59,272 bases of DNA from positions 1-59,272 of the forward strand of contig JAFXZT010000081.1 in NCBI GenBank assembly GCA_017541145.1. The letters are read 5' to 3'. Position 1 is the first letter of the stretch, and the number at the start of each line of letters is the position of its first letter. The position numbers and the translations under genes were made by a program. Below the pieces are notes generated by a model. That model saw nothing but the letters and a program-made list of their open reading frames with translations, was not told where the DNA came from and did no database searches. This DNA is from Bacteroidales bacterium. Its GTDB lineage: Bacteria; Bacteroidota; Bacteroidia; Bacteroidales; UBA3824. Below are positions 1 to 59,272 of this stretch, in pieces.

Positions 1-27
1 ATCGTCGTCGTCGTCATCATCATCGTG
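1..27. repeat. GAT/GAC trinucleotide run coding for poly-Asp
   Basis: Positions 1-24 are eight consecutive ATC or GTC triplets (Asp codons on the minus strand), followed by a His codon. The run is cut by the window edge, so its full length is unknown. A pure triplet run in a coding frame can change length by slippage without breaking the frame. Confidence 0.6.
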
Positions 28-513
28 TAAGTGTCCGTGAGTGAATGTGAAGCTTTCCAAAATTTTGGAAACTTGTCTTTTTGTACGGTCGCTGTCATCA
101 AAATCGAAGTAAGCGTAAACGGCTTTTGAGCGGCCGCTAAATCCGATTGCTACCAAACCCCATTCGCCGTCATCTTCGTCTTTGTATTCACCCAAAAGAT
201 AAACGCCTTCGCAATTTTCACCGCTGAAATTTTCAATTTCGCTGTCTCTTACACGAAGTCCGTTTACTTTCGCTCTTTCTACGAGTTTTTCTCCGAGTTC
301 TTTTGAAGTATAATCACTGCAATCAAACGGTTTGATTGTAACCGCCATGTGAGTGTTTTTCGCTACAAATTTGTCTGAGGTATTTGTAGTTACTTCCAAA
401 CTTTCCGGAAGTGAAAACTCAAAGTGATGGTATTTCCATTCATAAGTTTCTTGTGCAAATGTGCTTAATACAGAGCAAATTGCAATCAATGCTGTTAATA
501 ATATTTTCTTCAT
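1..513 (-). CDS. Secreted hypothetical protein with Asp-rich tail (partial)
   Basis: This frame is open from an ATG at 513 to the window edge, giving 171 codons without a stop, so the C-terminus is missing. The start MKKILLTALIAICSVLSTFA is a signal peptide, predicted to be cleaved before QETYEW. The mature part (about residues 22-160) alternates short hydrophobic and polar strands and carries KFVAKNTHMAVTIKPF. It resembles the small exported PsbP/DUF1795-like proteins common in Bacteroidota, but I do not recognise a family. The visible end is His/Asp-rich: HGHLHD followed by an unbroken run of eight Asp codons (GAT/GAC) that continues past position 1. Such a tail could bind divalent metal, which is inference. 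It lies downstream of the terminator at 590-630, so it is a separate transcript from the receptor-phosphatase gene. Confidence 0.75.
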   Translation of the reverse strand, partial: MKKILLTALIAICSVLSTFAQETYEWKYHHFEFSLPESLEVTTNTSDKFVAKNTHMAVTIKPFDCSDYTSKELGEKLVERAKVNGLRVRDSEIENFSGENCEGVYLLGEYKDEDDGEWGLVAIGFSGRSKAVYAYFDFDDSDRTKRQVSKILESFTFTHGHLHDDDDDDDD

Positions 514-589
514 TTTTAAATTATTTTTTATTTATTGTTTTTTGTTTATTATAAGATAAAAAAAAACTGTTTTTACATAATTTATTGTT

Positions 590-630
590 GAAAAAAAAGC
601 AGAATTTGCGATAAATATCGCAAACCCTGC
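590..630 (-). terminator. Rho-independent terminator of the receptor-phosphatase gene
   Basis: Arms TTTGCGAT (605-612) and ATCGCAAA (617-624) form an 8-bp stem with an AAAT loop. Outer GCAG/CTGC (599-602/627-630) pair across two mismatches. Read on the minus strand, the hairpin is followed by eight T residues (591-598 complement). It lies about 70 bases past the stop codon at 701. Confidence 0.75.
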
Positions 631-700
631 CTTAGGAAAAAAACTTATTTAATGAGGAAACAGTAAATACAAACTCGTTTTTGTATTCAAAATAAATCAG

Positions 701-3700
701 TTACGATATTTTGAAACCTATTACTAATATATCATCGACTTGCTTGTATTCGGTTCCCATCCATGCTTCGATTTTCTCGTTGAGAATATCTTTTTGTTTC
801 GGAAGTGGGTTTTCCGATATTTCCAATAAAAGTTTTTTCAATCTGCTGGACATGAATTTCTTTCCGGTTTTGCCGCCAAATTGTGATGCGTAGCCGTCAG
901 AGAAAATATACACGATGTCGTCTTTTTGCATTTCGATGTCGTAAGTTGTAAAACCAACATCCACATAGTCGTGAATACCAATCGGCATTCGGTCAGCGCG
1001 ATATTCTTCGATTTCGCCTTCTCTTACAAGGAACATCGGGTTGAATGCACCGGAGAATTGCAATTGTTTTGTATCCAAGTCCAAAATACAAATTGCAATA
1101 TCCATACCATCTTTTGCTTCGTCTATTCTACCTGTCTGCTGTAGCGATTCTATGATGCTCTCTCTCAGGAGGTCAAGAATATGTCCGGAATTCAATTTGT
1201 CTTGGTTGTTTACAATAATTTCGTTCAGGTAAGCAGAGCCGAGCATACTCATGAATGCGCCCGGTACGCCGTGACCTGTACAATCCGCTGCCACTATTAC
1301 TGCATAATTGTTGATATGTTTGAAGTAATAGAAGTCGCCGCTTACGATATCTCGCGGACGGAAAAGTATGAAGAAATCCTGCAATACTTTTTCAATATTG
1401 TCTTCGGTCGGCATTATCGCGGTCTGAATTCTCTTCGCGTAATAAATACTATCCATGATTTCTTTCTGGTGATGTGCAATTTCGTCACGCTGCTGAGTTG
1501 CAATATTTTTCTGTACTTCAAGTTCGTCTCTTTGAGAGAGAATTTCAGATTTCTGTTTCTCAAGAGTTGCGTTCTTTTCTTCGATTGCATCTCGCTGAGT
1601 AACAATTTCTTCTCGCTGAATTTCCAACTCGCTGTTTTTAAGCTCGATGGCTTCTTTCTGTTTCTTGATTTCTGAAGTACGTTCTTCTACAATTTGTTCA
1701 AGATGTTCGTTTCTGAGTTTCAGTTGAGCCTCTCTTACTTTCATTGTAGCAGTGATAATTGCAAGTGCACCAAGTATCATTATCGCAATAAACCACCATT
1801 TGCGATAATACGGTTTCATAATTTCAAAATTGTAAGGTGTTGAGTAACACCAAATTCCATCTTTACCTTTTGCTCTGTAAACAAATTGGTATTTGCCGGG
1901 AGGAAGGTTTTGATAACTTGCTCTGTGTTCTTTTCCGGATGATGCAACGTAGTCGTTTTCAAGACCTTTCATGTAAAATTCGTACGTAATTGCAGCCTCG
2001 TCCTTGAAAGAAAGTCCTGCGAGTTCAAATACAAAGTTGTTCTCATTGGCAGAAAATTTATTTCTTGTTTGTGAAATTTTTTCGCCGTTCAGTAAAATAT
2101 TTTCAAGTCGGCATTGAGGTACAGTTTTGCCGGTTTTTTCTTTCTTTAAATCGTAAACTGAAATGCCGTGGAATGTTGCCACGAACAATACACCTTTTGT
2201 ATTTAGAAGTAAACCGTCTGTTACAATTTCATTACCGGAAAGTCCGTCATTGGCATCTACGGTAAATTCTACTTTGTTTTCATTGATATTGTAGTAACAG
2301 AAACCTTTGTTTGTTCCGAGCCAAAGGTGCATTTTGTCTCTTGAAATTTTTATTGTATTGATTGAATTGTCCGGAAGTGTCGGAATATCAAGCATTTTGA
2401 GATTTCCATCGCTTGTAAAAATTCCCAAACCGTTTTCTGTACCTACCCACAATTCGTTGCCGATAGTTTCCAATCCGAGTACAGCTGTATTTGTCGGTTT
2501 CAGTCCTTCAAATGTCAATCCGTTGAATTTTACAAGTCCGGTATTGTTGCCGCCAATTATGATGTCGTTGTAAACTACCAACTTGCTGATTGCCGATGTA
2601 TACGCATTTCCGATTGGAATCGGTTGATTTTCAAATCCTTGTATTTTGTAAACTAAACCTTCAACTCCTGAGAGCAAGAATATTTCGCCTTTCGGGGCTA
2701 CAAATATGCCTCGCAAGTTGAAAATTTTGTTTTGAAATTTCATTTCTTTTTTGATTGCTAATGTCTTGCAATCCAATACATAACAACCGTAAGTGTCAGC
2801 TACAAAAATATCTCCGTTTTCAAGGTTTGCCACTACGTACGGTATTCCTTCGCCGTCAAAATGTTTTGAATATTCTACCAATTCTTGATTGTAGTAGTAA
2901 ATCTTGTTGTTGAACGCCATCCAAATTCTTCCGTTGCCGTCTTCGTTGATATTGTTCATGTAACTGTTGATTTCTTCAGGATAGAGATTTCTCAACGAAC
3001 GGTTTGTAAGTTTTTGAATACCACCTGAATATCCAAACCAATAGTTGTCTTCCTTATCTTCGAGGAAGGAGAGGAGTTTTAGATTTTTCAGACCAATTGT
3101 TTGATCGTATTTTATGGCGGTCTGTTTCAGTGAGAATATCTGATATGCCTCAAAATCAGAGAGTAAGAAAATTGATCCGTCACGATTTTGTTTTATTGTG
3201 TGGATTCTCTGTTTTGTTGGAATATTTATTTTCTCGTTGATTTTCAGACTGTCGATATTTCCGCGTGTAAATTGCGAATAGTTTCCGGTGTATATTCCGT
3301 TGGTTGTAGAAAGCCAAATTGTATTTTCGTCAACATGTACAGCATAACAATTTTGGTTGCTGATTTGTTTCAACTGGTTTTCTTTGTCAAGAGAATAAAA
3401 ACCTTCCGGTGCCGCAATCAAGATATATTTTCCGGATTTGAATTGCGCTACCGAGTTTATCAAACTTGGCAATGCCGGAATTTGACTACTCATCTGAATT
3501 TGTTGTTTGTTGTTGTTACTCAGATAGTAAAGTCCTTTGTCACCGTACAAATATTTGTTGTCGTTTTGGTCTATGAAAATATGTTTGAACGGAATATTGT
3601 CAAAATATTGTGTGAAATTTCCGTTTTTATCCAAACAACAAACGCCATCCAGTGTCGCAAAATAAATTCGATTTTTAGAATCTTGTGCGATGTCAAAAAC

Positions 3701-5536
3701 AATATTATTTTGCAAACCGTTTTCGTTGTAATATTCCACCATTGTACGACCGTTGAATTTGATTGCTCCGGCGTGAGTTCCAAACCACATGTATCCGTCG
3801 TTGTCTTGGTAAACGCACATAATATCCTCTTGCGGCAATCCTTGGTCAGAGCCGTAAAATACAAACGGGAAATATCCTGATTGATATGTTTTGTACAACG
3901 CATTCAAGTGATTTTGAGCGGCTTTGTATGGTATGCCGGCTTGTTCGAGGAATGCATCGTTGAGGATTCCGAGTACCTTGCTCGACTCCAAAAATTCCAA
4001 AATCTTTTGTCTGAGTTTCGGTTGTTGTTTTTTGATACCCCAACCTACTTGATAAATTTCACCGATTACAAATTTTGCTTCAAGTTGTGAATATTTCGGC
4101 AAGTCATAGATGTCGAAGTTCACAATTGAGTAGTCGGCATTACCTTTTATTATTTCAGAGAAAAATTCGTTAGCCTCCTTATAATAATAGTTGTCGATTT
4201 TGTTTTCGATAAGATCTTCTTCGTATGATGAACCTTTTGAAGTAACACCGCGATATTTCTTTAAGTCCTTGATTGACTTGATGTCAACATCTTTTCTTGC
4301 TACAACGATGTTTGCAGTAGGTAAAACATCAATGATATCAATTTTGTTGAGACGCCAATCCACAGGCGAAAGCAAGTCGCAAGCAATATCCACATTGTTG
4401 AATGTTTCCGGGGTGTATGCGCTGTCCTTTACAATTTCGCCTTTTGAATCTTTGAAATAGTCGGAAATACTTGGTATTATCCTGATTTCTATATCGATAC
4501 CAAGATATTTTGCAAATTCGCCAGCCAAATAATGGTTGAATTGTTTTTGTCCGTAAGGGTGATAAATCATTTCGCGGTCACGGAGCGAAACTATCAGTTT
4601 GCCCGATTCCATAATCTCGTCCAAATCGCGATAACTTACATTGTTTTGAGCGTCAATCTCTGAGTATGAGTTGATTACCTCGTTGTATGATGAATTGTCA
4701 ATACCGAATTTGTCAGTAAACAATTGGTCAAGAACTCCCGTACCTTTTATCATGTCGAAAAAGTTATCGATTTCGTTTTTGAGAGTTCTGTTGCCTTTTT
4801 CCACGCACCACGCCACATGATCGGGTTTCGCAATCGGGAATGCAAGTTTAAATTTCGGATTGTCGTTTACGAATTGCAAACCTACGTAAGATACTGTTAC
4901 AAAGCCGTCTACGCGTCCTGCTCTTGCAAGTGCCTGAGATTCTTCTTCACTTTTGGTTTTTACAATTTCTATCGCACCGTCAAGATATTCGTTGATGAGT
5001 TCGATATTTTTTTCGTAAGATGAGTTTTCCAAAATTGCAATTCTCAATCCGGCTAAGTCGCTGTATTTCTTGATTTTGAATTTTTCTTTTTTGGTTTGTA
5101 ATTTTTCCGGCTGAAAGAAATGTTCGATTACAGATTTCTGATTCCTGTTTGTTCTTACAATCAAAAGGTCAGAAACCTGCATTGTACCTGCGAAATCGAA
5201 GAATTTTTCGCGCCACGGATAAATGTACGTTGTACCACAAATGAAGTCCGCTTTCTGCAAAGCGTCAGGAGTGTAATAGATTGAATCGTCGCTCATGTAG
5301 TTTTCAGGCACTCGTCCGTTATGCGAAAACATCTCGTTCCAAGTGATAGGTACTATCTCGAGTTCGCAGTTCAGAAATTTTGCAAACTCGCTGGCAAACT
5401 GTCTGTTAACAGTCTGCATACCACTTTGCGTAAAAGCGGCTCTTACCACTCCGCTTCTTCTGATTTCATCGAGCGTACGACCGTAACTTTGTATTACAGT
5501 CAATAATAATATTAATAGTGGTATATACTTTTTCAT
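701..5536 (-). CDS. Hybrid periplasmic-sensor SpoIIE phosphatase (tandem SBP_bac_3, Reg_prop propeller, Y_Y_Y)
   Basis: This 1611-residue receptor starts with the signal peptide MKKYIPLLILLLTVIQSYG. Two bacterial extracellular solute-binding domains (SBP_bac_3-like) follow at about 20-280 (LDEIRRSGVVRAAF) and 300-525 (LDEIMESGKLIVSLRD). A Reg_prop beta-propeller spans about 560-1110, with repeats of the type VYQDNDGYMWFGTHAGAIKF. A Y_Y_Y domain (about 1160-1235) ends in PPGKYQFVYRAKGKDGIW. One TM helix (about 1245-1266) is followed by a long Glu/Gln/Lys coiled coil (1266-1360) and a SpoIIE/PP2C phosphatase domain with DIVSGDFYYF and DCTGHGVPGAFMSM. The sensors should be periplasmic and the phosphatase cytoplasmic. 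There is no kinase, receiver or DNA-binding domain, so the output is presumably dephosphorylation of a STAS-type antagonist. The frame extends upstream to 5608, but the promoter at 5576-5605 and the signal peptide place the start at 5536. Ligand unknown. Confidence 0.9.
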   Translation of the reverse strand: MKKYIPLLILLLTVIQSYGRTLDEIRRSGVVRAAFTQSGMQTVNRQFASEFAKFLNCELEIVPITWNEMFSHNGRVPENYMSDDSIYYTPDALQKADFICGTTYIYPWREKFFDFAGTMQVSDLLIVRTNRNQKSVIEHFFQPEKLQTKKEKFKIKKYSDLAGLRIAILENSSYEKNIELINEYLDGAIEIVKTKSEEESQALARAGRVDGFVTVSYVGLQFVNDNPKFKLAFPIAKPDHVAWCVEKGNRTLKNEIDNFFDMIKGTGVLDQLFTDKFGIDNSSYNEVINSYSEIDAQNNVSYRDLDEIMESGKLIVSLRDREMIYHPYGQKQFNHYLAGEFAKYLGIDIEIRIIPSISDYFKDSKGEIVKDSAYTPETFNNVDIACDLLSPVDWRLNKIDIIDVLPTANIVVARKDVDIKSIKDLKKYRGVTSKGSSYEEDLIENKIDNYYYKEANEFFSEIIKGNADYSIVNFDIYDLPKYSQLEAKFVIGEIYQVGWGIKKQQPKLRQKILEFLESSKVLGILNDAFLEQAGIPYKAAQNHLNALYKTYQSGYFPFVFYGSDQGLPQEDIMCVYQDNDGYMWFGTHAGAIKFNGRTMVEYYNENGLQNNIVFDIAQDSKNRIYFATLDGVCCLDKNGNFTQYFDNIPFKHIFIDQNDNKYLYGDKGLYYLSNNNKQQIQMSSQIPALPSLINSVAQFKSGKYILIAAPEGFYSLDKENQLKQISNQNCYAVHVDENTIWLSTTNGIYTGNYSQFTRGNIDSLKINEKINIPTKQRIHTIKQNRDGSIFLLSDFEAYQIFSLKQTAIKYDQTIGLKNLKLLSFLEDKEDNYWFGYSGGIQKLTNRSLRNLYPEEINSYMNNINEDGNGRIWMAFNNKIYYYNQELVEYSKHFDGEGIPYVVANLENGDIFVADTYGCYVLDCKTLAIKKEMKFQNKIFNLRGIFVAPKGEIFLLSGVEGLVYKIQGFENQPIPIGNAYTSAISKLVVYNDIIIGGNNTGLVKFNGLTFEGLKPTNTAVLGLETIGNELWVGTENGLGIFTSDGNLKMLDIPTLPDNSINTIKISRDKMHLWLGTNKGFCYYNINENKVEFTVDANDGLSGNEIVTDGLLLNTKGVLFVATFHGISVYDLKKEKTGKTVPQCRLENILLNGEKISQTRNKFSANENNFVFELAGLSFKDEAAITYEFYMKGLENDYVASSGKEHRASYQNLPPGKYQFVYRAKGKDGIWCYSTPYNFEIMKPYYRKWWFIAIMILGALAIITATMKVREAQLKLRNEHLEQIVEERTSEIKKQKEAIELKNSELEIQREEIVTQRDAIEEKNATLEKQKSEILSQRDELEVQKNIATQQRDEIAHHQKEIMDSIYYAKRIQTAIMPTEDNIEKVLQDFFILFRPRDIVSGDFYYFKHINNYAVIVAADCTGHGVPGAFMSMLGSAYLNEIIVNNQDKLNSGHILDLLRESIIESLQQTGRIDEAKDGMDIAICILDLDTKQLQFSGAFNPMFLVREGEIEEYRADRMPIGIHDYVDVGFTTYDIEMQKDDIVYIFSDGYASQFGGKTGKKFMSSRLKKLLLEISENPLPKQKDILNEKIEAWMGTEYKQVDDILVIGFKIS

Positions 5537-5575
5537 CTGTTTTCCTTCAATAAGATGCTTGTAAATTCCATTAGG

Positions 5576-5605
5576 CAAATATACAACATTTTTATTGTTA
5601 TCAAA
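5576..5605 (-). promoter_or_regulatory. Bacteroidota promoter of the receptor-phosphatase gene
   Basis: On the minus strand TTTG (5605-5602) is followed after 18 bases by TATATTTG (5583-5576), matching the -33/-7 consensus TTTG-N19-21-TAnnTTTG. Initiation would be near 5569, giving a leader of about 33 bases to the ATG at 5536. This excludes the upstream extension of the frame. Confidence 0.65.
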
Positions 5606-5737
5606 CAATTATTATCAATTTTTGTGCCTTATTTCCCTAATTTTTTTTCTTGACGTAAAAATCGGTCTTATTATATTCGCAAATTTTTGGTAATTCTCTC
5701 AGTTTTTTCCCTTTACTGTAAAAATTATTCACCAATT

Positions 5738-5786
5738 TACCATAAAATGGGGATAAAACATGTTGTAAAATCCCTATTTTATGGTA
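5738..5786. promoter_or_regulatory. Long inverted repeat upstream of a promoter (operator-like)
   Basis: Arms 5738-5754 and 5770-5786 are 17 bases each and complementary except for one G-T pair; the spacer is 15 bases. The right arm ends exactly where the -33 element of the plus-strand promoter (5786-5817) begins, as expected of a protein-binding operator. A long transcript hairpin is the alternative. No T-run follows immediately on either strand, so a terminator role is less likely. Confidence 0.5.
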
Positions 5787-5817
5787 TTGCCGTTTTTTAT
5801 TTTATCAACTAATTTTG
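5786..5817 (+). promoter_or_regulatory. Plus-strand promoter for candidate small RNA
   Basis: ATTG (5786-5789) and TAATTTTG (5810-5817) are separated by 20 bases, a good match to the Bacteroidota -33/-7 pattern. Initiation is expected near 5824. Both flanking genes are on the other strand, so this promoter serves no annotated gene. Confidence 0.55.
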
Positions 5818-5823
5818 CAGTGT

Positions 5824-5925
5824 ACAAATGAAAGAAGTTCATCTTCTTCCAACGATTTGATTGTTTGTTTGATTTTTTTTAACCTAAAAATGCCGGATTG
5901 ATTAATTTCTGCCGGCATTTTTTTT
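5824..5925 (+). ncRNA. Candidate small RNA of about 100 nt
   Basis: A promoter-like pair (5786-5817) and a strong terminator (5886-5925) enclose about 100 bases in an intergenic gap between two minus-strand genes. The 5' part has a small hairpin, AGAAG (5833-5837) with CTTCT (5843-5847) around TTCAT; the 3' part is the terminator stem. The only reading frame is ten codons (ATG at 5828, stop TGA), so a tiny leader peptide is possible but unconvincing. No known RNA family is recognised. This is an inference from signal layout. Confidence 0.4.
5886..5925. terminator. Bidirectional terminator
   Basis: An 11-bp stem (AAAAATGCCGG at 5886-5896 with CCGGCATTTTT at 5912-5922) has T-tracts on both strands. 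On the minus strand it follows the lipoprotein stop at 5924. On the plus strand it would end the candidate small RNA. Confidence 0.8.
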
Positions 5926-6526
5926 AATTTGTCTTGATTTTCAGCGATTTTACCATTTCAAACATATCGTTTTTGTTTTCTACAATTCGTTTTTGTGAAG
6001 TCATTGCATATACTTGATAAAAATTTGTAGCACTTTCGTACAAACATAATACAACGTATGACTTTTCGCCTTTTATTTTTTCTTTGTATTCTAGGATTCT
6101 GGCTTTTAAATCGTTGATTATTGTATCTTTGTTTTGCTTGGATTCTATCGTAAAATTGTCCGAATGGTTTACCAAATGGTCAATCACCAAAAATTCAAAT
6201 CCGGCAAGCCCGTAAATATTTTTGTTTTTTGTAGAATCAAAACATTCTGCCTCGCTAAACACCTTGATATTCTGGTCGATAAGCTTTTTGTATTCGTGAA
6301 TATCCTCTTCTATTACCATAAACGAAATGCCCTTGTCGAGATTTGCGTATTGAATTTGCGCCGAACTATTTATACCCGACATCGTGTGCATATCTTTGGG
6401 CAATGTTACAGTATATTTACCGTTTGGAGATTCTATAAACTGTTTATTATCAGAGTTTTGATCATTTTTACAGCCGGTTGGTATCAATGCTGCTGCAAGC
6501 AAAAATATTTTTATCAGCTTTTTCAT
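5924..6526 (-). CDS. Lipoprotein of unknown function
   Basis: A 200-residue protein with a lipoprotein-type signal, MKKLIKIFLLAAALIPTGC, so it is probably lipid-anchored at Cys19. The mature part begins with a polar linker (KNDQNSDNK). A small alpha/beta domain follows, with FIESPNGKYTVTLPKDM near its start and MFEMVKSLKIK at its end, a layout like exported PsbP/DUF1795-type proteins. I do not recognise a named family. Its ATG lies 2 bases beyond the stop of the aminotransferase gene, so the two are almost certainly cotranscribed. The transcript ends at the hairpin 5886-5925. Confidence 0.75.
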   Translation of the reverse strand: MKKLIKIFLLAAALIPTGCKNDQNSDNKQFIESPNGKYTVTLPKDMHTMSGINSSAQIQYANLDKGISFMVIEEDIHEYKKLIDQNIKVFSEAECFDSTKNKNIYGLAGFEFLVIDHLVNHSDNFTIESKQNKDTIINDLKARILEYKEKIKGEKSYVVLCLYESATNFYQVYAMTSQKRIVENKNDMFEMVKSLKIKTN

Positions 6527-6528
6527 AA

Positions 6529-7659
6529 TTAGGGTTTTATCTTTAAATATTCTTCTAATCTCCGCATTCCTTCTTGCAAGTTTTCCAACGAATTTGCATA
6601 AGAAAAACGCAGAAATCCTTCACCTTGACTGCCAAAATCTGTGCCAGGGGTTACGCCAACGTGCGCATTTTCCAATATTTCAAACGCAAATTTATAACTG
6701 TCATTGGTAAATTTTCTTGCGTCGGCATAAACGTAAAACGCTCCTTGTGGTTTTGTCCAAATTTTGAACCCGATTTTTTCCAACACACTTATTAAATATA
6801 TGCGTCGCTCGTTATAAATTTTTTTCATTCTTTCCACATCTTCACTTGCATATTTTATAGCAGCAATTCCGGCATATTGCGAAACTGACGGTGCGCAGAT
6901 GAAAAGATTTTGTTGCATAATTTGCAAAGTTCTCATATATTGCTCAGGTGCAACAAGATAACCAAGTCGTAAACCTGTCATCGCAAATCTTTTGGAAAAG
7001 CCGTTGAGCACAAAAGCATTTTTCGTGTATTCAAGAATAGAGTGAGCTTTGCCTTCGTAAACCAAACCATGATAAATTTCATCTGAAATTACAGTAATTC
7101 CCAGATTAGCAATAGATTGCATGATTTCAGGTTCAATCAAAGTTCCAAACGGATTGGATGGTGAATTAATAAAAATTGCTTTTGTTTTACATGTTATAGC
7201 CTTTTTAACATCCTCAATATCAATCTTAAAACCATTTTCCGGTGCAAGTTTTATTTCTTTGGGCACGGCATTAACAGCCAAAATAAAATTGGAGTAGCAC
7301 GAATATCCGGGATTAAAAACAATAACCTCGTCGCCGGGAGAGCAAAGCACACGCAATACCATAAGAATCGACGGTGACGAGCCGGCATCTACAACTATTT
7401 GATTTTCACTGAATTCTACGCCATATTCTCTTTTGTAAAGGTTTTTGATTTCATTACGTAAATCCACATCACCGAGCGAATGAGTATAATGTGTTTTACC
7501 AAGTTGCATTGCCTCGTTAACCGCATTTTTTACGCAAGCCGGTACATCAAAATCCGGTTCACCAACTTCCATGTGAATTATGTTAATACCCTTACGTTCA
7601 AGCTCTTGAGCCTTTTCCAAAACCTCCATTACAATGAAGGGTTTCATTTTTTCTAACAT
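6529..7659 (-). CDS. Pyridoxal-phosphate aminotransferase, class I/II (AspC-like)
   Basis: This 376-residue fold-type I aminotransferase should be cytoplasmic and transfer an amino group from an amino acid to a 2-oxo acid. The PLP-lysine is K223 in GFSKRFAMTGLRLGYL. N169 (SPSNPFGT), D193 and Y196 (SDEIYHGL) are the usual cofactor contacts, and a C-terminal arginine lies in GFLRFSYANS. MEVGEPDF near residue 31 is typical of the aspartate/aromatic aminotransferase subgroup. Length is normal for the family. Substrate cannot be fixed from sequence; aspartate, aromatic amino acids or alanine are candidates. It is first in a two-gene unit with the lipoprotein. A -7-like TATTTTTG lies at 7690-7683, about 25 bases upstream of the start. 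Confidence 0.88.
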   Translation of the reverse strand: MLEKMKPFIVMEVLEKAQELERKGINIIHMEVGEPDFDVPACVKNAVNEAMQLGKTHYTHSLGDVDLRNEIKNLYKREYGVEFSENQIVVDAGSSPSILMVLRVLCSPGDEVIVFNPGYSCYSNFILAVNAVPKEIKLAPENGFKIDIEDVKKAITCKTKAIFINSPSNPFGTLIEPEIMQSIANLGITVISDEIYHGLVYEGKAHSILEYTKNAFVLNGFSKRFAMTGLRLGYLVAPEQYMRTLQIMQQNLFICAPSVSQYAGIAAIKYASEDVERMKKIYNERRIYLISVLEKIGFKIWTKPQGAFYVYADARKFTNDSYKFAFEILENAHVGVTPGTDFGSQGEGFLRFSYANSLENLQEGMRRLEEYLKIKP

Positions 7660-7682
7660 GATGATTCCTTTTTTTAATGCTA

Positions 7683-7690
7683 CAAAAATA
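7683..7690 (-). promoter_or_regulatory. Putative -7 box of the aminotransferase-lipoprotein unit
   Basis: TATTTTTG on the minus strand fits TAnnTTTG and lies 24 bases upstream of the ATG at 7659. No clear TTTG was found at -33 spacing. Confidence 0.4.
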
Positions 7691-7858
7691 CTTTATTTTG
7701 TAATAAAAAATTCATTTTGAAAAAACTTTTTCAACTATTGGTACGAAAATGTACGCAGAAAACCGTTCAAATGAATTGAATTTGAAAAATTTGTAAAAAA
7801 ATGTAAAGATTTTAAAAATATTAACAATAAATTAAACGGGTGTTTCGTTTTTTCTGTG

Positions 7859-7866
7859 TATGTTTG
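7859..7866 (+). promoter_or_regulatory. Putative -7 box of the lipoprotein gene
   Basis: TATGTTTG fits TAnnTTTG. Initiation near 7873 would give a leader of about 74 bases that is very A/T-rich (repeated TTAA and AACA), as is common for strongly translated Bacteroidota genes. No convincing -33 element is seen. Confidence 0.45.
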
Positions 7867-7946
7867 CTGCGTGATACAGTTAAACACATATTCACAAAAA
7901 TTAATTTATTAACAAAATAATTTATCAACTTTAAAACAAATTAAAA

Positions 7947-8792
7947 ATGAAGAAAATTTTCTTTTCAGGTGCAGCAATTTTCATGCTTGCCCTTGGTTCA
8001 TTGACAACCACAGTTTCACTTTCATCTTGTAGCAAAGATGATGATTCAACAGTTGTTGACCTTGTTTCTGTAGACGAGGTAATTGATGCATCTAACTTTA
8101 AGATTAGAGCTAACTCAAACGGAACAATTACTTTTATTGGTGATGTTTCTTCAAATGCTAAAATCAGAACATTTCAACTTCAAGATCAGTCAGGTAAGGC
8201 CGTTTATGACTTCCTCGAATCAAATGATCAAGTTAAAGAAAAAATCAAAAACATTGCTGATGATGGTAAAGTAACAAAAGAAAAAATATTCAGTCTTACA
8301 AATATTACAAGTTCTGAAATTCCAGTTGATCTTTACACACTTGTAATCAAAACTAAAGCAACAAAGAACCCTGTAAACGTAGCTTTGGGTGAAACTTTGG
8401 ATTACAAAATCGGAGCATCAAAATCAAACACTGGTTCTTATCTCTCAATTGTTAACAATGAGGCTTTCAATATGGAAACAGCAAAAACAAAAGCTTGTGA
8501 AATTATTGCTGAATCTTCTGAAGATGGTAAGACTGTTACAGGTTTGAAAAGAGGTTCTAAGGCAGCAAATTCAGAAATCGCAGCTAAAGCTGGTAAAGTT
8601 GCTCTTTTCCAGAATGGTTCAGCTGTAGAATCTATCACTAAAGGTGGTGTTATTATCACAGCTAGCGGTTGTATTTGTAAAGTTAATGATATTGTCAACA
8701 CAGCTGATGGCGATGCTACAGTAAAAGCAGTTACCATCAAATCAGCAAGTGGTTTAACTGTTGACGTTAATGGTTATTCTTTTTCTAAATAA
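7947..8792 (+). CDS. Surface lipoprotein of unknown function
   Basis: A 281-residue lipoprotein whose signal ends in a canonical lipobox, LSSC. The next residues, SKDDDS, resemble the acidic lipoprotein export signal that sends Bacteroidota lipoproteins to the outer face of the outer membrane; surface exposure is inferred from that. The mature chain is rich in Ala, Lys, Thr and Ser and has no Cys until CICK near residue 252. It shows strand-like segments (FKIRANSNGTITFIGDV) but no known domain. Codon choice (GCT, GTT, ACA, AAA) looks like that of rpsA, suggesting high expression. It stands alone between its own promoter and terminator. Function unknown. Confidence 0.75.
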   Translation: MKKIFFSGAAIFMLALGSLTTTVSLSSCSKDDDSTVVDLVSVDEVIDASNFKIRANSNGTITFIGDVSSNAKIRTFQLQDQSGKAVYDFLESNDQVKEKIKNIADDGKVTKEKIFSLTNITSSEIPVDLYTLVIKTKATKNPVNVALGETLDYKIGASKSNTGSYLSIVNNEAFNMETAKTKACEIIAESSEDGKTVTGLKRGSKAANSEIAAKAGKVALFQNGSAVESITKGGVIITASGCICKVNDIVNTADGDATVKAVTIKSASGLTVDVNGYSFSK

Positions 8793-8825
8793 TTTCTGAA
8801 TTCATCTAGAAATTAAAATATTATT

Positions 8826-8857
8826 AAGTCCGGAGTTTTTAACTTCGGACTTTTTTT
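8826..8857 (+). terminator. Rho-independent terminator of the lipoprotein gene
   Basis: A 12-bp stem (8826-8837 with 8841-8852, one G-T pair) has a 3-base loop and a T-run to 8857, 34 bases after the stop. Confidence 0.85.
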
Positions 8858-8903
8858 ATGTAAAAAAAAAACCTTTTTCTTGATGCAAATTTCTTAGTTT
8901 TTG

Positions 8904-8933
8904 TTTGTTTATCTTAAATTTATTGTATATTTG
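8904..8933 (+). promoter_or_regulatory. Promoter of the small outer-membrane protein gene
   Basis: TTTG (8904-8907), 18 bases, TATATTTG (8926-8933). Initiation near 8940 leaves a leader of about 17 bases before the ATG at 8957. Confidence 0.65.
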
Positions 8934-8956
8934 AGGAAACTCAAAAATCAATTTGT

Positions 8957-9673
8957 ATGAAAGTATTTTGTATTCTGTTTTTTTTGTTAACTATTTGTCA
9001 GCCAGTTTTTTCCCAGTCGGATGATGTTGTTATAATTTCGTCGGACACTTCGGATTCTACTGCAAAAATTTTTAATTACAGAGGTACTGATAATTCCGAA
9101 GACGGTTGGGAAAATTATCACGAGCATATCGCAAATTCTCATCGTTTCAACAATAGTTCGTATCTGACCAAAGGTTGGAGAATTTTTTGTGAATTTGGAG
9201 TTCAAAAGGCTTTTGACCGTTATACTTGCAGCGTTTTGGATTTTTCGTTTTCTATTGGTTGGCAGCTTAATCCGTATGTCTATTTTGGAATCGGAGTAGG
9301 AGAGCAAGCTTATTTAGATCATTGGTATTATGGAACTTACGACGAAAGTGCGACTCTTGCTTTGGTTTTGCCGCTCTATATGGATTTGAGATTCGATTTT
9401 CTTGATCGCAGAATTACACCGTTTTTGGATTTGCGTTATGGTTATTCTGCTACCGACGATGAGTACAATGATTATTCCGGCATGTATATCAATCCGTCGG
9501 TAGGAGTGAGGTTATGTAAAGTAAATCTATCTTTCGGTCCTGAGTTTGTAAAACTGCATTATCCGTGGAATGTTAAAACTGTCAACAAAAATGGGGCTAT
9601 CGAATGCCATGATATAAAATTTCAGGCATCTTACATGTTTAAAATTTCATACGAATGGGGCGGAACTTTTTAG
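8957..9673 (+). CDS. Outer-membrane beta-barrel-like protein
   Basis: A 238-residue exported protein with signal MKVFCILFFLLTICQPVFSQ. After an Asp/Ser-rich linker, residues about 70-235 alternate aromatic and polar residues in strand-length segments, for example YVYFGIGVGEQAYL, PLYMDLRFDFL, TPFLDLRYGYS and MYINPSVGVRL. The last strand, YMFKISYEWGGTF, ends in Phe as outer-membrane barrels do. The size suits an 8-stranded OmpW/OmpX-like barrel; no family is recognised. The last 4 bases overlap the convergent stop of the FNR-like regulator, with no terminator between them, so the two transcripts may overlap. Confidence 0.7.
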   Translation: MKVFCILFFLLTICQPVFSQSDDVVIISSDTSDSTAKIFNYRGTDNSEDGWENYHEHIANSHRFNNSSYLTKGWRIFCEFGVQKAFDRYTCSVLDFSFSIGWQLNPYVYFGIGVGEQAYLDHWYYGTYDESATLALVLPLYMDLRFDFLDRRITPFLDLRYGYSATDDEYNDYSGMYINPSVGVRLCKVNLSFGPEFVKLHYPWNVKTVNKNGAIECHDIKFQASYMFKISYEWGGTF

Positions 9674-10359
9674 CCTACTCTGCTGAGTGTTAACAATTTA
9701 GCATGGTCGATAATCTCAATTTTTTTACCGCTTATTGTAATTATTCCGTCGTTGGAAAATGTACGCAATGTATGTATCAATTGCTCTTTGCTACAGCCTG
9801 CGTAATCTGCCAATTCTTGTCTTGAAAGGCTGAGACTGAATGACTTAGATTCGTAAATTTTGTCAGAAAGATACAATAATACATCAGCAATTCGTCCGTT
9901 GCTTTGTTTTTTGGCGATAGAAATAAAGTTGAAAATTGCTGATCTGAACATCTGAGTTCCCATACTCATTATTTCAAACAAAAATTTTCTGTTTGTTGTT
10001 GTAAAAATTTTGAATTTATTCAAATTTATTACACAGCCTTGACATTCTTCAATTGCAATTATGGTGAATAAATTTATATCTTCATTAAGAATATTTGCTA
10101 AACCCAATAATGTTTGAGCTTTGTCGATTGCTACGATAAGTTCTTTACCGTTGCTGTCGCTTACAAATTTTACTATTCCTTCAGTTAAATATATTAGTTC
10201 TGTACATTTTACACCTTGTTTGAATATAGTTTCGCCTTTTTTGTAAGTATGTTGTGTTGTAGTTTCAAAAATCGATTTAAATTCGTTTTCTGTCAGACCT
10301 TTGCAAATTCCGTGTTTGAAAAAGCAGTTATCACACTTTGTTAAATTTGTATTCAACAT
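9670..10359 (-). CDS. Crp/Fnr-family regulator with FNR-like N-terminal cysteines
   Basis: A 229-residue regulator. An effector-binding beta-roll spans about 20-125 (YKKGETIFKQGVKCTELIYLTEGIVKFV). The dimerisation helix is about 128-152. A winged helix-turn-helix lies at about 155-215 (SLSRQELADYAGCSKEQLIHTLRTF). The N-terminus has C9-X2-C12-X6-C19, and the beta-roll has C106-X2-C109. In E. coli FNR three N-terminal cysteines plus one internal cysteine hold an oxygen-labile 4Fe-4S cluster. The similar layout suggests oxygen or redox sensing, but the spacing differs, so this is inference. Gene and -7 box (10399-10392) are compact, with a leader of about 25 bases. Confidence 0.85.
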   Translation of the reverse strand: MLNTNLTKCDNCFFKHGICKGLTENEFKSIFETTTQHTYKKGETIFKQGVKCTELIYLTEGIVKFVSDSNGKELIVAIDKAQTLLGLANILNEDINLFTIIAIEECQGCVINLNKFKIFTTTNRKFLFEIMSMGTQMFRSAIFNFISIAKKQSNGRIADVLLYLSDKIYESKSFSLSLSRQELADYAGCSKEQLIHTLRTFSNDGIITISGKKIEIIDHAKLLTLSRVG

Positions 10360-10391
10360 TTTGTTTCCTTATTGTTTATTTGTTTTCGCTG

Positions 10392-10399
10392 CAAATATA
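10392..10399 (-). promoter_or_regulatory. Putative -7 box of the Crp/Fnr gene
   Basis: TATATTTG on the minus strand, 32 bases upstream of the ATG at 10359. No clear -33 element. It abuts the stop of the upstream RSH gene. Confidence 0.5.
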
Positions 10400-10419
10400 T
10401 TGAATTTATTTGTTATATG

Positions 10420-12666
10420 CTAATAAATTTCTTCACCTTCTACCATGATGTTTAGAATGCCTTCTACTTCTGAAAGTTTGTTCACGAGTTTTTCGAGGTG
10501 ATCTTGGTTTCTTACGTAAACTTCCAACTGTCCTGAAAAACTGCAATCATCGGTTTCGATGTGTATCATTTTCAGATTCAAGTCGAATTCTTGTGTTACG
10601 ATTGTTATGATTTTTTGTGCAATACCTTTTCTGTCAACACCTTCCAAATTCAGTTTGGCAATTCCGCTAAGTTCTTTTGATTCTTTCCATGTTACGGGAA
10701 TCAAACATAACGGATTTTCTTTTACTTTCATTTGTGCGTAGAGACAAGTTTTCTTGTGGATATACACACAACTTTTGTCATCTGCCAAAATTCCTATCGC
10801 ATCGTCGCCCGGCAATGTGTTGCAACATTCTGCCAATTGGTAAGTTACGTCGCCGTTGTCGTCTTTTACGAGTTGACTTATATCGGATTCGTTTTCTTTG
10901 TTGTTGTTACCGAATTGTAGTTTCCAAAATCTTACGATTGTGTTGCCGACTGCTTTTTTTACGCTGTTTTCCAGTTCTTGGGTCGTGATTTTTCCTGTAG
11001 AAACAGCATGATACAAATCTGTTTTGGTGTTGCATGAAAAATCAGACATCAAGCTGGTAGTCAGAGCTTTCTCGTTTTTTACCTTGTATTTCAGGTACAG
11101 ATTATGAAGTATATTTTGTCCCTCGGCAATTTCTACTTTTATAAAATCGTGAAGCTGCTCTTTCAAGATATTGAAAGCCTGAGTGGTTTCTACGATATTC
11201 AGCCATTCCGGTTTGGGTTGAGTGTAATTGCTTGTAACAGGTTCTACAAGGTCGCCGTTATGAAGTTTTGTACTTATTGACATCATTTTGTGGTTTACCT
11301 TGGCACCGATACAAGATTTTGCCATTTCTGGATTTTTGATGTAAGCATAGTCCAAAACTGTAGCACCCGATTTTAACGCCATAACATCGCCTTCGGGAGA
11401 GTATACCGAAATTTCGTCGGAAAGAAGGAGTTTGAAATCTTCCAAAAAGTCAAAATTCCTGATATTCGGATCTTCAAGTTTCTCCTTGATAGTCTTGAGT
11501 TTATCGTCGAATTCTGCTTTTTTGTCTTTGATTCCTTTGTATTTCCAGTGAGCTGCAAAACCGTATTCTGCAATTTCGTTCATGCGTTCGGAGCGGATTT
11601 GTATTTCCACCCAACGTTTGTTTCTTGAATCGTAAACTGTAATATGATAAGCTTCATAACCGTTTTCTTTCGGCTGTGTAATCCAATCACGAGTGCGCTC
11701 CGGATGGATGTAATAATCTTCTGATAATAATTGTACAATTTTCAGACATTCTTCTTTCTCATGCTCCGGATCTTTCGGCGTGAAAATTATTCTCAATGCA
11801 AATTTGTCGTATACTTCATCAAATGTTACATGTTTTTTTTTCATTTTTTGATAGATGGAGTACACACTTTTGGGACGGCCTTTGATATCGAATTTTATTC
11901 CGTTTTGTACAAGTTTTGCAATTATCGGAAGGCTGAATTTGTTGATATAATTTATCGACGCATTTTCCGAAAGTTGCATAAGTGAACTTATCTCGTTGTA
12001 TGCCTTTCTGTTGAGAAATTTAAAAGATAAAGTTTCCAATTCGGTTTTTATCTTACTCAATCCCAATCTGTGAGCTAATGGTACATAGATTTGCATTGTT
12101 TCGTAAGACACTTTGTATTGAGTGTCCATCGATTTGATTTCCAATGTTCTAAGATTGGTAAGTCTGTCGGCAAGTTTTATGAGAATTATTCGTATATCAT
12201 CGGTAAGTCCGAGTATAATTTTCTTGTAAACTTCTGGTTCTGAATCTTTGAAATATTCACTTGTACCTTTTATTCTTACGAGCGAATCCACAATAAACGC
12301 GATTTTCTCGTTGAAAAGGTTTGCGATGTCGTCTTTTTTGTAATCGGTCTGAAATGTTATTTCGTGAAGTAATCCCGCTGCTGCGCCCACTGCACCAAGT
12401 CCGATATCTTGTACTACAATAGACATCACGTCAAACAAATGGTATATAAAGCTATCGCCGGTGTGTCTTTTCTGACCTTTGTATACATTACGTGCTAAAT
12501 TGTATGCTTTGCGTACAAGTGCCTTGTCTTCCGGTGTTTTAAAGTAGAGATCGCCTACCATCAACTGTTCAAACATCCTGTCCGTATCCTCTTCGGTATA
12601 TACCCGTCGGTGCAAAATAGTTTCTGCCGGTGTTAATTCTTTTTTCTCTGCTCTAACTTCTGCCAT
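10420..12666 (-). CDS. RelA/SpoT (RSH) ppGpp enzyme with degenerate hydrolase site
   Basis: A 748-residue long RSH protein. An HD-type hydrolase region spans about 45-200, the ppGpp synthetase 225-375, TGS about 415-480 and ACT about 670-748. Synthetase features are intact: GRPKSVYSIYQKM (263-275), D287, NGYEAYH (335-341), and EIQIRSERMNEIAEYGFAAHW with the catalytic E355. The hydrolase keeps H76, H101 and D167. The signature HDxxED is H101-E-I-T-F-Q106, so the second metal Asp and the catalytic Glu-Asp pair are replaced. It is therefore predicted to make but not degrade (p)ppGpp, like E. coli RelA; Bacteroidota often carry a second, bifunctional RSH. Synthesis would answer amino-acid starvation at the ribosome. 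No promoter box is clear upstream. Confidence 0.92.
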   Translation of the reverse strand: MAEVRAEKKELTPAETILHRRVYTEEDTDRMFEQLMVGDLYFKTPEDKALVRKAYNLARNVYKGQKRHTGDSFIYHLFDVMSIVVQDIGLGAVGAAAGLLHEITFQTDYKKDDIANLFNEKIAFIVDSLVRIKGTSEYFKDSEPEVYKKIILGLTDDIRIILIKLADRLTNLRTLEIKSMDTQYKVSYETMQIYVPLAHRLGLSKIKTELETLSFKFLNRKAYNEISSLMQLSENASINYINKFSLPIIAKLVQNGIKFDIKGRPKSVYSIYQKMKKKHVTFDEVYDKFALRIIFTPKDPEHEKEECLKIVQLLSEDYYIHPERTRDWITQPKENGYEAYHITVYDSRNKRWVEIQIRSERMNEIAEYGFAAHWKYKGIKDKKAEFDDKLKTIKEKLEDPNIRNFDFLEDFKLLLSDEISVYSPEGDVMALKSGATVLDYAYIKNPEMAKSCIGAKVNHKMMSISTKLHNGDLVEPVTSNYTQPKPEWLNIVETTQAFNILKEQLHDFIKVEIAEGQNILHNLYLKYKVKNEKALTTSLMSDFSCNTKTDLYHAVSTGKITTQELENSVKKAVGNTIVRFWKLQFGNNNKENESDISQLVKDDNGDVTYQLAECCNTLPGDDAIGILADDKSCVYIHKKTCLYAQMKVKENPLCLIPVTWKESKELSGIAKLNLEGVDRKGIAQKIITIVTQEFDLNLKMIHIETDDCSFSGQLEVYVRNQDHLEKLVNKLSEVEGILNIMVEGEEIY

Positions 12667-12756
12667 ATTTAGTGATTGTTACTGTTTGATATTTTATACT
12701 GCTTTTTTTAGAATTTGTTTCAAAAACATCAATTGTTTTTTGGGTAAAATTTATTT

Positions 12757-13719
12757 TTAATCCAAACGGTGTCCGCAATAAGGGCAGTAATGTTTTTTGC
12801 CGTTGTCGTCTGTTGTATCATGTTTACAACTTTCGTTTGCGTTTTCTTCCGTTTCATCGTTGGAAGTGTCCGGATTTTCGTCTTCTGTTTTTGTTGATTT
12901 GTTATCTTTTATTTTGTTATCACTCTTTTGTGTTTCTTTTATCTCGCTGATTTTCTGTAAAAAACCTGCGCTAATAATACCGGTAGGCATCGCTACAAGT
13001 CCTATTCCGAGAAATGCCATAATGCCTCCTACAATTTTTCCAAGCAAGGTTTGTGGTACTACGTCGCCGTATCCGATGGTTGTAAGTGTTACAATTGCCC
13101 ACCAAAAACAGCTTATCACATTCGGAAATGCTTCCGGATAATCTTCATGTTCAGCGTAATACATAACAAATGATGATATTATCATTACTATTATAATAAG
13201 GCATGATGTTACCATCAATTCTGCTTGTTTTTCTTTGAAAACGCTGCCAATGATATCAATAGAACGATTGTAACGTGCTATTTTCAGTACTCTCAAAAAT
13301 CTAAATAGTCTGAACATCCTGAGTATTCGCAAATCTATATTTGTAAAACTCAAGTAGTATGGCAAAATTGAAATCAAATCAATCAAACCGTAAAACGAGA
13401 AAATATATTTTTTTATACTTTTCCATTTGTTCCGGTGTATTGGATAATCTTCGTCATCAAGATGCGCAGTTAAAATTCTTGATAAATATTCAAAAGTGAA
13501 CACAATTACTGTAAAAAAGTCAAATTGCAAAAAATAATCTCGGTACGGTACAAAAATCGAGTCGTCCGTTTCCAAAGTCATTTCGCCGACTGACAGTATA
13601 ATCAAAAACATCATGAAATAGTTGAATGCTTTTGATAGTTTGTTATGTTCGTCTTTTACATCAAGTAAATAATGTAGTGCACCTTCTAAATTATTATAAG
13701 ATTCTTTAATTTTTGCCAT
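12757..13719 (-). CDS. Voltage-gated K+ channel-like protein with C-terminal zinc ribbon
   Basis: A 320-residue six-TM channel. S1 is about 31-48, S2 66-86, S3 109-125. S4 (130-152) has Arg/Lys roughly every third residue (LRILRMFRLFRFLRVLKIAR). S5 is 168-190, the pore has TTIGYGD (213-219), and S6 is about 225-252. TIGYGD is the K+ selectivity filter, so a voltage-dependent K+ channel in the inner membrane is expected. The tail after S6 is a low-complexity Lys/Asp/Glu/Asn linker (258-308). It ends in YCPYCGHRLD, with C298 and H300 upstream, like a small zinc ribbon or zinc knuckle. That tail is unusual for this family and might regulate gating. tsaD lies 37 bases upstream on the same strand, so they may be cotranscribed. 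Confidence 0.88.
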   Translation of the reverse strand: MAKIKESYNNLEGALHYLLDVKDEHNKLSKAFNYFMMFLIILSVGEMTLETDDSIFVPYRDYFLQFDFFTVIVFTFEYLSRILTAHLDDEDYPIHRNKWKSIKKYIFSFYGLIDLISILPYYLSFTNIDLRILRMFRLFRFLRVLKIARYNRSIDIIGSVFKEKQAELMVTSCLIIIVMIISSFVMYYAEHEDYPEAFPNVISCFWWAIVTLTTIGYGDVVPQTLLGKIVGGIMAFLGIGLVAMPTGIISAGFLQKISEIKETQKSDNKIKDNKSTKTEDENPDTSNDETEENANESCKHDTTDDNGKKHYCPYCGHRLD

Positions 13720-13756
13720 AGTTTTTGTTCAGCTGTATTTGTAATGTAATTGATTT

Positions 13757-14776
13757 TTAGAATTTTAGTCTTGCATCCGGAGCGAGGTCCATAGTTGCAA
13801 ATTCGCCTTTCTGATATTTAAAATATCCGGCACCGGCAATCATAGCAGCATTGTCGGTTGTATATTTACGTTCAGGAATAAAAACTTCCCAACCGCATCT
13901 TTTTGCTGTTTCTGTAAGAGTATCACGGAGTTCTGAATTTGCCGCAACACCGCCGCCTATTGTTATTTGTTTGATACCTGTTTGTTTTACAGCCTTTTTG
14001 AGTTTGTCAATCAAAATGCTGATAATCGTATATTGCAACGATGCACAAAGGTCATCAATATTTTCGTCGATAAAATTCGGATTAGTTTTCATCTCGTCTC
14101 TCAATGTGTACAAAAACGAAGTCTTAAGACCGGAGAAACTGAAATCCAAATCTTTGATATGAGGTTTTGCAAATTTAAAAGCGTCGTGATTGCCCTGATG
14201 AGCGTGCTTGTCAATAACAGGTCCGCCCGGATAACCCAAACCCATTACCTTTGCACATTTATCAAAAGCCTCACCGGCAGCATCATCAATTGTACTGCCG
14301 ATAATTTCCATATCAAAATAATCGTTCACCTTTATTATTTGTGTGTGACCGCCCGATACAAGCAAAGTTAAAAACGGAAAATCCGGATTTTTAGCAACTT
14401 TGTCTTTTTCGTGTACAAACTGACTCAAAACGTGACCTTGCAAATGGTTGATTTCAATCATCGGAATATTTCCTGCCAATGCGAAACCCTTTGCAAATGA
14501 GACACCTACGAGCAGCGAACCCAACAAACCCGGACCTCTTGTAAAAGCCACGGCACTAATTTGATCTTTAGTGAGTCCCGATTGTTTAATCGCTTGATCC
14601 ACAACGGGAATAATATTTTGTTGATGAGCTCTTGAAGCCAATTCCGGTACAACTCCGCCGTAAGCAGAATGTACAGCCTGACTTGCAATCACATTAGAAA
14701 GTAAAATACCATTAGAAACTATGGCTGCCGAAGTGTCATCGCAGCTTGATTCTATACCTAAAATATTGATATCCAA
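13757..14776 (-). CDS. tsaD: tRNA N6-adenosine threonylcarbamoyltransferase TsaD
   Basis: A 339-residue ASKHA-fold protein. It transfers the threonylcarbamoyl group from threonylcarbamoyl-AMP to A37 of tRNAs that read ANN codons, working in the cytoplasm with TsaB and TsaE. ILGIESSCDDTSAA is at residues 5-18. The metal-binding His pair H111/H115 is in NHLQGHVLSQF. TRGPGLLGSL and SGGHTQ, and the C-terminal IGGGVAANSELR, are also typical. Length is normal. The frame begins at TTG (14776-14774); no in-frame ATG or GTG lies close upstream, and the family's N-terminus begins exactly here, so TTG is the likely start. Such a start often lowers expression. Confidence 0.95.
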   Translation of the reverse strand: MDINILGIESSCDDTSAAIVSNGILLSNVIASQAVHSAYGGVVPELASRAHQQNIIPVVDQAIKQSGLTKDQISAVAFTRGPGLLGSLLVGVSFAKGFALAGNIPMIEINHLQGHVLSQFVHEKDKVAKNPDFPFLTLLVSGGHTQIIKVNDYFDMEIIGSTIDDAAGEAFDKCAKVMGLGYPGGPVIDKHAHQGNHDAFKFAKPHIKDLDFSFSGLKTSFLYTLRDEMKTNPNFIDENIDDLCASLQYTIISILIDKLKKAVKQTGIKQITIGGGVAANSELRDTLTETAKRCGWEVFIPERKYTTDNAAMIAGAGYFKYQKGEFATMDLAPDARLKF

Positions 14777-15175
14777 TTTTTTGTAATTTTAAAATCTTCA
14801 AATTTCTGAAATACTAATTTATAAAGTATTACCGAAAACAGCAAAAATATATTTATTAAGAAATATTTAAAAAATTACGGTCACTTATAATTCTATAAAA
14901 CAGTTAAATATATAAGTTACTATTATAATGACGAAAAATAATTACATAATTGTTTTACATTATTCGGTATGTTTTTTGTTTACAAACAAACGATATGCGT
15001 TAGGCATTTGTGCGGTTATAAGAAAATTGACTTTTGAAAATTTAACACAAACTAAATATTAAAAGTCAACAAATTCTTGTGATAATCAAAAAAATAGTAT
15101 TAACTTTGCAGCTGAAAATTTATATCTATAAATAAAGTCTAACACATTAAATTTTTTACAATTAATTAATTTTAA
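14777..15175. other. Divergent intergenic region between tsaD and rpsA
   Basis: About 400 AT-rich bases. On the tsaD side TATTTTTG (14849-14842, minus) is a possible -7 box. On the rpsA side the promoter is at 15076-15108. The rest (about 14860-15070) holds no open frame, hairpin or repeat that I can support. Confidence 0.6.
15076..15108 (+). promoter_or_regulatory. Promoter of rpsA
   Basis: CTTG (15076-15079), 21 bases, TAACTTTG (15101-15108). Initiation near 15115 gives an A/T-rich leader of about 61 bases with ATTAATTAATTTTAA just before the ATG, a usual ribosomal-protein leader in this phylum. Confidence 0.6.
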
Positions 15176-17071
15176 ATGACACCAAAGAAAAACAACCAAG
15201 GCTTCGAAGAAGAAATTGACAACGAAGACTTGAACAAAACAAAAGCAGAAGCAACTGAAAATCAGGCTGAAGAAGAAGAAGAAATCGTTCTTCAGAGTGC
15301 AACAAAAGGCGTTCAGTCAACAATGGATTTCGACTGGGATTCAGTTTCTACAAAAAACGGCACAAATTATGCTGCTGCAGAACGTAAAGAACTTGAATCA
15401 GCTTACGACAAAACATTATCAACAATCGTTGAAAATCAAGTAGTAGACGGCGTTGTAATCGCTAAAAACTCTCGCGAAGTAGTAGTTAGCGTTGGTTACA
15501 AGTCAGAAGGTATCGTTCCAATGAACGAATTCCGCTACAATCCGGACCTCAAGATCGGCGATAAAGTTGAGGTATACGTTGAAAATCAAGAAGATAAGAA
15601 CGGTTCTTTAGTTCTTTCTCACAAAAAAGCACGCGCACTTCGCTCTTGGGATCGTGTTAACGAAGCCCTTGAAAAAGACGAAATTATTAAAGGTTACATC
15701 AAATGCCGTACTAAAGGCGGTATGATTGTTGATGTATTCGGCATTGAAGCATTCTTGCCGGGTTCTCAAATCGATGTAAAACCTATCAGAGATTACGATA
15801 TCTATGTGGGCAAAACAATGGAATTCAAAGTTGTTAAAATCAACCACGAATACAAAAACGTTGTTGTTTCTCACAAGGCTCTTATCGAAGCTGAACTTGA
15901 ACAGCAGAAGAAAGACATCATTTCTAAACTCGAAAAAGGTCAAATCCTTGAAGGTACTGTTAAGAATATCACGTCTTACGGTGTATTTATCGACCTCGGC
16001 GGCGTAGACGGTTTGATCCACATCACTGACCTTTCTTGGGGTAGAGTTTCTCATCCTGAAGAAGTTGTACACTTGGATCAAAAACTTCAAGTTGTTATCC
16101 TCGACTTCGATGATGAAAAGAAACGTATCGCTCTCGGTCTCAAACAACTTACTCCACATCCATGGGATGCTCTTGACGCTAACCTCAAAGTTGGTGACAA
16201 AGTTAAAGGTAAAGTTGTTGTTATGGCTGATTACGGTGCATTCGTTGAAATCGCTCCTGGTGTTGAAGGTCTTATTCACGTTTCAGAAATGTCTTGGTCT
16301 CAACACTTGCGTTCAGCTCAAGAATTCCTCAAAGTTGGCGACGAAGTTGAAGCTCAGATCCTTACACTCGATCGTGAAGAAAGAAAGATGTCTTTGGGTA
16401 TGAAACAACTCAAACCGGATCCATGGGCTAATATCGAAGAAAAATACAAAATCGATTCTAAACACACAGCTAAAGTTCGTAACTTCACTAACTTCGGCGT
16501 ATTTGTTGAAATCGAAGAAGGCGTTGACGGTTTGATTCACATCTCTGATCTTTCTTGGACAAAGAAAATCAAACATCCGTCTGAATTCTGCGCAATCGGT
16601 GATGAAATTGAAGTTGTAGTTCTTGATATCGACAAGGAAAACCGTCGTTTGAGCCTCGGTCACAAACAATTGGAAGAAAATCCTTGGGATACATTTGAAA
16701 CAATTTTCAACGTAGATTCTATCCATGACGGTACAGTAGTTAGCATTTTCGATAAAGGTGCTATCATTGCTCTTCCTTATGGTGTTGAAGGTTTCGCTAC
16801 TCCTCGTCACCTCGTTAAAGAAGATGGTACTTCTTGCAAAGTTGACGAAAAACTTCAGTTCAAAGTTCTTGAGTTCTCTAAAGCAGCTAAACGTATTATC
16901 CTTTCTCACACAAGAGTTTGGGAAGACGTTAAGAAAGGTGATGCTCCTAAGAAAGAAAAAACTACTAAAGAGCGTAGCTCAAAACAACCAAAAATCTCTT
17001 TGGAGAAAACAACTCTCGGCGATATCGCTGATCTCGCTAAGTTGAAAGATTCATTGGACGGTCAAGAATAA
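15176..17071 (+). CDS. rpsA: 30S ribosomal protein S1
   Basis: A 631-residue protein with an acidic N-terminal segment (residues 1-45, rich in Glu) and six S1/OB-fold RNA-binding domains from about 85 to 590. Repeat marks include VVVSVGYKSEGIVPMNEF, TSYGVFIDLGGVDGLIHITD, ADYGAFVEIAPGVEGLIHVSE and TNFGVFVEIEEGVDGLIHISD. S1 brings mRNA to the 30S subunit. In Bacteroidota, which mostly lack Shine-Dalgarno pairing, it is thought to help choose A/T-rich leaders. The Lys-rich C-terminus (KKEKTTKERSSKQPK) is typical. Codon use is strongly biased, consistent with very high expression. The STAS gene follows after 59 bases with no terminator between, so they are probably cotranscribed. Confidence 0.96.
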   Translation: MTPKKNNQGFEEEIDNEDLNKTKAEATENQAEEEEEIVLQSATKGVQSTMDFDWDSVSTKNGTNYAAAERKELESAYDKTLSTIVENQVVDGVVIAKNSREVVVSVGYKSEGIVPMNEFRYNPDLKIGDKVEVYVENQEDKNGSLVLSHKKARALRSWDRVNEALEKDEIIKGYIKCRTKGGMIVDVFGIEAFLPGSQIDVKPIRDYDIYVGKTMEFKVVKINHEYKNVVVSHKALIEAELEQQKKDIISKLEKGQILEGTVKNITSYGVFIDLGGVDGLIHITDLSWGRVSHPEEVVHLDQKLQVVILDFDDEKKRIALGLKQLTPHPWDALDANLKVGDKVKGKVVVMADYGAFVEIAPGVEGLIHVSEMSWSQHLRSAQEFLKVGDEVEAQILTLDREERKMSLGMKQLKPDPWANIEEKYKIDSKHTAKVRNFTNFGVFVEIEEGVDGLIHISDLSWTKKIKHPSEFCAIGDEIEVVVLDIDKENRRLSLGHKQLEENPWDTFETIFNVDSIHDGTVVSIFDKGAIIALPYGVEGFATPRHLVKEDGTSCKVDEKLQFKVLEFSKAAKRIILSHTRVWEDVKKGDAPKKEKTTKERSSKQPKISLEKTTLGDIADLAKLKDSLDGQE

Positions 17072-17130
17072 GTCGAAAGTCTGTTTTAGTAACGGCTTAT
17101 TGTTGTTTAACTAATAAATATTAACCCATT

Positions 17131-17493
17131 ATGGACGAGAAACAATTTGAAGTCATAAAGAAAGATAACTATACGATAATAAGCGTTTTAGTAGAAAAGT
17201 TGGATACGCATATTGCTCCAGCCGTTAAGTCTGAACTTGTTTTGATTGCCGGAAACGGTGAGAAAAACATTATCATTGATTTGAAAAAGGCTCGTTATTG
17301 CGATAGTTCAGGGTTGAGCGCAATATTGGTTGCCAACAGACTTTGCAAAAACGCAAACGGTATTTTCGTACTGACCGGTTTGCAAACTGCCGTTGAAAGA
17401 TTGATTTCAATTTCTCAACTTGATACAGTTTTAAACATCACTGACTCTATCGAAAAAGCAGTGGAATTTATCGATACTAAATCCGATGAATAG
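17131..17493 (+). CDS. STAS-domain protein (anti-sigma factor antagonist type)
   Basis: A 120-residue single STAS domain of the SpoIIAA/RsbV type. The phosphorylation-site motif is CDSSGLSAILVANR, with Ser59 in the position of the regulatory serine. In known partner-switching systems the unphosphorylated STAS protein binds a serine kinase/anti-sigma factor, and a SpoIIE/PP2C phosphatase reactivates it. No kinase is encoded in this window. The phosphatase at 701-5536 is the only visible candidate partner, and that link is inference. It follows rpsA, so it may be expressed strongly with it. The pair ends at the terminator 17523-17561. Confidence 0.88.
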   Translation: MDEKQFEVIKKDNYTIISVLVEKLDTHIAPAVKSELVLIAGNGEKNIIIDLKKARYCDSSGLSAILVANRLCKNANGIFVLTGLQTAVERLISISQLDTVLNITDSIEKAVEFIDTKSDE

Positions 17494-17522
17494 TTTTTAT
17501 CGGCTTTAAAATAAACTTTATT

Positions 17523-17561
17523 AAAAGCGGAATGTCATTTAAGTGATATTCCGCTTTTTTT
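17523..17561 (+). terminator. Terminator of the rpsA-STAS unit
   Basis: A 15-bp stem (17523-17537 with 17543/4-17557, one G-T pair) is followed by T residues to 17561, 30 bases after the stop. Confidence 0.85.
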
Positions 17562-17723
17562 GTTATTATATTTTGAAATTTTGAATTGAGAAAACGGACA
17601 CAATTCAATTTGTTACAACAGAAATATTCTGTAATTTTCTTGTGTTTTTGAGCTTGATTTTTGTGTCTGTTTTTATATAGTGTTCGTTGTTTAAATCATA
17701 TTTTTTGCAATATTTAGGACTGT

Positions 17724-18884
17724 TTACAATTCTAAATATTTGCCGATTTTCTTGATTTCTTTATCATCGAACGCATTCATTGTTTGAAGATCTGCGAGGT
17801 GTTTGATATTTCCTTTTTCTGTTCTGAATTTTATTATTGCATCTGCTTGTTTTTTAGAAAAATACGGATGTTGTGATAGTTCTTCGGCAGTTAGTTTGTT
17901 GATTTTTATTTTCTTCAATTCAACGCTTGCGCAAGTGTAAATTTTTGATTTCAGTTTGTTTGCTCTGTCGTATTTGATACATTCGGAAATTTGCCACGGC
18001 GCGTAAAAAAATCCGACTTTTTCTCGATATTCTATTACATCTTCCGCTTCTGAATTTGTAAAACCGATTGATTTTAATTGTTCAGCTGTAGCCAAATTTA
18101 CGTCATAAAGTTTTTCGCCGTTGAAAAGTTTGTTCAAATCTATTTTGATGTATTTTTCCAATTCCTTGTATTTGTCAGCATCTACAAAAAATACGGTAGC
18201 AAAATCTTTTTTAACGTAAAATTTTCTGCCGTTTTCACGAAGTTTTAAGAACGATTCTATTTGTTTTGTGCTGAATCCCATTTCATAAAGTTGCGCTTCG
18301 TCTACAAAATTCGGGTCAAAATCCTTGTATACTTTGCTGCGTTCTTTAAAAATTGAGTCTTTCGGGTTTTTGACTTTTGATTCAGAATTTTCTGCACTTG
18401 CAATATTTCCGAAACGTAAATACGATTTCAAATAGTTGTATTGCATGGTTCGCAATCCGTAAAGTTTTCTGAAATCTTCTTTATCCTTGAAAACGCCGCC
18501 GTTTTTGCGGTATTTCATCATATTTGTAATTTGTTTGTCTGTTAGTCCGAGTGCCAACAATTCTTTTTCTGTTACCGTATTTGGGTCAAATTCAAAAAGT
18601 TGCAGCGTGTCGTATCGTTTTTTGATATACGAATCCAATTTGTTGAGAGTGTCATTTTGTTTCAGCAATTGATAATTTGAGTTTAATTCATCGATTTTTA
18701 CTTTCATCATTGCCTTTTCTTCCTCCGATAGTTGCGGGGCTGTTGCAGAAAAACAATTGTGGTAGATTTTTGATAATCCGATTACGATAAATATGCAAAT
18801 AATTAGTGTTATTACTTGTCTCTTGTCCTTTTTTGATACGTAAGAGAACTCCGAATTGTTTAGTTTTTTCAAAAAGTCTTTCAT
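17724..18884 (-). CDS. Membrane-anchored helix-hairpin-helix (ComEA-like repeat) protein
   Basis: A 386-residue protein with a short basic N-terminus, one TM helix (about 24-42, VITLIICIFIVIGLSKIY) and four ComEA-type helix-hairpin-helix units. They begin near FDPNTVTEKELLALGL, FDPNFVDEAQLYEMGF, YDVNLATAEQLKSIGF and IKINKLTAEELSQHPYF. Each has the pattern (D/N)xNxATxxEL...GφxxxQAxxφφxYR...F. Such repeats usually bind DNA backbones. N-in topology would put them in the periplasm, suggesting a role in DNA uptake or binding, but many Bacteroidota proteins of this type are uncharacterised. It stands alone, with TATATTTG at 18925-18918 as its -7 box. Confidence 0.8.
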   Translation of the reverse strand: MKDFLKKLNNSEFSYVSKKDKRQVITLIICIFIVIGLSKIYHNCFSATAPQLSEEEKAMMKVKIDELNSNYQLLKQNDTLNKLDSYIKKRYDTLQLFEFDPNTVTEKELLALGLTDKQITNMMKYRKNGGVFKDKEDFRKLYGLRTMQYNYLKSYLRFGNIASAENSESKVKNPKDSIFKERSKVYKDFDPNFVDEAQLYEMGFSTKQIESFLKLRENGRKFYVKKDFATVFFVDADKYKELEKYIKIDLNKLFNGEKLYDVNLATAEQLKSIGFTNSEAEDVIEYREKVGFFYAPWQISECIKYDRANKLKSKIYTCASVELKKIKINKLTAEELSQHPYFSKKQADAIIKFRTEKGNIKHLADLQTMNAFDDKEIKKIGKYLEL

Positions 18885-18917
18885 TTTGCTGTTTTATTTA
18901 TTAAAAAATTTGTTTCA

Positions 18918-18925
18918 CAAATATA
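18918..18925 (-). promoter_or_regulatory. Putative -7 box of the helix-hairpin-helix gene
   Basis: TATATTTG on the minus strand, 33 bases upstream of the ATG at 18884. No clear -33 element. Confidence 0.5.
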
Positions 18926-18983
18926 TGAAAAATAATTTATTAAAAAATATTTTTGTTTTTTCTTGAAAAAACATTGAAAAAAA

Positions 18984-19015
18984 TTTGGAGGATTCAAAAA
19001 AACGTTCTACCTTTG
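18984..19015 (+). promoter_or_regulatory. Promoter of the tRNA-Thr/tRNA-Tyr unit
   Basis: TTTG (18984-18987), exactly 20 bases, TACCTTTG (19008-19015): a near-consensus Bacteroidota promoter. Initiation near 19022 is about 70 bases before the first tRNA. Confidence 0.75.
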
Positions 19016-19092
19016 CATCGTCAAAATAAGAGATACAAACAGTAATCGCTTAGAAAGACAAGTTCTTTAAAATTAGTTGTTTAACAATATTT

Positions 19093-19166
19093 GCCGGCGT
19101 AGCTCAGTTGGCCAGAGCAGCTGATTTGTAATCAGCGGGTCGGGGGTTCGAATCCCTCCGCCGGCT
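19093..19166 (+). tRNA. tRNA-Thr (anticodon TGT)
   Basis: A 74-base cloverleaf. The acceptor GCCGGCG (19093-19099) pairs with CGCCGGC (19159-19165), followed by discriminator T. The D arm has AGCTCAGTTGGCCAGAGC. The anticodon loop TTTGTAA reads TGT (Thr, ACA codons). The T loop is GGTTCGAATCC. CCA is not encoded in full. It is cotranscribed with tRNA-Tyr 35 bases downstream. Confidence 0.97.
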
Positions 19167-19201
19167 CATTTTTTAAATGATATTTAAAAGTTAAACATTT
19201 T

Positions 19202-19282
19202 GGGAAGTTCGTATAGTGGTCAATTACGGGAGACTGTAAATCTCTTGCTTCGGCTTCGGTGGTTCGAATCCATCACTTCCCA
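19202..19282 (+). tRNA. tRNA-Tyr (anticodon GTA)
   Basis: An 81-base class II tRNA. The acceptor GGGAAGT (19202-19208) pairs with ACTTCCC (19275-19281), and the discriminator is A. The anticodon loop CTGTAAA reads GTA. It has the long variable arm of bacterial tRNA-Tyr (TGCTTCGGCTTCGG) and T loop GGTTCGAATCC. CCA is not encoded. Confidence 0.96.
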
Positions 19283-19292
19283 CTACTTTTTA

Positions 19293-19340
19293 AAACTCAG
19301 CAATTAGTTGATGAATTTCAATTGATTGTTGAGTTTTTTT
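19293..19340 (+). terminator. Terminator of the tRNA unit
   Basis: Arms 19293-19304 and 19325-19336 form a 12-bp stem with one G-T pair, followed by T residues to 19340, 11 bases past tRNA-Tyr. Confidence 0.75.
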
Positions 19341-19351
19341 ATGTGTATTCT

Positions 19352-19402
19352 CAAAAAAAAAGACTGTCTAAAAAGTTTTTGATTTTTACTTTTTAGACAG
19401 TC
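19352..19402 (-). terminator. Terminator of the GH3 gene
   Basis: A perfect 15-bp inverted repeat (19362-19376 with 19388-19402) is followed on the minus strand by a run of T (19353-19361 complement), 25 bases past the GH3 stop at 19427. Confidence 0.85.
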
Positions 19403-19426
19403 ATATAAATTTTTAGGTGACTTTTT

Positions 19427-21979
19427 TTACTTCGAGATTATTGCTTTGGTTGAGATTGTATTGCTGCTACTGTTTCCAACCATAATTTCGTATTCGCCTG
19501 ATAATACGCGCATTGTGTTAGTTGACTTGTCCCACCATTCAAAAGTGTTGTCTTTTAAATTGATTTCTGATTTTACAGTTTTTCCGGCGGGAACATTTAT
19601 GCGTTGTACAGCGCGTAAAGTTTTGTTCGGACCTTCAATATCGCCTATTTTTCGGATATATACTTGTACAACTTCTTCGCCGTCGCGATTACTGTTATTT
19701 TTAATTTGGTACGTAATTTTTTTGTTTGCGTATTTTACTTTTGAAATTTTGAAATCGCTGTAACTCAATCCGTAACCAAATTCAAATAATGGTTTTTCGG
19801 TCATGTATCTGTAAGTACGATTTTTCATAGTATAATCCAGAAAATCAGGTATTTGGTTAACATTTTTATAAAATGTCACCGGCAATTTTCCTGACGGATT
19901 TGTGTTTCCGAAAAGTACATCTGCAATGGCTTGACCGCCTTTTTCACCGAGATACCAAACTTGCAAAATTGCATCGCAGTTTTTGGTTTCGGGTTCAAGT
20001 CCCATCGCACCGCCTGAACAATCAAGGAATACTACTTTTTTGCCGTTTTCGTGAAGTTTTTGCATGATATTTCTCTGAACTTCAGGAACTTCGATGTTTG
20101 TTCTGTCACCGCCTCTGAAACCCGGTGCGTCTACGTCCATTTCTTCACCTTCAAGTTTTGGAGAAATTCCGCCTGCAAATATCACGATGTCAGCATCTTG
20201 AGTTTTTGCTAAAATTTCGTTTACGGTGGTTTTTATTTTAACATTTATATCAAAATTCAGCAGCGCATAATTATCAATTTGCTTGTATTGCAATTCGATA
20301 GCAAGTTTTTCGCCTTTTTTTACTGCAATTTGTTCGCTGAATTCTGCAATTTTACCGTTATTATTCCAGTTGTCTATCAATGTTTTACCGTTTACGATGA
20401 GTTTTACTGCATCATCGGCTTTTACATTGAAATTAAGAGTTTCATCGTTTTGACTGATATATTCGCCTGTAAAACGTGCGGAAAAATGTTCAAGATTTAC
20501 GCCCGGCTCAAAAACTGTTGCACCGCCGTTTTGAAGATTCAATGGTGCTTGATATTTTTTTGTAACAATCGGTTGACCTTCCAAATTCTCATTGTTCCAA
20601 TAAGTTGCGGTTAAACCGTTGTTAATTGCTGAAAATCTGCTGTATGTAATTGTATCGGTAGTGAGGTCGCAACCTTGAAAAAATTCTACGTTTGGAATTT
20701 CCTTTTTGATGCCTTCCAAAATCGTGATTGTGTGTTTCGGAGTTCCGTTGTAATTTCCCCAAAGCATTACAGAATCGTTGGCGTTTGGACCTATTACAAT
20801 GATTTTCTGCGACTTATTGAGCGGTAGAATATTGTTTTTGTTTTGTAGCATTACGATACTTTGACGTGCAATTTTCAATGCCAAATCCCGATGTTCGTTG
20901 TTTGCAATTACTGATTCCGGAATTTTTGTCCATTCCACAAGATTGTCATTATCGAAATCACCAAGTTTAAATCTTGCAATCAAGAGTTTGCGAAGTGCGT
21001 TATCAATTTCATTTACAGTTACTTCGTTTCTTTTTACAGCATCGTTGAGAGTTTCAAAATTCGGTCCGCATTCCACGTCGGTTCCGGCTCTGAGTGCCAT
21101 TGCTGATGCTTCACGGTCGTTGGCTACGATATTGTGACCGTCTTTGGCGTAAAAATCATTTAATGCCCAGCAGTCGCTTGTTACAAATCCCTTGAAACCA
21201 AGCTGTTCACGCAAAATATGATGCAAATAATTATTGTTTCCGCAGCAAGGTTTTCCGTCCATTCTTTGATAAGCGCACATCACTTCTTCTACATTTGCTT
21301 CTTGTATAAGTGCCTTAAACGCAGGAAGATATGTTTCGTAAAGATCTCTCAACGGAAGATTTTCGATATTGAAACTGTGTCGGTTCCATTCCGGTCCGGA
21401 GTGAACTGCAAAATGTTTTGCACATGCTAATGTTTTACGATATTTTGCATCGTCCGGACCTTGCAAACCTTTTACAACTGCAACTCCCATAATTGAAGTT
21501 AGATACGGATCTTCGCCGTAAGTTTCTTGCCCGCGTCCCCATCTCGGATCTCTAAAGATGTTGATATTCGGTGTCCAAAATGAAAGACATTGGTAACGGT
21601 TGATTGTTCCGGATTTTTTTGCAATTTGATTTTTTGCTCTGGCCTCGTCGCTCACAGCGTTGAAAATTTCGTAAACCAAGCCGTCGTTAAACGATGCTGC
21701 CATTGCCATCGTGATTGGAAAAACAGTTGCAATTCCGTTTCTGCCAACACCGTGAAGTGCCTCGTTCCACCATTGAAACTCAGGTATTTGCAACCTTTCT
21801 ATTGCCGGTGAAATATCCATCATCAACGATATTTTTTCTTCCAATGTCAAACGGCTCAACAAGTCGTCGGCGCGTTTTTCGTTTGACAAATTCTGATTTT
21901 GGTACGGAAATGTTGTTTGTGCGTAACCAATTGATATCGATACAATTAGTGCTGTTAGTAATAAGATTTTTTTCATCAT
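19427..21979 (-). CDS. Glycoside hydrolase family 3 with PA14 insert (beta-xylosidase/beta-glucosidase type)
   Basis: An 850-residue secreted enzyme that hydrolyses beta-linked sugars from non-reducing ends. The signal peptide is MMKKILLLTALIVSISIGYA. The N-terminal GH3 TIM barrel is about 35-350, with the nucleophile D269 in GFVTSDCWALND. The second GH3 domain carries the likely acid/base Glu in LEGEEMDVDAPGF. A PA14 domain (about 445-585, GLTATYWNNENLEGQP and KADDAVKLIVNGKTLIDNW) is inserted in it, and a fibronectin-III-like domain closes the chain. PA14 inserts usually shape the substrate pocket for oligosaccharides. The barrel resembles bacterial xylan beta-xylosidases, but specificity is not decidable by eye. 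No SusC/SusD pair is adjacent. The upstream membrane-protein gene lies 27 bases away, so they may share a transcript. Confidence 0.92.
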   Translation of the reverse strand: MMKKILLLTALIVSISIGYAQTTFPYQNQNLSNEKRADDLLSRLTLEEKISLMMDISPAIERLQIPEFQWWNEALHGVGRNGIATVFPITMAMAASFNDGLVYEIFNAVSDEARAKNQIAKKSGTINRYQCLSFWTPNINIFRDPRWGRGQETYGEDPYLTSIMGVAVVKGLQGPDDAKYRKTLACAKHFAVHSGPEWNRHSFNIENLPLRDLYETYLPAFKALIQEANVEEVMCAYQRMDGKPCCGNNNYLHHILREQLGFKGFVTSDCWALNDFYAKDGHNIVANDREASAMALRAGTDVECGPNFETLNDAVKRNEVTVNEIDNALRKLLIARFKLGDFDNDNLVEWTKIPESVIANNEHRDLALKIARQSIVMLQNKNNILPLNKSQKIIVIGPNANDSVMLWGNYNGTPKHTITILEGIKKEIPNVEFFQGCDLTTDTITYSRFSAINNGLTATYWNNENLEGQPIVTKKYQAPLNLQNGGATVFEPGVNLEHFSARFTGEYISQNDETLNFNVKADDAVKLIVNGKTLIDNWNNNGKIAEFSEQIAVKKGEKLAIELQYKQIDNYALLNFDINVKIKTTVNEILAKTQDADIVIFAGGISPKLEGEEMDVDAPGFRGGDRTNIEVPEVQRNIMQKLHENGKKVVFLDCSGGAMGLEPETKNCDAILQVWYLGEKGGQAIADVLFGNTNPSGKLPVTFYKNVNQIPDFLDYTMKNRTYRYMTEKPLFEFGYGLSYSDFKISKVKYANKKITYQIKNNSNRDGEEVVQVYIRKIGDIEGPNKTLRAVQRINVPAGKTVKSEINLKDNTFEWWDKSTNTMRVLSGEYEIMVGNSSSNTISTKAIISK

Positions 21980-22006
21980 AACAATTTTTGTTTTTTTTAT
22001 TTTATC

Positions 22007-22828
22007 CTAGGTAAAAGGTATCGGAAATTTGTCGATTTTTGTAGCGTTGAAATCGTAATTTTCTATAAACCAACGTTTTAATTCTTTGTCATTTTTCATA
22101 AATTCAATACTTTCGTCATCGATGTGGTCTTTAAACCAAATTTTCATGTTGGTAACAGCGGTTTCTGCACGTTTTTCTTTGAAAAAATAGTACAATACTA
22201 CACCTATAATTACAGAAAGTATTACCATAGACAATCCGATGTCAAAATTTCTTGTTTTTGCCATCAAATAAATTCCGCTTGAGAGGGCTATGAAAATTAT
22301 TATTCCGCTGATAGTGAATACTTTTTTGAGCGGATAAGTATCACATTCGTTGGAAATATTGTCGATATGGATTTTCATTTCCTCGCGTTTTTTGTTGATT
22401 TCTTCCTCAACCTTTCTTTTCAGAATCGGGTCAATATTATTTTCTGTAAACTGACAATACGCATTCAGTTCGTTAATCGTAGAAGGTGCGAGTTTCGATT
22501 TGTTGTTGATGTCAATTAAAATCAGGCAGTTGTAACTTTCGTCTAAACTGAATGCATAAATATTTTCGTCGGAATAGCGATATTTTAGCAGCAAATTCAT
22601 GCCGCCGACAAATACATTTATTGTTTGCTTTGTGTAATCTGCACTCCACTTTCCTTCTACATTTTTTCCTTGTTCCGAAAAGTATGCCGTGCCGTCTTTT
22701 TTAAGATGCAATAATGTGTTTTTTATCTGATCATCAAATATTTGGAACGTTTTGTCGCAAAAATTTGAATCCAGTTTTTTACTGTACTTCATTAGTCTTT
22801 TTAGACTTTCAAGATTGTAAGTTTTCAT
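22007..22828 (-). CDS. Membrane protein of unknown function
   Basis: A 273-residue protein without a signal peptide. Residues about 1-165 are soluble and charged: strand-like segments (GTAYFSEQGKNVEGKWSADY, YRYSDENIYAFSLDESYNCLILID) and then a helical Lys/Glu stretch (KRKVEEEINKKREEMKIHID). Two adjacent TM helices follow at about 170-190 (VFTISGIIIFIALSSGIYLM) and 196-216 (IGLSMVILSVIIGVVLYYFF). A short charged tail holds LKRWFIENYDFNATKIDKFPIPF. No known family is recognised. It precedes the GH3 gene on the same strand. A -7-like TAATTTTG lies at 22867-22860. Confidence 0.65.
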   Translation of the reverse strand: MKTYNLESLKRLMKYSKKLDSNFCDKTFQIFDDQIKNTLLHLKKDGTAYFSEQGKNVEGKWSADYTKQTINVFVGGMNLLLKYRYSDENIYAFSLDESYNCLILIDINNKSKLAPSTINELNAYCQFTENNIDPILKRKVEEEINKKREEMKIHIDNISNECDTYPLKKVFTISGIIIFIALSSGIYLMAKTRNFDIGLSMVILSVIIGVVLYYFFKEKRAETAVTNMKIWFKDHIDDESIEFMKNDKELKRWFIENYDFNATKIDKFPIPFT

Positions 22829-22859
22829 TAGTGTTTGTTTGTGATTGTTTATTAATTGC

Positions 22860-22867
22860 CAAAATTA
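22860..22867 (-). promoter_or_regulatory. Putative -7 box of the membrane-protein/GH3 unit
   Basis: TAATTTTG on the minus strand fits TAnnTTTG, 31 bases upstream of the ATG at 22828. No clear -33 element. Confidence 0.4.
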
Positions 22868-22944
22868 AAAAAATATTGCTGATTGTGTATAAGAAAAATA
22901 ATTTTTTTTTATAATTTAGCGCACTCAAATCAAACGTATTTGTG

Positions 22945-24711
22945 ATGGAATTTTTAAACAATCTCTCAAGACTTTTTATTTACGATCCGACTGAACCTTT
23001 GGTGTTCAGTAGTGGTTCTTTTATGTTGTTGTTTATAGTTTTTTTAACTATCTACAATATTATTTATAAGCGTAAAATTCTTGTTTCTATTTATGTAGTA
23101 CTTTTTAGTTTCTTGTTTTACTATAAGAGTGCCGGAATTTACGTTTGGCTTCTTGCTTTTACAACTTTATATACTTATTATTCCGGTTTTTTACTGAAAA
23201 ATGTCAAAGAAGAATTTTATAGAAAACTTGCTGTTTTTGTAGGAATTTCTATCCCGTTGTTGCTTTTGGGATTTTTTAAGTATACAAATTTTATAGTTTT
23301 CAATCTCAACCAAATTATTGATTCCAATTTTGCGTTTATCGAAGTTGCTTTGCCGGTTGGTATTTCGTTTTACACTTTTCAAAGTATAAGTTATATTATT
23401 GACCTTTATCGAAAACGTGTAGAGCCGGCTGACAATATTTTGGATTTTGCTTTTTATTTGACATTTTTTCCGCAACTTGTAGCCGGTCCTATTGTAAAAG
23501 CCAATTTATTTCTTCCGCAACTAAAACAAACTCCGGTAGTTACACCGCAAATGGCGTATTCCGGTTTGTGGTTGATAATTCTCGGATTGTTTAAGAAAGC
23601 TGTTATTGCAAATTATATTGCGCAATATAATGATTTGATTTTTGAAGCGCCTCAGAATTATTCCGGTTTTGAAAATTTGATGGCGGTTTTCGGTTATGCT
23701 TTGCAAATTTTCTGTGACTTTTCTGGATATTCTGATATGGCAATCGGTATCGGTAAAATTATGGGTTACGATTTGGGTATCAACTTTTTATCGCCTTATA
23801 AGTCAACAACAATTTCCGATTTTTGGCGCAGATGGCATATTTCGTTGTCAAGTTGGCTAAAGGAATATGTTTACATCCCGTTGGGTGGCAACCGTGAAAT
23901 TTCAAAATTTTCGGTTTATTCAATTCCTGTAATTTTGATTTTGGCTTCGGCTATTACTTGCCCGATTTTGTATACTGTTTCGATGTTGATAATCAGTTTG
24001 TTAGGACTTTATGCATATTTTAAACGCAGTAGTTTGTTTACTGTAATTACACTTGCATTGTCAACCGTTTTGGCTGTTTCGCTATATTTCCAATCGGTAA
24101 TTACGGCGGTTATGCTTTCGGTTTGTATCGTTACATGGTTGATTGCAATTGCTTTTCCTGATACTACAAGAATGATTAAAACATGTATCAATCAGTTGCT
24201 TACGATGCTAATTGGCGGACTTTGGCACGGAAGTTCTTGGTCGTTTGTATTTTGGGGCGCAGGACATGGCGTGGCACTTTGTATTGACAAAATTTTGAAA
24301 AAAGTATTACCGGAGACAAAACTTGTAAAAACTATACAATGGATTTTTACATTTATTATCGTATTGTTTCTCTGGCTGTTTTTCCGAGCAAAAGATATTA
24401 CAATTCAAACCGAAACTGCAACTACTTTAGTTTCAGCGTTTGACGTTCCATTTTTGATGTTAAATCGTATTTTTACCGATATGGATTTCTCGTTTTTTGT
24501 ACATTTTTGGGATGCAAGATGCCTTTGGGTAGTTTTGGTGGTTTTTGGTTTTATATGTCATTTCTTACCTGAAAATTTTACTACAAAGGTTCAAGATATT
24601 TTTGTAAAAAGTAATATTTTAATCAAAATACTTGTTTTACTTGTTGTAATTCAGTTGGTTGTACAATTTCAAGGCAGTACCGTTCAGCCTTTCATTTATT
24701 TTGATTTTTAG
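22945..24711 (+). CDS. MBOAT-family O-acyltransferase (AlgI/DltB-like)
   Basis: A 588-residue polytopic inner-membrane enzyme that passes acyl groups, usually acetyl, across the membrane onto an envelope polysaccharide. Family marks: PVGISFYTFQSISYIIDLYR, FFPQLVAGPIVKANLFLPQL, FCDFSGYSDMAIGIGKIMGY, FWRRWHISLSSWLKEYVYIPLGGNR, and GGLWHGSSWSFVFWGAGHG with the catalytic His near residue 428. It has at least ten hydrophobic segments. A GTG at 22942 directly precedes the ATG; the ATG is preferred. AlgI-type genes usually sit next to an SGNH/AlgJ-like partner that accepts the acyl group. None is present here; an insertion sequence begins about 25 bases after the stop. Confidence 0.93.
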   Translation: MEFLNNLSRLFIYDPTEPLVFSSGSFMLLFIVFLTIYNIIYKRKILVSIYVVLFSFLFYYKSAGIYVWLLAFTTLYTYYSGFLLKNVKEEFYRKLAVFVGISIPLLLLGFFKYTNFIVFNLNQIIDSNFAFIEVALPVGISFYTFQSISYIIDLYRKRVEPADNILDFAFYLTFFPQLVAGPIVKANLFLPQLKQTPVVTPQMAYSGLWLIILGLFKKAVIANYIAQYNDLIFEAPQNYSGFENLMAVFGYALQIFCDFSGYSDMAIGIGKIMGYDLGINFLSPYKSTTISDFWRRWHISLSSWLKEYVYIPLGGNREISKFSVYSIPVILILASAITCPILYTVSMLIISLLGLYAYFKRSSLFTVITLALSTVLAVSLYFQSVITAVMLSVCIVTWLIAIAFPDTTRMIKTCINQLLTMLIGGLWHGSSWSFVFWGAGHGVALCIDKILKKVLPETKLVKTIQWIFTFIIVLFLWLFFRAKDITIQTETATTLVSAFDVPFLMLNRIFTDMDFSFFVHFWDARCLWVVLVVFGFICHFLPENFTTKVQDIFVKSNILIKILVLLVVIQLVVQFQGSTVQPFIYFDF

Positions 24712-24737
24712 TCAACAATATAAAATTAAGGCAGATA

Positions 24738-24753
24738 GGTCATTTTGCAGGCT
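24738..24753 (+). repeat. Left outer terminal repeat copy
   Basis: GGTCATTTTGCAGGCT followed by GAAAA. Identical through the core to the three other copies. The 85 bases to the inner copy hold no frame. Confidence 0.8.
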
Positions 24754-24830
24754 GAAAACGTTGTAACGAGTTTTAATATAAAAAGTTACAAGGTTCAAGA
24801 CTCTTCAGACGAAAATAGTTTAGTGAATGT

Positions 24831-24854
24831 CTTCAATAGGTCATTTTGCAGGCT
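24831..24854 (+). repeat. Left inner terminal inverted repeat
   Basis: Twenty-four bases ending in the core GGTCATTTTGCAGGCT are exactly complementary to the right inner repeat at 26016-26039. The transposase promoter starts just inside it. Confidence 0.85.
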
Positions 24855-24857
24855 ATA

Positions 24858-24890
24858 ATTGCTGTAATTAGTTAATTATTAGTATCTTTG
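24858..24890 (+). promoter_or_regulatory. Transposase promoter
   Basis: ATTG (24858-24861), 21 bases, TATCTTTG (24883-24890). Initiation near 24897 puts the ATG at 24922 about 25 bases downstream, supporting that ATG as the start. Confidence 0.55.
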
Positions 24891-24921
24891 TGACATTCAA
24901 GATACTAAAATTTTAACTGAA

Positions 24922-25853
24922 ATGTTCAAAAAAAATGCCCTTATTGTGGTTCGTCCGTAATCCAAAAAAATGGCGTCAGGTCTGGTATGCAATTGTACAA
25001 ATGCAATAATTGTGAACGACAATTTCGAGGAGGTATGAAAGCAACGTTAGATGATATTTGGAAACTCTATATTGATAAAAAACAAAGCATTGCCGATATT
25101 GCTGAAGTCTATAATGTCAGCGTTTCCACCATTAAGCGTAAACTTCGTAAAATTGTGATAGAATGGGAACAGCCAAATATTTCAGGCGGTGGATATGTTC
25201 ACTTTGATGTAACCTATTGGGGGCACAACTGGGGTGTCATCATCGCTGTTGATCATGGTAGTGGCAAAGTTATTTACCTTAATTTCATCCAACATGAAAA
25301 AGCAGAGGATTATCTTCAAGCATTACAAAGCATTAAAAGTAGAGGGTTCGTGATAAAAGGTGTCATAATTGACGGATTTAGAGCCCTATTTGATATTTTT
25401 TCCGACTACGAAATTCAGATGTGTCACTTCCACATGAAGCAAATTGTAACAAGGTATTTGACCAGTAAACCAAGATTACAAGCATCCAAGGAATTGACGG
25501 CTGTTGTTGAACAGTTCGACCAATTGGATCACTGTTCTTTCCTACAAGAATTTGCTGATTGGAACGCAAAATGGCATACCGTACTCTGCGAGAAGACTTT
25601 CTCAGAGGATACCGGCAAGTGGTGCTACACGCATAAAAAACTGCGCACGGTGGTCAACAGTTTGAACTTCTACATGGAGTATTTGTTTACTTATTTGTCT
25701 CCAAAGTGTGTCGGAATGCCAAACACAAACAATATGATTGAAGGTTTGTTTTCCATACTAAAAAAACGTTTGAATGTACACTCCGGTATGAAAGAGGGAA
25801 GTCGCAAAAGATTTATCAAGGGGTTTTTTAAGGCATGGAATAATAAAAAATAA
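24922..25853 (+). CDS. IS256/IS1249-like transposase, apparently expressed by -1 frameshifting at A8
   Basis: Translation from ATG 24922 (MFKKNALIVVRP) stops after 12 codons. A -1 slip in the run of eight A (24928-24935) joins it to the main frame and gives a zinc ribbon, KCPYCGSS...YKCNNCERQF, then the transposase body. The in-frame ATG at 24987 would give 288 residues and lose the first two cysteines. The body has a helix-turn-helix (SIADIAEVYNVSVSTIKRKLR) and a MULE/IS256-type DDE domain: first D in HFDVTYWG, second in VIIDGFRAL, E in NNMIEGLFSILKKRL. CHFHMKQIV is typical of IS1249 relatives. Either this is programmed slippage, known for IS expression, or one A was lost and the copy is broken. 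The DDE residues are intact. Confidence 0.85.
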
Positions 25854-25857
25854 ACAT

Positions 25858-25896
25858 GGGGTGATGCGTTCTAAATGGCATCGCCCCGATTATTTT
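25858..25896 (+). terminator. Possible terminator inside the insertion sequence
   Basis: A 10-bp stem (25858-25867 with 25878-25887, one T-G pair) follows the transposase stop by 5 bases, with a weak T-rich tail (GATTATTTTT). From here to about 26010 nothing else is supported. Confidence 0.5.
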
Positions 25897-26015
25897 TCAC
25901 TATTGCAGATTTATTCCTTACGCGGTTGCTCCCCAGCAGTGCCACGATATGCTTTAACCTGCAAACGACAAAGTTAAGCTTTATGTTTAGAATCTACAAA
26001 AAACAAGTTCTTTTC

Positions 26016-26039
26016 AGCCTGCAAAATGACCTATTGAAG
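26016..26039 (-). repeat. Right inner terminal inverted repeat
   Basis: Exact inverse complement of 24831-24854. Inward it continues with GAAAA on the minus strand, a match shared with the outer copies but not with the left inner copy. Confidence 0.85.
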
Positions 26040-26055
26040 CATAGCACTTTTTTTC

Positions 26056-26071
26056 AGCCTGCAAAATGACC
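26056..26071 (-). repeat. Right outer terminal repeat copy
   Basis: Complement of the core GGTCATTTTGCAGGCT followed by GAAAA, 23 bases outside the core of the right inner copy. Confidence 0.8.
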
Positions 26072-26093
26072 CATTAACCAAAATTAAATAAAC

Positions 26094-26130
26094 AAAGCCT
26101 GTATTCTTGTTTATCTTGAATACAGGCTTT
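26094..26130 (-). terminator. Hairpin, probable terminator of the 61-residue gene
   Basis: A perfect 13-bp inverted repeat (26094-26106 with 26118-26130) has an 11-base loop. On the minus strand it follows the stop at 26162 by 31 bases and leads into a T-rich tail (GTTTATTTAATTTT). Confidence 0.55.
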
Positions 26131-26161
26131 GAGTACTAACTAATTTTTGAAAAAAAATACA

Positions 26162-26347
26162 TTAAAATAATTTCAAATAAGACAAAATCTTGTTCAATGT
26201 GTCTTGAGAAGGCGACAATTTCAAGTTATCCAAAGATGAAAAAACTTCGTCTTCGAGCTCGTCCATGTCGTGAACCATATTGTTCAATTTGTCTAATGAT
26301 AGATAATTATTTTTTAAAGCGTTAGAGTAACTTTCATTCATAGGCAA
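26162..26347 (-). CDS. Small hypothetical protein
   Basis: A 61-residue acidic, helical protein without signal or TM. Its core DKLNNMVHDMDELEDEVFSSLDNLKLSPSQDTLNKILSYLK alternates hydrophobics as an amphipathic helix pair would. It starts at ATG 26347, or at ATG 26341 if the first two residues are leader. A -7 box (TATATTTG, 26437-26430) and a downstream hairpin support it as a real transcription unit. The Asp/Glu-rich helix followed by SPSQ-TLxKIL looks like a small conserved Bacteroidota protein, but I cannot name it or assign a function. Confidence 0.6.
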   Translation of the reverse strand: MPMNESYSNALKNNYLSLDKLNNMVHDMDELEDEVFSSLDNLKLSPSQDTLNKILSYLKLF

Positions 26348-26429
26348 ATGGTTTTTAGTTAATTAAATAAAAATGTTTATTATCTATTGTCAATACATCT
26401 ATCAAAACGTCAAAATATTTTGAATATTG

Positions 26430-26437
26430 CAAATATA
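26430..26437 (-). promoter_or_regulatory. Putative -7 box of the 61-residue gene
   Basis: TATATTTG on the minus strand. Initiation near 26423 gives a leader of about 75 bases. No clear -33 element. Confidence 0.45.
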
Positions 26438-26517
26438 TGAAAAAAGATTTTTTAATTTAATAAATTAATTTTAAATTCGCATTATAAAAAAACTACTAAT
26501 TGAAATTTAAAATTTTT

Positions 26518-28617
26518 ATGGCAAAGCAATCAGGAAAATCAACAAAAAAGCCTGCTGTTAAACCTTCCAAAACTTTGGAAGAACCGGTGGCTGCAACTGT
26601 AGAGCCTATTCATCTTGCAATTATGGATGACCATTGGCTCGATCCTGTAAAAGACGACATAATTGCTCGTTACAACAGATATCAAGCTAAATTCAAGGAA
26701 CTTGAAAGTTATTATCCCACATTTATAGATTTTGCGGGTCAGTATAAATATCTCGGTCTCAACTATTCCGAGGAAGACAAAGGTTGGTATCTTAGGGAAT
26801 GGGCTCCTAATGCCAAAGAAATCCATTTGTTTGGTGATTTCAATAATTGGAATCGTACTGCTAACCCTTTGATTAAGAAAGACAACGGCATTTGGGAAAT
26901 TTTTCTCGACGATGCCACTTATTCCAAAACTTTTGTTCACGGTTCGCTTTTCAAAATTATAGTTCATGGTGCTGACGATTCTGTAATTGACAGATTACCT
27001 GCTTATACCACGCGTGCCGTTCAAGACGATGTTACAAAAATTTTCTCTGCGCAAGTTTGGAAACCGGCAAAACCTTTTATTTGGGGTCGCAAAAAATTTC
27101 GTCCTAACAAGGCTGAACCTCTTTTGATTTATGAATGTCATATCGGTATGGCTCAGGAAAAAGAGGGCATCGGTACTTATCAGGAATTTGAAGAAAATGT
27201 GTTGCCGCATATTATAAAAGGCGGTTACAATACAATTCAGATTATGGCGATTGCCGAGCATCCTTATTACGGATCGTTTGGCTATCATGTTTCAAACTTT
27301 TTTGCACCGAGTTCGCGTTTCGGTACGCCCGAAGAATTGAAACATCTTATCAGAACTGCTCACGAAAACGGTATCCGTGTAATTATGGATATTGTTCATT
27401 CTCATACAGTTAAGAATACAACAGAAGGTATCAACCGTTTGGATGGTACTGACGATCTTTACACTCACGCAGGCGGTAGAGGCGAACATCCGCAATGGGA
27501 TTCCAAGTTGTTTAACTACGGTAAAAACGAAGTTATTCAGTTCTTACTCAGCAACATCCGTTACTGGATGGAAGAATTTCATTTTGACGGTTTCCGTTTC
27601 GACGGCGTTACTTCGATGTTGTATTTCCATCACGGAAATATCGACAATTTCGATCAGTGGAAATATTTTCGTGACGGTGTAGAATTTGATGCCGTTACAT
27701 ATCTTCAGTTGGCAAACCGATTGATGAAAATCATTAATCCTGACTCAGTTGCGATTGCTGAAGACGTTTCCGGAATGCCGGGTTTAACAACTCCGCTTGA
27801 AGACGGCGGTATCGGTTTCGATTATCGTTTGGGTATGGGAATTCCTGATTTTTGGATTAAAATTCTCAAAGAACAATCCGATGACGATTGGAATGTGTAC
27901 CAACTTTGGAATGTTTTGAACGACCGTTTGCCGCAAGTAAAAACCGTTTCTTACGTTGAAAGTCACGATCAGGCTTTGGTTGGCGACAAGACAATTGCTT
28001 TCCGCTTGATGGACAAAGAGATGTATTTCGATATGGCAATAGACCGTCCTAACATGATAATCGACCGTGGAATTGCGCTTCATAAAATGCTGAGGATGTT
28101 CACGATAGTAAATGGCGGACAAGCTTACATGAATTTTATGGGCAACGAATTCGGACATCCTGAATGGATAGATTTTCCGCGTGAAGGCAACGGCTGGAGC
28201 TACAAACATGCACGTCGTCAGTGGAGTTTGTTGGAAAAAGGCTTTTTGAAATATCATTATCTCAACGATTTCGACGAGGCAATGATAAAACTTATTCGAG
28301 AATATCCGGTTATGCAAGATCTTTATGGTCAACAGCTTAACATGGACCAGCATAATCACACGATTGTTGAGAAAAAAGGCAATTTGATTTTTGTATTCAA
28401 TTTCCACCCGACGGCTTGCATTCCCGATTACACATTCTACATCCCTGAACCCGGAGTTTACAAAATCATTCTCAATTCAGATGATGCTAAATTCGGCGGA
28501 TTCAACCGTGTGGACGACAGTACTGAATTTTTCGCTATTCAAAAAGACGGTCACTATGTTCTTTCAATTTACAATGTTAACAGAACTGTACTCGTCTTGA
28601 AAAAAGTTAGAGATTAA
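26518..28617 (+). CDS. glgB: 1,4-alpha-glucan (glycogen) branching enzyme, GH13
   Basis: A 699-residue enzyme that cuts alpha-1,4-glucan and rejoins the piece by an alpha-1,6 bond, making glycogen branches in the cytoplasm. A Lys/Pro-rich N-terminus (AKQSGKSTKKPAVKPSK) precedes a CBM48 domain (about 65-150, YYLREWAPNAKEIHLFGDFNNW-like). The GH13 barrel carries DIVHSHTV, the nucleophile D362 in FDGFRFDGVTS, the acid/base E415 in AIAEDVSGMPG, and VESHDQAL. A C-terminal beta domain follows. The pattern suits GH13 subfamily 8, which includes eukaryotic-type and Bacteroidota branching enzymes. An in-frame ATG at 26500 would add MKFKIF; 26518 is preferred because the Lys-rich start is typical. No other glg gene is adjacent. 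Confidence 0.93.
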   Translation: MAKQSGKSTKKPAVKPSKTLEEPVAATVEPIHLAIMDDHWLDPVKDDIIARYNRYQAKFKELESYYPTFIDFAGQYKYLGLNYSEEDKGWYLREWAPNAKEIHLFGDFNNWNRTANPLIKKDNGIWEIFLDDATYSKTFVHGSLFKIIVHGADDSVIDRLPAYTTRAVQDDVTKIFSAQVWKPAKPFIWGRKKFRPNKAEPLLIYECHIGMAQEKEGIGTYQEFEENVLPHIIKGGYNTIQIMAIAEHPYYGSFGYHVSNFFAPSSRFGTPEELKHLIRTAHENGIRVIMDIVHSHTVKNTTEGINRLDGTDDLYTHAGGRGEHPQWDSKLFNYGKNEVIQFLLSNIRYWMEEFHFDGFRFDGVTSMLYFHHGNIDNFDQWKYFRDGVEFDAVTYLQLANRLMKIINPDSVAIAEDVSGMPGLTTPLEDGGIGFDYRLGMGIPDFWIKILKEQSDDDWNVYQLWNVLNDRLPQVKTVSYVESHDQALVGDKTIAFRLMDKEMYFDMAIDRPNMIIDRGIALHKMLRMFTIVNGGQAYMNFMGNEFGHPEWIDFPREGNGWSYKHARRQWSLLEKGFLKYHYLNDFDEAMIKLIREYPVMQDLYGQQLNMDQHNHTIVEKKGNLIFVFNFHPTACIPDYTFYIPEPGVYKIILNSDDAKFGGFNRVDDSTEFFAIQKDGHYVLSIYNVNRTVLVLKKVRD

Positions 28618-28676
28618 TTCTAAAATTTTTATTTCAATATTTTTTTTATACAACACAACCCCTCTATTTTTTTATG

Positions 28677-28718
28677 ATCGCTAACTATCTTTTTCGTAGA
28701 TAGTTAGTGATTTTTTTT
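28677..28718 (+). terminator. Terminator of the branching-enzyme gene
   Basis: A 14-bp stem (28677-28690 with 28698-28711, one G-T pair) is followed by T residues to 28718, 60 bases past the stop. Confidence 0.85.
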
Positions 28719-28731
28719 ATTTTGACAGAAA

Positions 28732-29205
28732 TTATGCTTTCGGTTGCTCGTCCTCGGTTTTGCTCATCAAAGTATAAACAAAATATTTACGCATAAAAAA
28801 GTTGAAAATAAATGCAATACCTTGAGCTATCAAATTGCTGACAAGAACATTCATTCCCAGCCAGTTAGTTAATCCGACAGTAATTCCCGTATTGATTCCC
28901 AAACCCGCTGCGCCAATCAATGTAAAAACAATAAATCTTGCGATGTTGTTGTTTTTCTGTTTCTTATGAAAAACCCAAATTGTACTGAAAATATAATTTA
29001 CAATTCCGGAAGTCATAGAAGCTATGATTGTACAAATCGACAAAATTGTATTGTTAGCTACCGATTTAAAAATTACAATATACAACAACCATAGAATCAG
29101 ACTGTTGATACCGATTCTTGTGGCTTCCACAATAATATTTCTTATCAGTTGAATTTTTGTATCTTCGGTTTTCCCGATAAAAATCTGTTTTAATGTATAT
29201 GACAT
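28732..29205 (-). CDS. GtrA-family membrane protein
   Basis: A 157-residue protein with four TM helices. Marks: RNIIVEATRIGINSLILWLLYIV, SGIVNYIFSTIWVF (the N-Y-x-x-S-x-x-W-V-F signature of GtrA), RFIVFTLIGAAGLGINTGIT, and NLIAQGIAFIFNFFMRKYFVY. GtrA proteins are thought to move or assist undecaprenyl-linked sugars across the inner membrane for cell-wall or O-antigen modification. The frame extends upstream to 29271, but the ATG at 29205 (MSYTLKQIF) gives the expected N-terminus. The neighbours uxs and pbpC, divergent from it, also concern the envelope. Confidence 0.85.
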   Translation of the reverse strand: MSYTLKQIFIGKTEDTKIQLIRNIIVEATRIGINSLILWLLYIVIFKSVANNTILSICTIIASMTSGIVNYIFSTIWVFHKKQKNNNIARFIVFTLIGAAGLGINTGITVGLTNWLGMNVLVSNLIAQGIAFIFNFFMRKYFVYTLMSKTEDEQPKA

Positions 29206-29361
29206 CTTTTTTTGATTTTTTTTAGTGTTTAATATTTGAATTGTATTTCGTTGTAAATCAATCAAATTCAATAAAATTATAACATTTTTTATGCTTACAA
29301 ATTTACTAACGATTTTTGAAAAAATAGCTTTAATATAGTATCGTAATCATGAAAAAATTAA

Positions 29362-29369
29362 TAATTTTG
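29362..29369 (+). promoter_or_regulatory. Putative -7 box of the uxs-pbpC unit
   Basis: TAATTTTG fits TAnnTTTG, with initiation near 29376 and a leader of about 24 bases. No clear -33 element. Confidence 0.5.
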
Positions 29370-29399
29370 CACTAAAGATTTTAATTGTAATTCAAAAAA

Positions 29400-30338
29400 A
29401 TGAAGAGAATTTTGGTAACAGGAGGTGCCGGTTTTATAGGAAGTCATCTCTGTGAACGCCTTCTTAAAGAAGGAAACGATGTAATTTGTTTGGACAATTT
29501 CTTTACAGGTTCAAAGAAAAATATTGTACATCTTCTTGATAATAAATATTTTGAGTTGGTTCGTCATGATGTAATCGATCCATACAAAGCCGAAGTTGAC
29601 GAAATTTATAATTTAGCGTGTCCTGCCTCGCCGATTCATTATCAGTACAATCCGATAAAAACAGTAAAAACCTCAGTAATGGGAGCAATTAATATGCTTG
29701 GACTTGCAAAACGCTTGAAAGCCAAGATTTTACAAGCCTCTACAAGCGAAGTTTACGGCGATCCCGCAATTCATCCGCAAGTAGAAAGTTATTGGGGAAA
29801 TGTCAACTGTTTTGGTCCTCGCTCTTGTTACGATGAAGGAAAACGACTTGCCGAAACTCTGTTTTTGAATTATCATACACAAAACAATGTGAAAATCAAA
29901 ATCATACGAATTTTCAATACATACGGTCCGCGTATGCATCCGAACGACGGTCGTGTGGTTTCCAATTTTATAGTTCAAGCGTTAACTAACAAGCCTATAA
30001 CGATTTACGGCGACGGTTCGCAAACCAGAAGTTTTCAGTATGTTGACGATTTGCTAAACGGAATGATTAAAATGATGAATTCTGATGACAGTTTTATCGG
30101 TCCTGTCAACATCGGAAATCCGGGCGAGTTTACAATCAAACAGTTAGCCGAAAAAGTTATCGACATGACCGGTTCTAAATCGCAAATCGTTTACGAACCT
30201 TTGCCCGGTGATGACCCGGTACGCCGCAAACCGGATATTTCTTTGGCGATGGAAAAGCTTGATTGGCAGCCGGTTGTAAAACTTGAGCAAGGTCTTGCAA
30301 ATACAATTGCTTATTTTGACGAGTTGCTCAAAAACTGA
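29400..30338 (+). CDS. UDP-glucuronate decarboxylase (UDP-xylose synthase), SDR family
   Basis: A 312-residue extended short-chain dehydrogenase. It converts UDP-glucuronate to UDP-xylose and CO2 with bound NAD+. The Rossmann motif [10 protein letters not shown] is at 7-16, with [14 protein letters not shown] after it. STSEVYGDP is at 114-122. The catalytic Tyr144 and Lys148 are in [22 protein letters not shown] and [15 protein letters not shown] are characteristic of the UXS clade. Length fits soluble bacterial and plant UXS. UDP-xylose, or the 4-keto intermediate, would feed exopolysaccharide or glycoprotein glycans. pbpC follows after 25 bases, probably on the same transcript. Confidence 0.92.
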
Positions 30339-30363
30339 TTTTTTATTTTAACATTTTTTATGG

Positions 30364-32736
30364 ATGTACATCTCGATTAGCAAGAAGAATTTTAAAATTG
30401 TAAGCGTAATTTCGATATTTCTTTCGATTGTTGCGCTTGCAATTTTTCTGTATCCGCGAAATCCGTTTTCTGTTCCGTATTCCACTGTAATTACCGATAG
30501 TTCAGGAGTTTTGCTGAGTGCGCATATCGCTTCCGACGGTCAGTGGCGTTTTCAGGAATCCGATTCTGTGCCTTACAAATTTCAGCAATGTATTGTAACA
30601 TACGAAGATAAGCGATTTTTTTATCATTTGGGTTTTGACATCTTTGCGTTGACACGTGCCTTGATTTCTGATGTTAAAAACGGAAAAATTGTTAGCGGCG
30701 GTTCCACGATTACGATGCAGACAATTCGTCTTAGCCGTAACGAAGATCGTACATTTTTTGAAAAATTCATTGAAATTATTCTTGCAGTCAGACTTGAAAT
30801 AGGATTTTCAAAGCAAGAAATTTTGCAGATGTATGCCTCTCATGCACCCTTTGGCGGCAATACTGTCGGGCTTGAAACTGCATCGCAACGATATTTTCGT
30901 CGTCCGGCTTATGCACTTTCGTGGGCTGAGTCGGCTATGCTTGCCGTTTTGCCAAACAATCCTGCATTAATTCACCTCAGTCGCAACCGTGATAAACTTT
31001 TGATTAAGCGTAATCAGTTGTTAGATAAACTGTTGGAAGAAAAAATCATCGACGAAGAGACTTGTGAACTTTCCAAACAAGAGCCGATTCCCGATGCTCC
31101 GTCGCCATATCCGCAAGACGCTCCGCACCTTTTGGCTCGAATTCAAAATGATAAATCCCTGACTTCCAATTGGGTAAAAACCACTTTGGATGCTCGTATG
31201 CAGCACAAAGCTACTGAAATTCTCAATCGTCATGTTCGTGATTTGCGAGCCGACGGTATCAACAACGGTGCTGTTCTCATCATGGAAGTTATGAGCGGAA
31301 AAGTTGTAGCTTATGTAGGTAACTCTCAGAGTTTCAATGGAGAAGATGATGCCAACGATGTTGACATCATTACTTCTGTGCGTAGTACGGGAAGTGTGTT
31401 GAAACCGTTTTTGTATTGTGCGATGCTTAGCGAGGGCGAAATTTTGCCGCAATCTCTCGTGCCGGATATCCCTACACAAATCTCGGGTTATATGCCAAAA
31501 AATTTCCGTTTAACTTACGACGGTGCAGTGCCGGCCAACAAATCGTTGGCGAGGTCGCTGAATGTTCCGGCTGTAAAAATGCTTCAACAATATAGCGGCG
31601 AAAAGTTTTTGGAAATTCTTAAAAAGCTGAAAATCACGACAATAAATCAGAGTGCCGACCATTACGGATTGTCGTTGATACTAGGCGGTTGTGAGGCAAA
31701 TCTTTGGGAACTTTGCGGAGCTTACGCCTCGATGACTCGTAGTTTGTACAATTACGTTGACAACGAAGGAAAATATCTTGTCGGAGATTATCATTGCGGA
31801 GTCTATACAGAGAAATCTAAGAAGAAGTCAAAACCGGAATTTAAAGAGCATAATTTCTTTACTGCGTCTGCTATTTATTTAACACTCAAAGCGTTAACAA
31901 CTGTAGAACGTCCGGAAGAAGAATTGTCGCACGAATATTTTCAGTCGGATAGGAGTGTGGCTTGGAAAACCGGTACAAGTTTCGGATTTAGAGATGCTTG
32001 GGCGATTGGCGTTACCGGAAATTATGTGATTGGCGTTTGGACAGGAAATGCTGATGGCGAGGGGCGTCCCAATCTTATCGGAATAAAAGCTGCTGCACCA
32101 ATTTTGTTTGACATCGTAAAAATTTTACCAAACAACGGTCGCAAATTTCCTGTTCCGTACAACGATTTGATGGAAATGAAAGTTTGCAAAAAGAGTGGTT
32201 TTATTGCTTCGAATAATTGTCCCGAAACCGAAACTCAGTTGATTCCAATTGCCGGACAAAATACATCGCTTTGTCCATATTGTCATGTAGTACAATTGGA
32301 TTTATCAAAAAAATTTCGTGTGACTTCTGATTGTGAATGTTTCGACAACATCGTTACTGAAAAATGGTTTACATTACCGCCGGCAATGGAATATTATTAT
32401 CGTATGCATAATGCTGATTACAAGACACTTCCACCGTTTAGGCCGGATTGTACAGGCAACAGTCAGGATGTTCCGTTACAAATAATTTATCCAGAAAACG
32501 GTGCGAAAATTTATTTGCCGAAAGGTTTAGACAGTCAAACTCAAGCCATGGTAATCGAAGCAACTTGCCGAAATCCTAAAGACCCGATTTTCTGGCATTT
32601 GGACAACGATTATGTAACAACAACAACGTCACAACATTCTATTTCCATCAAGCCTTCAGCAGGAAAACATGTTGTAACAATCACCGATTCCGACGGAAAT
32701 TCTTATCAACGATCTTTTGAGATAATTGATAAATAG
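30364..32736 (+). CDS. pbpC: Penicillin-binding protein 1C (peptidoglycan glycosyltransferase/transpeptidase)
   Basis: A 790-residue class A PBP anchored by one N-terminal TM (about 11-30). The glycosyltransferase domain (about 55-225) has the catalytic E81 in YEDKRFFYH and GGSTITMQ at 112-119. The transpeptidase domain has S344-V-L-K347 in STGSVLKPF and KTGTS at 535-539. A BiPBP_C-like C-terminal domain (about 700-790) closes it, with QIIYPENGAKIYLPKGL and DSDGNSYQRSFEI. A Cys-rich segment before it (CKKSG...NNCPET...CPYCH) is typical of PBP1C. In E. coli pbpC lies beside an alpha-2-macroglobulin gene; here the partner upstream is the UDP-glucuronate decarboxylase and no macroglobulin is seen. 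Confidence 0.93.
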   Translation: MYISISKKNFKIVSVISIFLSIVALAIFLYPRNPFSVPYSTVITDSSGVLLSAHIASDGQWRFQESDSVPYKFQQCIVTYEDKRFFYHLGFDIFALTRALISDVKNGKIVSGGSTITMQTIRLSRNEDRTFFEKFIEIILAVRLEIGFSKQEILQMYASHAPFGGNTVGLETASQRYFRRPAYALSWAESAMLAVLPNNPALIHLSRNRDKLLIKRNQLLDKLLEEKIIDEETCELSKQEPIPDAPSPYPQDAPHLLARIQNDKSLTSNWVKTTLDARMQHKATEILNRHVRDLRADGINNGAVLIMEVMSGKVVAYVGNSQSFNGEDDANDVDIITSVRSTGSVLKPFLYCAMLSEGEILPQSLVPDIPTQISGYMPKNFRLTYDGAVPANKSLARSLNVPAVKMLQQYSGEKFLEILKKLKITTINQSADHYGLSLILGGCEANLWELCGAYASMTRSLYNYVDNEGKYLVGDYHCGVYTEKSKKKSKPEFKEHNFFTASAIYLTLKALTTVERPEEELSHEYFQSDRSVAWKTGTSFGFRDAWAIGVTGNYVIGVWTGNADGEGRPNLIGIKAAAPILFDIVKILPNNGRKFPVPYNDLMEMKVCKKSGFIASNNCPETETQLIPIAGQNTSLCPYCHVVQLDLSKKFRVTSDCECFDNIVTEKWFTLPPAMEYYYRMHNADYKTLPPFRPDCTGNSQDVPLQIIYPENGAKIYLPKGLDSQTQAMVIEATCRNPKDPIFWHLDNDYVTTTTSQHSISIKPSAGKHVVTITDSDGNSYQRSFEIIDK

Positions 32737-32750
32737 AATTTTTTTTGTTG

Positions 32751-32758
32751 TATTTTTG
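32751..32758 (+). promoter_or_regulatory. Putative -7 box of the AT-rich orphan gene
   Basis: TATTTTTG, 30 bases upstream of the ATG at 32788. TTG at 32726-32728 is 22 bases upstream, slightly too far for a good -33. Confidence 0.4.
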
Positions 32759-32787
32759 AAAAAAATTGTTGACTAAAATTATAAATC

Positions 32788-33270
32788 ATGAGTGAAAATA
32801 AAGTATTTGAAATTGAAAAATCTAATTTTATTTTTAGATTTTTTTGTGTGTTTATTGAACAAGATTTTTCTCATTTTGCTAGTTTATTATTTATTATTTG
32901 CATTTCCCTAGCAGACTATTTTTTTGAACTTAGTGGTTCTTTTAAATATATTGATTTAATTATTATTATTAGTTGTTTATTGTATGAATTTTGGTGCTTA
33001 CTAGAAAAAAGTTGTAAGTATTTATATAAAGTTGAATTTTATGAAAATAAAATTATCCTTTATTATCAAAGTTTTTTCTCTAAAAGTATAATTATTAAAT
33101 CAATTCAAAATATTAGAGTGTATTTTGGTGATTATATTAGTTTTGATTGGAATCGAGACGGTCGTTCTTATAATTGTTTTTTTATTCAATATCTTATCTG
33201 CGATTGGAGTGTGCAAAATATGAATTTATTAAAAGAGTTTCTTAAAGAGAATGGAGTTAAGGAAATTTAA
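32788..33270 (+). CDS. AT-rich hypothetical membrane protein
   Basis: A 160-residue protein of unknown family with two likely TM helices (about 30-47, FASLLFIICISLADYFF, and 52-70, YIDLIIIISCLLYEFWCLL). A C-terminal strand-rich cytoplasmic domain follows (YKVEFYENKIILYYQSFFSKSIIIKSIQNIRVYFG), a layout like small PH-type membrane proteins (inference). It is markedly more A/T-rich than its neighbours, with Ile/Phe/Tyr/Asn codons dominating and little third-position G/C. That hints at recent acquisition or weak selection. No terminator follows before the convergent fragment at 33315-33383. Confidence 0.55.
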   Translation: MSENKVFEIEKSNFIFRFFCVFIEQDFSHFASLLFIICISLADYFFELSGSFKYIDLIIIISCLLYEFWCLLEKSCKYLYKVEFYENKIILYYQSFFSKSIIIKSIQNIRVYFGDYISFDWNRDGRSYNCFFIQYLICDWSVQNMNLLKEFLKENGVKEI

Positions 33271-33314
33271 GATTAATTTTTTTGAATTATGATATTCTGT
33301 TTGTACTTGATTTT

Positions 33315-33383
33315 TTATTTGTCTAATGCCTTGCAATAATTTTCAAATCGTTGAAGCCTTCTTATGTCGTTTTCTTCTAACAT
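33315..33383 (-). pseudogene. Short fragment resembling the N-terminus of an HI0074-type substrate-binding protein
   Basis: Twenty-two codons, MLEENDIRRLQRFENYCKALDK, end in TAA. The pattern D-I-R-(W/R)-x-Q-R-F-x-N-(F/Y)-x-K-A-L is how HI0074-family proteins begin (the HEPN antitoxin-like partner of MNT nucleotidyltransferases). The rest of that about 130-residue protein is absent. A good -7 box (33416-33409) remains upstream. It is probably the relic of a lost HEPN/MNT module, or a coincidental micro-ORF. Confidence 0.35.
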
Positions 33384-33408
33384 CTTACTAACTATATTGT
33401 TTATATTG

Positions 33409-33416
33409 CAAATATA
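33409..33416 (-). promoter_or_regulatory. -7 box upstream of the HI0074-like fragment
   Basis: TATATTTG on the minus strand. Initiation near 33402 is about 20 bases before the ATG at 33383. It lies just beyond the OmpA-gene terminator. Confidence 0.45.
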
Positions 33417-33432
33417 TGAAAATTTTTTTAAC

Positions 33433-33476
33433 AAAAAAAGGTTACCGGAAAAATTTTATCCGATAACCTTTTTTTG
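33433..33476. terminator. Bidirectional terminator at the end of the OmpA-like gene
   Basis: Arms 33433-33449 and 33459-33475 (A7-GGTTA.CGGA with TCCG.TAACC-T7, one mismatch) have seven T on each strand. On the minus strand it lies 25 bases past the stop at 33501. Confidence 0.8.
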
Positions 33477-33500
33477 ATTTTGTAAATTATTTATAACTGA

Positions 33501-34310
33501 TTATTTTGCAATTTTTGCTACTTCATCAAGCAAATTTGGTGTCAAAATAATTTCAGTTCTTCTGTTTTGAGCGCGACCTGCGTCTGTTGAGTTGGATGCT
33601 ACAGGTGAAAATTCACCGCGACCGGCTGCTGTCAAACGTTTTTGTGCCAAACCGCCTTCCGACAGCAATCTCACAACGGTAGTTGCGCGAGCTGTTGATA
33701 AATCCCAGTTGTCTTTGTAAACTGAATTTTTTATCGGTTGATTGTCGGTATGACCTTCCACCAAAATTCCGCAATCCGGATTGTTAGCCAACACTTTAGC
33801 TAATTTTTTGATTGCGTTTTGACCCTTGGATTCTACTTCGGCACTTGCTGATTTGAAAAGAAGTTTGTCCATAAGAGAAACGTAAAGTTTTCCGTCTTTT
33901 ACTTGTACCTTTAGTTCGTCAGTAGAAAAACCTTTCAACGCATTTGATACCAAGCTGTTGAGTGAGCTCAAAACTGAATCTTTGGCTGCGAGCTGTTGTT
34001 TGAGAGAATTGATTTCTGTCTGATTACCACCAACTTGAGAGTTGAGTGCATCGTAGCGTTTTTGGAGATCCGAATAATTGGATTCCATTGATTCGTTTTC
34101 GCTTTTATATTTCAGAAATTCTGCCGCTGTGTGCTGATGCTCAGCCTCTAACTTCTTGTATTTTTTGTTTGACTGTATTTTGTCCCATACATAAAAGCCC
34201 GCTGAAGCTATCAATGCGATTGCCAGTAGCCATACCCAAAATTTTGAGCCTGATTTTTCCTTCGTGTTTTGTGTAACGGTTTCGTTACTTGTTTGAGTTT
34301 CTGTAGACAT
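33501..34310 (-). CDS. OmpA-family peptidoglycan-binding protein (inner-membrane anchored)
   Basis: A 269-residue protein with a Thr/Glu/Gln-rich cytoplasmic start (MSTETQTSNETVTQNTKEKS) and one TM (about 23-42, FWVWLLAIALIASAGFYVW). A periplasmic coiled coil follows (about 50-125), then an OmpA/MotB-like domain (about 135-260) with ILVEGHTDNQPI, WDLSTARATTVVRLL and RRTEIIL. These bind the diaminopimelate side chain of peptidoglycan. The TM-coil-OmpA layout resembles MotB or TolR-like anchors rather than a barrel OmpA. The frame can be read from TTG 34319, but ATG 34310 is the natural start. TATTTTTG at 34337-34330 is its -7 box. Confidence 0.87.
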   Translation of the reverse strand: MSTETQTSNETVTQNTKEKSGSKFWVWLLAIALIASAGFYVWDKIQSNKKYKKLEAEHQHTAAEFLKYKSENESMESNYSDLQKRYDALNSQVGGNQTEINSLKQQLAAKDSVLSSLNSLVSNALKGFSTDELKVQVKDGKLYVSLMDKLLFKSASAEVESKGQNAIKKLAKVLANNPDCGILVEGHTDNQPIKNSVYKDNWDLSTARATTVVRLLSEGGLAQKRLTAAGRGEFSPVASNSTDAGRAQNRRTEIILTPNLLDEVAKIAK

Positions 34311-34329
34311 AATTTTCAATTATTTTCTG

Positions 34330-34337
34330 CAAAAATA
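34330..34337 (-). promoter_or_regulatory. Putative -7 box of the OmpA-like gene
   Basis: TATTTTTG on the minus strand, 20 bases upstream of the ATG at 34310; no clear -33 element. Confidence 0.4.
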
Positions 34338-34495
34338 AATAAAAGTGTTGATGTAAAAAATAATTCATTGAAATTTTTTTGAATCTTTTTTGAAGTTTTT
34401 TTCCTGACTTTTTGTCACTTTTGAAAAATACGGCTTTAAAATTGAATTTAATTTCTTATAATTGCAGATAATTTACTTGTTTTTTTTTAAAAGAT

Positions 34496-36616
34496 ATGAA
34501 CAAAACAGATATCAATAATATACATAAACAAATTGTAAAAGCAGTATATTCCGGCAGACTTTATGACGCCATCGTTGCTATTAAGAATCAGAATGTTATC
34601 AACGAAAATGATTCTTCGTCGCCTCTTATGATGGTGGAGCAGACTTATAAATTTATGCTTAAATATTCTGTGGAAGGCTTGAAAGATCCAAATCGTGATA
34701 AAATTTTTTGTCAGTTGCAAGTATCTTTGTTGATGTTGGCAGACGGTGTGAGAAATTATTTGCTGAAAAAAAATAACTGTTCTGCAATTCTTAGCAACAA
34801 CGTTTTTTTGCAACCGTCCGAAAAACCGAACAATTCCAATTCAATTGATTGGTTCAATTATCTGATTCATAATGAGGAACTTGGCAACGATTCTGAGGCA
34901 ATGATTACAAGTGCCAAAGATTCTGACCAAATTTCGGTTGAAAATCTTTCATTGATTGTTAGTGCGTTGACATTGAGTCTGTTATTGTTTTTTGACATTA
35001 AAAAATTCAGGTTGTTGACATTGCTTTATCTTACCAATCAGGAGCAAATTTGGCAGCGTGCTTTGGTCGGAATTTTTGTTGTAACATATTTTTACAACAA
35101 AAGATTCAAACTGTATTCCGAAACGCCACAATTGTTTCAACAACTGATTGATTCCAAGGATTTTAAAGAAAGATATCATAACGTTGTAATTCAGTTTATC
35201 AAGGCAATTAACACTGATAAAATTACAAAAATAATCAACGACGAAATCTTACCGACTGTCAGCAAAATATCGTCGGGCTTAAAAGATAAAATGATTTCAG
35301 ATTCGTCAAATATCGAAAGTTGGGACGAAACAAATCCCGATTGGGGTGACTTTTTTGAAAAAGATCCCGAATTGCTTGACAAAATGGCAGAAGTTTCTAA
35401 ACTTCAGCTTGAAGGCAGCGATGTTTTTATCAATACATTTTCGATGCTGAAATCTTTCAGTTTTTTCAATCGTTTGGAAAATTGGTTTTATCCTTTTACA
35501 TCGCAACATCCCGAAATTCAAGGACTTCTGAATAATTTTAAAGATACGAATTTCAATTTTCAGAAATTTGTAGACGGATTGGAAGGTGCGCCTTTTATAT
35601 GTAATTCAGATAAATATTCGTTCTGTCTAAGTGTCAGTCTTATGCCGGAATCTCAGCGTGGTACAATGGGAAAATTATTTACGGGCGAGTTGGGCGAAAT
35701 GAATAAAATCCGCCGTGAAGACGAACTTTTGCACAAACCGGAATTTGGGTACAAGATCATGACACAATATGTTCAGGATTTGTACAGATTCTTCAAAATC
35801 AGTAGAATAGGTAAAGATTTTGTTGACATCTTTGATAAATCTTTGTCGCCTATTGGCACATTATTATTTGATAAAGTGCTTGATACGGTTGCAGAAAAAC
35901 GCAAAATAGGAGAGTACTTCTTTAAAAATGAGAATTTCCGTCAGGCGTTTGACATCTTTGAAAGAATTTCAACTGAAGATCCGAATTTTGAGATTTTCCA
36001 AAAAATGGGTTATTCGGCTCAAAAATTTGGTGATATCCAAAAAGCGTTGGATTGTTTCAACAAGGCACAACTTTTTGATGACAAGCAAATTTGGAATCTC
36101 AAGAAAATCGGTTCATGTTACAGAAAACTTGGTGAGCCGCTCAAAGCTTTGGAATTTTATCGTAAAGCAGAATCTCAAGATCCTGATAATCTTTCGATTG
36201 CAACTGCTATCGGACGTTGTTTGCTTGAAACCGAAAATTATGATGAAGCTTTGAAATATTATTTCAAGGTAGAATATTTGGATGAAAAAAATACCAAAGT
36301 TTTCCGTCCGATTGCGTGGTGCAGTTACGAGTTGCAAAAGTTTGAGCAGGCGTTGAAATATACCAACAAAATTCCTCAAGCCGACAAAGAAGCTGAGGAT
36401 TATGTTTTGGCGGGGCACATCTGTCGTAAAATCGGTAAAAATATTGATGCCATGAATTATTATCTTCAAGCTCTTGACTGTGAGGATTATACAATTCAAA
36501 AACTTGAAGATGCAATGAAAACCGATTACAACAAAGACAATTCGGCTGACGAACTCAGCGATACTGCTTTGATTTTGGATTATTTGATGTTTAGGAAAAA
36601 CAATCAAATCGATTAA
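34496..36616 (+). CDS. TPR-repeat protein, cytoplasmic, unknown role
   Basis: A 706-residue protein without signal peptide or TM. Residues 1-475 are helical with no recognisable family. From about 478 on there are at least five tetratricopeptide repeats, for example GEYFFKNENFRQAFDIFERI, GDIQKALDCFNKAQLFD, GEPLKALEFYRKAESQDPDN, ENYDEALKYYFKVEYLD and GKNIDAMNYYLQALDCED. TPR arrays bind partner proteins; which one is not shown. TATAATTG at 34457-34464 is a weak -7 box. Its last 4 bases overlap the convergent stop of rnz, with no terminator between. Confidence 0.75.
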   Translation: MNKTDINNIHKQIVKAVYSGRLYDAIVAIKNQNVINENDSSSPLMMVEQTYKFMLKYSVEGLKDPNRDKIFCQLQVSLLMLADGVRNYLLKKNNCSAILSNNVFLQPSEKPNNSNSIDWFNYLIHNEELGNDSEAMITSAKDSDQISVENLSLIVSALTLSLLLFFDIKKFRLLTLLYLTNQEQIWQRALVGIFVVTYFYNKRFKLYSETPQLFQQLIDSKDFKERYHNVVIQFIKAINTDKITKIINDEILPTVSKISSGLKDKMISDSSNIESWDETNPDWGDFFEKDPELLDKMAEVSKLQLEGSDVFINTFSMLKSFSFFNRLENWFYPFTSQHPEIQGLLNNFKDTNFNFQKFVDGLEGAPFICNSDKYSFCLSVSLMPESQRGTMGKLFTGELGEMNKIRREDELLHKPEFGYKIMTQYVQDLYRFFKISRIGKDFVDIFDKSLSPIGTLLFDKVLDTVAEKRKIGEYFFKNENFRQAFDIFERISTEDPNFEIFQKMGYSAQKFGDIQKALDCFNKAQLFDDKQIWNLKKIGSCYRKLGEPLKALEFYRKAESQDPDNLSIATAIGRCLLETENYDEALKYYFKVEYLDEKNTKVFRPIAWCSYELQKFEQALKYTNKIPQADKEAEDYVLAGHICRKIGKNIDAMNYYLQALDCEDYTIQKLEDAMKTDYNKDNSADELSDTALILDYLMFRKNNQID

Positions 36617-37527
36617 ATATTTATTTCCATACCATCTTCGGCGCAAACAGTATTCGGAAAAACTGTTTGCGCTTGTTTTTCAAGTTCTTCCGTGCTGTGA
36701 TATCGGCTGGAAAAATGTCCGATTATTAATTTTCCTACGCCCGCAGTTTTTGCAATTTCAGCCGCTTGAATTGTAGTTGTATGAAAAGTTTCTTTGGCGC
36801 GTTCCGTCAGCGATGAATCGTAAGTTGCCTCGTGATACAAAACATCTACGCCTTTTACGGCTTCGGCTACAGAGTTAAGTTTCACAGTGTCAGTGATAAA
36901 CGCGTAACTTTTCGGGTGTGGCGGATCGGTTGTAAGTTCTGAATTCGGAATTATTGTACCGTTTTCGAGCATCAATTCGCAACCGTTTTTTATTTTTACA
37001 ATTTCTGCAATCGAAAGGTTGTATTTCGGAATTACTTCTTTTATGATATTTCTTTCTTTGATTTTTTCCTTGAAAATAAATCCCCAAGTTGGAATTCTGT
37101 GTTTCAAAGGCACGGAATACACTTCGAGATTTTTGTTTTCGTAAGTTAAATTTACTTCGTTCGGTATCAGCGGTACGAAAATCAATTTGAATCCCAATTC
37201 ATTTACGTCAAGCGGAGAATATTGAGATTCAAGCATTTGCTGAAGTTTTTCCGGACAATGTAAATAAATTTCGCCCGTTCTGCCCATCAGGCTGAACGAC
37301 GACAACAATCCGAAAATTCCGTAAAAATGATCTCCGTGAAGATGTGAAATAAAAATATGATTGATAGCCGCAAATTTGATGCTGTATTTGCGCATTTGAA
37401 CCTGAGTAGATTCTGCACAATCCACCAAATACGGTCTTTCGTTATGTTTTATAATTTGAGCCGTTGCGTTTCTCAACGTAGTCGGTAGTGCCGAGCCGCA
37501 ACCTAATATTTTAATACTTAGTGACAT
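36613..37527 (-). CDS. rnz: Ribonuclease Z
   Basis: A 304-residue metallo-beta-lactamase-fold endonuclease that trims the 3' trailer of tRNA precursors lacking an encoded CCA, as both tRNAs in this window do. The zinc motif is H62-L-H64-G-D66-H67 in ISHLHGDHFYG. The exosite/flexible-arm region lies around 145-190. FITDT, LYHEATY, and HTTTIQAAEIAKTAGVGKLIIGHFSSRY, which supplies further metal ligands, are all conserved. Length is typical of the short-form bacterial enzyme. It is convergent with the TPR gene and overlaps it by 4 bases. In many Bacteroidota a STAS gene adjoins rnz; here the STAS gene is behind rpsA instead. Confidence 0.95.
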   Translation of the reverse strand: MSLSIKILGCGSALPTTLRNATAQIIKHNERPYLVDCAESTQVQMRKYSIKFAAINHIFISHLHGDHFYGIFGLLSSFSLMGRTGEIYLHCPEKLQQMLESQYSPLDVNELGFKLIFVPLIPNEVNLTYENKNLEVYSVPLKHRIPTWGFIFKEKIKERNIIKEVIPKYNLSIAEIVKIKNGCELMLENGTIIPNSELTTDPPHPKSYAFITDTVKLNSVAEAVKGVDVLYHEATYDSSLTERAKETFHTTTIQAAEIAKTAGVGKLIIGHFSSRYHSTEELEKQAQTVFPNTVCAEDGMEINI

Positions 37528-37647
37528 ATAAAGATGTTGTTATCATTTTCAAAATTGCTAAATTAATAAAAAAAAATTAATAATTGATTTTTTTATTTTT
37601 TGTTTGGTTTTAAGCAACAAATTTACTGAAAATCACGTCTTTTTTTA

Positions 37648-37655
37648 TAAATTTG
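37648..37655 (+). promoter_or_regulatory. Putative -7 box of the SprB-repeat adhesin gene
   Basis: TAAATTTG, with initiation near 37662 and a leader of about 22 bases to the ATG at 37684. TTTA at 37622-37625 is 22 bases further up, a poor -33. Confidence 0.5.
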
Positions 37656-37683
37656 CATCGTAACAACATCTTTGTATATAATC

Positions 37684-40600
37684 ATGAAATCAACTGTAAA
37701 AAATAATATATTTCTTTTTTTCTTTTTTCTACTATTTGTTGAAAATGTAACTGCTCAGGTTTCTACGTATCCGCATACGGAGGGTTTTGAATCCGGTTTG
37801 AACGGTTGGAGTCCTGTGCCTGATGGCGGAAGTGTGCAATGGAAATGTGGTACAGGTAATTCTGCACAGCATACAATTCAGGAAAACGGTACTTTAAAAA
37901 TTCTTACCGGACCTTCGGCTGCACATTCCGGAAACCGTTTTGCTTTTGTTGATACTTACAATGACAGACCTTCTAAATCGGTTGAAATGATTAAGCATTT
38001 CAATTTCAAGGATTTAAAGAACCCGATTTTGAGTTTTTACCTTAATGCTTGTTTCAACAATGGTGATGGTGCTGTATTTCATGTTTATGCAAAAGCAAAC
38101 GGTGACTATTATTATGTTGATCTTTGGCGTAATTTTGAAAATCTTGGTGAAGATTGGGTAAAAATTAATGTCTGTCTTGACGATTATGCAGGTGTAGAAG
38201 ATGTAATTTTGAAATTTTCAGTTGATAAAACTTCTGATATATATTCCAACGTTGCAATTGATGATATTAAGATTGAAGATTTTACGGTGGATGCCGAGGT
38301 TACTGATGTTACATGTTATGGTTACGAAGACGGTGAAGTGCTTGTAACTCCGCATGGTGCAGGACCTTACTATACATATTCTGTTAACAACGGAGCATCT
38401 TTTACCGATCCGGGTCATAATACAACTTCGTATTCTTTCAAAAATTTGGTTGCAAAAGGTTATCCCGTAATGATTCGCGATGTGGCTTCGGGGTGCGTGG
38501 CGAGAAATAGTCTTGTAACTGTTGTTCAACCTGCTGAAATTGAGTTGGATATCGAAAAAAAAGATATACTTTGTTACGGTGCTAAAAGTGGTGAAATCAA
38601 AATCAAAGCCTCGGAATCCACCGGCAACAACACACCGTATTATTATTCCATCGACGGTTCGTATCCGAATGAGGTCAGCGATATTTTCAAAAATCTTACA
38701 GGTGGAAATTATTCTGTAAGAGTTCGCAACAACAAAGGATGTTTAACAGAACCTCAAGAAGTAAAAATTGGTGAAAATGTTTTGCTTTCTATTGAAGAAG
38801 TTAAAATCAATAATATCCAAAAATGTTACGGTGATCTTACCGGAAGTGTTGTTGTATCAGTAATTTTCGGTGACAACGGACCGATAGATTATTCGTTGGA
38901 CGGCGGCGTAACATACAATAATGGTCTCAATCAGTTTTCGCGTCTTGCTGCCGGTACTTACAACCTTGTTGTAAAAGACCGTAACAACTGTACAATTACT
39001 TATGGCGAAGATGTTGTTGTAACTCAGCCGGATAAATTAATTTACGAGGAGACAGTTGTTACCAACGTAGAAGGCTGTTCCGGCGATCGTACCGGAGCAC
39101 TCGAAATGAAAGTCAGCGGTGGTACACAACCATATTATTATTCACTTACGAGAGGAGTTTCGTTTTTAAATTCTCCGATTTTTAGCGATTTGAAAGCCGG
39201 AAATTATGTGCCGTATGTTTCTGACGGCAAAGGTTGTTTGGTAGTTGGTGACGAAGTAATTATCTCAGAGCCTGAGCCTTTGGCATTCAAATCAATAAAA
39301 TCAAAAGATGTAGAAACATGTTTTGGAGATGAAACCGGAAGTATTGAAATTGTGTCTTCGGGCGGTACAGGTGACATTCAGTATTCGTTGACCGGTGACG
39401 ACAGCAATTTGCAATCTTCGGGATCTTTCCCGACATTGGGTGCCGGAATTTATTATCCGTTTATTATTGACTCTAAGGGTTGTACAAAAACTACATCAGA
39501 GATTACTATTTCACAACCTACTAAATTTGAAGTTTTAACAGTAACACCTATCAGCGATGCAAATTTGTGTTATGGCGATGCAAAAGGTCAGGTTTTCGCA
39601 TTTGCGTCGGGTGGTACATCGCCATATTATTTTTCTGTTGACAATTTTGCAAATTCAGTTTCCATAGATGATTATACATCAGCTGCTATTATCGGCAAAC
39701 TTGCTGCCGGTGACTATAAATTGTATTCTAAAGACCAAAATGGTTGTAGCGGCGTAACAACGGATTTTAAAATTACTCAACCCGAAGAACTTCATCTTAC
39801 TGATGTTGAAATTTCAGATGTTGATTGTTACGGTAACAAAACAGGTTCTGCAATTTTGACAGGAGAAGGCGGCGTAACTCCATATTCTTACGGTTATTCC
39901 AAATCCGGCGAAAATTATTACAGATATTTTACAAATCCGCAAATTATTGATATGTATGCCGGTGCCTATGATTTTTCTATAAAAGACAACAATGGATGTC
40001 TTGCTTTTAGCAAAGGTTATACTATTGAACAGCCTAATGAATTTGAAGTCACACAGATACGGGCAACTCCGGTTTCTACATGTTACGGCGATGCCAACGG
40101 CGGAATTGATATTGTTGTAAAAGGTGGTACAAAACCTTACAAATATTCTATCGACGGAGGTGAAACCTTTGTTGACGATTGGTCGTTTAATAATCTAAAA
40201 GGTGCAGTAGACGGATATTCCGTAGTGGCGAAAGATGCAAATGGTTGTACATTTTTACCGGTTTCCATTTCGATTTCGCAGCCTACTCCGCTTGAAATTT
40301 TCGGTCTTTACTATAATGAAGTTCAAGGTTGTAAAGGTTCGGACAACGGTAGCATAGTTTTTTCGGGTAAAGGTGGTACTGGAAAATTGTTATATTCGTT
40401 GGACGGCGTAAATTTCAATAATGAGTCTGGAGAGTTTAAAAATCTTCCGGCGGGAGTTTACAAACCTTCAGTGCAAGATGCAAACGGCTGTATTACAACC
40501 AGAGACGTGGATATTACGATTACCGAACCCGACAAGATGGAGATAACATCGATTACTACAACTCCTGTTACTTGTAACGGTCAGTCAAACGGCGAGGTCG

Positions 40601-42789
40601 TAATTGAAGTAACCGGCGGAAGACAATTTCAAGTTGATTTTCCTTATAAGTTTTTCTTCAACGGTTATGATGATCCGTTGACGTATGACGGTTTTCTTGA
40701 CGGATTGAAAGCCGGAGAATATGATTTTTTTGTAGAAGATTATTATAAATGTACGTTGGAAGGCAGTTTTACGATAGAACAGCCTGAAAAATTGGAAATT
40801 TCGTCAATTGATATTGTTAACATCGAAAAATGTCACGGCGATTTAACAGGTTCATTGAAAATAAATTGTAAAGGCGGTGTTGAACCGTTAACTTATTCAA
40901 TTTCAGGTTTAAGTGCTTCAGAATCCAACGAAACGGGAGAGTTTACCGGACTTGGTGCTCACAGTTTTGAAGTTGCGGTAAGAGATGCTAACAATTGTAA
41001 AGTATTTGCTTATCCGGAATTGTCAGAGCCGGAAGCCGTTTCTTATTCTGCAAAACTTGTAAAATCAATACGTTGTCACGACAGCGAATTGGCTGAAATT
41101 GATGTAACAGCAAACGGCGGAACAGGTAATTTTAAATATTCGATTGATAACGGCGAAAATTATGATTACACAGATCCGAAAATTACAGGTTTGGATCGCG
41201 GAACATACAAAGTAAAAGCCATGGATGAAAACGGTTGTACACAAAAATATTGTATTACGATATCCGTTACCAATCCGGAGGAGCTTACAATAGAAGCTGA
41301 GGCTTACGATGTTGTATGTTTTACAGGTAATACCGGAAAAATTATTTCGGCAGGTCACGGCGGTACAAGACCATATTTTTTCTCGCTTGACGGCGGAAAA
41401 TCTTGGCAGCAAAACACCGGACTTTTTAGGGAACTTTCCGACGGTGTTTACAAAGTGATTCTCAAAGACGATAATGATTGTCTTGTAGAATCTGAGGAAC
41501 TTACAATTAACAGACCGGATAATATTGCTAAATTTTCGGTAAGTGTAGACGAAGGATGTTCTCCGTTGAAAATCGTTATTACTCAGGAACATGAAGGTAT
41601 TGCAAATTATAAAATTTCAAACGGAGATTTAATTTATGACCGTACCGAACCGACAGAATATACTTTAGTGAATCCGTTAACAACTACTCAAAAATTCAAA
41701 ATTGAGTCGTCGTTGATGTTGACAACGGGTGCAGGATGTTCGGATACTTCGTCGGCATACGTTACTGTATTTCCTAAGCCAAAAGCGAATTTAGTTATGC
41801 AAACAAATTCAATAGTTTGGCCTGACAATATCGCAAATTTTATCAACCTGACACCGAATATTACAACTGCTCATTGGGATTTTGGCGATGGAACTACATC
41901 AGATGAACTTCATGTAAATAATCATGAGTACGAAACTTGCGGTAGTTACAATATTATATTGCAAGTAAGCGACGGCGTTTGTTCTGACGAGGTAACAGAA
42001 AATTTTGTGATAGAAGGTCGTCCGTTGTATGCTGTTATCAAAACAGATACAGCATCGGGATGTCAACCGGTATCCGTAAAATTCAAAAACGAGTCAGCAA
42101 ATTCTGATTCCTGTATGTGGGATTACGGCGACGGATCTCAGCCGGTTTACAATGTTTGGTCAACAGATCATAAATACGAAGCCGCCGGAGATTATACAGT
42201 TTCGTTGACAATTTATGGTGATTGCGGTGTACAGGCTACTACTACAAAAGTAATTCATGTATACCCGAAACCGACAGCCGGATTTATACAAAATCTTGAT
42301 ACATTGTATGCCGGTCAGGTTTTGAAAGTGGAATCTCAAAATTCGTTGTCCGACCATTGTATTTGGAATTTTGGTGACGGTAAAACAGAAACCGGACGTA
42401 CTGCCGAGCACAAATTTGAGTACGACGGAGTTTACACATTGTCGTTGATTGTAAATACAAGTAATTCTTGTAGTGATACTTCGGAAGTTAAAAATGCAGT
42501 AGTTGTGGTTTCAACACCGATAGTTGTGTTCCCTACAGCTTTTAGTCCGAACGGTGACGGTCTCAACGACGTTTTCAAGCCGATTCACGGAGATGTTGCC
42601 GAGTTCAAAATCGTAATTCTCAATCGTTTGGGCGTTATTGTTTATCGCGGTAACAATATCAACGAAGGTTGGGACGGAACACGAAACGGCAGACCTTGTC
42701 CTCCGGGATTGTATGTTTGGAAATCAACTACCACGCTGAGGGACAAATCTTTTTTCCAACAGCAAGGTCACGTAATACTTTTGAAATAA
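37684..42789 (+). CDS. Giant SprB-repeat/PKD adhesin with T9SS type B sorting domain
   Basis: A 1701-residue secreted protein. After the signal peptide (ending VENVTAQ) comes a MAM-like jelly-roll domain (about 30-195, GFESGLNGWSPVPDGG). Thirteen SprB-type repeats of about 80-85 residues follow (about 200-1280). Each has the pattern V-x-C-x-G-x3-G...GGTxPYxYSxDGG...L-AGxYxxxVxDxxGC...I-xQP. Four PKD-like domains come next (three with W[DN][FY]GDG). A gliding-motility-type C-terminal domain ends the chain (PTAFSPNGDGLNDVFKP ... PCPPGLYVWKST). That domain is the type B signal for the type IX secretion system, so it should be exported and surface-bound or released. SprB is the mobile gliding adhesin of Flavobacterium; adhesion is likely here, gliding is not implied. 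TTG 37672 is in frame but ATG 37684 fits. Confidence 0.92.
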   Translation: MKSTVKNNIFLFFFFLLFVENVTAQVSTYPHTEGFESGLNGWSPVPDGGSVQWKCGTGNSAQHTIQENGTLKILTGPSAAHSGNRFAFVDTYNDRPSKSVEMIKHFNFKDLKNPILSFYLNACFNNGDGAVFHVYAKANGDYYYVDLWRNFENLGEDWVKINVCLDDYAGVEDVILKFSVDKTSDIYSNVAIDDIKIEDFTVDAEVTDVTCYGYEDGEVLVTPHGAGPYYTYSVNNGASFTDPGHNTTSYSFKNLVAKGYPVMIRDVASGCVARNSLVTVVQPAEIELDIEKKDILCYGAKSGEIKIKASESTGNNTPYYYSIDGSYPNEVSDIFKNLTGGNYSVRVRNNKGCLTEPQEVKIGENVLLSIEEVKINNIQKCYGDLTGSVVVSVIFGDNGPIDYSLDGGVTYNNGLNQFSRLAAGTYNLVVKDRNNCTITYGEDVVVTQPDKLIYEETVVTNVEGCSGDRTGALEMKVSGGTQPYYYSLTRGVSFLNSPIFSDLKAGNYVPYVSDGKGCLVVGDEVIISEPEPLAFKSIKSKDVETCFGDETGSIEIVSSGGTGDIQYSLTGDDSNLQSSGSFPTLGAGIYYPFIIDSKGCTKTTSEITISQPTKFEVLTVTPISDANLCYGDAKGQVFAFASGGTSPYYFSVDNFANSVSIDDYTSAAIIGKLAAGDYKLYSKDQNGCSGVTTDFKITQPEELHLTDVEISDVDCYGNKTGSAILTGEGGVTPYSYGYSKSGENYYRYFTNPQIIDMYAGAYDFSIKDNNGCLAFSKGYTIEQPNEFEVTQIRATPVSTCYGDANGGIDIVVKGGTKPYKYSIDGGETFVDDWSFNNLKGAVDGYSVVAKDANGCTFLPVSISISQPTPLEIFGLYYNEVQGCKGSDNGSIVFSGKGGTGKLLYSLDGVNFNNESGEFKNLPAGVYKPSVQDANGCITTRDVDITITEPDKMEITSITTTPVTCNGQSNGEVVIEVTGGRQFQVDFPYKFFFNGYDDPLTYDGFLDGLKAGEYDFFVEDYYKCTLEGSFTIEQPEKLEISSIDIVNIEKCHGDLTGSLKINCKGGVEPLTYSISGLSASESNETGEFTGLGAHSFEVAVRDANNCKVFAYPELSEPEAVSYSAKLVKSIRCHDSELAEIDVTANGGTGNFKYSIDNGENYDYTDPKITGLDRGTYKVKAMDENGCTQKYCITISVTNPEELTIEAEAYDVVCFTGNTGKIISAGHGGTRPYFFSLDGGKSWQQNTGLFRELSDGVYKVILKDDNDCLVESEELTINRPDNIAKFSVSVDEGCSPLKIVITQEHEGIANYKISNGDLIYDRTEPTEYTLVNPLTTTQKFKIESSLMLTTGAGCSDTSSAYVTVFPKPKANLVMQTNSIVWPDNIANFINLTPNITTAHWDFGDGTTSDELHVNNHEYETCGSYNIILQVSDGVCSDEVTENFVIEGRPLYAVIKTDTASGCQPVSVKFKNESANSDSCMWDYGDGSQPVYNVWSTDHKYEAAGDYTVSLTIYGDCGVQATTTKVIHVYPKPTAGFIQNLDTLYAGQVLKVESQNSLSDHCIWNFGDGKTETGRTAEHKFEYDGVYTLSLIVNTSNSCSDTSEVKNAVVVVSTPIVVFPTAFSPNGDGLNDVFKPIHGDVAEFKIVILNRLGVIVYRGNNINEGWDGTRNGRPCPPGLYVWKSTTTLRDKSFFQQQGHVILLK

Positions 42790-42827
42790 ATAACAGTTTA
42801 TAAAATCAACATATTAAAGAAGTTAAA

Positions 42828-43643
42828 ATGAAAATACTATCATTAATTTTATTAGGTTTTACAGCTTTGTTTACTTTATCATGTACATCTACGCACAGCG
42901 ATAACAGAAACCAGGCTGATTCAGTAGCTTATGTTCAACAAGCTACATTCGATAAAGCAAAAGTAATTTTTTATTCATTGCCGTCGCCGGTGGAAACTGC
43001 TGCAATTCTCAATCAGATGAATATCAAGTTCACTGAAGAATTTATCAATCCTTCGGCAAATGCAGAAAAGTATGTAAGTACTTATCAGCAGGCAGTTAAC
43101 GTCGGAATTTATTCGGCTGACATGTGTTTTTGTTCACTTTACGAGCAAAATCATTCAGTGGTGGATTACATCACGGTCTTGAAAAATTTGACAGAAGAAA
43201 TGGGAATCATCGGATTTTTCAACGACAGTACAATTTCTGTAATTCGTACCAAAATGAATGACAAGAGTTTTGTAGTGAAATACCTTTCTGATTCCTACAC
43301 TCAGTATGCCAACATGTTGGAAGAGCAAGAGCGTAACGAGATTGCGGCATTGGTATTGGTGGGCGGCTGGACAGAAAGTTTCTATTTGGCTCTCAACATG
43401 TTGAATACCGCAGAATCCAAACATGAGGATGTTTATGAAATCATCAAATATCAGAAGTTAACATTCAACAATTTGATGGAAATTCTCAACCTTTTCAAAG
43501 GTCAGAGCTACATCAAAGATATTACTTCTCAGATGGAAAAATTGCAAGGAGCATTTCCGCAAATTACAACCGATATTACTACAGCTCAAGAAAACGAACT
43601 TAGAGAAGTTGTAACATCAATAAGGCAAAATTTTGTAAAATAA
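42828..43643 (+). CDS. Lipoprotein of unknown function
   Basis: A 271-residue lipoprotein with signal MKILSLILLGFTALFTLSC. The mature chain is almost all helical and has no strands or repeats. Conserved-looking segments include YSLPSPVETAAILNQMNIKF, YSADMCFCSLYEQ, LVGGWTESFYLALNML and YQKLTFNNLMEILNLFKG. I do not recognise a named family, but the helical exported type is widespread in Bacteroidota. It begins 38 bases after the adhesin stop with no terminator between, so it may be cotranscribed with the T9SS adhesin. Confidence 0.75.
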   Translation: MKILSLILLGFTALFTLSCTSTHSDNRNQADSVAYVQQATFDKAKVIFYSLPSPVETAAILNQMNIKFTEEFINPSANAEKYVSTYQQAVNVGIYSADMCFCSLYEQNHSVVDYITVLKNLTEEMGIIGFFNDSTISVIRTKMNDKSFVVKYLSDSYTQYANMLEEQERNEIAALVLVGGWTESFYLALNMLNTAESKHEDVYEIIKYQKLTFNNLMEILNLFKGQSYIKDITSQMEKLQGAFPQITTDITTAQENELREVVTSIRQNFVK

Positions 43644-43679
43644 ACAATTCATCAACAAAATAACTAATCCTAAAATACA

Positions 43680-44129
43680 ATGAAAAATCTCTTATTTACT
43701 TTCATCGTCTTCATTTTTATGTCAGTGAACGGCGCGACAAATTCATCAGCCCAGTGTTCGGATTTCGCCGACAGTATCGTTTTACCGTTGTTGGACGATT
43801 ATATTGTTAGCGGTCGCTATGCGCAGCAGGTAGTTTCAGAAGGTCAGTCAGTAGAAGTACGCAGAACATTAAGTAAAGGAATTCGCTATCGTTTTGCCGC
43901 TAAGGGTGATCAAAATTTGCCGCAAGATATCGAAATCACTGTAGAAACCGATGATCAGAAACAACTTTATGCCAGCAAAGACCACAATTTCAGTCCGATT
44001 TGGGATTTTGAATGCAAAGAAACTGTACAAGTGGTGATTTTTGTAAGTGTTCCGAATGTTTCGCCTTTGGGAGAACGCCCTAAGGCGGGTTGTGTTTCAC
44101 TTTTGAGCGGTATTAAACCGTTAAAATAA
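43680..44129 (+). CDS. Small secreted protein of unknown function
   Basis: A 149-residue exported protein whose signal peptide (about 1-25) ends in NSSAQ. The mature domain has VEVRRTLSKGIRYRFAAKG, DIEITVETDDQKQLY and KETVQVVIFVSV, a compact beta-sandwich pattern. It contains three cysteines (near residues 26, 114 and 140). No family recognised. It lies 36 bases after the lipoprotein gene, probably in the same transcript. The frame ends at 44129 with SLLSGIKPLK. Confidence 0.7.
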   Translation: MKNLLFTFIVFIFMSVNGATNSSAQCSDFADSIVLPLLDDYIVSGRYAQQVVSEGQSVEVRRTLSKGIRYRFAAKGDQNLPQDIEITVETDDQKQLYASKDHNFSPIWDFECKETVQVVIFVSVPNVSPLGERPKAGCVSLLSGIKPLK

Positions 44130-44239
44130 TTATTTAATATTTTTTTGCATTATAATCAAGATTTTATGATGTAATTTTTGATAATATAGTCACGATTTGC
44201 ACGCCTTTTGTATATTGGTGAAAAAAACACCTAATCACT

Positions 44240-46258
44240 ATGCGCAAGTTGTTGACTATATTATCTTTTATGATAATGCCTATTCTTGCATCGGCTCAAA
44301 ATAATCGCGAAAATGCAGACGACATTATCCGTGAGATTTTGGAGTATGCTGCTGAGGCAGACAACGATATCTCCAATTCTCTCGCCAGAATTAGTAGCGA
44401 GTATTTGACTAATCTTGCCAATTACAAACTCAATATTAATACATGCAGTTTTGCGGATTTACAAAATATACCTTTTTTAACTGATTATCAGATAGAAGAA
44501 ATCCTTAATTACAGAGTAAGTTACGGTCAGTTTTATACATTGGGCGAGCTAAAAGGTTTGGAAACTCTTACTGAAAAAGAAGTTCGTTTCCTACAATTTT
44601 TCCTTTATGTAGGTGACCAAACTTATGTAAACAATCAAGATCAGAAACTTTCACTTCGTGAAGGTACAAATTCCATTACCACTACCACAAAATATATTTT
44701 TGAAAAGCAGGACGGTTATTCGCCGGATTCTACAGGTCAGAAAGCATTTTTGGGCAATCCTTTGGCTTGGTGTATCAAATATCGTTATACCTTGAAAAAC
44801 AAAATTGCGTGGGGTTTTACATCTGAAGTTGATCCCGGTGAATCGCTTTCGTTCGGACACAAAAGATACGGTTTTGACTTTAATTCGGCATTTTTCAGAA
44901 TGCAAAATTACCGTCATTTGGAAAAATTGGTTTTGGGAGATTACATCGTAAAATTCGGTGAAGGCTTGCTCTTTTCCGGTGGATTTTCCATGGGAAAGTT
45001 CTTCTCGTCAGCAAATTACGCCGCTACCGAAAATACGCTTCGTGAATATTCCTCAACCGACGAAAACTGGTTTTATCGCGGTATTGCGGCTTGTTTAATA
45101 TTCAATAGATTGAAAATCACCGCATTGGTAAGTCACAACAAAATGGATGCTTCGTCTACGGATACTACATTTTCATGTTTTAAAGTAGATGGTTACCATC
45201 GTACTGAATCTGAATTAAAAAACAAAGATGCTATACTTCAGGATATCGCGAGTGTACATCTGAGTTATCATTTCGGACAATTGAAATTCTCGTTGGCATC
45301 GCAATATTATCATTATAACAAGACATATTTGCCGGGCGATATGTTGAAATTTGCCAATACAACCGAACTGAAAGACGGTTTTTCTTATTCAGTTGCATAT
45401 CGTTATAGTTCCAGAAAATATTGTTTTCACGGCGAAACAGCTTTGGACAATGCCTTGAATCTCGCTACAATCAATATCATGGAAGTAAAGCCGGTAAACT
45501 CGTTGAAATTCAGTTTCTTGTACAGAAATTATTCGCAGCATTATAATGTTTTGACTGCAAATACTTTCAGCGAAAATACCAAAGTCGGCAACGAGGAAGG
45601 TTTTTATTTCGGTACTGCAATCGAGCCAAACAAATATTTAGTTTTTGAAGGTTGGATCGACATCTTTAAATTTCCTTGGTTGACAACAAATACCAAGATG
45701 CCGACCACGGGTTACGATTATTTTACACAGTTAACATTCATTATATCAAAGAAATACAGCATTTTCTTACGTTATAAATGTAAAGAGAAACAGCTTTCGG
45801 AAGGTCCTGTTGATTTCAAACGTACTCAATACGCACGTTTTACCAACAAGTTTTCACCTAACAAAAATGTTACTTTTACAACTGTGGCTCAGTGGAGTTT
45901 CTACAAAGACGAATCGGTTCGCAACAGAGGTTACCTCATGTATCAAAATGTACAGTTAAAAATCAGAAAACGTCCGTTTATTTTTGCATTCCGTTATGCG
46001 ATTTTCTCTGCGCCCTACGATGCAAGAATTTACGCTTACGAAAATGACGTGATGTATTTCTTCTCGGCTCCGGCGTATTACAACAAGGGTGCGAGATATT
46101 ATGCTGTTGCGGGCTATAATTTCGGTAAAAGAGCAACATTACAGTTCCGACTTTCACGTTGGCAATATTTTGACCGTGAGTCACTTAGCTCGGGAAAATC
46201 ATTTATTGATGAATCTCATAAAACAGAATTGAATATGTTTTTCAGAATTTCTATCTAA
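44240..46258 (+). CDS. Secreted helix-hairpin-helix protein with outer-membrane barrel domain
   Basis: A 672-residue protein with signal MRKLLTILSFMIMPILASAQ. A helical segment with a ComEA-type helix-hairpin-helix follows (about 65-130, LNINTCSFADLQNIPFLTDYQIEEILNYR). Residues about 150-672 are rich in alternating aromatic strands: WCIKYRYTLKNKIAWGFTSE, RHLEKLVLGDYIVKFGEGLL, GYNFGKRATLQFRLSRWQYF. The final strand TELNMFFRISI is barrel-like. DNA-binding ComEA folds usually work on incoming DNA, so a periplasmic DNA-binding plug on an outer-membrane barrel is a possible reading. That is inference; the family is uncharacterised. A 110-base gap separates it from the preceding gene, and the serine hydrolase follows 27 bases after. 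Confidence 0.8.
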   Translation: MRKLLTILSFMIMPILASAQNNRENADDIIREILEYAAEADNDISNSLARISSEYLTNLANYKLNINTCSFADLQNIPFLTDYQIEEILNYRVSYGQFYTLGELKGLETLTEKEVRFLQFFLYVGDQTYVNNQDQKLSLREGTNSITTTTKYIFEKQDGYSPDSTGQKAFLGNPLAWCIKYRYTLKNKIAWGFTSEVDPGESLSFGHKRYGFDFNSAFFRMQNYRHLEKLVLGDYIVKFGEGLLFSGGFSMGKFFSSANYAATENTLREYSSTDENWFYRGIAACLIFNRLKITALVSHNKMDASSTDTTFSCFKVDGYHRTESELKNKDAILQDIASVHLSYHFGQLKFSLASQYYHYNKTYLPGDMLKFANTTELKDGFSYSVAYRYSSRKYCFHGETALDNALNLATINIMEVKPVNSLKFSFLYRNYSQHYNVLTANTFSENTKVGNEEGFYFGTAIEPNKYLVFEGWIDIFKFPWLTTNTKMPTTGYDYFTQLTFIISKKYSIFLRYKCKEKQLSEGPVDFKRTQYARFTNKFSPNKNVTFTTVAQWSFYKDESVRNRGYLMYQNVQLKIRKRPFIFAFRYAIFSAPYDARIYAYENDVMYFFSAPAYYNKGARYYAVAGYNFGKRATLQFRLSRWQYFDRESLSSGKSFIDESHKTELNMFFRISI

Positions 46259-46285
46259 CTTTGTGCGGATTTTTATAAACACACA

Positions 46286-47515
46286 ATGAAGAGATTATTT
46301 TTTTTACTATTAACAATTGTTTCTGTATTCAATTGCTGTACATCGCAAGAGCCAACAACCTTGGTTTACAACAAAGCCGGGATTCCGTTAACCGCCGAAT
46401 TGACTATCGACAGTATTGTAAATGACGCAATTAGCAAGCGAGCCATGCCCGGATGCCGTGTGCTTGCCGTGGTAAAAAATCACGTAGTTTTCAATAAGTC
46501 TTACGGATATTTTACTTACGACAGCATAAAACCTGTTAACGATTCTACACTTTATGATTTAGCATCGGTTACAAAAATAGCCGCTTCGTCGCTTGTGCTG
46601 ATGAAACTTTACGAGGACAAAAAAATCGATCTTGATAAGCCGTTAACATATTATTTTAACGGTATTACAGACAACGGCGCAACTCTTCGTGATGCTTTGG
46701 CTCATCAGGCAGGATTCAAACCTTGGCTTGATATCCGTCGTGCCAACAAAGATTTGTCAAAGTCTTTAATTGATGATCCTATTCGTTACAATCCGCGAAA
46801 AGCTAAAAAACAAATCACAAAATACATCATCAGTCAGCCGCTTGATTCGTGTGGAAGATATTTGTATTCCGATTTGGGATTTTACCTTTATACATTGTTT
46901 CCAAAGAAATATTACAATAAAGATTTTGAAGTTTTTTTGTACGAAAAATTTTACCGTCCGCTTGGTACAAAAATGTATTTCAAGCCGTATTATTATTACG
47001 ACAAACAAAATATTGCACCGACAGAAAATGATACCGTTTGGCGAAAACGCGTTGTTTGCGGATTTGTTCACGACGAAGGAGCTTTTCTTATGGGCGGAGT
47101 TTCGGGTCACGCCGGATTGTTTGCAACTGCCGGAGATATGGCTGTGCTTATGCAAATGCTCTTAAACAAAGGAAGTTACGGCGGTTATCAATATTTAAAG
47201 CCCGAAACTGTAGAATTTTTTACATCGCAAGCTTTTGATAACAATCGACGGGGTTTGGTTTTCGACAAACAATTGTTGGATTTGTCTTTGAATGGAACAC
47301 CTTCTAAATTAGCAAGTTATTCAAGTTACGGACATTCGGGTTTTACAGGAACATTTGCTTGGGCCGATCCTCAAAACGAGTTGATTTTCATTTTTTTATG
47401 CAACAGTACATTCCCGAATCGGTCTACGATGTTGTCTAAATTGGATGTTCGTTCAAAAATTCACGATATATTTTATCATGTAGTTGACAACGGATTGATT
47501 GAATATCGTGATTAA
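46286..47515 (+). CDS. Serine hydrolase, beta-lactamase/esterase family (class C-like)
   Basis: A 409-residue exported enzyme. Its signal ends near FNCCTSQ, perhaps with lipid attachment at one of the cysteines. The beta-lactamase fold has the SxxK nucleophile in LASVTKIAASSLVL, the second motif YSDLGFYLY (Y-x-D in place of Y-x-N) and a third motif at HSGFTGT. MPGCRVLAVVKN near residue 53 is typical of the AmpC/EstB/DD-peptidase group. In many Bacteroidota this domain is fused to a GH3 N-acetylglucosaminidase; here it is free-standing. A peptidoglycan DD-peptidase, esterase or amidase role is possible; true beta-lactamase activity is not implied. Confidence 0.87.
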   Translation: MKRLFFLLLTIVSVFNCCTSQEPTTLVYNKAGIPLTAELTIDSIVNDAISKRAMPGCRVLAVVKNHVVFNKSYGYFTYDSIKPVNDSTLYDLASVTKIAASSLVLMKLYEDKKIDLDKPLTYYFNGITDNGATLRDALAHQAGFKPWLDIRRANKDLSKSLIDDPIRYNPRKAKKQITKYIISQPLDSCGRYLYSDLGFYLYTLFPKKYYNKDFEVFLYEKFYRPLGTKMYFKPYYYYDKQNIAPTENDTVWRKRVVCGFVHDEGAFLMGGVSGHAGLFATAGDMAVLMQMLLNKGSYGGYQYLKPETVEFFTSQAFDNNRRGLVFDKQLLDLSLNGTPSKLASYSSYGHSGFTGTFAWADPQNELIFIFLCNSTFPNRSTMLSKLDVRSKIHDIFYHVVDNGLIEYRD

Positions 47516-47531
47516 TTTTTTAAGATAAAAA

Positions 47532-47564
47532 TTCGTTATCTCTCAAAATTTATATCTACTTTTG
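47532..47564 (+). promoter_or_regulatory. Promoter of guaA
   Basis: TTCG (47532-47535), 21 bases, TACTTTTG (47557-47564). Initiation near 47571 gives a very short leader of about 16 bases. No riboswitch-like structure fits. Confidence 0.55.
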
Positions 47565-47586
47565 TGACTATAAAAAAAATCTGAAG

Positions 47587-49140
47587 ATGCAACAAAAAAT
47601 ATTAATCCTTGATTTCGGTTCGCAGACCACACAGCTTATAGGACGCCGTGTTCGCGAGCTCGATACATTTTGCGAAATTGTTCCTTACAATAAATTTCCA
47701 AAAGACGACAAATCAATTATAGGTGTAATTCTCAGTGGTTCACCGTTTAGTGTGTACGACAAAGAATCTTTTAAAATCGATTTAGATGAAATTCGTGGCA
47801 AATATCCTATACTTGGAATATGTTACGGAGCTCAGTTTATTTCGTACACCTTGGGCGGAAATGTAGAGCCGGCCGGAAGTCGTGAATACGGTCGTCAAAA
47901 TTTGGGTTTCATCGACAAATCCAACAAACTTTTCAAAGGTTTTGACGACAATTCGCAGGTTTGGATGAGTCACGGCGATACTATTACAAAAATTCCTCAG
48001 GGTTTCAAAGTAATTGCATCTACCGAATCTGTAGAAAATGCGGCATATTATTCTGAAAAAGATAACATCTGGGGCGTACAGTTTCATCCCGAAGTGTTCC
48101 ACTCATTGCAAGGTACATTGTTGTTAAAGAACTTTGTAGTAGATATTTGCGGTGGCAAACAAGATTGGAGTGCAGCATCATTTATCGATACTACGGTTGC
48201 AGAATTGAAATCTCAGCTCGGAAACGACAAAGTAGTTCTCGGATTGAGCGGCGGAGTAGACTCCAGTGTTGCGGCTGTATTGCTCAACAAGGCAATCGGT
48301 AAAAATCTTACTTGTATTTTTGTTAACAACGGTTTGCTTCGTAAAAACGAATTTACCGATGTACTTCGTGATTATGAATGTCTTGGACTTAATGTAATCG
48401 GTGTTGACGCTTCTGAAAAATTCTATTCGGAACTTGCCGGAGTTGAAGAACCGGAAAAGAAACGCAAAATTATCGGAAAAGGTTTTGTGGATGTTTTCAA
48501 TGCCGAAGCCAAAAAAATCAAAGACGTAAAATGGCTTGGTCAAGGTACAATTTATCCCGATAGAATTGAAAGTCTGAATATTACAGGCAAAACAATAAAA
48601 TCGCATCACAACGTTGGCGGACTTCCAAAAGATATGCAATTGCAGCTTTGTGAGCCGTTGAGATGGCTTTTCAAAGACGAAGTTCGCAGAGTTGGACGTC
48701 AACTTGGTATGCCTGAGCATCTTATAAAACGTCATCCGTTCCCAGGTCCCGGTTTGGGCGTAAGAATTTTGGGTGACATCACTCCTGAAAAAGTTAGAGT
48801 ACTTCAGGATGCTGATGATATTTTTATCCGCGGTCTCAAGGAATGGAAGACCAAAGACGCCAACGGAAACGAAGTTTCTTTGTACGATCAAGTTTGGCAA
48901 GCCGGTGTTATCTTGTTGCCTGTTAAGTCGGTAGGCGTAATGGGTGATGAGCGTACATACGAGCGTGCAGTTGCATTGCGTGCCGTTACAAGTGCTGATG
49001 CAATGACTGCCGATTGGGCGCACCTTCCTTACGAATTTCTTGCTAAGGTTTCTAACGATATAATCAACAAAGTAAAAGGTGTAAACCGAGTAGCTTACGA
49101 TATATCTTCAAAACCGCCGGCAACTATTGAGTGGGAATAA
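47587..49140 (+). CDS. guaA: GMP synthase (glutamine-hydrolysing)
   Basis: A 517-residue cytoplasmic enzyme that converts XMP, ATP and glutamine to GMP. The class I amidotransferase domain (1-190) has the nucleophile C79 in GICYGAQ and the His/Glu partners in QFHPEVFHS. The ATP-pyrophosphatase domain (about 200-395) has the P-loop GLSGGVDSS and [14 protein letters not shown]. The dimerisation domain ends in the XMP-binding KPPATIEWE. All motifs are present and the length is normal. It stands alone between its promoter and a strong terminator. Confidence 0.97.
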
Positions 49141-49165
49141 TCAAAAAAAACATAAAAAAACAGTT

Positions 49166-49193
49166 GAGCCGCATTTTTTGCGGCTCTTTTTTT
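49166..49193 (+). terminator. Terminator of guaA
   Basis: GAGCCGCA (49166-49173) pairs with TGCGGCTC (49179-49186), followed by seven T to 49193, 26 bases past the stop. Confidence 0.9.
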
Positions 49194-49350
49194 AGTCAGA
49201 TATACATAAATTGGCTAAAAAATTTGTTATTTGAAGTTTAGCAAAACACTTAAATAGAAATCTTTTTGGTATTTTTTTTGTAAATAAATATAGTAAGGAT
49301 TACTTTTAAGAAAAAAATCAAATTTTTTGCAAATAAATGTTTAAGAAATA

Positions 49351-49381
49351 TTTGTTTTTATCAAAGTAATTTCTACTTTTG
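49351..49381 (+). promoter_or_regulatory. Promoter of the XRE regulator
   Basis: TTTG (49351-49354), 19 bases, TACTTTTG (49374-49381), a near-consensus promoter. Initiation is near 49388 with a leader of about 30 bases. Confidence 0.7.
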
Positions 49382-49417
49382 TCTATACAAATTTTTACTA
49401 ATTAAACACGTATAAAA

Positions 49418-49621
49418 ATGGAGAATACAATTAGAGTAGAACGTGCAATTGTTAGAATTACACAAGCACAATTGGCCGACAGAATCGGCGTTTCCCGTCA
49501 AACTATTCACGCAGTAGAGACCGGTAAGTTTGTACCGTCAACCGTTTTAGCATTGAAAATCGCGAGATATTTCAAGAAAAATGTTGAGGACATCTTTACT
49601 CTCGAAGAATCTGATTTGTAA
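49418..49621 (+). CDS. Small XRE-family helix-turn-helix regulator
   Basis: A 67-residue protein that is almost only a lambda-repressor-type HTH: RITQAQLADRIGVSRQTIHAVETGKFVPSTVLALKIARYF. The tail KKNVEDIFTLEE is typical of the YozG/PbsX-like short XRE proteins. It should bind operators as a dimer, in the cytoplasm. It has its own near-consensus promoter. The terminator behind it is shared with the convergent pflB gene. No effector domain exists, so regulation is probably by abundance or by a partner. Its target cannot be read from the sequence. Confidence 0.87.
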   Translation: MENTIRVERAIVRITQAQLADRIGVSRQTIHAVETGKFVPSTVLALKIARYFKKNVEDIFTLEESDL

Positions 49622-49675
49622 GCGGATTCCAAAGGATTTTATGACAATCTTAAAATCTCTTGACTAAAAAAAAAT

Positions 49676-49706
49676 AGAGGCTGGCCATCACGGTCAGCCT
49701 CTTTTT
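49676..49706. terminator. Bidirectional terminator between the XRE gene and pflB
   Basis: AGAGGCTGGCC (49676-49686) pairs with GGTCAGCCTCT (49692-49702) with one G-T pair. T-runs lie on both strands (49702-49706 plus; 49667-49674 complement). Confidence 0.85.
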
Positions 49707-49730
49707 CATGTATATATCGGTGTGTTTAAA

Positions 49731-51971
49731 TTATAACGATTTATTGATTGTACGGCTTAATACATCAAGTTGCTGTTCGCGTGTAAGTTTAACAAAGTTA
49801 ACAGCATAACCTGAAACACGTATCGTTAATTGCGGATATTTTTCCGGATGTTCCATTGCGTCAACAAGAAGTTCACGGTCAAAAACATTCACGTTCAAAT
49901 GGTGTCCGCCGTCCGGTGTGAAATAGCCGTCCATTAATTGTACCAAATTGTTTACTTTGGTGTTATCGTCTTTTCCGAGAGTTTCCGGCGAAATCGCAAA
50001 TGTGTACGAAATTCCGTCGTGAGAGTGTTGGAACGGAAGTTTTGCTACAGAACTCAATGCTGCAACCGCGCCTTTTACATCGCGACCGTTCATCGGATTT
50101 GCACCCGGAGCAAACGGTACGCCTTTTGGACGTCCATCAGGTGTAGCACCGGTATTTTTACCGTAAACTACATTAGATGTGATTGTTAACAATGATTGTG
50201 TTGGTGTAGCATGTCTGTAAGTTTCGTGCTGACGAAGATATTCCATGAATTTTTCGGTAATCATGAGAGCGAGTTTGTCGGTTTCTTCGTTGTTGTTACC
50301 GAATGGTTCAGGAGCGTTGCCTTCTTGAATAAATCCGACTGCAATGCCTCTTTCGTCGCGTTGAACTTTTACTTTGCCGTATTTAATAGCAGCAAGCGAG
50401 TCGGTTACGATACTCAAACCTGCGATACCTGTAGCTCTTGTGCGGTATACATCGCCGTCGATAAGTGCCATTTGGTAAGCTTCGTAATCGTATTTGTCGT
50501 GCATGTAGTGAATGATTTTCAATGCGTTAACGTAGGTTTTTGCCAACCAACGCATCATATTTTCAAACTTGTACATCACTTCGTCGTAATCCAAATATTC
50601 GCTTGTGATAGGAGCGTAGTCCGGTCCGATTTGTTCGCCTGACATCTCGTCTTTACCGCCGTTGATTGCATAAAGAAGACATTTTGCCAAGTTAGCACGT
50701 GCGCCGAAGAATTGCATTTGTTTTCCAATCTTCATTGGTGATACACAACATGCAATACCATAATCGTCGCCGTAATCAGGACGCATTAAATCATCGTTTT
50801 CGTATTGTATTGCGCTTGTTTTGATTGACATCTTTGCGCAATATTTTTTCCAATTTTCCGGAGCGTTGTTAAACCAAAGTACTGTGAGGTTTGGTTCCGG
50901 TGCCGGTCCGAGGTTTTCAAGGGTATGAAGTATACGATAACTTGTTTTTGTTACCATTGATCTGCCGTCAACGCCTTGACCACCAATACTTTCTGTTACC
51001 CAAATCGGGTCGCCGGAGAACAAATCATTGTATTCCGGTGTGCGTAAGAATCTTACGATACGCAATTTGATAATCATTTGGTCGATAAGCTCTTGCGCTT
51101 CTTCTTCTGTAAGTTTTCCTTCTTTGATATCTTTTTCGATAAAGATGTCAAGGAATGTACTTACTCTACCTAATGACATTGCTGCGCCGTCTTGGTCTTT
51201 TACAGCACCCAAATATCCGAAGTATACAAATTGAACAGCTTCGCGTGCGTTTTGTGCAGGACGTGTTACATCAAAACCGTATTCCTTACACATCTTAACG
51301 AAATCTTTCAATGCTGAAATTTGTTCGCTGGTTTCTTCACGCGATTGGATGCATTCTTCTGTCATTTCCTGAATATCAAGTCTGTTTAGGAAACGCTTTT
51401 TCTCTTCGATAAGATTGTCGATACCGTAGAGAGCGATTCTTCTGTAGTCGCCGATGATACGTCCGCGACCGTATGCGTCAGGCAAACCTGTGATGATATG
51501 TGCGTGACGTGCTGCTCTTATTTCAGGTGTGTATGCTGAGAATACACCTTCGTTATGTGTTTTGCGATACTTCGTGTAAATGGTTTTTGTGTAAGGATCA
51601 AGTGTATAGCCGTAAGCTGTCAACGCATTTTCTACCATGCGGATACCGCCTTTTGGGAAAATTCCGCGTTTCAATGGTTTGTCGGTTTGCAAACCTACAA
51701 TTACTTCGTTGTCTTTGTCGATGTAGCCTGCTCCGTAGGTTGTTAATGTTTGCGGAAGTTTGGTTTCAGCGTCGTATACACCTTTCTCTCTTTCTACCTT
51801 GAACATCTCTGAGAGCTTGTCCCAAAGAGCCTTGGTTTTTGCTGTAGGACCTGCCAAGAAACTTTCATCACCATAATAAGGTGTGTAGTTGTGTTGAATG
51901 AAATCGCGAACATTGATTTCGCGTTTCCAAATATAGCCTTCAAAGCTATCAATACAATTGCTTAATTTCAT
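49731..51971 (-). CDS. pflB: Formate C-acetyltransferase (pyruvate formate-lyase)
   Basis: A 746-residue glycyl-radical enzyme that turns pyruvate and CoA into acetyl-CoA and formate under anoxia. The adjacent active-site cysteines are C408-C409 in GIACCVSPM. The radical glycine is G721 in [11 protein letters not shown], near the C-terminus. Substrate-site segments such as EPNLTVLW are present and the length is normal. The glycyl radical must be installed by the radical-SAM activase PflA. Its gene usually adjoins pflB but is absent from both sides here, so it must lie elsewhere. The promoter at 52019-52049 is well placed. O2 control by an FNR-type protein is plausible but no operator was identified. 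Confidence 0.96.
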
Positions 51972-52018
51972 AAACTTGTATATTCGTTTTAATTCTAAAA
52001 GTTTTATTTATTATTTGG

Positions 52019-52049
52019 CAAAGTTAGTATTTTGTTATTTCACTACAAT
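52019..52049 (-). promoter_or_regulatory. Promoter of pflB
   Basis: On the minus strand ATTG (52049-52046), 19 bases, TAACTTTG (52026-52019). Initiation near 52012 gives a leader of about 41 bases. Confidence 0.6.
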
Positions 52050-52116
52050 CGCTAAAAATGGTGATTTTTTGTTGATTGTATCCCCTCAAATGGGGAGTTA
52101 ATACTTTTTTTCAGTC

Positions 52117-52911
52117 CTATTTTGATGCAAATAATTGTCGTTTTAGTACGTTTTCTTTTCTGTTTTCTACATACATATACTTAATGAAACTGTTCATGCC
52201 TTTCGACTTAGATTCATTAAGATAATAACTGATATTTTCCTTGTAATATTGCCAAGGATTCATATTTTTGTTAAATTCTTTTTTGTATGTCTGTATTACG
52301 TCGTCTATATTTGTCACACCGTATTCCAAAGCCTCGTTCAATGCTTTTTTTACTTCGGCTTTCATCGGTTTTACTGCGAGCCATACTGCAAATACAAACG
52401 GATAATTTGTAAATTTTATCCATTGTTCGGCGAGGTCGTATTGATATTCATAATCAGTATATTCAAAACATCTGTCACCGATTATTACTCCGGCAGTAGT
52501 GCCTTTTATATGTTTTTCGTATCCGGGTTTGCTTTGTACAAATTCCGGATTGATTTTCCAATAATTTTTTGCAAGTATTTTTACCAATCTTACGCTTGTA
52601 GCTGATTGATAATCAAGGTAAACTTTTGAAATTTGTTCCAACGGAACGCGGCTTGCAAGTATTACCGAGCGAACTTTTCCTTCGGCTCCGATACAATATT
52701 TAGAAACGATATAACTGATTTTCAAATCAGGAATAATTCCTACAGGTACCAAAGCTACATCGCATTGCTTGTCCAATAGCATTTGTGCACATTCTGACGG
52801 ATATTTCAGAATTATTTCACAGTTTTCTTTGATGTATTCAGAATGTTGCAATCCGTATAAAAAAGGTATCGAATTGTAATATGATACCATTACTATTTTT
52901 AGTTTTTCCAT
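52117..52911 (-). CDS. mqnA: Chorismate dehydratase (menaquinone biosynthesis, futalosine pathway)
   Basis: A 264-residue enzyme with a periplasmic-binding-protein-like fold acting in the cytoplasm. It dehydrates chorismate to 3-enolpyruvylbenzoate, the first step of the futalosine route to menaquinone. Family marks: MVSYYNSIPFLYGL near the N-terminus (the usual V.YLN..P segment), CDVALVPVG, and VYLDYQSATSVRLVKIL followed by AGVIIGDRCFEY. Length is typical. MqnD has the same fold, but the N-terminal pattern fits MqnA. It is cotranscribed with the EI24 membrane protein, whose stop is 5 bases upstream. No other mqn gene lies in the window. Confidence 0.87.
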   Translation of the reverse strand: MEKLKIVMVSYYNSIPFLYGLQHSEYIKENCEIILKYPSECAQMLLDKQCDVALVPVGIIPDLKISYIVSKYCIGAEGKVRSVILASRVPLEQISKVYLDYQSATSVRLVKILAKNYWKINPEFVQSKPGYEKHIKGTTAGVIIGDRCFEYTDYEYQYDLAEQWIKFTNYPFVFAVWLAVKPMKAEVKKALNEALEYGVTNIDDVIQTYKKEFNKNMNPWQYYKENISYYLNESKSKGMNSFIKYMYVENRKENVLKRQLFASK

Positions 52912-52916
52912 AGTTG

Positions 52917-53702
52917 TTATTTCTGAATAAGTGTTTGTAATTCAGGGTCTTGCGACTCCAATTCAATTTGTGCTATTGTTGCTGCTACCGTTGATATTCC
53001 GCCCATTACAGCAAGTAAAAATGTTCCACAAATCAAGTACAATGGCAACGTGTATATTGCTCCGATTGTAATTGCCAGATACTTATATCTGTATGTAATT
53101 TTGCTGCTGAGTTTTTCGTTCCTTTTGGCTCTTTCGTTGGTATAATCCATAAATCCGTAGCCAAAATAATAAGCGTTGATTATATATATCATTACTACCG
53201 ATAATAATGTTCCGATTAACGGAATCAAATTCAGCAATAAGCACAATAGTAAGAGGATAAATTGTTTGATTGTGTTTTTTAGTGTGATTATTAATGTTCT
53301 TCCAATATCTTTTATAGTTTGTTTTATATTGGAATTGTATTCGCGTCCGGTGAGATAAGTATCAGTTTTTTCTGACATTATAGTATATATAGGTGACATC
53401 AATATATTAACAATTGTTCCGCCTAAATAAATAAATACTATAAAGGCAAGCAATGTTGCTATTACTTCTATTGATTTTGTTAATACACTCAACCAAGCAT
53501 TGTCAGTTTGCATTTTTTCGTGTATTAAATCTTGAAGCGCAGCGCCGCTGCCGTATCCGATTGACAGTAATAAAATCATTATTACTATGCTGAATACTAA
53601 CGGGAAAATAAATAATTTTCCCATTTTTGCTTCTTTTATCACTTTAAATGCTTTGCGATATGAGCTTATTCCGCTGATTATTTGGTCTTTAGCACTAACC
53701 AT
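52917..53702 (-). CDS. EI24/CysZ-like membrane protein
   Basis: A 261-residue inner-membrane protein with four to five TM helices (about 28-50, 72-98, 138-175, 208-240). The family pattern is FKVIKEAKMGKLFIFPLVFS at the N-terminus, GTIVNILMSPIYTIMSEKTD in the middle, and LLLCLLLNLIPLIGTLLSVVMIYIINAYYFGYGFMDY. EI24-type relatives include the sulfate permease CysZ and etoposide-induced protein. No CysZ-specific context (cys genes) is present, so transport of sulfate is not asserted. It heads a two-gene unit with mqnA. Confidence 0.8.
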   Translation of the reverse strand: MVSAKDQIISGISSYRKAFKVIKEAKMGKLFIFPLVFSIVIMILLLSIGYGSGAALQDLIHEKMQTDNAWLSVLTKSIEVIATLLAFIVFIYLGGTIVNILMSPIYTIMSEKTDTYLTGREYNSNIKQTIKDIGRTLIITLKNTIKQFILLLLCLLLNLIPLIGTLLSVVMIYIINAYYFGYGFMDYTNERAKRNEKLSSKITYRYKYLAITIGAIYTLPLYLICGTFLLAVMGGISTVAATIAQIELESQDPELQTLIQK

Positions 53703-53801
53703 ATTTATTCATTTAAATTTTGTGCGAATCTAATAAATTTTTGTTTAAGAATCTATATATTTTTTGCTTTTTTAACTATTATTTTTCTCAAAACTTTTTT
53801 C

Positions 53802-53809
53802 TATATTTG
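53802..53809 (+). promoter_or_regulatory. Putative -7 box of the zinc metallopeptidase gene
   Basis: TATATTTG, with initiation near 53816 and a leader of about 41 bases. No clear -33 element at correct spacing. Confidence 0.55.
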
Positions 53810-53856
53810 TAACTGTAATTATTTATTAATCTATTAATCAAAAAATTTAGTAAAAT

Positions 53857-54750
53857 ATGAAATTAGACGGACGTAGAACCAGTTCAAATGTGGAAGACCG
53901 CAGAGGTGGTAGTTCCTCTGGTTCAGGTATGAATTTTTCTTCAGGCAAAAAAGGCGGATGTATTGGTATTATTTTACTTCTCGTCGGTTTTATTTATTAT
54001 GCCAAGACCGGTGATTCCAGCCTTTTGAATTCTTCGCTTACGAGTGAACAAACCACTGTTCAAACCGGTCAGACTTCTCAAAAAAGTTCTAAAGACAACG
54101 AACTTTTTACTTTTGCTTCTCGTATTTTGGCAAGTACCGAGGATATTTGGTCTGACATCTTTAAGAAAAACGGTTTGAGCTACGAAAAACCAAGTATGGT
54201 AATTTTTGAGGACGGTGTTAATACAGGTTGCGGTTCGGCAACTTCTGCTACAGGTCCTTTCTATTGTTCAGCAGATCAGAAACTTTACCTTGATTTGTCT
54301 TTCTTTCAAACAATGAAATCTCAACTTGGAGCTTCCGGTGATTTTGCTCAAGCATACGTAATCGCTCATGAGGTTGGTCACCATGTGGAATACCTTACAG
54401 GCGTGTTGAGTAAGCTTCATAATCAAATGAATCAGGCGCGATCTGAAGCCGAGGCAAACAGAATTTCGGTAAGAATAGAATTACTTGCTGATTTTTACGC
54501 AGGAGTTTGGGGATTTTATGAGCAAAAAACTTTTAAATCCTTGGAAGACGGCGATTTGGAGGAAGCTATCAATTGTGCAATGAAAATTGGTGACGATTAT
54601 TTGCAGAAACAAGCACGTGGTACTGTCAACGCCAGAGAATTTACTCACGGAACTTCAAAACAGCGTATGAAATGGCTTAAACTTGGTCTTACTACAGGTG
54701 ATTTATCAAAAGGAAATGTAATTTTAACTTGTTCAGAATCAGAGTTATAA
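53857..54750 (+). CDS. Neutral zinc metallopeptidase (YpfJ family)
   Basis: A 297-residue membrane-anchored peptidase of the putative neutral zinc metallopeptidase family (E. coli YpfJ). Marks are the N-terminal MKLDGRRTSSNVEDRRG followed by a Gly/Ser stretch, one TM (about 34-50, GGCIGIILLLVGFIYYA), and a periplasmic domain with SDIFKKNGLSYEKPSMVIF, TGCGSATSATGPFYC, LDLSFF and the zinc site H171-E-V-G-H175-H. The third ligand region is LLADFYAGVWG. The substrate is unknown. It is separate from its neighbours by normal gaps; the DUF6090-like gene follows 84 bases later. Confidence 0.93.
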   Translation: MKLDGRRTSSNVEDRRGGSSSGSGMNFSSGKKGGCIGIILLLVGFIYYAKTGDSSLLNSSLTSEQTTVQTGQTSQKSSKDNELFTFASRILASTEDIWSDIFKKNGLSYEKPSMVIFEDGVNTGCGSATSATGPFYCSADQKLYLDLSFFQTMKSQLGASGDFAQAYVIAHEVGHHVEYLTGVLSKLHNQMNQARSEAEANRISVRIELLADFYAGVWGFYEQKTFKSLEDGDLEEAINCAMKIGDDYLQKQARGTVNAREFTHGTSKQRMKWLKLGLTTGDLSKGNVILTCSESEL

Positions 54751-54834
54751 TTATTTTTTGTATTTTACTTGTGGAATTATCAATTTAGTTATATCTTATT
54801 GTTGAATTTTAACTTAAAAATTTAATCAAAAAAA

Positions 54835-55581
54835 ATGGCAGAAGAATCATTTAAAGAAAATCTTAATTGGAAAAAAATTACAATTGATGCAATTAACACT
54901 ATTATTGCTACTGCAATTGGTATTGTAATCGGTTTACTTGTTGACAAAGTACGTGAAAATATTAATAATCAGGAGAATTATCAGAAGATTATTTGCGCAA
55001 CAATCAACAATCTTGAAGATTATGAAGGTCAGATTTCAAATCATTTGGACTGGATAAAATATAGTCTTGATACTTACGATGAAATTACAGAAATGGAAGA
55101 TTGGGCTGATACACTTGCTACCGACGGGATGTTTGACGTATTTTTCAAAGAAGATTTTATTCAAAAAGATCGTTGGATTGAAGAAAACTTTATTACAAAC
55201 GGTAGTTTTATTGAAGATGCCGATCTTCGTTTGCAAATCGGTAGCGTGTACAGTTTTGTAGATATTTGCAAACAAAAAATTCTTGATATCAATACAGAAT
55301 CAGAGGCCGTTTACAAAAATTACCTCGCTTTTTATGCTGATAATGAGAAAACAGCAGTAAAAAAAATAGTTGATTCAAAATTGTTTCTCAACTACATTCT
55401 TAAACTTACATCTTTGAAAGTTGATTTGCAATCATATTTGAATTCAATTCACGAAATCAATCAGACTATCCTCAAAAATTCTAATGCAAATCAAGAGGAT
55501 ATTCAAAAAATGCGTGAATCTTCAAAGAAAATCAACGATATTCTTTACAAAAATGTATCGAATCAATCTGAAGCTCAATAG
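54835..55581 (+). CDS. DUF6090-like single-pass membrane protein
   Basis: A 248-residue protein with one TM helix near the N-terminus (about 17-37, AINTIIATAIGIVIGLLVDK) and a long helical C-terminal part with no known catalytic motif. GIxIGLLVDKxRENxxNQE followed by helical Asn/Glu-rich sequence is how DUF6090-type Bacteroidota membrane proteins look. The helical region has coiled-coil-like stretches (SYLNSIHEINQTILKNSNANQEDIQKMRES). The start MAEESFKENLNWKKIT fits an inside N-terminus. It ends at a clear terminator (55602-55635). Function unknown. Confidence 0.7.
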   Translation: MAEESFKENLNWKKITIDAINTIIATAIGIVIGLLVDKVRENINNQENYQKIICATINNLEDYEGQISNHLDWIKYSLDTYDEITEMEDWADTLATDGMFDVFFKEDFIQKDRWIEENFITNGSFIEDADLRLQIGSVYSFVDICKQKILDINTESEAVYKNYLAFYADNEKTAVKKIVDSKLFLNYILKLTSLKVDLQSYLNSIHEINQTILKNSNANQEDIQKMRESSKKINDILYKNVSNQSEAQ

Positions 55582-55601
55582 TATATAGTTACAGAATCAT
55601 T

Positions 55602-55635
55602 AATCCCATTTCAATTTATTGGAATGGGATTTTTT
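55602..55635 (+). terminator. Terminator of the DUF6090-like gene
   Basis: A 13-bp stem (55602-55614 with 55619-55631) has a 4-base loop and T residues to 55635, 20 bases after the stop. Confidence 0.85.
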
Positions 55636-55638
55636 ATA

Positions 55639-55646
55639 TATATTTG
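55639..55646 (+). promoter_or_regulatory. -7 box of the rhodanese gene
   Basis: TATATTTG, 28 bases upstream of the ATG at 55674. ATTG at 55618-55621, inside the previous terminator hairpin, is a -33 candidate with 17-base spacing. Confidence 0.5.
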
Positions 55647-55673
55647 CGTCAGTTTTTTAATAATATTTAAGTA

Positions 55674-56072
55674 ATGAAGAAGATTTTATTTTTGTTAACG
55701 ATGTTAACATTTTTCATCTCAGTAAATTGTGGTGATAAAAATGCAAAATTCAAAACAATCAGTGCTCCTGAATTTTTGGATTTGATAGGTGGAAGTCAAA
55801 ACGTAATTCTTATTGATGTCAGAACTCCCGAAGAATTTGTCGAAGGTCATATTCCGGCAGCTAACAATTTGGATGTCAAGAGTCAAGATTTCAAAAATCG
55901 GTTGTTAGAAAATTACAAAGACAAAAAAAAAGTTTATGCATTGTATTGTCGCAGCGGTCACCGTAGCAAATTAGCAGCTCAGATTTTGGTTGATAACGGT
56001 TATACCGAAGTTTACGAAATGGAAGGCGGATTCAACGCTTGGAAGGAAAAAGATTTTCCGATAGAAAAATAA
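55674..56072 (+). CDS. Exported rhodanese-like protein
   Basis: A 132-residue single rhodanese domain behind an export signal (MKKILFLLTMLTFFISVNC, perhaps a lipoprotein with Cys19). The active-site loop is C92-R-S-G-H-R-S in ALYCRSGHRSKLAA. Other marks are LIDVRTPEEFVEGHIPAANN and YEMEGGFNAWKEKDFPI. The likely chemistry is sulfur transfer, or redox exchange through Cys92, in the periplasm. The natural substrate is unknown for exported rhodaneses. It has its own promoter and a terminator shared with the convergent methyltransferase gene. Confidence 0.92.
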   Translation: MKKILFLLTMLTFFISVNCGDKNAKFKTISAPEFLDLIGGSQNVILIDVRTPEEFVEGHIPAANNLDVKSQDFKNRLLENYKDKKKVYALYCRSGHRSKLAAQILVDNGYTEVYEMEGGFNAWKEKDFPIEK

Positions 56073-56076
56073 ATTT

Positions 56077-56119
56077 AAAACACATCGTTACTTTTTTCCT
56101 TGAGGTAACGATGTGATTT
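56077..56119. terminator. Terminator between convergent rhodanese and methyltransferase genes
   Basis: CACATCGTTAC (56081-56091) pairs with GTAACGATGTG (56105-56115), an 11-bp perfect stem with A/T-rich flanks on both sides. It lies between the stops at 56072 and 56120. Confidence 0.75.
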
Positions 56120-57289
56120 TCAAATTTTTCTGGTTTTTATAATTACTTTTTGATTGTCTTTTAGAGTAGTTCCGAACAAATAAATATCGCCGCCGTCTTT
56201 CAATTTCAGTTTCTTTTTCAGTTCCTCGGCTTTTATCGGAAAATTTCTTACCGCAACATTTGCTTTGTCCAAACCTTTGAAAATCTTTACATTACCGACT
56301 TCTTCTATTACAAATTTTCTTCCCGGAAAATCATTAATTTCAGTTTCGGAAACATAAATATGACTTGATTGTTGTAATTTTTTTACATCATATTTATTAC
56401 ACAACAATTTGTAAGCACCGCCTTTCATAATTGCGCTGTTGGGTTCATACAAAAACATCCCGTTATTTATTTTATCCGCGTAACATGCTGTAGCTGAGGA
56501 TTCTTCACTTGTTTTGAAATTTAATTTTTGATTGTTGTTAACGCAAAAAATATTTGGTTCGTCATCAAAATTTTTATCCAAAATCAGCAACATCTCTTTA
56601 CATTCATTATTATTTGCAACAACATGAATTTCACGAATATTTTTCAATTCTTGCCGACATTCTTTCAAATCCAGCATCGGCGAAAGTTTTATCATTACGA
56701 TGTCAGCTTTTTCTTTTAACATCTCTTGATATTCAGTAACATCCGGCTCACAATCTTTAATATGTACAGTTTTGCCGCCGTCTTTGTCGCGTCGTGCCGG
56801 GTCAACAAAAATCAAGTCAAGATGTTCATCTGATTTTTCTAAGATGTTAATTCCATTACCATTTTTTACAACGGCATTTGTCCTGCCAAGTACCTTAAAA
56901 TTGTGTTCTGCAATTTCACAAAGTTCCGAATTGGTTTCAATATAAGTTGCTTTTTCAAAATTTTGACTAATATAATAAAAGTCAATTCCAAAACCGCCTG
57001 TTAAATCTGCCATTTTTTTCTGACATTTTACAAGTTTTGTAACAACCTCCGCTTTGTATTTTGCTGTAAAATCCGATGAACATTGTTCCATTGATAAGTG
57101 CACAGGGTAAAGTAGCTCTTTATTATTTGCCCAATCCGGAATTTTATGTTTTGCAATTTGCCAACCTGCTATTTGTTGTAGTACAGTTGTCGTATTGATA
57201 TTTTTATTATGAAGTTTCAATGCCAAATCTCTGACATCTTTATCACGGTTTTCTTCTATAATTTTCTTTTCAAAATCAGTGAGTTCCAT
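56120..57289 (-). CDS. SAM-dependent methyltransferase, PG_1098 family (THUMP-like)
   Basis: A 389-residue class I methyltransferase with an N-terminal helical region (1-85), a Rossmann domain (about 88-260) and C-terminal ferredoxin-like/THUMP-like domains (265-389). Motif I is DLTGGFGIDFYYIS (95-108), the acidic SAM contact is in ATYIETNSELCEIAEHN, and motif IV is LIFVDPARRDKDG. This is the Bacteroidota family named after Porphyromonas PG_1098. THUMP-like domains suggest an RNA substrate, most likely tRNA or rRNA, but the modified base is unknown. The promoter is ATTG-N19-TAACTTTG (57334-57304). The BamA-like gene ends 44 bases upstream. Confidence 0.88.
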   Translation of the reverse strand: MELTDFEKKIIEENRDKDVRDLALKLHNKNINTTTVLQQIAGWQIAKHKIPDWANNKELLYPVHLSMEQCSSDFTAKYKAEVVTKLVKCQKKMADLTGGFGIDFYYISQNFEKATYIETNSELCEIAEHNFKVLGRTNAVVKNGNGINILEKSDEHLDLIFVDPARRDKDGGKTVHIKDCEPDVTEYQEMLKEKADIVMIKLSPMLDLKECRQELKNIREIHVVANNNECKEMLLILDKNFDDEPNIFCVNNNQKLNFKTSEESSATACYADKINNGMFLYEPNSAIMKGGAYKLLCNKYDVKKLQQSSHIYVSETEINDFPGRKFVIEEVGNVKIFKGLDKANVAVRNFPIKAEELKKKLKLKDGGDIYLFGTTLKDNQKVIIKTRKI

Positions 57290-57303
57290 ATTTTTTTTGT
57301 ATG

Positions 57304-57334
57304 CAAAGTTAACAATAGTTTGTTAATTTACAAT
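57304..57334 (-). promoter_or_regulatory. Promoter of the PG_1098-type methyltransferase gene
   Basis: On the minus strand ATTG (57334-57331), 19 bases, TAACTTTG (57311-57304), the same layout as the pflB promoter. Its -33 overlaps the stop of the upstream barrel gene. Confidence 0.6.
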
Positions 57335-58677
57335 TAAAATAAGTAACCCATTTTTACATAGATATTTGATTTTTTATCATTATCTTGACTGTTAAAATAT
57401 GTAGCCCAATCCACTGACAGAATGAAGTTTTCGTTCATTGCAATCTTCAATCCTGTTCCGCCGGAAACATGCGGTTGGTAAATTTTGGATTTAGAAAAGT
57501 CAAAATATTCATTTACATCGTCATTTGTTGTTTTGGTGATTTCAATTATTTCTTGTTCGTTCACATCCACCGGTTGAATTACCATACCTGCATCTATAAA
57601 CGGATTTATACCAATATAAAAGTGTTGGTTTGCAATATTAAACTCTTTAATTTTTATTCGTAATTCCGTGTTTAGTAATGCATAACCGTTGGAAATTATT
57701 CTGTTACGTAAAATTCCGCGTAACGAACTTGAGCCGCCCAAACTTTCATAAACTGCGCGTTTTTGTTCCAACGTGTTGTGGTTGCATAGCATATAAAATG
57801 GTGTTTTTCCTGACATAGTTAATTGTGTTCCAATTCGATACGCAAAAATTACACGTGGAGTTCCCAACGAAATATATTGTTTGAAATTAGCATTGAATTT
57901 CAGATTGTTATATTCAGAATGACTTCCAAAAGCAGCAGTGTAAGTAAAAAAAGCATCAGCCCAAATTCCCGAAGTTGGTGCCGAAGTTTGGGAGCGGCTG
58001 TCAAAAGTTAGACCGCCATGTACGTACGGAAACGATGCTTTTCCGGTTTCATTTTCATCAATCAGACCCCACTTTATATATTTATCATAAATGCCGTCGA
58101 TATTCGGTAGTTTTTTACTATCCTTTTGACCTTTGTTTAACTTGTTGATATTTACTCTGTTGACTTCAAATATATAGTAACCGATACCAACATTCCAGTT
58201 AAGATTATTTGTGATATTTTTTTGAATATCTGCACTTGTACGGAACATATTACGTTTATATTTATAAAAAGCGCGTGACAAATAATCATCTGAATTATTC
58301 TTGCACCAATCAGCATTGTAGATTGTTTGATAGCCGTTGAAACCTGTAAAATCGCTCATTGCATCGGGGAGGTAAGTTGCATCGATAAAAAGTTTGTAGC
58401 CGGGTAGGAGAGAACGGCTGAAGAAATTCAATCTCATTAAACCGTTTTGTTTCGTTGTGTAAGCGGCTTCGGCATAGATAGAATGCAGATATTCAGGATA
58501 TTGTGAACCGTCGCCGTAATAAAACAGATTTGCTAGAGCACCATATTGAAATCCCAAATCCGCATCGTATGCAATAGAAGGCAACACGCCCAAGTTCCAT
58601 CCTTTTTTAACATCTTTTTGAGCAAAAAGCTCTAACGCTGTAAAAACAATTAAGATATTTAAAATCAACGATTTCAT
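57334..58677 (-). CDS. BamA/TamA-like outer-membrane protein
   Basis: A 447-residue outer-membrane protein, signal MKSLILNILIVFTALELFAQ. It consists mainly of a 16-stranded barrel of the Omp85 (bacterial surface antigen) type. LGVLPSIAYDADLGFQYGAL begins the barrel. GLTFDSRSQTSAPTSGIWADAF is the usual D-x-R-xx-xxP-xxG strand pair. SSSLRGILRNRIISNGYALLNTELR is the (V/L)RG(F/Y/I) loop motif. The chain ends in VKMGYLF. No POTRA domains precede the barrel, so it is a short relative rather than BamA itself. The frame extends to 58707, but the -7 box at 58712-58705 would start transcription near 58698, so ATG 58677 is used. Confidence 0.87.
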   Translation of the reverse strand: MKSLILNILIVFTALELFAQKDVKKGWNLGVLPSIAYDADLGFQYGALANLFYYGDGSQYPEYLHSIYAEAAYTTKQNGLMRLNFFSRSLLPGYKLFIDATYLPDAMSDFTGFNGYQTIYNADWCKNNSDDYLSRAFYKYKRNMFRTSADIQKNITNNLNWNVGIGYYIFEVNRVNINKLNKGQKDSKKLPNIDGIYDKYIKWGLIDENETGKASFPYVHGGLTFDSRSQTSAPTSGIWADAFFTYTAAFGSHSEYNNLKFNANFKQYISLGTPRVIFAYRIGTQLTMSGKTPFYMLCNHNTLEQKRAVYESLGGSSSLRGILRNRIISNGYALLNTELRIKIKEFNIANQHFYIGINPFIDAGMVIQPVDVNEQEIIEITKTTNDDVNEYFDFSKSKIYQPHVSGGTGLKIAMNENFILSVDWATYFNSQDNDKKSNIYVKMGYLF

Positions 58678-58704
58678 ATTTTTTTCACTATATATTTTCA
58701 ATTG

Positions 58705-58712
58705 CAAATTTA
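58705..58712 (-). promoter_or_regulatory. -7 box of the BamA-like gene
   Basis: TAAATTTG on the minus strand. Initiation near 58698 leaves about 21 bases before the ATG at 58677. Confidence 0.5.
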
Positions 58713-58849
58713 GGTATTAAAACAATGCCATTTTTCAAAGTTGTGATATTCCAATTTTTTGTGTTTAGTGTTACACTTTTTATTATTCGTATTTATTCAT
58801 CCATGTTTGATGACATAATTATTGTGTTGCAAGCGTTTGTTGTGTGATG

Positions 58850-59253
58850 TGTGACGTATGCTGTTTCGCCGTGGGTTTGCACCCACGGCGAAATTCAAAC
58901 ACCACATCCGTGGTTTTCTTATATAAATTGAATATGCCATCCACTGCAATGCAAGCCGCGGCGCGGCGATTGATTAACGCCGTGGGTGCGAACCCACGGT
59001 CTGAGGAATACGAAAATATTTTTTTCATCGTAGCCGCGACGCGGCGACATAAAATAGCCGGGGTGTTGTCGGATACGACAAAAACCCCCGGAATATTGTT
59101 ATCACCGTGGGTGCGAACCCACGGAACACGGAACCCACGGAACACGAATCTCATCGTATTTTTTATATTGATAAAAAAATCGGTTGTGTATTTCACGGGG
59201 ATTAAAAACCTACGGTTTACATCCCCGCCTATTTTATGTCACCACTTCGTGGT
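58850..59253. repeat. GC-rich cluster of palindromes, noncoding
   Basis: About 400 bases hold at least seven short palindromes in several families. Three copies of CCGTGGGT-N4-ACCCACGG lie at 58869-58888 (extended to a 13-bp stem, 58864-58893), 58980-58999 and 59105-59124, with a half copy near 59131-59140. Two GCCGCG/CGCGGC palindromes lie at 58955-58967 and 59033-59045. Imperfect hairpins follow at 59058-59091 and 59197-59226, and a small one at 59241-59253. The G+C content is far above the surrounding DNA. No supported gene overlaps. This looks like a REP/BIME-type repeat family, and the region ends at the window edge. Confidence 0.8.
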
Positions 59254-59272
59254 TGCATTTGTAATCATCATC

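Follow-up and report, generated by a model that had tools for sequence, protein, structure and literature searches.

The locus described here raises the question of what a bacterial membrane receptor might sense, and to what it might report, when two solute-binding flytrap domains and a Reg_prop propeller are placed ahead of a SpoIIE-type phosphatase. It lies in a window of 59,272 nucleotides, the whole stretch of DNA that was analysed, from the contig JAFXZT010000081.1 of a Bacteroidales bacterium that probably lives in a gut. A preliminary description had proposed that this protein could turn uptake-type ligand binding directly into serine dephosphorylation.

Architecture and distribution of the receptor

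The receptor gene, its domains and its two upstream neighbours are placed in the window as follows.

701..5536, (-): receptor gene, 1611 aa from the ATG at 5536; an in-frame TTG at 5608 would lengthen it by 24 aa
5480..5536, (-): signal peptide, residues 1-19, recognised by eye
4682..5479, (-): flytrap domain 1 (VFT1), residues 20-285, with Trp108-Arg109; from Pfam, profile comparison and predicted structure; Trp and Arg in 65/65 aligned rows
3947..4651, (-): flytrap domain 2 (VFT2), residues 296-530, with Trp394-Arg395; from the MltF model, profile comparison, and predicted structure with Foldseek; Arg in 65/65 and Trp in 64/65 rows
2057..3889, (-): Reg_prop propeller region, residues 550-1160; from Pfam; 14 repeats, counted by eye
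1823..2008, (-): Y_Y_Y domain, residues 1177-1238; from Pfam
1733..1804, (-): membrane helix, residues 1245-1268 (approximately), the sole helix above threshold
1424..1714, (-): coiled coil, residues about 1275-1371; anchors Val1283 and Asp1362, 79 residues apart (2 modulo 7)
704..1381, (-): SpoIIE/PP2C phosphatase domain, very probably SiaA-type, residues 1386-1611; from Pfam and sequence matches
5924..6526, (-): small secreted or lipoprotein-like gene upstream of the receptor; no Pfam match
6529..7659, (-): class I/II aminotransferase gene (PF00155) upstream of the receptor; its cluster has 10 sources, the window included

In the orthologues L077, L078 and L079 residue 1 aligns with residue 1 of the ATG-start receptor. 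The domain order originally proposed was recovered in full, with the coil present and all four families above the Pfam cut-off (Reg_prop 69.2 bits, SpoIIE 60.2, SBP_bac_3 41.1 over residues 94-274 and Y_Y_Y 38.2). No Pfam match to a histidine kinase, receiver or HTH domain was seen at E values up to 1, and neither HAMP nor SLT was matched by Pfam. Given a signal peptide, judged by eye, and a single membrane helix, the flytraps, propeller and Y_Y_Y domain should lie outside, and the coil and phosphatase inside.

It is clear that this architecture, and the family that shares it, are real. The same receptor is encoded at no fewer than 65 loci in named genomes (L094-L158), found among the 79 loci that make up the best 80 of 82 confirmed matches, which rules out a chance fusion or frame artefact. 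Frames of 1526-1651 aa are present at 46 of these loci (that of L106 runs off its contig), while 18 shorter ones are cut by a contig end; at L140 the frame stops early (744 aa), with a 714-aa frame behind it in the same direction. Each of the 46 long frames (above 1500 aa) carries SGD, D(C/S)TGHG, DGxD and SDG, and in 43 of them a pattern search also recovered the C-terminal DD motif. The remaining 14 loci (L159-L172), which are all the non-receptor loci of the named-contig scan among the matches listed, are MltF-like, with the length of MltF and its Glu-Ser motif. By their titles the 65 receptor loci are mostly Bacteroidales or Bacteroidetes, six being Chlorobi or Chlorobiota, and at least two assemblies contribute two loci each. 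Loci from the guts of deer, goat, sheep, yak and horse are nearest to the window; further ones are from sediments and comparable settings.

When 59 genomes (the receptor's own included, and some of them also covered by the named-contig scan) were searched with residues 20-545, the receptor was found in 21, namely 17 of the 18 genomes of the genus and four others of the order (G024, G031, G033 and G053). G005 shows no more than a contig-cut piece, and six further genomes gave weak partial matches; the three such loci that were read (L070, L071 and L072) are MltF-like. Four relatives from other families of the order contain the same four Pfam families, with Y_Y_Y just below the cut-off in L090. 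In a phylum sample, nearly all of it from outside the order and so with little bearing on spread within it, the receptor's own genome and 79 of 394 others matched the 65-row alignment with at most three candidates scored per genome; among the matches listed, only the own genome reached the full double-flytrap length. Among eight of the longer partial matches from this sample, six have ends that look, by eye, like binding-protein/permease fusions and two like histidine kinases, and SpoIIE motifs were searched for in these eight and not found. A scan of viral contigs with the flytrap region confirmed no relative.

Several neighbouring genes were also noted. The small secreted-protein gene belongs to a cluster of eight sources, the window included, and adjoins the receptor in seven of them (the window and 6/65 loci). 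Another cluster, AHSA1-like by Pfam in L132 (L132:9553-9930), stands directly before the receptor in 20/65 loci. Elsewhere in the window, a protein with six S1 stretches is followed at 17131-17493 by a single-domain STAS protein, which accounts for one of the genome's three STAS matches. The region 37672-42789 encodes a 1705-aa product in which SprB repeats and PKD domains are accompanied by a CHU_C type IX secretion signal.

Ancestry and ligand pocket of the flytrap domains

Two solute-binding domains of differing sequence had been predicted within residues 20-525, and both are present. The first is found by Pfam. The second, scanned alone, reaches 15.4 bits for SBP_bac_3 (E 0.016), below the Pfam cut-off, and is instead recognised by the NCBIfam MltF model (45.3 bits, E 4e-12), by profile comparison with VFT1 (E 1.1e-29) and in the predicted structure; in one relative, L091, the best SBP_bac_3 stretch is the second flytrap itself. 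The two are 25% identical in the profile alignment. An AlphaFold2 model of the tandem, made from the 65 aligned rows, has a mean pLDDT of 85.7, and its top Foldseek matches, over about the whole length, are GlnPQ SBD1-SBD2 (E 1.9e-23), BvgS (8.5e-19) and EvgS (2.5e-18); these tandem structures are placed above MltF.

By sequence, the NCBIfam MltF model is the best match of both flytraps. A profile of 18 MltF flytraps matched VFT1 at E 1e-29 and VFT2 at E 7e-22, against 5.4e-11 and 0.0013 for HisJ/ArgT and 0.0015 at best for EvgS, although these comparisons are of unequal depth, HisJ/ArgT being a two-sequence profile and the EvgS flytraps single sequences. With shallow profiles on both sides, VFT1 is nearer to the HisJ/ArgT pair than to the single E. 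coli MltF (E 1.6e-8), and VFT2 the reverse (E 3.2e-10 with MltF). The link to MltF is remote (23% identity), and in PDB searches the amino-acid binding protein AncQR came first, with P. aeruginosa MltF lower. In a tree of 44 domains (11 of the 65 rows for each flytrap, 18 MltF, HisJ, ArgT and two from EvgS) VFT1 and VFT2 form sister groups (0.91) that join MltF before EvgS (0.77); the tree is rooted on HisJ and therefore cannot test MltF against transport proteins. At the level of sequence, a tandem duplication that would predate the radiation of the family is supported, and an origin of the flytraps from MltF is likely but not settled. As regards the idea of uptake-type binding, most sequence comparisons place these domains nearest to the MltF regulatory domain rather than to uptake proteins, the AncQR result excepted. 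The receptor is the sole SBP_bac_3 match in the genome.

The aligned position which we take to be that of the amino-group Asp of amino-acid binding proteins holds Asp in 28/65 VFT1 and 2/65 VFT2 sequences, being lost from 63/65 of the latter, and in VFT1 of the window it is occupied by Val215. Propeller and Y_Y_Y together form the sensor of hybrid two-component systems, and the loss of this Asp from most flytraps would fit a receptor in which, as in the glycan-sensing members of those systems, the propeller is the true sensor, while the flytraps bind no diffusible ligand and are either structural or touched by a periplasmic protein; the small secreted-protein gene that adjoins the receptor would fit this as well. 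Arg109 and Arg395, however, which are presumably at the carboxylate-binding position, are both kept in all 65 rows. Furthermore, conservation of the flytraps roughly equals or exceeds that of the propeller in 13 rows from the genus (identity to the window of 65-74% for VFT1 and 68-86% for VFT2, against 60-71% for the propeller; the SpoIIE domain is at 76-87%). We therefore consider flytraps devoid of a diffusible ligand rather unlikely, and prefer flytraps that bind one. The N-terminal domain of MltF is described as switched by muropeptides (PMC10746161), and the titles of PDB entries record MltF crystals with cysteine, leucine, valine, isoleucine and a muropeptide. By analogy, a ligand of the MltF class with altered chemistry is plausible, and its assignment to amino acids or muropeptides is tentative.

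Coiled coil, phosphatase and likely target

The distance between the two anchors that flank the coil is 30, 37, 44, 51, 58 or 79 residues and is 2 modulo 7 in 50/50 members, these being the window and the 49 loci that have both conserved flanking motifs (L146, which is truncated ahead of the coil, and frames of at most 1250 aa were left out). L113, with Ile at the first anchor and counted apart, has a distance of 58, also 2 modulo 7. A tree built from the first 1100 residues and rooted at its midpoint implies at least six changes of coil length, and a second interval inside the coil (7, 14 or 28 residues) again has all its lengths equal modulo 7, which is true of none of 26 other variable inter-anchor intervals in the same 50 proteins. 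Whole-heptad lengths are expected if a continuous coil must hold its register from the membrane to the phosphatase. This pattern is strong evidence for a register-locked coil that would carry the signal, and we have good confidence in transmission by this route; duplication of a 21-base unit could be an added source of heptad-sized steps. A model of the RsbU linker agrees: there a coiled-coil linker is the means by which sensor domains govern a PPM phosphatase dimer (PMC12143880).

The metal-binding Asp residues of the phosphatase, whose loss had been named beforehand as the point that would tell against it, are intact, with SGDF, ADCTGHGVPGA, DGMD, SDG and DD all present. In the PDB the C-terminal 337 aa are matched best by SiaA-PP2C (6k4e, E 1.5e-32), with the next solved phosphatase at E 3.5e-4. 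The NCBIfam SiaA model (NF038263) scores 176.6 bits over residues 1314-1610, far below its curated cut-off of 700 bits, as against 23.2 for the spore SpoIIE model. The active-site residues D457, D474, G477, D600, G601 and D653 listed for SiaA (PMC7647112), when placed by alignment and motifs, correspond to D1401, D1418, G1421, D1547, G1548 and the DD at 1601-1602. Asp604 of SiaA (third metal, water-mediated) is replaced by Ser1551; in 46 relatives this position is Asp in 26 and Ser in 20. On these comparisons the output is judged SiaA-type with high confidence. The serine dephosphorylation first proposed is accordingly not upheld, the target known for P. aeruginosa SiaA being a threonine, Thr68 of SiaC (PMC7647112).

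Genes for a SiaB-like (DUF6272) protein and SiaC, identified by Pfam on cluster members from L112 and L119, lie upstream of the receptor on the same strand in 8/65 loci among the matches listed. They directly precede it in L112, L121, L122 and L123; a TPR-SpoIIE gene stands between in L119, L124 and L125, and two frames in L129. Eight is a lower bound, since L104, L118, L120, L133 and L141 have almost no upstream sequence. In the window the receptor is beside neither siaB nor siaC, and none of the eight linked loci is in its genus. Its genome contains 46 SpoIIE and 17 SiaC matches, 17 DUF6272 matches spread over 12 frames and, at 97% estimated completeness, no GGDEF match; SiaC and DUF6272 had no match in any of 14 control genomes. 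SiaC occurs in 21/21 genomes with the receptor and 14/38 without it (Fisher p 4.5e-7, 17 of the 21 being of one genus); outside that genus the counts are 4/4 and 13/37 (p 0.024).

All 11 SiaC proteins of the eight linked loci have YFNTS where P. aeruginosa SiaC has YLNTS; they were selected with a pattern covering part of the phosphosite, and BLAST clustering free of that pattern also gives 11, from the same eight loci. The aligned Thr was equated with Thr68 by alignment and residue counting, with an offset of one residue in the PDB chain. Seven SiaC proteins read from the window genome likewise have Asn-Thr at the aligned phosphosite. From the SiaA-type output together with the SiaB-like and SiaC genes upstream in these loci, the target is likely to be the SiaC threonine. 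Weighing against this target are the presence of SiaC in 14/38 receptor-free genomes and the 46 SpoIIE matches of the genome, which make pairing of the receptor with any one SiaC tentative.

STAS proteins are the classical substrates of SpoIIE and RsbU phosphatases, and a STAS-domain anti-sigma antagonist could be the target here too, with transcription through a sigma factor as the output; the single-domain STAS gene in the window is in keeping with that precedent. We think this improbable: the genome has three STAS matches, one within a 554-aa frame, against its 17 for SiaC, no other solved phosphatase of the SpoIIE fold does better than E 3.5e-4, well behind SiaA, and relatives of the receptor are linked to siaB and siaC. 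Alternatively, the likeness to SiaA may mark a general PP2C branch of these bacteria, the receptor supplying a broad phosphatase to a large network in which its linkage to siaBC is incidental. The genome does hold dozens of paralogues of the SpoIIE domain, at 29-47% identity, and no more than three of the SpoIIE matches have a DUF6272 match 300 bases or less away. Yet each of these three (C189, C30 and C41) directly precedes a DUF6272 gene, so that SiaA-SiaB pairs do exist in this genome, and the linkage beside the receptor is seen repeatedly and in two forms, one with intervening TPR-SpoIIE frames and one lacking them. A broad phosphatase therefore seems unlikely, and dephosphorylation of SiaC is still preferred.

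With 17 SiaC and 46 SpoIIE matches and no GGDEF match, the genome appears to hold a large Sia-type network that lacks diguanylate cyclases, and the output of SiaC is probably unlike the c-di-GMP output of Pseudomonas. In connection with a SiaC-SiaD structure, its authors suggest that modulation of neighbouring proteins is common among DUF1987 proteins (PMC8457831). Two long ABC_tran and ABC2_membrane proteins were seen near SiaC genes (L212:5658-8960 and L221:5911-9000). At another place in the genome (L220, G000:C62:75001-84000, 619-5075) a SiaB-like gene with a double DUF6272 and a SiaC gene come directly after ftsA and ftsZ and are co-oriented with them, an order that hints at Sia-type control of cell division.

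Proposed switch and comparison with known systems

The reading that we favour, and hold to be moderately probable, makes the protein a receptor-phosphatase that spans the membrane and acts in a Sia-type partner switch. Two periplasmic flytraps, probably derived from an MltF-type regulatory domain, would bind small carboxylate-bearing ligands, for which amino acids or peptidoglycan-derived peptides are candidates. Their closure would be passed through the propeller, the Y_Y_Y domain and the one membrane helix to a cytoplasmic coiled coil, which we infer to be dimeric and whose register or stability would set the activity of the SiaA-type PP2C domains, whether ligand raises or lowers it. A SiaB-like kinase would phosphorylate the SiaC threonine and the receptor phosphatase would remove the phosphate; free SiaC would then switch an effector, probably not a diguanylate cyclase. 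A more specific version, which we regard as doubtful, is a cell-wall sensor: the flytraps would keep the muropeptide reading of MltF, and the receptor would report peptidoglycan turnover through SiaC, with no c-di-GMP output, to another machine. Cell division is a conceivable one, given the SiaB-SiaC pair directly behind ftsA-ftsZ.

As had been supposed, no described precedent for the domain order was found in the open-licence PMC literature, outside which most subscription papers lie; it gave nothing for SpoIIE with Reg_prop, SpoIIE with SBP_bac_3 or DUF1987 with Bacteroidetes, and SpoIIE with "Venus flytrap" only, by title, in the context of ParA partitioning. The unusual part is, however, narrower than first described. 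Of the 14 Y_Y_Y matches in the genome, five share a contig and a same-length frame with a SpoIIE match, so that propeller/Y_Y_Y sensors with SpoIIE are apparently not rare here; it is the flytrap pair in front of them that is unusual.

Hybrid two-component systems of Bacteroides consist of Reg_prop, Y_Y_Y, kinase, receiver and HTH domains; the receptor has their propeller and Y_Y_Y sensor but differs in the flytraps in front and in a phosphatase output, with no match to their kinase, receiver or HTH. BvgS and EvgS, whose output is a kinase, likewise carry tandem periplasmic flytraps on a membrane sensor, whereas the receptor has a propeller and no histidine kinase match, and single EvgS flytraps give no significant profile match to its own. 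MltF has the flytrap nearest to VFT1 and VFT2 by the NCBIfam model and the deep profile; in the receptor there are two flytraps, no SLT domain and a signalling output.

SiaA of the P. aeruginosa SiaABCD system is the nearest solved relative of the PP2C domain by sequence, with metal-site Asp and Gly positions in common, and both proteins are membrane-anchored phosphatases, the receptor's relatives being in part linked to siaB and siaC. SiaA, however, has HAMP and two membrane helices (PMC7647112), where the receptor has two flytraps, a propeller, Y_Y_Y, one helix and a coil, and its pathway ends in the diguanylate cyclase SiaD, while the receptor's genome lacks a GGDEF match. It is in Pseudomonas, with SiaC feeding a diguanylate cyclase, that Sia-type switching has been worked out; a receptor with identifiable sensors tied to a Sia switch in a genome with no GGDEF match would make a role of SiaC apart from c-di-GMP testable. 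Lastly, RsbU and RsbP resemble the receptor in that sensors control a PPM phosphatase dimer through a coiled-coil linker, and differ from it in their sensors and in a known STAS target, RsbV; a series of whole-heptad linker lengths is found in the receptor family, and none is mentioned for RsbU/RsbP in the portion consulted of that account (PMC12143880). The heptad-locked coil is natural evidence for the idea of coiled-coil linkers as the exchangeable joint between sensors and PP2C phosphatases.
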